The notes under the pieces were generated by a model. That model was not told the DNA's origin, did not search any database, and saw only the letters and a program-made list of their open reading frames with translations. 25,847 nt of DNA from a virus. The DNA lies in the IMG/VR virus record IMGVR_UViG_3300037502_001622, positions 1-25,847 of that record. One strand, written 5' to 3'. Below are positions 1 to 25,847 of the stretch, one piece after another. The position numbers were made by a program, and so were the translations under genes. The first letter of the stretch is position 1; each line of letters opens with the position of its first letter.

Positions 1-1
1 T

Positions 2-457
2 CAGATTGCTGGCGTGTTTGCAGTCAACCCCCAGAACCGTCAGCCATACGGCGGTAATGTTCTGCGTAACTTTGTCGTGACTGCTGACGTGACGATTACC
101 TCCGGTGGCTCTGCCTCGGTTACGGTATCGCCCGCTATCATCACGGCTGGTCAGTTCCAAAACGTATCCGTTCTTACGACTTCAGCTTCAGCAGTTGTCA
201 CACCGTTTAACAAGACCGGTGTTGTCAGCCCGCAGAACTTGGTGTTCCACAAGAACGCGTTCACGTTAGCAACTGCCGACCTTGAGTTACCTGATGGCGT
301 TCACTTTGCTGGTCGCGCATCTGACAAGCAACTGGGTCTCTCGATCCGTGTTGTTCGCCAGTACACGATCAACAACGACTCCATCCCCACCCGTCTGGAC
401 GTTCTCTACGGTTGGGCTCCCCTCTACCCCGAACTCGCTTGCCGAGTTGCGGCTTAA
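2..457 (+). CDS. Major capsid (coat) protein, P22 gp5-type, C-terminal fragment
   Basis: The reading frame is open from the left edge (codon at base 2 reads Gln-Ile-Ala-Gly-Val-Phe), so this is the C-terminal ~151 residues of a larger protein. The GTG at 14 is internal, not a start. The motifs FAVNPQNRQPYGG, FHKNAFTLATADLELPDG and the ending VRQYTINNDSIPTRLDVLYGWAPLYPELACRV match what I know of the P22 coat-protein family (HK97 fold shell subunit). It would form the icosahedral shell. A 19-base gap with an AGGAAAGG ribosome site separates it from the next small gene. Recognition is from family motifs, not a search. The N-terminal part lies upstream of the window. Confidence 0.88.
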   Translation, partial: QIAGVFAVNPQNRQPYGGNVLRNFVVTADVTITSGGSASVTVSPAIITAGQFQNVSVLTTSASAVVTPFNKTGVVSPQNLVFHKNAFTLATADLELPDGVHFAGRASDKQLGLSIRVVRQYTINNDSIPTRLDVLYGWAPLYPELACRVAA

Positions 458-476
458 TTAGGAAAGGAACTTAACC

Positions 477-713
477 ATGTCAAATCCGGGCCCAGCAAGT
501 ACCCAAACCTCCAACTACCTGTTAAACGGTAGTGCAGCCGATGGTGTTCTCATCGGTATCGCTGGAGGTGAGGTTGGTTTTTACGGCGAGACCCCCGTGG
601 TTCAAGCCGGTGCTATCACCCCGCTAGTTTCAACGACAGCCTCAACCGCTGACGTTTGCGCTCGCGTCAATAGCATCATCACCGCTTTACAGAACATCGG
701 CATTACCGCCTAA
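477..713 (+). CDS. Small virion-associated protein, possible head fibre/decoration protein
   Basis: 78 residues, ATG start with AGGAAAGG upstream. The central segment GEVGFYGETPVVQ, followed by a Ser/Thr/Ala stretch and a C-terminal helix (ARVNSIITALQNIGI), is a layout often seen in small proteins coded next to phage coat genes. These are sometimes labelled head fibre or capsid decoration. The function is inferred from position directly after the coat gene and before a terminator, which would place it in the highly expressed capsid transcript. Its N-terminus (MSN, then TQT, then N) resembles that of the large fibre starting at 1821. It has no signal peptide or membrane segment. It could equally be another small structural protein. 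Confidence 0.6.
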   Translation: MSNPGPASTQTSNYLLNGSAADGVLIGIAGGEVGFYGETPVVQAGAITPLVSTTASTADVCARVNSIITALQNIGITA

Positions 714-730
714 GATGTTTTGAAGCTACG

Positions 731-769
731 GAGAAGCCGCCCTCAAAAGGGGTGGCTTTTCTCATTTTT
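731..769 (+). terminator. Rho-independent terminator after the capsid genes
   Basis: A 12-base-pair stem (731-742 with 750-761, two G-U wobbles) closes a 7-base loop and is followed after three bases by five T (765-769). It lies 17 bases after the stop of the 78-residue gene. The T-run ends immediately before the AGGAA ribosome site of the glycosyltransferase at 779, so it probably acts as a partial terminator that sets the ratio of capsid to fibre transcripts. Confidence 0.8.
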
Positions 770-778
770 AGGAACCGC

Positions 779-1501
779 ATGAAGCACATAATGTTGGCAA
801 TGCCCGCCTACACAGGCGTGGTTCACATGGGAACGATGCGCTCCCTGATGACTGACTGCATCACCCTAATTAAGCGTGGTGACCGGTTTACATTCGTGGA
901 TGACGTAGGTAACGCCATGATTGCCGACTGCCGAGGCGTAATTACGACCAATTTTTACCACTCCGACTGCGATGAGCTGGTCTTTATTGACTCAGACGTT
1001 GCGTGGGAGGCCGGTGCTTTATGTAAGCTAATCGACCACCCAGTAGACTTTGTAGCTGGTGCGTACCCTGCAAGGGTTGATCCGCTAAAGTTCAACATTG
1101 GCTGGATTGAGGAGCGTCAATACCTGAGAGCTGACCCAAATACGGGACTTTTAGAAGTGGATCGCGTCCCCACGGGCTTTCTGAAGATCACAAAGAACTG
1201 CGTAGCCAAGATGATTGAGGCTTACCCAGATACGTTTTATCACGATGCCGCAGTTAATAACCAGTTCTATCCCCTCTACGAATCGTTCATCGACCCGGAA
1301 AAGAAGTGGAAGTACGGCGAGGACTTTTCGTTTTGTAAGCGGTGGAGAGAGATAGGCGGTCAGGTATGGTTAGACCCTGAAATCAACATGGGTCACATAG
1401 GCAATAAAATCTTTGAAGGACATATTGGAAATTGGCTTAAAAGTAGGATAATTTCACAACTAACATCTGAGGTGACCCATGAACCAAATCAAAATTCTTA
1501 G
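779..1501 (+). CDS. Phage GT-A-type glycosyltransferase
   Basis: 240 residues from ATG 779, preceded by AGGAACCGC. An in-frame GTG at 752 lies inside the terminator stem and is rejected as start. N-terminal MKHIMLAMPAYTG is a typical first beta strand. FIDSDVAW (residues 69-76) carries the DxD-like nucleotide-sugar/metal motif, VAGAYPARV (92-100) follows, and a C-terminal GEDFSFCKRWREIGG segment fits the ED-x-x-F-C-x-R motif of GT-A-fold transferases of phages. It probably transfers a sugar to a virion protein, to DNA, or to a host surface molecule. The sequence does not say which. The position between coat and fibre genes favours a virion or surface target. Its end overlaps the next gene by 23 bases. 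Confidence 0.75.
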   Translation: MKHIMLAMPAYTGVVHMGTMRSLMTDCITLIKRGDRFTFVDDVGNAMIADCRGVITTNFYHSDCDELVFIDSDVAWEAGALCKLIDHPVDFVAGAYPARVDPLKFNIGWIEERQYLRADPNTGLLEVDRVPTGFLKITKNCVAKMIEAYPDTFYHDAAVNNQFYPLYESFIDPEKKWKYGEDFSFCKRWREIGGQVWLDPEINMGHIGNKIFEGHIGNWLKSRIISQLTSEVTHEPNQNS

Positions 1502-1811
1502 CCCAACCTTTGCGTTGGATTTAACAACCTCTGCGTCTGCTGCCCTGCAAATCGTCCCCAGCTCGCCAACCCGCGCCTATCGCGTGGCCCTGCTGAACAC
1601 CGGGACAGGCAAGGCTGCCGTGACCTTTGGCACGACATCAACGAACATGGACACTCCCGCGATTGCTTCTACGGGCGGCTCTGGGTCATTAGTCCTACCG
1701 GCTAACATGATCTACCCAATGATTATCGACTGCGGAGCCCCAGACCTTTACATCAAGGGCATCTCATCAGGCACTAACACTTTGTACGTTACGTTGGTGG
1801 CTACCGAATAA
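1479..1811 (+). CDS. Hypothetical beta-rich virion protein
   Basis: 110 residues from ATG 1479, overlapping the end of the glycosyltransferase by 23 bases, with GAGGTGACCC upstream. The sequence is rich in Ser, Thr, Ala, Gly and Val with alternating hydrophobics (ALQIVPSSPTRAYRVALLNTG; LYIKGISSGTNTLYVTLVA). This suggests a small beta-sandwich with no signal peptide or membrane segment. I do not recognise a named family. Its place between the glycosyltransferase and the main fibre suggests a fibre-associated or capsid-surface subunit. Confidence 0.65.
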   Translation: MNQIKILSPTFALDLTTSASAALQIVPSSPTRAYRVALLNTGTGKAAVTFGTTSTNMDTPAIASTGGSGSLVLPANMIYPMIIDCGAPDLYIKGISSGTNTLYVTLVATE

Positions 1812-1820
1812 GGATTCACC

Positions 1821-4706
1821 ATGTCTAACCAGACCGCGAATACCCAAACGACCAACTTTGTACCGGTTCAGGGGACGTTTGAGCCCCTCTACCCGTACAA
1901 CATAATTTCGTTCATTGGGCCAGCAGGGTTGCCGTTTTACGCCCCCGTGAACCCCAATCTGGACGGGGTGACGATCACAAACAGCACGATCAATAGCTCC
2001 ACCATCGGTCTGACTACCCCTGCGGCGGCGGCGTTTACCTCTGCGTCCTCAACTAGCCAGCCAATCGGTAACAACGACCTGACCAATAAGCTCTATGTGG
2101 ACTCCCTAGCTCTAGGGATCTCATGGAAGCAGCCGGTCATAGCCGCTACCACGGGAAATATCACGCTCTCTGGCACGCAGACAATTGACACCGTTCCGGT
2201 TCTTGCTGGCGAGAGAGTGCTGGTTAAAAACCAGACAAACGACTACGAAAACGGCATTTATATCGCTGCGGCTGGCCCGTGGTCGCGCTCACCTGACGCG
2301 AACTCTTGGGATGAGCTGGTCTCTGCCCTAGTGTTTGTGACCGAGGGCGGTTTAGCTGGGTCTGCTTGGTATTGCACCGCACAGCCCGGAGGCACTCTTG
2401 GGGTTACTGCGGTCAACTGGAATAACTTCTCAGTTGGTGGCGTGTACTTTGCCGGTACAGGGTTAACCCTAACTTCTGGTGACACATTTAACATAGCAAA
2501 CACCGCAGTCACCCCTGCAACTTATGGCTCTGGTTCTGCCGTAGCTACATTTACCGTTAACCAGCAGGGCCAACTGACGGCGGCAAGCAACACCAATATC
2601 GCTATTGCGGCCTCCCAGATTACCTCTGGAACCATTGATACTGCGCGGATTTCTGGCTCATATACAGGCATTACGGCGGTCGGAACCCTGTCCGCTTTGA
2701 CGGTCAGCTCAACGATTACTGGATCAATTTCTGGTAACGCCGCGACCGCAACGACTGCGACCAACGCAACAACGGCTACAAACCTAGCTGGCGGGGCCAC
2801 AGGGAGCGTTCCGTATCAGTCCGGGGCTGGGGCAACCACCTTTGTTGGCATCGGCTCTACGGGTCAGGTTTTGACCGTTGCGGGTGGTGTACCGACATGG
2901 GCAACGCCAACGACCTATGGTGACGTAAGTGGCCCAGCATCGTCCACGGATAACGCAATTGCGCGGTTTGATAGCACGACCGGCAAGATTATCCAAAACT
3001 CAGGGATCACCCTTTCTGACGCAAACGCCTTACAAAACGTCAACGAGATCAACTTTGACATCACGCCTACGAGCGTGGTCGGCGGTGCGGGCTCGCTGTC
3101 TTGGAATAGTGATGACAACGCCAAGACCTTGCAATTAATTGGAAACAACAACGTAGAAATTGAGCTTGGAGAAGAAAACTACTACCGGATCAAGGCCACA
3201 GCCACGATAAGCAAGGGTCAGGTCTTGATGCTCACCGGAACGGTTGGAGCGTCTGGCGGTCTTACGGCTGCACCGGCTACCGGTCTAACGGCGGCTACGG
3301 GTAGCTACATTATCGGCCTAGCCAAAGAGTCCGGGGTAACAAACGATTGGATCTACGTTCAAGAGTTTGGCGAGGTCAAGGGAATCGACACCAGCGGGTC
3401 AAGTGCGGGTGAGACTTGGGCCAACGGAGACATCCTCTACTACAACCCTGCGGTCACAGGCGGTCTTACAAAAAACGTACCAGCAGCTCCAAATGCCAAA
3501 GTTCAGGTAGCTGCGGTCACATACGCAGACTCAACAAACGGAATCCTTTTTGTTCGCCCGACCTTTGAGCCACGGCTAAACGACCTATCAAACGTCTACA
3601 CGCCTACCCCATCGGACGGCGATGTAATCGTCTGGGATAACACGGACGGACGCTGGGAAAACCGGGCTCAGTCAACCCTGACTGCGGGCAAGGCAACGAA
3701 CCTAGCAGGGGGTGCAACAGGGTCGCTACCGTATCAGTCTGCGGCTGACACGACCACGTTCTTAGCTGCGGGCTCTGACGGTCAGGTTCTAAAACTGGCC
3801 TCTGGGGTTCCAACTTGGTCAAGCGATGTCTCTGGCGTGACGATTACAGACGATACAACGACCAACGCTACGCGGTACATCACGTTTTCAAACGTAACGA
3901 CCGGCAACGAAACCACGTTAGACGTATCGTCTACCAAGCTCCAATTTAACCCGTCAACAGGTGTTCTAACATCAACAGGGTTTTCAGGTGCGTTAAACGG
4001 AACTGTTGGGGCTACAACCCCAACAACCGGAGCATTTACCACCGTTAACGGTCTGACCATTTCCAACAGTACGGGAACCTTGACCATTACCAATGGCAAG
4101 ACTCTGTCTGCAAGCAATACGCTGACCCTTGCGGGTACTGATAGCACGACCATGACGTTCCCATCGACCAGCCAAACAATAGCTGGTTTAGGGTTAGCTC
4201 AGACATTTACCGCAGCCCAGACATTTAGAGCTGCAAACGCTATCCGGTCTGAGGCGGCAAGCACACAAGACGCAATCGTAATTGCTGGTCGTGCTGGGGG
4301 TACATCTTCTTACGCATTGACCGTAACCCCAGCAACTCTAGGCGCAAGTAGAACAGTAACTTTACCCGATCCCGGCGCAAACTATACGGTTGGATTTAGA
4401 AATATCCCTCAGTCAGGGTCAGACAAAACAAGCTCATACACATTAACTGTTGATGACATCGGTGAGTTTGTTGGCGTGGGAACTGGCGGGTCGATTACGA
4501 TTCCTAACTCAACCTTTGCGGCTGGTGACGCGGTCTCAATCTTCAATAATACGACCGGCAACATTACGATTACCTGTTCGATTACCACGGCCTACATTGC
4601 GGGAACTGATACAGACAAGGCTACCGTGACCCTTGCAACTAGGGGCGTGTGTACCGTGTTATTTATCTCTGGGACGGTCTGCGTACTGACAGGGAATGTG
4701 TCGTGA
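1821..4706 (+). CDS. Large tail fibre / receptor-binding protein
   Basis: 961 residues, ATG 1821 preceded by AAGGATTCACC. Ser/Thr/Ala/Gly-rich and almost Cys-free, as expected of a trimeric fibre. Around residues 86-205 lies a segment with LTNKLYVDS, GISWKQPV, QTIDTVPVLAGERVLVKNQT, ENGIY and WSRSPDA, a domain I know from many phage fibre proteins. Two 40-residue units beginning NLAGGATGS and ending GVPTW occur at residues 321-360 and 627-666. DVSGPASSTDNAIARFDST (residue ~368 on) is another common fibre repeat. The C-terminal ~100 residues (DDIGEFVGVGTGGSITIP and beyond) look like a beta tip domain. The next gene starts within its stop codon (GTGA overlap at 4703). Confidence 0.82.
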   Translation: MSNQTANTQTTNFVPVQGTFEPLYPYNIISFIGPAGLPFYAPVNPNLDGVTITNSTINSSTIGLTTPAAAAFTSASSTSQPIGNNDLTNKLYVDSLALGISWKQPVIAATTGNITLSGTQTIDTVPVLAGERVLVKNQTNDYENGIYIAAAGPWSRSPDANSWDELVSALVFVTEGGLAGSAWYCTAQPGGTLGVTAVNWNNFSVGGVYFAGTGLTLTSGDTFNIANTAVTPATYGSGSAVATFTVNQQGQLTAASNTNIAIAASQITSGTIDTARISGSYTGITAVGTLSALTVSSTITGSISGNAATATTATNATTATNLAGGATGSVPYQSGAGATTFVGIGSTGQVLTVAGGVPTWATPTTYGDVSGPASSTDNAIARFDSTTGKIIQNSGITLSDANALQNVNEINFDITPTSVVGGAGSLSWNSDDNAKTLQLIGNNNVEIELGEENYYRIKATATISKGQVLMLTGTVGASGGLTAAPATGLTAATGSYIIGLAKESGVTNDWIYVQEFGEVKGIDTSGSSAGETWANGDILYYNPAVTGGLTKNVPAAPNAKVQVAAVTYADSTNGILFVRPTFEPRLNDLSNVYTPTPSDGDVIVWDNTDGRWENRAQSTLTAGKATNLAGGATGSLPYQSAADTTTFLAAGSDGQVLKLASGVPTWSSDVSGVTITDDTTTNATRYITFSNVTTGNETTLDVSSTKLQFNPSTGVLTSTGFSGALNGTVGATTPTTGAFTTVNGLTISNSTGTLTITNGKTLSASNTLTLAGTDSTTMTFPSTSQTIAGLGLAQTFTAAQTFRAANAIRSEAASTQDAIVIAGRAGGTSSYALTVTPATLGASRTVTLPDPGANYTVGFRNIPQSGSDKTSSYTLTVDDIGEFVGVGTGGSITIPNSTFAAGDAVSIFNNTTGNITITCSITTAYIAGTDTDKATVTLATRGVCTVLFISGTVCVLTGNVS
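2781..2900 (+). repeat. Fibre repeat unit, copy 1
   Basis: This codes for 40 residues starting NLAGGATGSVPYQSG and ending GGVPTW in the fibre at 1821. The same-length unit recurs at 3699-3818 with most residues kept (Val/Leu and Thr/Leu type changes). The two are in the same frame and 918 bases apart. It is probably one structural repeat of the fibre shaft. Confidence 0.75.
3699..3818 (+). repeat. Fibre repeat unit, copy 2
   Basis: This codes for 40 residues starting NLAGGATGSLPYQSA and ending SGVPTW, the partner of the unit at 2781-2900. The DNA has drifted more than the protein, so the duplication is old or is held by selection on structure. Confidence 0.75.
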
Positions 4707-7309
4707 CGGGAATCTTTCAGATTCTTCTTGCAGGGCAGGGTGCGGCTACCATCCTTGCTGACTACCTAGTAGTAGCGGGCGGTGGGGGTGGTGGTTTTGA
4801 TGGGGGTGGCGGCGGTGGCGGTGGAGGCTACCGTGAATTTACGTCTCAAGGATTGTCTGCTGGTACTGCTTACACGGTTACCGTTGGAGCGGGGGGGAAT
4901 GGAAGTACCGGAAATGATATAAGAGGTTCAAACGGTTCAAATTCGGTGTTTTCTACAACCACATCTACCGGTGGTGGTGGGGGTGGTTCATATGCAACTA
5001 CAAATACAGGGTCAAATGGAGGCTCTGGTGGCGGTGGCGGCGGTCAAGTTACTGGCACTCCCGCAGGAGGCTCTGGTAATACACCATCAACTTCACCATC
5101 CCAAGGAAACAACGGTGGTTCGGGAATAACTGGATATTTTGGTGGTGGGGGTGGAGGTGCAGGAGCCGCTGGTTCAAATGCCGCAACTAATGCTGGAAAT
5201 GGTGGTAACGGCACGGCATCTTCAATCACAGGCTCTAGCGTCACACGGGCTGGTGGAGGCGGTGGTGGTGATGGAGACCCCGGTACTGGAGTAATTGCTC
5301 AAGGTGGTGCTGGAGGTGGCGGTAATGGGGGAACGAACTCAGGAACACCAACAGCACCAACAAACGGAACTGCCAACACAGGTGGTGGAGGTGGTGGCGC
5401 AGATAATACAAACGGTGCTAACGGCGGTTCAGGTGTAGTAATCATCAAGATTCCATCTACACACTACGCCTCATTCTCATCTGGTGTAACTTCATCTCTC
5501 TCGACTGCTGTTGCGGGATACAACGTATATACAGTCACGGCTACTTCTACAACGAGTGAGACTGTAACTATCCTTGCTGGCGCACCTATAAGCGATTTGC
5601 TAGTGGTGGCTGGAGGTGGTGGCGGTGGAGGTGGAAACTTTAATTCAAACGGATCTGGTGGTGGCGGTGCGGGTGGATACAGAACTAGCACGACACAATC
5701 TATTGTTTTTGGACTTGCTTACACAGTCACAGTAGGTGGCGGTGGTTCGGGTGGAACATCTGGAAATAGAGGGACTTCTGGTTCAAATTCAGTTTTTTCT
5801 ACTATTACATCCGCTGGTGGTGGTGGCGGTGGTGGCGAAAACACACGAGCTGGAAATTCAGGAGGATCAGGCGGCGGTAGTAGCCCACCAAACGGAACCG
5901 CAGGCGGTGCTGGAAATACTCCGTCAACATCCCCATCACAAGGAAATAACGGCGGTGGATGCTTTGGAAATTTTGCTTCAGGAGGCGGTGGTGGTGGTTC
6001 TGGCGGTGTTGGTGCTGATGTTCCAAGCCTTCAAGTCGGCGGTAATGGCGGTTCAAGCACAAATAATTCAATTACAGGGTCATCGGTAGCCTACGCTGGA
6101 GGCGGTGGTGGTGGCGGCTACACGGGTTCAGGTGGTTCTGGTGGTGGCGCTGGCGCTGGCGCAGGGGGCGGCGGCCTTGGTGGGGCTGATGGCGGCAATG
6201 CGTCGATAGCAAATCGTGGTTCTGGTGGTGGCGGTTCCGGTAATGAAGGCGGCGGGAGGCCCGGCGGCTCTGGGTCATCTGGCATTGTTATTATCAAAGT
6301 GCCTAGCTATGTAGGCGCATCATTTTCTAGCGGCGTAACTTCATCTCTGTCTACTTCTGGTGGATTCAACATCTACTCTATTACTGCGACTAGCACGACA
6401 AGTGAGACTGTGACTTTTGCAAGAGGAGAAGTAACTGTTGATTTCTTGGTGATTGCGGGTGGCGGTGCTGGTGCAGCAAACCGAGGTGCTGGTGGCGGTG
6501 GTGCTGGAGGTTATCGTACATCTGCTGGCACTTCGGGTGGTGGTGCTTCTGCGGAAACTGCATTAACACTTAATATCGGTACTGCTTACACAGTAACCGT
6601 TGGTGCTGGTGGTTCAGGTGGAACTAGTACAGTAACTAACGGTTCTAATTCCGTTTTTTCAACAATTACATCAACTGGTGGAGGGCGTGGAGCTAGTAAC
6701 CAAGACCCAGTAAGCGCACCTTTTAATGGATTTAGCGGAGGTTCTGGTGGTGGAGCGGGCGGTCAAGCTGGGTCTGGAGGAACCGGCGGCGCTGGAACTG
6801 CAAACCAAGGTTACGCTGGAGGAAGTGTATCCGGAAATGCAACCACATCAAATCAAGAGGGTGGTGGGGGTGGTGGCGGTGCTGGCGCTGCTGCTGCAAA
6901 TGCAACTGCAACAGCAACAGGAACTTCTGGTGGTGCTGGTGTTGCCTCTACTATTACTGGCTCATCCGTGACCCGTGCAGGTGGTGGTGGTGGGGCATCT
7001 AATGGAGGAACTGCTGGTGGCGGGGGTTCAGGTGGCGGTGGAGCAGGTCGTTCTACTACTGCTGGAAATGGAAACGCTGTTTCAGGAACTGCTAATACTG
7101 GCGGCGGCGGGGGCGGCCACCCTCTCCAAACTATTACTGGAAGTTCTGGCAATGGAGGATCCGGTGTTGTGATCATTAAAATTCCAGATACTCGCACGGC
7201 TACCTTCTCAGGCGGTGTTACATCCTCGCTATCGACTTCGGTATCAGGATTTAAGATTTACACCGTGACCGCTACTTCAACAACATCAGAAACCGTCACA
7301 CTTACTTAA
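4703..7309 (+). CDS. Poly-glycine tail adhesin with three repeats
   Basis: 868 residues from GTG 4703, which overlaps the fibre stop (GTGA) and has AGGGA upstream. The frame is open further 5' to 4649, but the coupled GTG is the better start. After a short lead (VTGIFQILLAGQGAAT) come three ~280-residue repeats. Each opens with (D)(Y/F)L(V/L)V(A/I)AGGGG, continues through many runs of 4-9 glycines, a YTVTVG(A/G)GG core and NGSNSVFST, and closes with SG(V/I)VIIK(I/V)P, FS(S/G)GVTSSLST and YTVTATSTTSETVT. Established knowledge: glycine-rich phage adhesins such as gp38 of phage S16 fold into polyglycine-II lattices at fibre tips. By inference this is a receptor-binding tip or shaft protein working with the fibre just upstream. 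Confidence 0.75.
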   Translation: MTGIFQILLAGQGAATILADYLVVAGGGGGGFDGGGGGGGGGYREFTSQGLSAGTAYTVTVGAGGNGSTGNDIRGSNGSNSVFSTTTSTGGGGGGSYATTNTGSNGGSGGGGGGQVTGTPAGGSGNTPSTSPSQGNNGGSGITGYFGGGGGGAGAAGSNAATNAGNGGNGTASSITGSSVTRAGGGGGGDGDPGTGVIAQGGAGGGGNGGTNSGTPTAPTNGTANTGGGGGGADNTNGANGGSGVVIIKIPSTHYASFSSGVTSSLSTAVAGYNVYTVTATSTTSETVTILAGAPISDLLVVAGGGGGGGGNFNSNGSGGGGAGGYRTSTTQSIVFGLAYTVTVGGGGSGGTSGNRGTSGSNSVFSTITSAGGGGGGGENTRAGNSGGSGGGSSPPNGTAGGAGNTPSTSPSQGNNGGGCFGNFASGGGGGGSGGVGADVPSLQVGGNGGSSTNNSITGSSVAYAGGGGGGGYTGSGGSGGGAGAGAGGGGLGGADGGNASIANRGSGGGGSGNEGGGRPGGSGSSGIVIIKVPSYVGASFSSGVTSSLSTSGGFNIYSITATSTTSETVTFARGEVTVDFLVIAGGGAGAANRGAGGGGAGGYRTSAGTSGGGASAETALTLNIGTAYTVTVGAGGSGGTSTVTNGSNSVFSTITSTGGGRGASNQDPVSAPFNGFSGGSGGGAGGQAGSGGTGGAGTANQGYAGGSVSGNATTSNQEGGGGGGGAGAAAANATATATGTSGGAGVASTITGSSVTRAGGGGGASNGGTAGGGGSGGGGAGRSTTAGNGNAVSGTANTGGGGGGHPLQTITGSSGNGGSGVVIIKIPDTRTATFSGGVTSSLSTSVSGFKIYTVTATSTTSETVTLT
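4760..7306 (+). repeat. Three tandem ~280-residue Gly-rich repeats
   Basis: Repeat A covers 4760-5593, B 5594-6439 and C 6440-7306, each beginning at the codon for Asp in (A/S/V)-Asp-(Y/L/F)-L. Borders are set by the recurring opening (hydrophobic strand then AGGGG) and closing (TSSLST, then SETVT) motifs. The coding strand is dense in GGT/GGC/GGA triplets, which gives simple-sequence character and creates spurious Pro-, Leu- or His-rich frames on both strands. Confidence 0.8.
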
Positions 7310-7319
7310 GGAGAAGCAA

Positions 7320-7694
7320 TTGGCTCATTTTGCAAAACTCGATGCAAACAATGTTGTAATCTTTGTAACGGTTGGTCGTGACGAGGACAACGGCAAAGAG
7401 GCAGAACTCTCTGCCCGTACAGGCGATGTCTATAAGCAGACTTCGTATAACACCCACGGTGGGGTACACGCACTAGGTGGCACACCTTTCCGTAAGAACT
7501 ATGCGGGACTAGGCTATACCTACGATGCGGGGCGTGATGCCTTTATTCCTCCCAAGCCCTATGCGTCTTGGTTGCTAAACGAGACCACTTGTCTTTGGGA
7601 ATCGCCAGTACCGTACCCAACGGATGTCGGCACTCCTGAGAACCCAAAGCGTTACTCATGGGATGAGGCCACAACCTCTTGGGTTGAAGCATGA
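7320..7694 (+). CDS. Conserved phage protein of the MAHFAKLD type
   Basis: 124 residues from a TTG start at 7320 with AAGGAG seven bases upstream. The opening MAHFAKLDANNVVIFV and later blocks RKNYAGLGYTYDAGRDAFIPPKPY, SWLLNETTCLWE and YSWDEATTSWVE match a small protein I know from many aquatic phages, usually found among tail genes and without an assigned role. It has no signal peptide. The Trp/Tyr-rich C-terminal half looks like a small beta domain. It is coupled to the next gene by ATGA (7691-7694). A fibre-assembly or virion role is inferred from position only. Confidence 0.7.
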   Translation: MAHFAKLDANNVVIFVTVGRDEDNGKEAELSARTGDVYKQTSYNTHGGVHALGGTPFRKNYAGLGYTYDAGRDAFIPPKPYASWLLNETTCLWESPVPYPTDVGTPENPKRYSWDEATTSWVEA

Positions 7695-7894
7695 AACTAA
7701 TCAAACTAACTAACGCCGCCAAGGGGCGCATCGGTGAGGGTCTGATCCTAAACACAGACCTGATTGCGTCAATCTTTGAACATACCCAAGAAGATGGGAC
7801 AAAGGTGCGAGTTGCCTACGGTATGAACGGCAACTCTTGGGAGGTGGCAGAGGAGTTTGATGAGATTATGGAGAAAATAAGTGCCGACCTTTAA
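7691..7894 (+). CDS. Small FlbD-like hypothetical protein
   Basis: 67 residues, ATG overlapping the previous stop (ATGA). MKLIKLTN, then a strand GLILNTDLIASIFE, a turn, VRVAYGMNGNSWEVAEEF and the helix DEIMEKIS give a beta-rich domain. Its order resembles the small FlbD family, in which a surface strand with LN-x-D-L-I precedes an acidic-basic turn and a final V-x-E-x-x-D-E-(I/V). The resemblance is by eye and implies fold rather than flagellar function. No role in the phage is known to me. Confidence 0.6.
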   Translation: MKLIKLTNAAKGRIGEGLILNTDLIASIFEHTQEDGTKVRVAYGMNGNSWEVAEEFDEIMEKISADL

Positions 7895-8192
7895 TTGGAA
7901 GGTAACAGAGCTGCGGGTCGATGACGGCTTGGTCTGCCAAGTCAAATACCATTGCGAGGCATCCGAAAACGATAAAAAGGTAGCTACTGAGGGCTACTGG
8001 AAGTTTCGTAAACCGTACCAAATAGAAGATAATTTGTCTGAGCATCAGGTATCACATTGGGTTGATATGGATGCCCAAGAAGGTGACCGTCACCTCATTA
8101 AAGACAGGCTTGCCGAACAACTCAAGGCACTAGACAATACCGAGAGCTGCGATCCACCGTGGAAAGTAGAGACATTTAAGGTGAAGTTATGA
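7881..8192 (+). CDS. Small conserved phage protein (hypothetical)
   Basis: 103 residues from GTG 7881, overlapping the previous gene by 14 bases. [28 protein letters not shown] followed by an EGYWKF strand, a helical [11 protein letters not shown] segment and a C-terminal EQLKALDNT...PPW resembles a family of ~100-residue phage proteins that begin T-F-x-W-x-(I/V). These are commonly coded among tail genes of aquatic phages and are uncharacterised. Its stop overlaps the ATG of the gp4-like gene (ATGA at 8189), so it is part of the same late operon. Confidence 0.6.
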
Positions 8193-9157
8193 CCCAGCCA
8201 ATAGACATTATTAGCCGCGCCATGAAGGACATCGGGGCGTTGGCTGCGGGCGAGACCCCGGCCCCTGCCGAGGCCCAAGACGCGTTCGATATGTTGAACG
8301 ACATGATCGACCAATGGTCAAACGAGCAGATGATGGTCTACTACAAGACCGAGATCATCTTCACCCTGACTGCTGGACAGACCCAGTACACGGTTGGCCC
8401 AACGGGTCAGGTCAACTCCACCTTTACCGGCTCAATATCAGGGAATACCCTAACGGTCACTAACATCACCGAGGGCGGGATTGCGCTCGGTATGGTAATA
8501 ACAGGCACAGGAATTACGGCTGGAACCAAGATCACAGGCTTTGGAACCGGAGCTGGCGGGAACGTGAACTACGCCGGGACGTACACGGTCAATAACACCC
8601 AGACCGTAGCTTCAACCACAATAACCGCTTATTACGAGCGCCCCCTGTCGGTAAACTCAGCCTTTGTGCGAGTGAACACTAACTCTAACGGAACGCCAAT
8701 CGTTAACGGCGGTCTGGACTATCCAGTAGCTATTTTGAACCTTGAGAATTACGAGCTGATTGGCCTAAAGACCCAGAACGGCCCGTGGCCCAAGGCGCTC
8801 TACTACCAGCCCTCAGAGGTTATGGGTACGTTTTACTTCTGGCCCAACCCGTCTCAGGGCGAGATGCACATATTCTGCGACACCATATTCCAGCGGTTTA
8901 ATAGCATCAACGACACCATCGTGATCCCACAGGGCTACATTATGTGCTTGCGCTGGTGCTTGGCCCAAAGACTCATGCCCATGTACGGCAAGTCCAACCC
9001 CCAACAGGTTGCAATGATTGATGCGTTTGCAGCTCAGGCCAAGGCCACAATCAAGAGAACGAACATGAAGCCCATGCAGTCCGCTAGGTACGATGACGTT
9101 CTGGTGGTCGGTAAGCGTGCGGACGCTGGTTGGATTCTGACCGGGGGCTTCCAGTAA
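8189..9157 (+). CDS. Tail accessory factor, P22 gp4-like (head-completion/portal-tail adaptor)
   Basis: 322 residues, ATG 8189. An N-terminal helical adaptor section ([22 protein letters not shown], then [13 protein letters not shown], residues 1-45) leads to [13 protein letters not shown]. Further on [53 protein letters not shown] and [19 protein letters not shown] fit the P22 gp4 tail-accessory family, which joins the portal ring to the tail. Residues 79-147 are an inserted module that interrupts the family between YTVGPTGQV and RPLSV; two more copies sit in the next gene. TAATG overlap with the gp10-like gene at 9157. Confidence 0.8.
8423..8629 (+). repeat. Inserted virion module, copy 1 (in gp4-like protein)
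   Basis: It codes for residues 79-147: [12 protein letters not shown], then G[15 protein letters not shown], FGTG, and ends [17 protein letters not shown]. The same pattern occurs at 9553-9753 and 9766-9963 in the neighbouring gene. Predicted all-beta, with no Cys. Confidence 0.85.
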
Positions 9158-11028
9158 TGCCTGACTTTGGATTCGTAGGCGCGGCTTACGAGGCTCCCTC
9201 GCTCACTCAGGACGCTCAAGAGTGCATCAACTTCTACCCTGAGATAGACCCGACCAAGGCTCAGGGCGAGCGCGGTATCGTTGCGCTCTACCCAACTCCG
9301 GGCTTGGAGACCGTGGCTATTTTTCCCAATCAGGAAGAAGTTCGGGGTCTTAGAACCCTGTCTGGCGGGACTCAAGTTGTAGCGGTCTGCGGTGACTTTG
9401 TGTACGTTTTAGAGGACGATTTGACCCCCGTGATGGTTGGTCAGATGAACACCGCCACCGGTCAGGTTGGAATTGTGGATAACGGGGTCAACGTCTACAT
9501 CGTGGACGATTCCTATCGCTATACATGGTTCATTAGCAGCCCGTCATCAGCTATTTTTACCGGCAGTATTTCTGGAACTACCCTGACCGTGAGCGTGATG
9601 CAAAGCGGCACAATTGCCGTAGGACAGGCCATTTTTGGTCAAGGCGTAGCCCAGAACACCGTGATTACAGCCTTGGGGACGGGTACGGGTGGCGTTGGAA
9701 CCTACACGGTCAGCGACTCCCAGACCGTAGCCTCGACTGCGATCAACTCAGTTGCATCACCCGCTATTGTGACCGGATCTATATCTGGCACAACTTTGAC
9801 CGTTAGCGCGGTGACCAGCGGCACTCTGAAGATAGGCCAGACGATTGAAGGCACAGGGGTGACCGATGGAACGATTATCACGGCCTTTGGGACGGGCTCC
9901 GGGGGTGCGGGAACGTACACCGTCAGCGCCTCACAGACGGTCTCTAGCACCACAATATACGCGCTTAATTGGACGGTTCTACCCTCTACAGACGGAGCCT
10001 TTGAGGGCGGTGGAACGGTAGATATTTCAGATAATTACTTTGTCTACAATAAACCTCAGAGCCAGCTCTGGGCTGCGTCCGACCTCTTATCCCCGATTAC
10101 TGACCCCCTGTCGTTTGCGTCCAAGGACGGGTCTCCAGATGACCTAGTGGCTATCATCGTTGACCGGCGGGAGGTCTATTTATTAGGTGAGATGTCATCC
10201 GAGGCTTGGCTTGACGTTGGATCTGTCCCCTTTCCCTTTCAGCGAATTCAAGGATCAAGCACCCAGCAGGGTATTGCTGCGGCCTATTCCTGTGCGCGGG
10301 TGGGTAACTCGTTTGCCTATGTATCCAAGAACAACCGAGGCGAGGCCACCATCGTCCAGATGAACGGCTACATCCCCCAGAGGATCTCTACCCACGCGGT
10401 TGAAACGACCTTGGTTGGTCAAGACGTATCTGACGCGATAGCTTGGACGTATCAGCTAGAGGGCCATGAGACCTACGTTGTGACGTTCCCCTCAATCGGG
10501 ACTAACGGCTTGACTTGGGCTTATGACATAACCACAGGGCTTTGGCACAAGTGGCTCTACACCAATAACCAAAACGAGTACGAGCGCCACCGGGGTAACT
10601 GCTGTGCATTTTTTAACCAGCAAGTATTGCTTGGGGACTACGAGAACGGCAAGCTCTATAGACTGTCTCTATCCCAGTACACCGATGACGGTCAGCTAAT
10701 ACGCCGTTTGAGAAGGTGTCCTCACATAACCACAGACCTCCAGCGTCAGTATTTTGCCGAGCTTCAGATCCAGTTCCAGCCCGGTGTTGGGTTACCCGCC
10801 GGTCAGGGTCAAGACCCACAGGCGATGCTCCGCTGGTCGGATGACGGCGGCTTTACTTGGTCTAACGAGAACTGGGTCACCATAGGCAAGCAGGGTCAGT
10901 ACTTTACGCGGGCCATGTGGAGGCGGTTGGGTTTTGCGCGGGACAGGATTTTTGAGGTGGTCATTACCGACCCAATCAAGGCGGTCATCGTGTCAGCTAA
11001 CCTAAAAGCGGAAGCCGGGGATAACTGA
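9157..11028 (+). CDS. P22 gp10-like packaged-DNA stabilisation / tail protein
   Basis: 623 residues from ATG 9157, which overlaps the previous stop by one base. An upstream in-frame ATG at 9130 lies within the gp4-like gene and is less likely. N-terminal [26 protein letters not shown] and ALYPTPGLE are hallmarks of the P22 gp10 packaged-DNA stabilisation family, which plugs the tail after packaging. [52 protein letters not shown] and the C-terminal [30 protein letters not shown] fit its beta-propeller-like body. Two copies of the wandering beta module (residues 133-199 and 204-269) are inserted after the first ~130 residues, making it longer than P22 gp10 (472 residues). Confidence 0.82.
9553..9753 (+). 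repeat. Inserted virion module, copy 2 (in gp10-like protein)
   Basis: Residues 133-199 of the gp10-like protein: [14 protein letters not shown]-x-I-A-V-G-Q-A-I, [29 protein letters not shown]. It is the same pattern as 8423-8629 and is tandem with copy 3. Confidence 0.85.
9766..9963 (+). repeat. Inserted virion module, copy 3 (in gp10-like protein)
   Basis: Residues 204-269 of the gp10-like protein: [56 protein letters not shown]. The DNA of the three copies differs clearly at third positions, so the duplication is not recent. Confidence 0.85.
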
Positions 11029-11249
11029 TGGCTCAACTACCCCAGAACCAAGTAATACCGACCTCTCAGATGGTCAACGACACGGGACGGCCTACCCCTG
11101 CGTGGCAGTTATTCTTTTTGAACTTGCTGAACTTTTCCAGCAGTTCCACGGCTACGGCTGGCTCTGCGACCCTACCGGCTAACCCACGGGGGTTCATTAA
11201 CGTAACAGTTAACGGGGAAGTTAAAAAGGTTCCTTACTATGACGTATGA
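11028..11249 (+). CDS. Small hypothetical phage protein
   Basis: 73 residues, TGATG overlap with the gp10-like stop. PTSQMVNDTGRPTPAWQLFFLNLLNF is followed by a Ser/Thr/Ala linker and PRGFINVTVNGEVKKVPYYDV. The ending, a short beta hairpin finishing in VPYY, is common among small proteins coded between tail genes of aquatic phages, with no known role. Because it follows the gp10-like gene, in the place where P22 codes its tail needle gp26, a tail-tip or assembly role is possible. At 73 residues it is far too short for a needle. Confidence 0.65.
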   Translation: MAQLPQNQVIPTSQMVNDTGRPTPAWQLFFLNLLNFSSSSTATAGSATLPANPRGFINVTVNGEVKKVPYYDV

Positions 11250-11760
11250 CCTAGCAGACCCGCAAAATGCGGTTGAGAAGGTGGTCTTTCGGGAGCAAAT
11301 TCTGACCGTTCAAAACGGGTTACAGGAAATGATTGAAAATGGCGAGACGCAAAACACTTTGCCTGACTGCGTTGTAACCCATTACTTTGCCCCAAAAGAC
11401 GAAAAGTACGGATGTTGCACATACGCCAGACAAATGTTTATTCCCAAGGGCACTTTAATTATTGGAAAGATCCACCGGCATCAGCACTTAAACTTTATTT
11501 TGCAAGGTAAGGTGAGCGTAGCAACCGAGTTTGGCAAGAAATACTTTGAAGCGCCGTGTACGTTTATCTCTGAAGTTGGGTTAAAACGTGCCGTTTACGC
11601 CGAGGAGGACACAATTTGGACTACGGTTCACCTTACGCAGTATTCAGGCGAAGAAGACTTAGATAAAATTGAGGACGAGGTTATAGCTCCAACTTACGGG
11701 GAAATAGGAATGATAGATTCGACTGCCGTTCTCAAACAGTTAAAAGGGGAACAAAAATGA
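11239..11760 (+). CDS. Cupin-fold protein
   Basis: 173 residues, ATG 11239 overlapping the previous gene by 11 bases. The central block GKIHRHQHLNFILQGKVSV (residues 77-95) followed by EFGKKYFEAPCTFISEVGLKRAVYAEEDTIWTTVH fits a small cupin barrel. H79, H81 and H83 and a later H131 are possible metal ligands. Family knowledge: cupins range from enzymes to pure binding proteins, so no reaction can be named. It sits between tail and ejection genes and is coupled to the next gene by ATGA (11757). It could modify or bind a surface ligand or assist virion assembly. That is inference only. Confidence 0.72.
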   Translation: MTYDLADPQNAVEKVVFREQILTVQNGLQEMIENGETQNTLPDCVVTHYFAPKDEKYGCCTYARQMFIPKGTLIIGKIHRHQHLNFILQGKVSVATEFGKKYFEAPCTFISEVGLKRAVYAEEDTIWTTVHLTQYSGEEDLDKIEDEVIAPTYGEIGMIDSTAVLKQLKGEQK

Positions 11761-12566
11761 CTTGGGGAATGACCGCTGTTGCCGCAGCCACCGTGGTAAG
11801 TGGTTCTATGGGAGCAAAAGCAGCAAGAGATTCTAGTAGAGGAACTGCTGACGCAACCGTTAGAGCTGCCGAAATAAACCAAGAAATGTACGAGCAAGGC
11901 CGACAGGATCTTGCCCCATTTCGAGGAATAGGTTACGGAGCGTTAAACGAAATTGGCGGGGCAATGGCTGGTAGGCAACCAGTTTACGATGAAAAAGGAA
12001 ATATCACCGGTTTCCAAACAGGTACTGGATATTTAACTGGTCAGTTAACCCCTCAAAAAATTCAAGAGTATTTAGACCCGTCTATGGCTTTCCGTATGAA
12101 ATACGGGACACAGGCCACAGAAAGGTTACAAAACGTAGGTCAAGGAGCATTTTCTGGAAATACTCTGCGGGCATTAAATGAGTACGGACAGGGTTTAGCG
12201 TCTACCGAATTTGGAAACGCTTTTGGTAGGGCTCAAGGTGAACGCAAAGACATCTATAACATACTTGCCAATATAGCCGGTATGGGTCAAGGGTCAGTTA
12301 ACACGGGCGTTGCGTTAGGACAAACGTCTGCTCAAAATCAGGGTCAGTTAGCCGTTGGTGGGGCTCAAGCGTTGGGCGCTGGTCAAGTAGGCGCGGCTAA
12401 CGCTATCGGTGGAGCTGTAAGTAATTTAGGAAATATGTATTACTTAAACCAACTTATTAAGCCAAGTGCGTCCACTACTGGTGGTCAAGCATATATGGGA
12501 GGACTTCAAGTCTCAAGTGGCGGTGGCGGTGGAGTAAACCCATATTCTTTAACTGGCGGCGGTTAA
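11757..12566 (+). CDS. DNA-ejection-type internal virion protein (P22 gp7-like position)
   Basis: 269 residues, ATGA coupled to the cupin gene. An Ala/Gly-rich N-terminus (MTAVAAATVVSGSMGAKAARDSS) could insert in membranes. It is followed by QEMYEQGRQDLAPFRGIGYGALNEIGG, then YLDPSMAFRMKYGTQATERLQN, FSGNTLRALNEYGQGLASTEFGNAF and YNILANIAGMGQGSVN. These blocks recur in phage proteins called DNA transfer or injection proteins. Its place after gp4- and gp10-like genes and before two large Ala/Gln-rich proteins matches the P22 7-20-16 ejection cluster. The C-terminus is Gly/Ser-rich. The assignment rests on motif memory plus synteny. Confidence 0.72.
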   Translation: MTWGMTAVAAATVVSGSMGAKAARDSSRGTADATVRAAEINQEMYEQGRQDLAPFRGIGYGALNEIGGAMAGRQPVYDEKGNITGFQTGTGYLTGQLTPQKIQEYLDPSMAFRMKYGTQATERLQNVGQGAFSGNTLRALNEYGQGLASTEFGNAFGRAQGERKDIYNILANIAGMGQGSVNTGVALGQTSAQNQGQLAVGGAQALGAGQVGAANAIGGAVSNLGNMYYLNQLIKPSASTTGGQAYMGGLQVSSGGGGGVNPYSLTGGG

Positions 12567-12579
12567 TCGGAGAGATTTT

Positions 12580-13992
12580 ATGGCAGATTTCGGAATAAAA
12601 CCAGAAATAGCGTTAGGCGTAAAACCACCAGCAACCATGAGTTTGTCGGATATGTTGGGAATTGCCCGAGGCGCTCAAATGTATCAGCGTGAACGCGAAG
12701 TGTTGCCTTTGCTTGTTGAGCAAGAAAAAATTAAAACGCAAACGGCGCAGACGGATCAAGCTAAAGGATACGCAAACACATTTTTTCAGGTTTTAGGTGG
12801 GTTTGCTAACGACCCAAGAATTGAATCAAACGATCCTAAAAAGACTGTTGATTTAATGATAGAGGTTAAGAAAAAAGCGCGGTCAATGGGTGTTCCTGAA
12901 AGCTACGTTGAGGCTTTGGCATCTCCGGGGGTTGCTACTGCGGCGCACAATCCAACCGCGTTGCCTCAATATATTAACAACATAATCCAAGCTCAGATTG
13001 GCCCTGCTGGTCAGCAAGGGTTACAGACCCCTCAGCCTACAACGTCAGGCGGTCAACCGGCACTATTTATTCCGGGCAAAGGTCGCGTTGTTCCTATGGG
13101 GCAAATGGGCGCTCAACCGCCAGCTCAACCACCAATTCAAGGACAGGCTCCAGTAGCAGCTCCACCAGCGGTAGCAACACCGCCAGAGACGGGTGCGGTA
13201 GAACCGGGGGTTCCAAAAGCAGTTTCGCAAGCAGCACCTCCGGTTGCGCCCCAAGGTATTACAGGCCAAGACTTAACAAGGCCAAGAAATGTAAACGTAG
13301 GCTATCCAATTCGATTCCAACCAAGAACGCCCGGAGATGTTCGCCCGTTTGCGATTGGCGAGGAAGCTGCAATTCAACAGGGTACGCAGTACCTAAACTC
13401 TATTGTTAACGCCGAAGGCGAAGTTCAAAGAGCCACCCGAAACGTAGGTGAGGTCATTAGGATTGCGGACGATTTGGCTTCTCAAGCTAGGTTTAAGGCG
13501 GGCAAACCTCAAGACGTTGAACGGGCATTAAGAGAATTTTTTGGTGAGGACAAATACAAAGAACTTAGCAAGAGCTTGGCTCAGGCTCAGTTAGCAATTA
13601 TGAAGTCTCAGGGCGGGTCAGTTGAAAATACGGTTGGCGGTCAACAAATGACTAGAGCTGCAACTGGCGATGAAACTTACCCGCCAGAAGTTTTGATCTC
13701 TATTGCTCGCCGGTTGAACGGGGAAATTATCAAAACCGAAATGGAAGCCAAGGCAGCTCGTGCTGCGGTACAAGCGGTTGGCCCCAACAATCTTCAAGAC
13801 TTCCGTGACGCTTGGAATAGCAATTCTGACCTAAGAATTTTTGAGGCTATGGGGATTAACAGGTCAATAACAGACCGCAAAAAACGTGACGAAGCACTAG
13901 ATAAAATACTTCCAAAAAGCAAACAAGAGTTAAATCGGTTTTTGCAACAGTACGAAAACATTGAAAAACTGACTCAAACAGGGCGGTTGTAA
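12580..13992 (+). CDS. Probable DNA-ejection protein (gp20-like position)
   Basis: 470 residues, ATG 12580 with CGGAGAG upstream. The N-terminal ~140 residues are helical (MSLSDMLGIARGAQMYQRE, EVLPLLVEQEKIKTQ). Residues ~145-235 are a low-complexity Pro/Gln/Ala linker. The C-terminal half is again helical and charged (GEVQRATRNVGEVIRIADDLASQ, then DVERALREFFGEDKYKELSK) with no Cys. The pattern of helices, Gln/Ala bias and disordered linker is typical of ejection proteins that leave the capsid through the tail. Sequence family is not recognised; the call rests on composition and synteny with P22. TAATG overlap with the next gene. Confidence 0.6.
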   Translation: MADFGIKPEIALGVKPPATMSLSDMLGIARGAQMYQREREVLPLLVEQEKIKTQTAQTDQAKGYANTFFQVLGGFANDPRIESNDPKKTVDLMIEVKKKARSMGVPESYVEALASPGVATAAHNPTALPQYINNIIQAQIGPAGQQGLQTPQPTTSGGQPALFIPGKGRVVPMGQMGAQPPAQPPIQGQAPVAAPPAVATPPETGAVEPGVPKAVSQAAPPVAPQGITGQDLTRPRNVNVGYPIRFQPRTPGDVRPFAIGEEAAIQQGTQYLNSIVNAEGEVQRATRNVGEVIRIADDLASQARFKAGKPQDVERALREFFGEDKYKELSKSLAQAQLAIMKSQGGSVENTVGGQQMTRAATGDETYPPEVLISIARRLNGEIIKTEMEAKAARAAVQAVGPNNLQDFRDAWNSNSDLRIFEAMGINRSITDRKKRDEALDKILPKSKQELNRFLQQYENIEKLTQTGRL

Positions 13993-16103
13993 TGAGCGAC
14001 CAATATCGTTACGAAAATCTATCGAAGGACGATTTGCAACGCGCAAAACAAGTGATGTTGGACTTTCGAGATCCACAGACCGGCGATCCTTTAGTCCCAA
14101 GCCGTATAGATAGGTTATTGTTTAGCGAAGATTCTCCACAACTTTTTAACGCATATCCAGCAAAAGTCAGAGAACAATTTTTTGTTAAAACTAGCGCCAC
14201 CGGAAGTCTAGGCGATATTATCCGCAAACGCATAGAAACAGCGCCAGACGAAAAGCCAGATGACTTGCGTTCTATTATTAAAAATCGCATAGCAGGTGTT
14301 GAGAAAGCAGAACAAGATGCAATTACAAAAGAGCAACAGACCCTAGCCGCAGCCGTTCCACAGGTAGATGCGTCAGGCCGTGTTGTATCAGCCCCAGCAG
14401 CTCCAGCCCCCAAAAGGTCTCTTACCGATTATGTAAAAGGTACTGGTGAGACCGTGGCGGCTTTAGGATCTCAAGCAGTTGTAGCACCGGTTGCTGCGGG
14501 CGCACAACTATTGTCAGACGTAGTTTCTGGAAGAACATTTCGCGGTGAAGGCCCAACACCGGGACAACCGTTGTTTGGTCAGATTATGAAAGAGGCAACT
14601 TATCAGCCTAAGACCGAAACCGGTCAAGCAATGATGGCTGGTTTAGGAAAGGTGTTTGAAGAAAGCAAACTGCCCCCCGTACCGGCTGGAGGCAGAACAG
14701 TTCCAATCCCTGTATTACCACCCGCAATCCAACCTAAAGTAAAACCTAAAGTATCTGCCGAAGAATATCAAAAGACGCGGGCAATCATAGAAGGCGTTCC
14801 TTACCAAACACAACAACAGATTCAAGCTGCGGCCTCTAAAACTGGCGCTCCCGGTTCTGTTGGAGCTGCTGGGGTAGACGTTCAGACTCAACGGTTAGAG
14901 CGATTAAAAGAACTGCCGTTTCCAATAGTTGCGGAAAAAAGTCAAATTACAAGAGATCCAGCCGATGTTAGGTTTGCAAGAGAAACTACTAAAGATCCTG
15001 TTCTTGGCAAAGGTTTTCAAGAACGATACGCAGAACAAAACGAGTTGTTGCAAAAAAACCTTGATTTTTTTGCTGAACAAACTGGTTCTGAAAAGTTGGG
15101 CTTGCCTCAAGCTGACTTTGCTAAAGGTTTAGTTGATGTTGTAGACGTAAACAAAAAGCAAAGAAAGCAACAAGTTACAGACGCTTATAAGGTTGCTCAA
15201 GATGCTGGAGAAACAGCAGAACTTGTTGATATTAAACCATTACAAAATTGGGTAAAAGACAATAGATCATCTGCAAAAAATGCTCCAGTTATTCAAACCA
15301 TAGAAAGTGAAATTAAACGGTTATCTAAAGATGGCAAAATTTCGTTAAACGACCTTGAAGAAATTAGAAAAACAACTAATGACGTTTATGATGCATCACC
15401 AACTAATGCTAGGTTTGGCGGCAGGGCGATCAAAGTAATTGATCAAATGACCGAAGGAAAAGGTGGTGACCTTTATAAACAAGCGAGAGCTTTAAGTAGG
15501 GCATACAAAACAGAATTTCAAGATACGCCAGCGGTTGCAAAAATTACCGCTATGAAACGTGGAACAACTCAACGTCAGGTAGCATTGGAGGATTTGGTAG
15601 ATAACGTAATGTTAAAAGGAACTGGCGAAGATGTTCGTCAGTTGTTTGCATCGTTAGAACGTATGGGGCCAGAAGGCCAAGCCATGATCAACGACTTGCG
15701 TGGTTATGTTGCTGAAACTATTAAAAATCAAGCAACAAAAGGCGTACAACGAGACATCAATGGAAAGCCATATTTAGAAACAAAAACACTAGATACAATA
15801 ATTAAAAACTTAGATAAAAGTAAGAAATTAGAATTTTTGTTTGGCAAAAAAGGAGCCGAACAATACAGAACAATTAACGAAGCTGTTAAAGATTTGCAAA
15901 CTATTCCAAAAGAAACTACCAATCCTTCTGGAACTGCGGCACAAATTTTGGCTGGATTGGCTGAAATGGGCGGTCAATACGCCATGACAGGAATACCTGT
16001 TCCTTTATTAAGTCTTGCAAAAAAAGGCGTAGATATAAGACAGCAACAGAAGCAAATGAAAAAAATTCGTGAGTTTTTAGACTACGGAAATAAAAAGGAC
16101 TAA
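13992..16103 (+). CDS. Large probable DNA-ejection protein (gp16-like position)
   Basis: 703 residues, ATG 13992 overlapping the previous stop. It has a helical N-terminus with acidic/basic alternation and an Ala/Pro-rich segment around residues 120-140. A small-residue hydrophobic stretch near 145-180 (TVAALGSQAVVAPVAAGAQLLSDVVSG) may be amphipathic and membrane-active. After that it is long, Lys/Gln/Glu-rich and helical to the end. Its size and position match P22 gp16 (609 residues), the largest ejected protein. From about base 14900 the gene becomes clearly richer in A and T than the tail genes, with many AAA codons. No enzyme motif was seen. The call is mainly from context. Confidence 0.6.
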   Translation: MSDQYRYENLSKDDLQRAKQVMLDFRDPQTGDPLVPSRIDRLLFSEDSPQLFNAYPAKVREQFFVKTSATGSLGDIIRKRIETAPDEKPDDLRSIIKNRIAGVEKAEQDAITKEQQTLAAAVPQVDASGRVVSAPAAPAPKRSLTDYVKGTGETVAALGSQAVVAPVAAGAQLLSDVVSGRTFRGEGPTPGQPLFGQIMKEATYQPKTETGQAMMAGLGKVFEESKLPPVPAGGRTVPIPVLPPAIQPKVKPKVSAEEYQKTRAIIEGVPYQTQQQIQAAASKTGAPGSVGAAGVDVQTQRLERLKELPFPIVAEKSQITRDPADVRFARETTKDPVLGKGFQERYAEQNELLQKNLDFFAEQTGSEKLGLPQADFAKGLVDVVDVNKKQRKQQVTDAYKVAQDAGETAELVDIKPLQNWVKDNRSSAKNAPVIQTIESEIKRLSKDGKISLNDLEEIRKTTNDVYDASPTNARFGGRAIKVIDQMTEGKGGDLYKQARALSRAYKTEFQDTPAVAKITAMKRGTTQRQVALEDLVDNVMLKGTGEDVRQLFASLERMGPEGQAMINDLRGYVAETIKNQATKGVQRDINGKPYLETKTLDTIIKNLDKSKKLEFLFGKKGAEQYRTINEAVKDLQTIPKETTNPSGTAAQILAGLAEMGGQYAMTGIPVPLLSLAKKGVDIRQQQKQMKKIREFLDYGNKKD

Positions 16104-16105
16104 TC

Positions 16106-16852
16106 ATGGCAGTCAATCTTTCGCCAATCGGCAACGGATTTCAGTTTTTTGATAACAATGGCGCACCGCTAAACGCCGGTAAGATTTACACTTATCAGGC
16201 TGGATCGAGTACGCCATTAGCAACTTATACGGGTAGTTCAGGGCTTACGGCTAACGCTAACCCAATCATTTTAGGGACAAGCGGTAGGCCACCTAACGAC
16301 ATTTGGCTGACCGAAGGGTACTTTTATAAGTTTGTGCTAAAAGATTCATCTGACGTAACAATCCAGACTTACGACAACCTATACGGAATTGTTAGCGCAA
16401 CTCCACCGGCTGCAACCCCAATCCCTGCTGGCGGTATTTTCTTGTGGTCTGGTTCTATTGGATCTATCCCTGCGGGCTACGTTCTGTGTAACGGATCTAA
16501 TGGAACGCCTGACTTGAGAGACAGGTTTGTAGTTGGTGCTGGATCAACTTATTCGGTAGATGGTACAGGCGGTTCTGCTGATGCAATTGTTGTAACTCAC
16601 AACCATACGGCAACAAGCTCATCTGCGGTAACAGATCCGGGCCATACTCATCTTCACGGTGTTGGGGGTGTTGGTACAGGATTTAATAATGGGGTATATC
16701 AAAACCAAGCTACGATTAGTCCTTTTGGCACGCTATCAAACACGACCGGCATTACGGTTGCCACAACCACAACAGTAAACAATTCTGGTAACTCAGGAAC
16801 CAATGCCAATCTGCCTCCGTACTATGCTTTATGTTACATCATGAAAACCTAA
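16106..16852 (+). CDS. Tail fibre/collar protein with head-binding N-terminus
   Basis: 248 residues, ATG 16106. The N-terminal ~95 residues (NGFQFFDNNGAPLNAGKIYTYQAGSSTPLATYT, GYFYKFVLKD, YDNLYGI) match the virion-attachment domain used by many phage tail fibres and spikes. Residues 107-165 contain GGIFLWSG, IPAGYVLCNGSNGTPDLRDRFVVGAG and VTHNHTATSS, the phage tail-collar domain with its LCDG-like and D-L-R-(D/G)-R-F motifs. The C-terminus is short and ends LPPYYALCYIMKT, the usual collar-domain finish. It is probably a receptor-binding fibre, a second adhesin separate from those at 1821-7309. Confidence 0.82.
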   Translation: MAVNLSPIGNGFQFFDNNGAPLNAGKIYTYQAGSSTPLATYTGSSGLTANANPIILGTSGRPPNDIWLTEGYFYKFVLKDSSDVTIQTYDNLYGIVSATPPAATPIPAGGIFLWSGSIGSIPAGYVLCNGSNGTPDLRDRFVVGAGSTYSVDGTGGSADAIVVTHNHTATSSSAVTDPGHTHLHGVGGVGTGFNNGVYQNQATISPFGTLSNTTGITVATTTTVNNSGNSGTNANLPPYYALCYIMKT

Positions 16853-16853
16853 T

Positions 16854-17108
16854 ATGGATTGGCAGACCGTTATCAATATTGGGTTGGGTGGTGTCTTGGC
16901 TGCGCTGGGCTGGTTTGCCCGCGAGATATGGGACTCCCTCAAGGAGTTGCGTAAAGACACCCACGAAATAGAAAAGGAACTGCGCGAGCTTTATGTCCGC
17001 AGGGATGACCTAAAGGAAGTCCGGGTCGAAATGAGCGCAAGGTTTGACAAGCTAGAGAGTTTAATTGGGTCTCTGTATGATCGCTTAAACGACAAGGCAG
17101 ACAAATGA
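16854..17108 (+). CDS. Small membrane/coiled-coil protein of the lysis block
   Basis: 84 residues, ATG one base after the fibre stop. MDWQTVINIGLGGVLAALGWFAREIW gives one N-terminal membrane helix (residues ~5-22). A charged coiled coil follows to the end (LKELRKDTHEIEKELREL, VEMSARFDKLESLIGSLYDRL). This layout is common in small phage proteins next to endolysins and fits an i-spanin-like or lysis-accessory role, although no partner o-spanin is coded next to it on this strand. Function inferred. Confidence 0.6.
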   Translation: MDWQTVINIGLGGVLAALGWFAREIWDSLKELRKDTHEIEKELRELYVRRDDLKEVRVEMSARFDKLESLIGSLYDRLNDKADK

Positions 17109-17111
17109 ATT

Positions 17112-17570
17112 ATGAGCGACTTAGATCCAATTATTACTACTGCGAAGGCGGCAACCAGCAGCATTAAGTCCGCTATTCAGTCTGGTCGTGAGATCAGCTC
17201 TGCGGTTGAGTCCATCCAAAACTTTGGGATGGCAGAGGTCAAGGCCCGCCACGCATTTAAGTCAGTCCGCAAAAGCCAAGAGGGTGAGATCACCATAATG
17301 ACCGCCATGAGCGAGTGGCGCAGACTTGACCAGATCAGGCGCATGGAGCTTGAGGTCAGAGACTTTCTGATCCAGCAGTTTGGGCAGTTTAAGGGTGAAG
17401 AAGAATTTGAAAAGGTCAAGAAGATCAAAGAGGACATGATCTCGCGCCACGCCAAGACCAAGGACGAGCTGGGCCGAGACGTAGCCAAGATGCGGGAGTT
17501 GCAGATCATCTGCGTGGTTCTTGCGTTCATGGCGGTTACCATTTACTACATAGCCAAGGGTCACCTGTGA
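17112..17570 (+). CDS. Tail-anchored helical membrane protein of the lysis block
   Basis: 152 residues, ATG 17112. It is mostly helical and charged (MELEVRDFLIQQFGQF, EEEFEKVKKIKEDMISRHAK) with a single hydrophobic segment at the very end (residues ~131-148, IICVVLAFMAVTIYYIA), so it is probably anchored by its C-terminus. It has no enzyme motif. Coupled to the next gene by GTGA at 17567-17570. Related arrangements occur in aquatic phages next to holin and endolysin genes. It may be a lysis regulator or membrane scaffold. I do not recognise a named family. Confidence 0.6.
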   Translation: MSDLDPIITTAKAATSSIKSAIQSGREISSAVESIQNFGMAEVKARHAFKSVRKSQEGEITIMTAMSEWRRLDQIRRMELEVRDFLIQQFGQFKGEEEFEKVKKIKEDMISRHAKTKDELGRDVAKMRELQIICVVLAFMAVTIYYIAKGHL

Positions 17571-18172
17571 GCGAGCGCCAAGATACTCTCACCAAGGTCT
17601 TAAACTATGTGGACAGCCCGTTTAAGCTATTTGCGCTGATCCTGATGGCGATCCTAGCCTTTGCGGGGTACATCGTTTATGACCACCGAGAGCTGATTGT
17701 TGGGACGTATAAGGAACACCAGAAACTCCCCCAGATAGCCGAGGGGCGGGTCGATGATGCGGCTACCCACCTCTTTAAGCACACTAACGCCCAAGTGGTC
17801 GCTATTTTTAAGGTCAACCCCCTGATTGGCTCGCGGGTCTTGTATCGTGCCTATACAAAAGAGGGCCGTGACAAAACTGTGGAAGGTTTAGACGTTGGCC
17901 TATTTACCAGCAACGCCAGCAATAATAAGGACGTAGTTGCGCTTATGGCTAACGAGATCCCCTGCGGAGAGTACAAGGCCGCGCAGTCCGAAGTGGGACT
18001 TTGGTACATCGAAAAGGGCATGACCTTTGGATGCAGGGTGAGCGTTCCCCCTGACCATAGCCGGTTCATAGGCCAGATTACCGTGGGCTGGGCTACACCG
18101 CCCGCCAACCTAGACCATGCAAAAACCATGTTGCAGATTGCCTCAACCATCCTAGCGAAGGAGAAAAAATGA
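17567..18172 (+). CDS. Membrane-anchored protein of the lysis block, unknown role
   Basis: 201 residues from GTG 17567, overlapping the previous stop. One membrane helix at residues ~19-38 (FKLFALILMAILAFAGYIVY) follows a short cytosolic lead. The remainder is a compact soluble domain: THLFKHTNAQVVAIFKVNPLIGSRVLYRAY, VGLFTSNASNNKDVVALMANEIPCGE, EVGLWYIEKGMTFGCRVSVPP and FIGQITVGW. Two Cys (in IPCGE and FGCRV) might pair in the periplasm. The domain alternates strands and helices like a GAF or sensor-type fold, but that is a guess. Coupled to the holin gene by ATGA (18169). Confidence 0.6.
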   Translation: MSERQDTLTKVLNYVDSPFKLFALILMAILAFAGYIVYDHRELIVGTYKEHQKLPQIAEGRVDDAATHLFKHTNAQVVAIFKVNPLIGSRVLYRAYTKEGRDKTVEGLDVGLFTSNASNNKDVVALMANEIPCGEYKAAQSEVGLWYIEKGMTFGCRVSVPPDHSRFIGQITVGWATPPANLDHAKTMLQIASTILAKEKK

Positions 18173-18624
18173 TTGGCTTAGATACCATCCTAAAGATTGG
18201 CGAGAAGGTCTTAGACCGCGTATTGCCCGACCCTGCCGCTAAAGCTGAAGCCCAGACCAAGCTCTTGGAACTGGCTCAAAAAGGTGAGCTTGCTAACCTA
18301 GAGGCTGACGTTAAAAAACTAGAGATTGAGGCTAAAGACCGGGACTCAGCTCGCGGTCGAGAGGCGGCTATGGCCTCTGCGGATGTCCACCCAATCACCA
18401 AGAACATCAACTCAATACTGAGTTTGGGGGTCATTACCCTGTCGTTTATTCTCTTTGCGATCCTAATTTTTATTGAGGTCAAGCCAGCAGCTAAGGACAT
18501 CTTGATCTACATATTGGGCGTTTTATCGGCTGCGGTTACCCAGATCCTGTCCTACTACTTTGGGTCTAGCGCCGGTTCCAAGGAAAAAAGCAAACAGTTG
18601 GATGACCTACTGGAGAAGAAATGA
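18169..18624 (+). CDS. Holin of the 3TM superfamily type
   Basis: 151 residues, ATGA coupled on both sides. An N-terminal amphipathic section (LDRVLPDPAAKAEAQTKLLELAQKGELANLEADVKK) leads to EAKDRDSARGREAAMASADVHP, then hydrophobic helices at about 82-103 and 110-132. It ends YYFGSSAGSKEKSKQLDDLLEK. The block order and the YYFGSS-x-GS-x-x-K signature fit the 3TM/GTA-type phage holin family. It would form the inner-membrane lesion that lets the M15 endolysin coded next, which lacks a signal peptide, reach the peptidoglycan. Confidence 0.8.
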   Translation: MIGLDTILKIGEKVLDRVLPDPAAKAEAQTKLLELAQKGELANLEADVKKLEIEAKDRDSARGREAAMASADVHPITKNINSILSLGVITLSFILFAILIFIEVKPAAKDILIYILGVLSAAVTQILSYYFGSSAGSKEKSKQLDDLLEKK

Positions 18625-19058
18625 ACCTATCCGAACACTTTACCTACGAGGAGCTGGTGCGGTCTGAGACCGCCGAGCGTAACGGCTGGCTCAATATCCC
18701 CTCAAATGCGGAGAAAGAGAACCTGATCCGTCTGGCTGGGCTACTAGAACAGGTCAAGGCTGCGGTCGGGGGGAAACCGGTGATGATCAACTCAGGCTAC
18801 CGGTCAAAACAAGTTAATGACGCAGCGGGTTCCAAAGACTCCAGTCAGCACCGGCTTGGGTGCGCGGCAGACCTACGAGTTCCCGGCATGAAGCCACGGG
18901 AGGTCGTAGAGGCTTGTATAGCGGCCTCTGTGCCCTTTGACCAGATCATTTTAGAGTTTGACTCATGGACGCATATCAGCGTCCCAAACACCCCGGAAAC
19001 GCCCCCGCGCGGTCAGAGGCTAATCATTGACCGGCAGGGGACGAGGGCTTACAGTTAA
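18621..19058 (+). CDS. Endolysin, peptidase M15-type (Zn D-Ala peptidase)
   Basis: 145 residues, ATGA coupled to the holin. N-terminal LSEHFTYEELVRSETA, then INSGYRSKQVNDAAGSKDSSQHRLGCAADLRV (residues 56-87) and FDSWTHISV near 114-121. H77, D84 and H118 fit the three Zn ligands of M15-type LAS peptidases, and E112 or D114 may be the general base. Family role: cuts the peptide part of peptidoglycan. There is no signal peptide, so export depends on the holin. It is the last gene of the rightward late block, 31 bases before the terminator stem. Confidence 0.85.
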   Translation: MNLSEHFTYEELVRSETAERNGWLNIPSNAEKENLIRLAGLLEQVKAAVGGKPVMINSGYRSKQVNDAAGSKDSSQHRLGCAADLRVPGMKPREVVEACIAASVPFDQIILEFDSWTHISVPNTPETPPRGQRLIIDRQGTRAYS

Positions 19059-19089
19059 GACGCTTTCTCTTTGCCCTCACGGGCCTTGT

Positions 19090-19115
19090 GACCCCCTTTT
19101 TGGGGGTTCTTTTTT
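19090..19115 (+). terminator. Rho-independent terminator ending the late operon
   Basis: Stem ACCCCC/GGGGGT (19091-19096 with 19102-19107, extendable by a G-U pair) with a five-T loop and then C plus six T. It faces the convergent minus-strand operon, and its T-run overlaps the stop codon of the lipoprotein gene. A weaker GCCC-tcac-GGGC hairpin lies at about 19071-19082. No T-run follows the stem on the minus strand, so it should stop plus-strand transcription only. Confidence 0.85.
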
Positions 19116-19368
19116 AGTACAGCGGGGCGCACGTTACATCGATGACAACGTCCCTAGTCACCCCTCCCACGGCTCTGCGACCGTAGATCACCACGGCCCT
19201 AGTCCTAGCCGCCTGACAGTCCTGAATGGCGTTGGCGGTCTCAAGGCGGGTCATGGCGTGGACTTCTTTATCCACGATGAGCTTCTGGGCCGGGGGCGGT
19301 ACGTTATAACCCCCGGGGTTTGTGGTGGCGCACCCTGTCAGGGCTAAAACTATCAGTAATCTTTTCAT
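19114..19368 (-). CDS. Small lipoprotein (possible o-spanin-like)
   Basis: 84 residues from the ATG at 19368 with AAAGGA upstream; an ATG-equivalent nine codons further up is rejected because this start gives a clean signal. MKRLLIVLALTGC forms a lipoprotein signal with lipobox L-T-G-C, lipidated Cys at residue 13. The mature part (~72 residues) ends DVVIDVTCAPLY, with Cys at 58 and near the end that could pair. It is not strongly Pro-rich like Rz1. Similar short lipoproteins occur in aquatic phage genomes. It starts inside the 57-residue membrane gene in another frame (65-base overlap). An o-spanin role is possible but unproven. Confidence 0.72.
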   Translation of the reverse strand: MKRLLIVLALTGCATTNPGGYNVPPPAQKLIVDKEVHAMTRLETANAIQDCQAARTRAVVIYGRRAVGGVTRDVVIDVTCAPLY

Positions 19369-19477
19369 CTTTTTTTTCCTTTTGTGAACAAACAAAACAG
19401 ACCATTGCGATCATCGCAATCATCCATAGAATAAAGAACCAGATGTCGGCAGCTACTAAGTGAGAGATAAAAGTCAT
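19304..19477 (-). CDS. 57-residue membrane protein overlapping the lipoprotein gene
   Basis: I translated this from ATG 19477, which shares ATGA with the stop of the upstream gene and has a strong AAGGAGG about 10 bases before it. The start reads MTFISHLVAADIWFFILWMIA and the membrane helix covers residues ~11-30. A charged tail follows (SQKEKKDEKITD) and ends RHHKPRGL. Positive charge after the helix predicts an outside N-terminus and a cytosolic tail, which argues against a classical i-spanin. The last 65 bases overlap the start of the lipoprotein in another frame. Confidence 0.68.
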   Translation of the reverse strand: MTFISHLVAADIWFFILWMIAMIAMVCFVCSQKEKKDEKITDSFSPDRVRHHKPRGL

Positions 19478-19686
19478 GGTTCACCTACCTCCTTGATGTT
19501 GACTATTACTTGAACTGGTTTGGCCTTGTAGTACCAGTACAAGTTCCTAGCCAGCCACTCATTAGCCGCCCGCTGGGTTCTAAATGTCAAGTTCTTAAAG
19601 GCTTCTTGTGGCATCGCACCATGTTCTATCTGAACGTAGCGACCACGCGAGTCTTTAAGCGCCCAGCATTTAATCCTGTCCGGCAT
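19474..19686 (-). CDS. Small hypothetical protein
   Basis: 70 residues, minus strand, starting within the end of the 59-residue gene (17-base overlap) and ending in an ATGA overlap with the 57-residue membrane gene. IKCWALKDSRGRYVQIEHGAMPQEAFKNLTFRTQRAANEWLAR suggests a small alpha/beta domain, with strands around CWALKD and YVQIE and a helix TQRAANEWLA. The C-terminal strand is KPVQVIVNIKEV. No catalytic motif and no family recognised. It belongs to the distal end of the recombination operon. Confidence 0.62.
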   Translation of the reverse strand: MPDRIKCWALKDSRGRYVQIEHGAMPQEAFKNLTFRTQRAANEWLARNLYWYYKAKPVQVIVNIKEVGEP

Positions 19687-19849
19687 CTGACTTACCTATC
19701 GAGGTCAGGGCTTGCGATAACTGCCAACGCATATCCAAAATAATCTGCGTAATTTTTTCGTTATCGGCAAACGCCGGGGTTCTAGTCAGGCGCTTTAGTT
19801 CCGACAGGTTTAGGTCAAGCTTAATGATCATTGACGAAATATCTTCCAT
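19670..19849 (-). CDS. 59-residue hypothetical protein
   Basis: ATG 19849 with GAGGAGG five bases upstream, directly after the SSB stop at 19859. I translated 59 residues starting MEDISSMIIKLDLNLSELKR and ending SIGKSDAGQD. It is probably two helices (LSELKRLTR and NEKITQIILDMRWQLSQALTSI) and acidic. The strong ribosome site and tight spacing support a real gene. No family recognised. Being next to SSB suggests it belongs to the replication/recombination set. Confidence 0.6.
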   Translation of the reverse strand: MEDISSMIIKLDLNLSELKRLTRTPAFADNEKITQIILDMRWQLSQALTSIGKSDAGQD

Positions 19850-19858
19850 AAAACCTCC

Positions 19859-20245
19859 TCAAAAAGGCACGTCATCAATTAAGCCGGTGGAGTCAAAATT
19901 TTCTTTTGGCTCCTCGCGCAGCTTGTCTTTTGGAGCCCCAGCAAACTCCAGCTCATTTAACCGCGCTCTGAGCGAAGTACCGGTTGTTCCGTCCTTGCGT
20001 TTATATTCTTCAAGGTGGGGCTCAGACAGGGTCACAAAGAGGCTCTGGCCCTTGATTAGGTGAGATTGGAGCTTCTCCACGCGGTCACCCCACATGGTCG
20101 CGCTAATCCATTGCGTAGGCCGCTTTCCATCAGCGCCTTTCTTGCCGTAGTCCATAGCGAGCGACAGATCCATCACGGGCTTACCGTCAGGGGTGTAGCG
20201 AACTGCTGGGTCTTTACCGATTCTTGCTAATCCAATTAGTAACAT
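19859..20245 (-). CDS. ssb: Single-stranded DNA-binding protein
   Basis: 128 residues. MLLIGLARIGKDPAVRYTPDGKPVMDLSLAMDY, QWISATMWGDRVEKLQSHLIKGQSLFVTLSEPHLEEYKRKDG and SLRARLNELEFAG are the OB-fold strands of bacterial-type SSB. The C-terminus ENFDSTGLIDDVPF carries the acidic Asp-Asp-x-Pro-Phe tip that recruits partner proteins in SSB of bacteria. It is shorter than host SSB (about 175 residues) because the linker is short. It coats ssDNA during replication and recombination. It follows the exonuclease gene by two bases, AAGGA upstream of the ATG, in the same minus-strand operon. Confidence 0.92.
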   Translation of the reverse strand: MLLIGLARIGKDPAVRYTPDGKPVMDLSLAMDYGKKGADGKRPTQWISATMWGDRVEKLQSHLIKGQSLFVTLSEPHLEEYKRKDGTTGTSLRARLNELEFAGAPKDKLREEPKENFDSTGLIDDVPF

Positions 20246-20247
20246 TT

Positions 20248-20889
20248 TTAATCCTTATCAAAGTAAACTGCTTTGTTGTTGTAAAAATCAAAGAGCGCCT
20301 CACACTCAGCCAAGAACTGCTCGGCTGCGGACTCGACAACCTTGATCTCCTCCGGGGTGGGTCTAAACTTTTTTATGAACAAATCCTTGCCCTCACCCAT
20401 ACGCGGGTCGTAGGACACGAACCAGACCGGCTTACCCGTGACCGCCGACTGTAAGGTCATCTGAGGTTTGTATTCCGCAGGGACTTCTTGGTTGGCTATG
20501 TACTTCATATGTGTCTTAGTCTTGGGACACTTGACTTCTATGAGCGAGCCGTCAGACACAAACCCGTCTGGTGAGCAACCTAAAAAGGGTATACGCGGGT
20601 GGTCTATAAACGGGGTGTCCGTGACTATTAGGCCGGTGACATTTTCAAACTTTTCTTTTGCCGCAGCCTCATTCACAACGCCCCACTCCATGTCTAAGGT
20701 GGTGTACTTATCCGCAAAGGTATTGGTGATTCGTTCCGCGACAATCTCATAGCGTAGGTTCTCGCGCTCGGTGGACTCCTTACCAGACTTCAGGAAGTTC
20801 ATAGCCGCCGCCATACGCGAGGCCGTGAGCTTACCCAGCCGGTCGTTCCACCAGTTGCCATCGAGCTGGTATGGATTGGCCTCACGCAT
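20248..20889 (-). CDS. YqaJ/lambda-exonuclease-type recombination nuclease
   Basis: 213 residues, ATG 20889, overlapping the ERF gene by eight bases. WWNDRLGKLTASRMAAAM resembles the entry motif of lambda exonuclease and YqaJ proteins. EWGVVNEAAAKEKFE supplies a first acidic residue. GCSPDGFV (D108) and IEVKCPK (E118, K120) form the D-(E-x-K) core of the PD-(D/E)xK fold, and PQMTLQSAVTGKPVWFVSYDPR holds the downstream Gln motif. It would resect 5' strands at double-strand ends so that the ERF annealase can pair them, with SSB coded just downstream. Length fits the family (about 200-230). Confidence 0.9.
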   Translation of the reverse strand: MREANPYQLDGNWWNDRLGKLTASRMAAAMNFLKSGKESTERENLRYEIVAERITNTFADKYTTLDMEWGVVNEAAAKEKFENVTGLIVTDTPFIDHPRIPFLGCSPDGFVSDGSLIEVKCPKTKTHMKYIANQEVPAEYKPQMTLQSAVTGKPVWFVSYDPRMGEGKDLFIKKFRPTPEEIKVVESAAEQFLAECEALFDFYNNKAVYFDKD

Positions 20890-21436
20890 TTTTAGCCCCC
20901 TTTAGTTCTTGGCTCTTGTGCGCGGCCTCAGTCCTGACCAGTTCACGTTCCTCTGGGCTCAGAGCTTTCCAGAACACCGATAGGATCTCAGGGCTCGATG
21001 CTTCATTGATCAATTTGACCAGCTCTGCTTTGGATTTGGTAGCACGTTTAGGCTTGGGTTCTACTGGTTGGGCAGAGTCAATCGCATCATGTTCAACAAT
21101 TTCCAAAGCTGAGACCCAAAGGTATCTGCGGATATAAGTCTGAACCGCACCAAGGTTTTGCACCTCATGGCAACCCTTGAGAGCTGCCGAGGACATGGGG
21201 CTGGTTATCTTAATCTCTGAGCCATCTTCTAAGTCCACAATGGTCAGGGTCGCAAGGTCGAGCCCAAAGGACACAACGCCAGCTAACTTTTTCTCATGGA
21301 AGATAGATTGGATCGCGGGTAAAAAGTCACCCAACTCAAAGTACGAATACCCTGCGTAAGTATTCTTGCCCGATTTTTTAAGACTAGCGTTTTGTAAAGC
21401 TATTCGGGCATCCATCAGTTTGCTATATGCACTCAA
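20882..21436 (-). CDS. erf: ERF-family single-strand annealing protein
   Basis: 184 residues from a TTG at 21436 with AAGGAG upstream (the frame has no better start). MDARIALQNASLKKSGKNTYAGYSYFELGDFLPAIQSIF and the block EVQNLGAVQTYIRRYLWVSALEIVEHDA (residues 91-118) are the core of the P22 Erf superfamily of recombination annealases. A charged Lys/Pro linker and a C-terminal helical domain (SKAELVKLINEASSPE) follow. Together with the exonuclease and SSB it makes a Red-like recombination module. Erf in P22 also circularises the genome. Confidence 0.9.
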   Translation of the reverse strand: MSAYSKLMDARIALQNASLKKSGKNTYAGYSYFELGDFLPAIQSIFHEKKLAGVVSFGLDLATLTIVDLEDGSEIKITSPMSSAALKGCHEVQNLGAVQTYIRRYLWVSALEIVEHDAIDSAQPVEPKPKRATKSKAELVKLINEASSPEILSVFWKALSPEERELVRTEAAHKSQELKGAKNA

Positions 21437-21446
21437 GTTATTCTCC

Positions 21447-21524
21447 TTAGATAAACATCGCTAAAACTGCTACTAGCGCAAATAGTGCGCCACCTATTAA
21501 ATCACCAAATTCGTCTTTAGTCAT
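21447..21524 (-). CDS. 25-residue membrane micropeptide
   Basis: ATG at 21524 shares ATGA with the stop of the upstream HTH-like gene, and the stop TAA at 21447-21449 is immediately followed by the ribosome site of erf. The peptide starts MTKDEFGDLIGG and continues as one hydrophobic helix to the end (ALFALVAVLAMFI). The acidic, polar head and single C-terminal helix suggest a tail-anchored mini-protein. Translational coupling on both sides supports a real gene, but 26 codons is short enough that chance remains possible. Confidence 0.5.
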   Translation of the reverse strand: MTKDEFGDLIGGALFALVAVLAMFI

Positions 21525-21742
21525 TTGGTTTTCGCCTTAATCAAAATATATTCTGCGTAACGGGTTTTATCTCTCTGAAGCATTACGGTGTTGATCAACC
21601 ACCCCTCATTACGCAAATTAAAAATAATGTCAGCTAGGCGTGTCGCGCGATATAAGTGAATCGCCTCCCAGCTAGTAATTTTTTTCTTGGTAACTAGGTG
21701 GTGCGCTACTTTGTCAATCTTAGTGCTTGGTGCTTTGCTCAT
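21521..21742 (-). CDS. Small helix-turn-helix-like protein
   Basis: 73 residues from ATG 21742, preceded by AAGGAGAAAGTACG; an in-frame ATG eight codons up is less well placed. KIDKVAHHLVTKKKITSWEAIHLYRATRLADIIFNLRNEGW looks like a winged-helix or HTH-39-type domain (helices with ITSWEAI-x-x-Y-x-x-TRLA and a following LRNEGW). The family is common in phages with DNA-binding roles. It may be a transcription regulator or recombination accessory. Operon position just before erf. Confidence 0.68.
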   Translation of the reverse strand: MSKAPSTKIDKVAHHLVTKKKITSWEAIHLYRATRLADIIFNLRNEGWLINTVMLQRDKTRYAEYILIKAKTK

Positions 21743-21959
21743 CGTACTTTCTCCTTGTTTTATCAAACTCAGTTGCCAGCTCGATTAAGCGGGCTCTCGA
21801 CTTCTCAAACGACTCCGGGTCACGCATAAAACTTAAATCACGAACTGCTTGGGCTACACCTAGACACTTGTAAGCAATCAGGTCTAGGTGCTGAATAGTT
21901 ATCTTTTCTTCTTGTTCCTGTTGTTCTAACTGTTGCTGGTGATGTTCTGCGTCAGTCAT
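21720..21959 (-). CDS. Gln/Glu-rich helical hypothetical protein
   Basis: 79 residues, start overlapping the previous stop (ATGA at 21956-21959), end overlapping the HTH-like gene by 23 bases. The N-terminus is His/Gln/Glu-rich (MTDAEHHQQQLEQQEQEEKITIQHLDL), followed by helices AYKCLGVAQAVRDLSF and FEKSRARLIELATEFDKTRRKYDE. Probably a coiled-coil protein. No family recognised. Confidence 0.6.
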   Translation of the reverse strand: MTDAEHHQQQLEQQEQEEKITIQHLDLIAYKCLGVAQAVRDLSFMRDPESFEKSRARLIELATEFDKTRRKYDEQSTKH

Positions 21960-22138
21960 TTCGTTGCCTCACAGTCTTGGTGGTCGGTGATAAAACGCTC
22001 AAGGCAATCGTGGTCGGACGTAAAGATACGACCCTTGCAATGAACGCATTGGTGGTAGTGGCCTTGGGGGGTTGTTACTCTGAGGACATGGTCAACTGGA
22101 TCGTCTCTGTATATTGACCAAGCGGGTGATGTTGTCAT
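21956..22138 (-). CDS. Small Cys/His zinc-binding-like protein
   Basis: 60 residues, ATG 22138 with CGGAGAGAATAA directly before it. C31, C34, H43, C45, H53 and C56 (HQCVHCKGRIFTSDHDC...HQDC) suggest one or two bound Zn ions. A small nucleic-acid- or protein-binding factor is likely. Its leader is shared by two further genes upstream in the operon (22398, 22618). Coupled to the next gene by ATGA. Confidence 0.6.
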   Translation of the reverse strand: MTTSPAWSIYRDDPVDHVLRVTTPQGHYHQCVHCKGRIFTSDHDCLERFITDHQDCEATK

Positions 22139-22171
22139 TTATTCTCTCCGATAGTGGGGGCCGAAGCCCCC
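22136..22171 (-). promoter_or_regulatory. UUCG hairpin plus conserved leader, copy 1
   Basis: On the minus strand, GGGGGC-UUCG-GCCCCC (22156-22171) forms an extra-stable tetraloop hairpin between the 73-residue and 60-residue genes. Five bases later comes CGGAGAGAATAAATG, the start region of the 60-residue gene. No U-run follows, so it is not a standard terminator; RNA processing, stability or translation control is more likely. Same arrangement at 22396-22430. Confidence 0.7.
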
Positions 22172-22176
22172 GGTTA

Positions 22177-22398
22177 TTATTGTTGTAAATTTTTTGCAAA
22201 CTGAATTGCTGCTTGTCCGGGTTTTGTGTCTGTTACAAATCTAGCTCCACGACCATCGACATAGGCGCTCCAATCTTTTTTGAACAAACCTTTGATTTCA
22301 AACGGGGCAGAAACTCTGTATCTAACGCCAGTTTCGCTGACGATTCTAAATGTTTCTGCTGTTGTGCTAGTTGCTGCTTGATGTTCGATTAGTTTCAT
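22177..22398 (-). CDS. Small hypothetical early protein
   Basis: 73 residues, ATG 22398 after CGGAGAGAATAA. MKLIEHQAATSTTAETFRIVSETGVRYRVSAPFEIKGLFKKDWSAYVDGRGARFVTDTKPGQAAIQFAKNLQQ looks like a short beta sheet (FRIVSETGVRYRVSAPFEIK) followed by a small helix, with no Cys and no membrane segment. It is flanked on both sides by the UUCG hairpins. Family not recognised. Its place at the head of the operon suggests an early host-takeover or regulatory protein. Confidence 0.6.
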   Translation of the reverse strand: MKLIEHQAATSTTAETFRIVSETGVRYRVSAPFEIKGLFKKDWSAYVDGRGARFVTDTKPGQAAIQFAKNLQQ

Positions 22399-22430
22399 TT
22401 ATTCTCTCCGGTTATGGGGGCCGAAGCCCC
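22396..22430 (-). promoter_or_regulatory. UUCG hairpin plus conserved leader, copy 2
   Basis: Second copy of the intercistronic element: GGGGC-UUCG-GCCCC (22417-22430) on the minus strand, then CGGAGAGAATAAATG for the 73-residue gene. Compared with copy 1 the stem is one base pair shorter and the spacer differs (ATAAC against ACTAT type). Confidence 0.7.
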
Positions 22431-22435
22431 GGTTA

Positions 22436-22618
22436 TTATTTACGGCAGTTAGATTCTTTGTTTGCGTAGAAAACTGCTTTTTGATTTGCAGACCCGGATT
22501 TAGTACCGGCACAACGGCAGCAAATTGTTAAGCCGTATCTGTCTTTATCAGCGGGGTGTAATTTCTCACCTCCACCGATACGAACCGAACCGATTATTTC
22601 TGTCTGGTTATTTGTCAT
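22436..22618 (-). CDS. Small Cys-containing early protein
   Basis: 60 residues, ATG 22618 after CGGAGAGAATAA (third copy of this leader, without the hairpin because it is the first gene). IIGSVRIGGGEKLHPADKDRYGLTICCRCAGTKSGSANQKAVFYANKESNCRK has C33, C34, C36 and C58, and perhaps binds Zn or forms a small Cys-rich fold. No family recognised. It is the first gene of the minus-strand operon, about 36 bases from the predicted start of transcription. Confidence 0.58.
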   Translation of the reverse strand: MTNNQTEIIGSVRIGGGEKLHPADKDRYGLTICCRCAGTKSGSANQKAVFYANKESNCRK

Positions 22619-22660
22619 TTATTCTCTCCGGTTAGTTACGATCAAAGTGACCGTAGGAGA

Positions 22661-22690
22661 ATCATAGAACGATTAGTAAACTGTTTGCAA
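22661..22690 (-). promoter_or_regulatory. Leftward early promoter
   Basis: Minus strand: -35 TTGCAA (22685-22690), 18-base spacer, -10 TATGAT (22661-22666). Predicted transcription start near 22654 and ATG at 22618. The AAACAGTTT box lies at the -35 end of the spacer, where a repressor or activator could bind. It should drive the whole recombination operon down to 19114. Confidence 0.65.
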
Positions 22691-22691
22691 T
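22678..22691. repeat. Inverted 14-base element, left copy
   Basis: AAACTGTTTGCAAT on the plus strand is the exact reverse complement of ATTGCAAACAGTTT at 23125-23138. Each copy places TTGCAA at a -35 position pointing outward. The AAAC-N-GTTT core is itself a short dyad. Confidence 0.8.
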
Positions 22692-22701
22692 AGGGTTAGG
22701 C

Positions 22702-22745
22702 ATCTTTTTATAAATTATTTTGATATTCCCCTACAATTTGTAGGG
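22702..22745. other. AT-rich patch and 7-bp palindrome
   Basis: Bases 22702-22727 are almost entirely A/T apart from a few positions, followed by CCCTACA-att-TGTAGGG (22729-22745), a perfect 7-bp dyad. TAGGGTTA occurs just before the patch (22691) and again within the right arm (22741). The combination resembles a small replication-origin or regulator-binding site; nothing in the sequence proves either. Confidence 0.4.
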
Positions 22746-22755
22746 TTAATCTATC

Positions 22756-22783
22756 TTGGACGGTATTGGAAACCGTATACAAT
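22756..22783 (+). promoter_or_regulatory. Possible promoter of the candidate RNA
   Basis: -35-like TTGGAC (22756-22761), 16-base spacer, -10 TACAAT (22778-22783; five of six consensus bases). Start of transcription would be near 22790, just before the structured RNA. The -35 is weak. Confidence 0.4.
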
Positions 22784-22789
22784 TTCGTG

Positions 22790-22910
22790 GTCGGAAGTGA
22801 CGCTCTGGCATTGTGGTCTAGGATAAAGAACCCCTTAGTGAGGGCTTGTTGCCATCGTTCCTAGACCCGATGCTGGCCTGTCAAGCCCAAGTCCTCACTT
22901 AGGGGTTTTT
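22790..22910 (+). ncRNA. Candidate structured small RNA with predicted pseudoknot
   Basis: The segment has no ORF and ends as a terminator would. Stem AACCCCT/AGGGGTT (829-835 with 901-907, counted from 22000) continues after one T-T mismatch as AGTGAGG/CCTCACT (837-843 with 893-899). GCTTG/CAAGC follows after a 6-base 3' bulge, then CATCG/CGATG (853-857 with 868-872) closing a 10-base loop. TTTTT (906-910) follows the lower stem. The loop contains TCCTAGACC (859-867), exactly complementary to GGTCTAGGA upstream (815-823), so a pseudoknot or a switch between two folds is possible. It does not resemble any RNA family I know well. Confidence 0.5.
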
Positions 22911-23124
22911 CCATTTCCGGCTGCGCGAAACGCCAGCTAAGTCTAAAAGGCGGGGATGGGATAGAGGCCGTGGAATAAGTAGCCACGGAGCCGGGGTCGA
23001 CACCCGCTATATCCGTTCAGAAGTGGGCACGGCTACCTGATAGAGCGTTGTTACGCAATACATCTCCGTGTAAGTCTGGCAAAAACCTGTTTTTGCTAGT
23101 TGGTCGGTCTTTGGGCCTTTAGGG
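22911..23124. other. Non-coding region with several hairpins, role unknown
   Basis: No credible gene. Structures include GCTG-c-GCG/CGC-CAGC (22920-22937, AAA loop). A possible three-way junction at 22959-23014 has GGATA/TATCC closing CCGTGG/CCACGG (22968-22973 with 22983-22988) and CGGG/CCCG with a 7-base loop (22992-23006). A competing pair is GCCGTG (22967-22972) with CACGGC (23028-23033). Others are GCGT-tgtt-ACGC (23045-23056) and GCAAAAAC/GTTTTTGC (23079-23096). It lies upstream of the rightward promoter. It may be an origin, a second RNA or regulator sites; the sequence alone does not decide. Confidence 0.4.
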
Positions 23125-23138
23125 ATTGCAAACAGTTT
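23125..23138. repeat. Inverted 14-base element, right copy
   Basis: ATTGCAAACAGTTT, exact reverse complement of 22678-22691. The flanking bases are not shared, so the identity is confined to the -35/operator element. Confidence 0.8.
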
Positions 23139-23154
23139 CTAAAACAGATAATCT
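23126..23154 (+). promoter_or_regulatory. Rightward early promoter
   Basis: -35 TTGCAA (23126-23131). The -10 is either GATAAT (23147-23152, 15-base spacer) or TAATCT (23149-23154, 17-base spacer). ATG of the first gene at 23173 with CGGAG just before, so the leader would be very short. The AACAGTTT box sits right after the -35, as at the leftward promoter. Confidence 0.6.
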
Positions 23155-23172
23155 ACCCAAAACGGAGATTTT

Positions 23173-23376
23173 ATGGATACCCAAGAAGTAGGCAATTTGA
23201 TCGCCAAAGTCCCGCAGGGCTTAAGTCCTGACGAGTTCCTGATGGCTTTAGCTAACCTAGTGGAGTCCACGACCCGCGAGGCTTGCGCCCGTGAGATTGA
23301 GGTCGAGGTTGCGGACTATGACCGGGATTACCGCGAGGTAGGTCTTGAGCTGGCAGCTCAGGTGAGGTCTAAATGA
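23173..23376 (+). CDS. Small hypothetical early protein
   Basis: 67 residues, ATG 23173 after CGGAGATTTT. MDTQEVGNLIAKVPQGLSPDEFLMALANLVESTTREACAREIEVEVADYDRDYREVGLELAAQVRSK is acidic and helical, with no family recognised. First gene of the rightward operon, ATGA-coupled to the next. The ACARE segment resembles a motif seen in many small phage proteins (R-x-x-CA-x-E/L), of unknown meaning. Confidence 0.6.
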   Translation: MDTQEVGNLIAKVPQGLSPDEFLMALANLVESTTREACAREIEVEVADYDRDYREVGLELAAQVRSK

Positions 23377-23642
23377 CCCGCGAGGACATTGAGAACCTAG
23401 CTTTGGGAGTGGGAATGATTCGCACCCAAGGAGACCTGATTAAACCCCTGTGGACGGCCTCAGACGCTCAACTGGGTAAGCTGGTTGAGACCGTGGTTGC
23501 CGAGGTCAAGCAAAGCGCCTCAGAGTACGTTGTGCGGGCGATTAAGAAGGCCGTGGAGTACGAGAGAGCCGAGTGCGCCAAACTTGCGGGGTATGTGAGC
23601 AAGGAAGCCGCCAAGTCAATACGGGAGCGTGAGAATGACTGA
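23373..23642 (+). CDS. Small helical hypothetical early protein
   Basis: 89 residues, ATGA-coupled. It is helical throughout: IENLALGVGMIRTQGDLIKPLWTASDAQLGKLVETVVAEVKQ, then AIKKAVEYERAECAKLAGYVSKEAAKSIRERE. The ERAECAKLA segment parallels the REACARE segment of the gene before it. This type of protein is common upstream of phage replication genes without a known activity. The next gene starts eight bases before its stop. Confidence 0.6.
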   Translation: MTREDIENLALGVGMIRTQGDLIKPLWTASDAQLGKLVETVVAEVKQSASEYVVRAIKKAVEYERAECAKLAGYVSKEAAKSIREREND

Positions 23643-24015
23643 CTTTGAGACGTTCTGGAAGGCTTACCCCAAAAAGGTAGCCAAGGGTGACGCGAGGAAG
23701 GCTTGGAAGCAGACCGACCAGATCCGTCCAGAGTTGGGCGAGTTGATAGAAGCCATAGAAGCTCAATGCCGGTCAGACCAATGGCGTAAGAATGATGGTC
23801 AGTTCATTCCCTACCCTGCGACATGGCTACGCCAAGAGAGGTGGTCTGACGAGCTGAAGGTTACTTTGCCGGGGGTAGTCCAAGGCAAAGAGTGGCACGA
23901 GACTTGGGCAGGGATACAGGCCAAAGGCCGAGAGCTGGGCATCGATGAGAGCCAGTTCACCCACCCGCAAGACTTTAAGAGCGCGGTCATGCGCGGATCG
24001 GTCAAGGTTGCATGA
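23635..24015 (+). CDS. Replication-associated protein of the FWxAYP type
   Basis: 126 residues from ATG 23635; an in-frame GTG two codons upstream is possible but lies further into the previous gene. MTDFETFWKAYPKKVAKGDARKAWKQT, EAIEAQCRSDQW and GQFIPYPATWLRQERW are the helical block that forms the C-terminus of many phage and plasmid replication-initiator proteins (for example lambda O-type or DnaT-like proteins). Here it is the whole protein with a short C-terminal extension and no separate N-terminal DNA-binding domain. It is probably a small replication or loader protein. ATGA coupling to the next gene. Confidence 0.68.
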   Translation: MTDFETFWKAYPKKVAKGDARKAWKQTDQIRPELGELIEAIEAQCRSDQWRKNDGQFIPYPATWLRQERWSDELKVTLPGVVQGKEWHETWAGIQAKGRELGIDESQFTHPQDFKSAVMRGSVKVA

Positions 24016-24230
24016 CCTGTGAAAAGTGCGAAAAGGACTCCCGGATCTTTGATCTGCAATGCCACGGTTGCCGAGATAGGCTGGTCATGGGCATAGACTG
24101 TAAGGTTCTCCGAGAGATAGAGGCCAAGTATTTAGACATGAAGTTTGGGTTCTTACCGGACTACAAGAAGGAACCACATTGCGGTTGCACCACGGTCTGC
24201 CTGAGAAAGTCTAGGTTGCGTGAACAATAA
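24012..24230 (+). CDS. Small zinc-ribbon-like protein
   Basis: 72 residues, ATGA-coupled. C3, C6, C17 and C20 (TCEKC...QCHGC) make a four-Cys Zn site in the first 20 residues, and C30, H56, C57, C59 and C63 (PHCGCTTVC) could make a second. Basic C-terminus (RKSRLRE). Possibly a nucleic-acid binding or adaptor protein. The following gene starts inside its end (GTG 24220). Confidence 0.6.
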   Translation: MTCEKCEKDSRIFDLQCHGCRDRLVMGIDCKVLREIEAKYLDMKFGFLPDYKKEPHCGCTTVCLRKSRLREQ

Positions 24231-24477
24231 GCTCACAGCCCCCCAAAGACGGCACTTGGCGGCTGTTAAATCCTTGCCCTGCGGGGTCTGCGGAGCCTCA
24301 GAACCCTCTGATGCCCACCACATAGAACAAGGGCTTCAGTACACCTGTATACCCCTTTGTAAGGACTGCCACCAAGGTTCCCACAACGGTATTCACGGTC
24401 GCAAGGCTATCTGGAACGTACTTAAAAAGACTGAAATGACGGTACTCAATGACACTATAGAAAGGTTACTGAAATGA
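24220..24477 (+). CDS. HNH-type nuclease, Ref-like
   Basis: 85 residues from GTG 24220. APQRRHLAAVKSLPCGVCGASEPSDAHHIEQGLQYTCIPLCKDCHQGSHNGIHG fits a treble-clef HNH domain: C21-x-x-C24, D-A-H33-H34-I, C47-x-x-C50-H51 and H55. The block K-S-L-P-C-x-V-C-G...DAHHI...PLC resembles the Ref family of phage recombination nucleases (P1 Ref cuts at RecA filaments), but this protein is only the nuclease core. Next to RusA and upstream of the PP-loop gene. ATGA-coupled to that gene at 24474. Confidence 0.75.
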   Translation: MNNKLTAPQRRHLAAVKSLPCGVCGASEPSDAHHIEQGLQYTCIPLCKDCHQGSHNGIHGRKAIWNVLKKTEMTVLNDTIERLLK

Positions 24478-25244
24478 GACAACCTTATGTAGTGGCGTTC
24501 GGAGGAGGCACAGACAGCACCGCAATGGTTATAGAGTTGGTTCACCGTAAGGAACCGATAGACTTAATTTTATTTGCCGATACGGGTGGGGAAAGGCCAG
24601 AAACTTACAGTCATATACAAACTTTTAGCCAATGGCTGAAAGAACGTGGTTACCCAGAAATAGTAACCGTTTGGAAGGTAAAGGACGGGAAACGGCTAAC
24701 CTTAGAACAGGATTGTTTGGAACACAAAGGGCTACCGTCAATTGCCTACGGGTTTAAACGGTGTAGCGACCATTTTAAAATACGGCCCCAAAACATTTAT
24801 TTACGGGACTGGCAGCCAGCGGTTGACGCTTGGGATGCTGGGCTCAAAGTCATTAAATACATAGGCTATGACGCTGGAGAAACGAGGCGAAAAGAAAATG
24901 CCGATAAAAGGGTAGACAATAAATATGACTACCGTTACCCCCTGATAGATTGGGGGTGGGAAAGGGAAGAATGTATAGAAGCAATAAACAAGGCTGGAAT
25001 CCAACTTCCGGGTAAAAGTGCTTGTTTTTTTTGCCCGTCAAGTAGGCCAAAAGAAATAATAGAAATACACGAAAAACACCCTGATTTAATGAAACGGGCT
25101 CTAGCGATGGAATCACAGGCAGAACTGACAACAATCAAGGGTTTGGGTAGAAATTACGCTTGGAGCGAGGTTATTGCCATGCACAAAGCTCAAATAACTC
25201 TACCTTTTGTTGGGTTTGATTTGCCCTGTGAGTGTACCGAATGA
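24474..25244 (+). CDS. PAPS-reductase-like PP-loop ATP pyrophosphatase
   Basis: 256 residues, ATGA-coupled. FGGGTDSTAM (residues 9-18) is the PP-loop that grips ATP, and FADTGGERPETY (34-45) is the second family motif. C97 (KRCSDHFKIRP), C184 and C187 (CFFCPSS) and C252 and C254 may bind an Fe-S cluster or carry sulfur. Phage members of this family lack a proven single role. DndC, the phosphorothioation enzyme, and tRNA thiolases belong to the same superfamily, so DNA or RNA modification is a candidate. No dnd partners are visible here. The gene is richer in A/T than its neighbours, a hint of separate origin. Confidence 0.82.
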   Translation: MRQPYVVAFGGGTDSTAMVIELVHRKEPIDLILFADTGGERPETYSHIQTFSQWLKERGYPEIVTVWKVKDGKRLTLEQDCLEHKGLPSIAYGFKRCSDHFKIRPQNIYLRDWQPAVDAWDAGLKVIKYIGYDAGETRRKENADKRVDNKYDYRYPLIDWGWEREECIEAINKAGIQLPGKSACFFCPSSRPKEIIEIHEKHPDLMKRALAMESQAELTTIKGLGRNYAWSEVIAMHKAQITLPFVGFDLPCECTE

Positions 25245-25591
25245 AAAGACTTTCCCTGCCTTGGCCCCCCAAGGAGCTGAGTCCGAATTACTCAGGCCAT
25301 TGGGCTCCACAGGCATCAGCCAAAAAGAAGTACCGGTTTGCGGTCAGGATGCTGGCTACCCAAGCCAAGTGGGAGATTCCGGAGGACGGCCCGATATATC
25401 TGGAGGTGGAGTTCTACCCCCCGGACAGAAGGCCACGGGATAAGGACAACATGGTTGGTGCTTTCAAGGCGGGGCAAGACGGGCTTGCGGACGCATGGAA
25501 AATCAACGATAAAAGAATTGATTGCACATATAAAGTGAGCGATCAAGTAAGCGGTATGGTGAAAGTTAAACTTTTAGGAGGAAAACCATGA
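25241..25591 (+). CDS. rusA: RusA-type Holliday junction resolvase
   Basis: 116 residues from ATG 25241, overlapping the previous stop (ATGA); an in-frame GTG at 25232 is less likely. LPWPPKELSPNYSGHWAPQASAKKKYR is the RusA entry motif. The active-site acids fit D67 and D69 (RDKDN), K76 (GAFKAGQDGLAD) and D90 (INDKRI), as in E. coli RusA (D70, D72, K76, D91). It cuts four-way DNA junctions from recombination or replication, complementing the ERF/exonuclease/SSB set coded on the other strand. Confidence 0.9.
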   Translation: MKRLSLPWPPKELSPNYSGHWAPQASAKKKYRFAVRMLATQAKWEIPEDGPIYLEVEFYPPDRRPRDKDNMVGAFKAGQDGLADAWKINDKRIDCTYKVSDQVSGMVKVKLLGGKP

Positions 25592-25716
25592 AAAAGCTAG
25601 TCGCAGTAGTTCTGTTGTCTGTTACCGGTGTAGCGTTTGCAGCTTGCCCACCCTATGCACCCTACGGCTGTCAGCAGACCGCCAGCGGGAAAATGCTGTG
25701 CGGTTGTGGTAGATAA
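25588..25716 (+). CDS. Exported four-cysteine micropeptide
   Basis: 42 residues, ATG 25588 sharing ATGA with the RusA stop and preceded by AGGAGG. MKKLVAVVLLSVTGVAFA is a textbook Sec signal with a likely cut after AFA. The mature ~24 residues hold C20, C28, C38 and C40 (ACPPYAPYGC, then GKMLCGCGR), so two disulphides are possible in the periplasm. No match to a known toxin or inhibitor is clear to me, though similar short Cys-rich exported peptides occur in some other phages. It may alter the envelope or block other phages; inferred only from export. Confidence 0.7.
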   Translation: MKKLVAVVLLSVTGVAFAACPPYAPYGCQQTASGKMLCGCGR

Positions 25717-25723
25717 TTAAACC

Positions 25724-25781
25724 GGGAGGCGTAACGGCTGGATGCAACGTGAGATCCGGTTGTTGTACACAAACGCCTCCC
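25724..25781 (+). ncRNA. Candidate structured RNA element / leader hairpin
   Basis: GGGAGGCGT (25724-25732) pairs perfectly with ACGCCTCCC (25773-25781). Inside, bases 25733-25743 and 25754-25764 form an 11-pair helix that includes three G-U pairs, with a 10-base loop (25744-25753) and an 8-base bulge on the 3' side (25765-25772). The G-U pairs would become A-C on the other strand, so the plus-strand RNA is the folded form. It has no T-run, so it is not a simple terminator. It starts eight bases after the micropeptide gene. No riboswitch or ribozyme family recognised. Confidence 0.55.
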
Positions 25782-25784
25782 ATT

Positions 25785-25803
25785 AACAGTTTATAATACT
25801 GTT
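25785..25803. promoter_or_regulatory. Palindromic operator centred on a TATAAT -10 box
   Basis: AACAGT (25785-25790) and ACTGTT (25798-25803) are inverted repeats separated by seven bases that contain a perfect TATAAT (25792-25797). A dimeric regulator bound here would cover the -10 box. The half-site AACAGTTT is the same as in the two 14-base promoter elements. A good -35 is not visible at 17 bases, so it may need an activator. The right half-site ends immediately before the ATG of the next gene. Confidence 0.6.
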
Positions 25804-25847
25804 ATGGAACCCAAAAAGCGCACCCGTAGGCCGTTTCTGAGCCGAGA
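25804..25847 (+). CDS. Start of a basic protein, cut by the window edge
   Basis: ATG at 25804 gives MEPKKRTRRPFLSR and runs off the window. The A of the ATG is seven bases after the TATAAT, where transcription should begin, and no ribosome site precedes it, so the mRNA may be leaderless, as is the lambda cI message from PRM. The basic start (KKRTRR) suits a nucleic-acid binding protein, perhaps a regulator. Too short to assign. Confidence 0.45.
   Translation, partial: MEPKKRTRRPFLSR

Follow-up and report, generated by a model that had tools for sequence, protein, structure and literature searches.

Sequence comparison indicates that an intergenic element of about 121 nt, here named RNA1, is a previously uncatalogued RNA family that is common to many environmental phages. 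Computation shows it to be a conserved family encoded on the + strand, with a promoter, a terminator, four helices, and a hypervariable, self-complementary pair of segments termed A and A′. From its predicted folds and its position, we consider it about an even chance (probability ~0.5) that RNA1 acts as a phage transcription attenuator upstream of replication genes, while also accumulating as a small RNA of ~120 nt. A preliminary description of the locus had proposed a new structured RNA of this length with a terminator-type end, a proposal borne out by the predicted promoter and terminator and by strong covariation among relatives.

Identification of RNA1 and its relatives

The window, i.e. 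the whole stretch of DNA that was analysed, is a 25.8-kb virus record, with an Erf-like recombinase gene on its left arm and a gene for a replication-initiation-like protein on its right arm. RNA1 (22790–22910, + strand) extends from the 5′ base of its first helix, P1, to the U run of the terminator, as delimited by alignments A1 and A2 and by pair counts. It is preceded by a sigma70-like promoter (22756–22783, +), recognised from sequence and composed of TTGGAC (22756–22761), a 16-nt spacer and TACAAT (22778–22783), of which the −10 element had been noticed before. In relatives, a TTGAAC-type −35 and a TATNNT −10 keep a fixed position directly 5′ of the first base of RNA1. Likewise present is the previously reported hairpin stem ending in five T; it is a 23-nt inverted repeat (22826–22848/22888–22910) that is 87% complementary and has TTTTT at its end. 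The + strand at RNA1 contains no open reading frame of at least 60 amino acids, in agreement with the view that it codes for no protein.

Two protein queries led to 160 related viral loci, the intergenic element being found in about 50 of them. An exact pattern taken from the 3′ core (TGCTGGCCTGTCAAGCCCAAG) matched 92 IMG/VR stretches, and a pattern from a diverged form matched 97; the patterns fixed parts of P4 for type A, and parts of P1 and its loop for type B. Together, the relatives comprise 67 distinct type A RNAs and 57 distinct RNAs of type B, a diverged form built to the same plan. Homology of the two types is probable, since the best matches of the type A covariance model outside type A fall at the corresponding site in type B loci, with scores of 24.3 down to 11 bits (E 0.009–10, mostly 0.01–0.5). 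All RNA1 relatives are metagenomic contigs, some of which are possibly chimeric (L198 and L015, for example).

The novelty suggested in the preliminary description is supported by Rfam 15, in which the window has no match at the gathering threshold; at E ≤ 5 the window drew only sub-threshold eukaryotic or viral families, none of them credible, and a scan of 30 relatives gave no match on RNA1. Covariance model R1 matches the RNA1 of the window at 120 bits, and found no match in 399 genomes of one bacterial order; model R2 gave three weak matches in the same genomes, which are probably due to chance. Searches of cultured phages, plasmids and GTDB genomes did not reveal RNA1, and no description of it was found in the literature. 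In a set of more distant phages (L152–L160), with a replication protein that is ~60% identical, RNA1 was not seen in the loci examined.

Helices and the hypervariable A/A′ pairing

In type A, the parts of RNA1 follow the order P1, linker, A, P2 (which ends in U), P3 and P4. The P1 hairpin (22790–22809, +) pairs GUCGG with (C)UGGC and carries a conserved UGAC(R) in its loop (22798–22802); its 5 bp are 100% paired in the 67 type A sequences, with two-sided changes at three of the five pairs. P2 is a stem of 17–18 bp with an A-U/G-U base, 98% paired, whose 5′ arm (22826–22847, +) is the left arm of the terminator. Its 3′ arm and U tract (22889–22910, +) complete the predicted intrinsic terminator, as judged from the inverted repeat, the alignment and pair counts. 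The outer part of P2 is 98% paired over the 67 type A RNAs, and eight of its 12 pairs show two-sided changes. P3 (22853–22872, +), formed by CAUCG (22853–22857) and CGAUG (22868–22872), holds A′ in its loop; its 5 bp are 98.5% paired in type A versus 64% when shuffled, and its forms alternate between relatives (CAUCG/CGAUG versus GCACx/yGUGC). P4 (22875–22887, +) is a 3-bp hairpin, GGC-CUGUCAA-GCC, the loop of which pairs with the P1 loop in an alternative fold. This match between loops reads UGAC/GUCA in type A and UGGC/GCCA in type B.

At 22815–22823 (+), GGTCTAGGA is the exact 9-nt complement of TCCTAGACC at 22859–22867 (+), with 35 nt separating them; these are the variable segments A (GGUCUAGGA) and A′ (UCCUAGACC), the partnership of which was assigned from complementarity, permutation and pair counts. 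The loop complement noted earlier therefore exists, and the 9-bp complementarity recurs in 66 of the 67 distinct type A relatives from IMG/VR phages. Both sides change at all eight scored pairs, giving 242 two-sided change cells over the 67 RNAs. The percentage of A/A′ paired is biased, because the register was picked by best helix, a bias from which the permutation test and the fixed-alignment count are free. For 62 distinct variable-region pairs, the self-pairing sum was 1459.5, versus 741 (sd 24.5) with permuted partners (z ~29), and none of 10,000 permutations of A/A′ partners reached 845. Over 29 aligned sequences, 99.4% of cells were paired in the proposed structure, against 93.8% in shuffled and 31–50% in slid versions, with a covariation score of 0.194 versus 0.092. 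In type B, self-pairing of A/A′ lay beyond 5,000 permutations in each of three subgroups. Across homologous phages, covariation is very strong, and uncompensated change is seen in just one or two sequences, as befits the structured RNA first described.

A is the most variable part of RNA1, with 52 different sequences among 67 RNAs, and one identical P2 accompanies 15 different A/A′ codes. Among phage pairs with at least 90% flank identity over at least 1.2 kb, A differs in 42 of 44, and in 15 of those 42 the scored backbone of RNA1 is unchanged. An A/A′ duplex is predicted at −16.0 kcal/mol when the partner is self, compared to −6.7 with other members. A/A′ changes far faster than the other helices, a pattern suggestive of diversifying selection or of the exchange of cassettes.

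Two alternative folds

Two folds are predicted for RNA1. State 1 consists of P1, the terminator P2, P3 and P4. State 2 (22798–22883, +) is an antiterminator-like hairpin that pairs the P1 loop with the P4 loop, the P1 3′ strand and linker with the P3 3′ strand, and A with A′, leaving the 5′ arm of P2 in its loop. In the window these helices are UGACG/UGUCA (22798–22802/22879–22883), then CUGGCAUUG/CGAUGCUGG (22805–22813/22868–22876), then A/A′ (22815–22823/22859–22867). When the window RNA was folded as a growing transcript, one long nested hairpin was the minimum free energy (MFE) structure until the 3′ arm of P2 was complete, and at full length the terminator fold was best (−46.1 versus −44.4).

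This behaviour extends to the relatives. In type A RNAs lacking the P2 3′ arm, A/A′ was part of the MFE structure in 66 of 67, compared to 12% for controls with shuffled A, and shortened type B transcripts formed the nested State 2 in 43 of 57 (control, 2%). At full length, 55 of 57 type B RNAs had the terminator stem in their MFE structure, as did only 39 of 67 of type A. The two states of full-length type A are near each other in energy, the fold with P1 and the terminator being the more stable by 4 kcal/mol on average (mean −50.2 versus −46.3 kcal/mol for State 2), with 47 of the 67 within 5; the energy calculations took no account of pseudoknots or kinetics, and P2 is long and stable. In type A, none of 5,000 permutations gave a lower State 2 helix as good as that formed with the proper partner, since the linker varies to suit the P3 form that each RNA has (CAU/AUG or CAC/GUG). 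This lower helix is nearly invariant over much of its length, and since parts of the loops were in addition fixed by the search patterns, covariation in all these parts rests on few changes.

The pseudoknot of the preliminary description is thus retained in part: its two pairing segments are real, while a static pseudoknot is less supported, as the same segments pair in a nested fold that competes with the terminator. A static pseudoknot was demoted as the main reading once this nested alternative appeared in the growing-transcript folds; A/A′ need not form one, because the pairing fits inside the longer nested hairpin. The best reading of these models is that A/A′ would be mainly the upper part of an antiterminator, a pseudoknot being possible; this is favoured because the nested State 2 occurs in both types and because the match between P1 and P4 loops is kept. 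The mutually exclusive antiterminator and terminator folds expected of an attenuator are accordingly present as predicted structures.

RNA2 and the replication genes

A second structured RNA, RNA2, lies 3′ of RNA1 and in the window is of the W type (22921–23099, +), as defined by alignment A4 and a consensus fold. The W type is highly conserved, and six of the 52 pairs in its consensus have two-sided changes. In the window, RNA2 has no Rfam match, RF02932 included. Elsewhere the RNA2 slot is occupied by RF02932 (nine loci), a ‘C’ type, a GCCGGUGCAAAUCCG-motif type, an L085 type, an L209 type, and others. RNA2 variants 3′ of RNA1 in five loci carry GCCGGTGCAAATCCG, which we take to resemble the core of the cobalamin riboswitch; four of these loci (all except L219) had no Rfam match at the gathering threshold. 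L085, which in other respects is a near relative of the window phage, has at 3701–4480 a different RNA2 and then directly an open reading frame with an HNH-like motif, and in three further loci RNA1 and RNA2 are separated by a small open reading frame that seems to have been inserted close to the RNA2 5′ end.

RF02932 (Betaproteobacteria-1 RNA) is a neighbour of RNA1 rather than RNA1 itself, filling the RNA2 slot in many related phages; in genomes of Burkholderiales it lacks an accompanying RNA1, none being seen upstream. In these genomes (L341–L353) it lies mostly directly 3′ of a TOPRIM/primase-like gene, and its conserved sequence runs well beyond Rfam’s 120 positions. A betaproteobacterial host for the phages is only suggested by this occurrence in Burkholderiales. 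The orphan RF02932 hereby gains a context, being one of several RNAs that replace one another 5′ of replication genes in phages.

Downstream of RNA1 in the window is the replication-initiation-like gene (phrog_270; 23629–24015, +). In 15 relatives, a phrog_270-like gene starts 218–403 nt 3′ of RNA1 on the same strand, and 11 of these 15 phages have no sigma70-like site between the two. The right operon of the window has a putative promoter of its own (23126–23152, +; TTGCAA ... GATAAT) after RNA2, so in this lineage read-through from RNA1 need not be the only source of its transcription. In addition, a perfect 14-nt inverted repeat (AAACTGTTTGCAAT at 22678–22691 and ATTGCAAACAGTTT at 23125–23138) supplies the −35 elements of two promoter-like sites, which face outwards on either side of the RNA1–RNA2 region, and these repeats are probably paired operators.

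Proposed mechanism

In the attenuator model, State 2 would form first on the emerging RNA, with polymerase reading on into RNA2 and the replication genes, and State 1 would terminate transcription. Less certainly, finished RNA1 would expose unpaired A and A′, and could bind A′ or A of nascent RNA1 from the same phage; such binding in trans would block State 2 and favour termination. This trans action is suggested by the self-complementarity and diversification of A/A′. Replication would thereby be braked in a dosage-sensitive and self-specific manner, which would account for the diversifying A/A′ amid a constant remainder. Among the functions offered in the preliminary description, a two-state switch and a replication-control RNA appear to fit best, going by the predicted folds and by position.

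More tentatively, RNA1 may be a self/non-self recognition RNA in phages that mostly lack an integrase, an extension we regard as possible and would not yet favour. Each lineage would have its own A/A′ code, with dozens circulating, and the terminated RNA would recognise nascent RNA with its own code and no other, shutting down transcription of replication genes. If true, replication control and co-infection incompatibility would be exerted via a self-complementary attenuator, itself coupled to exchangeable large structured RNAs. As a family, RNA1 is widespread among phages and varies most in a helix, both strands of which are replaced from one close relative to the next. If the attenuator model is true, RNA alone may be enough for abundant uncultured phages to meter replication or exclude it, and the family would supply numerous orthogonal switches of natural origin.

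Alternative explanations

RNA1 could instead be a stand-alone small RNA with one stable fold, in which a real A/A′ pseudoknot forms beside P2, the P1 and P4 loops kiss, and the whole serves in protein binding or as a scaffold. The possession of its own promoter and terminator suits such an RNA, and P1, P2, P3, P4 and A/A′ do coexist in a consistent pair set; however, as few as 0–4 nt may separate A from P2, a distance that fits poorly with the position of A′ at the opposite end of P2 (18 bp), and a pseudoknot does not require the complementarity seen between the linker on the 5′ side of A and the 3′ strand of P3. A/A′ would then vary because only pairing matters, through escape from a host factor, or by avoiding mispairing with the RNA1 of other phages, yet neutral drift leaves unexplained why A/A′ changes far faster than P2. 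We consider this explanation unlikely. Another candidate is a trans-acting antisense or immunity RNA in the style of P4 CI or P1 c4, with A′ targeting other transcripts or superinfecting relatives, and A being only a decoy or processing partner. It draws on the precedents of c4-like RNAs, which vary only in the 7–11-nt a′ loop that gives target specificity (PMC5320573), and of P4 CI RNA, which pairs with the upstream seqA of its own transcript and brings the transcription of replication genes to a halt (PMC4825925). Against this, neither A nor A′ recurred consistently beyond RNA1 itself in 54 phage loci, and the window gave no covariance-model match to the three-stem core of c4 antisense RNA (RF01695) at either gathering or permissive thresholds. 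Moreover, a tyrosine integrase was found in just one of 24 long contigs, and its absence in the other 23 makes lysogenic immunity unlikely for most. We consider this reading unlikely as well.

That the element acts as DNA, as a cruciform or origin hairpin read by the replication initiator, would accord with its intergenic position beside replication genes. The helices contain 216 G.U cells versus 8 A.C cells, and selection therefore acts on the + strand RNA, as the U tract and the positioned promoter also argue; the cruciform or origin reading was rejected on the G.U evidence, and its probability is very low. An ordinary strong terminator with chance complementarity would be in keeping with single-sequence folding of the window element, which is just mildly to moderately unusual (z = −2.5), but it is contradicted by all the comparative tests, with chance complementarity refuted by the permutation tests, and can practically be dismissed.

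Comparison with known systems

Among structured phage RNAs, GOLLD and ROOL are noncoding, of unknown function, and have loop-loop contacts (PMC12286853); unlike these, RNA1 is about 120–178 nt and without an Rfam match. RNA1 resembles c4 of P1/P7-like phages, a small phage RNA with a constant frame and a variable specificity loop. It differs from c4 in helix layout and in having no Rfam match, and whereas c4 is made by RNase P processing, at GGW, and has ant mRNA as its target, RNA1 has its own promoter and terminator. In P4 immunity, premature termination switches off replication genes, and the CI RNA complements an upstream segment of the same transcript (PMC4825925), as A′ does A in RNA1. 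Unlike P4, the 54 RNA1 loci are without a third, downstream copy equivalent to seqC, an intrinsic terminator is part of RNA1, most of the phages have no integrase, and no sequence relation was found.

The repC/repR leaders of plasmids pT181 and pIP501 control replication through antisense-controlled transcription attenuation, the specificity of which gives incompatibility (PMC5703833). Their antisense RNA comes from the opposite strand, in contrast to RNA1, where A/A′ lies within one transcript; a consensus scan, a weak kind of test, found no promoter-like site on the opposite strand inside RNA1, and the sequences are unrelated. As in RNA1, these leaders precede a replication initiator and have mutually exclusive pre-emptor and terminator folds, pairing deciding termination in the plasmids (PMC5703833). 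The leader position before a replication initiator gene is shared by the 15 relatives described above, and two-sided rewriting of a helix, seldom so clean as in RNA1, is what would be expected of a specificity code like that of plasmid incompatibility RNAs.
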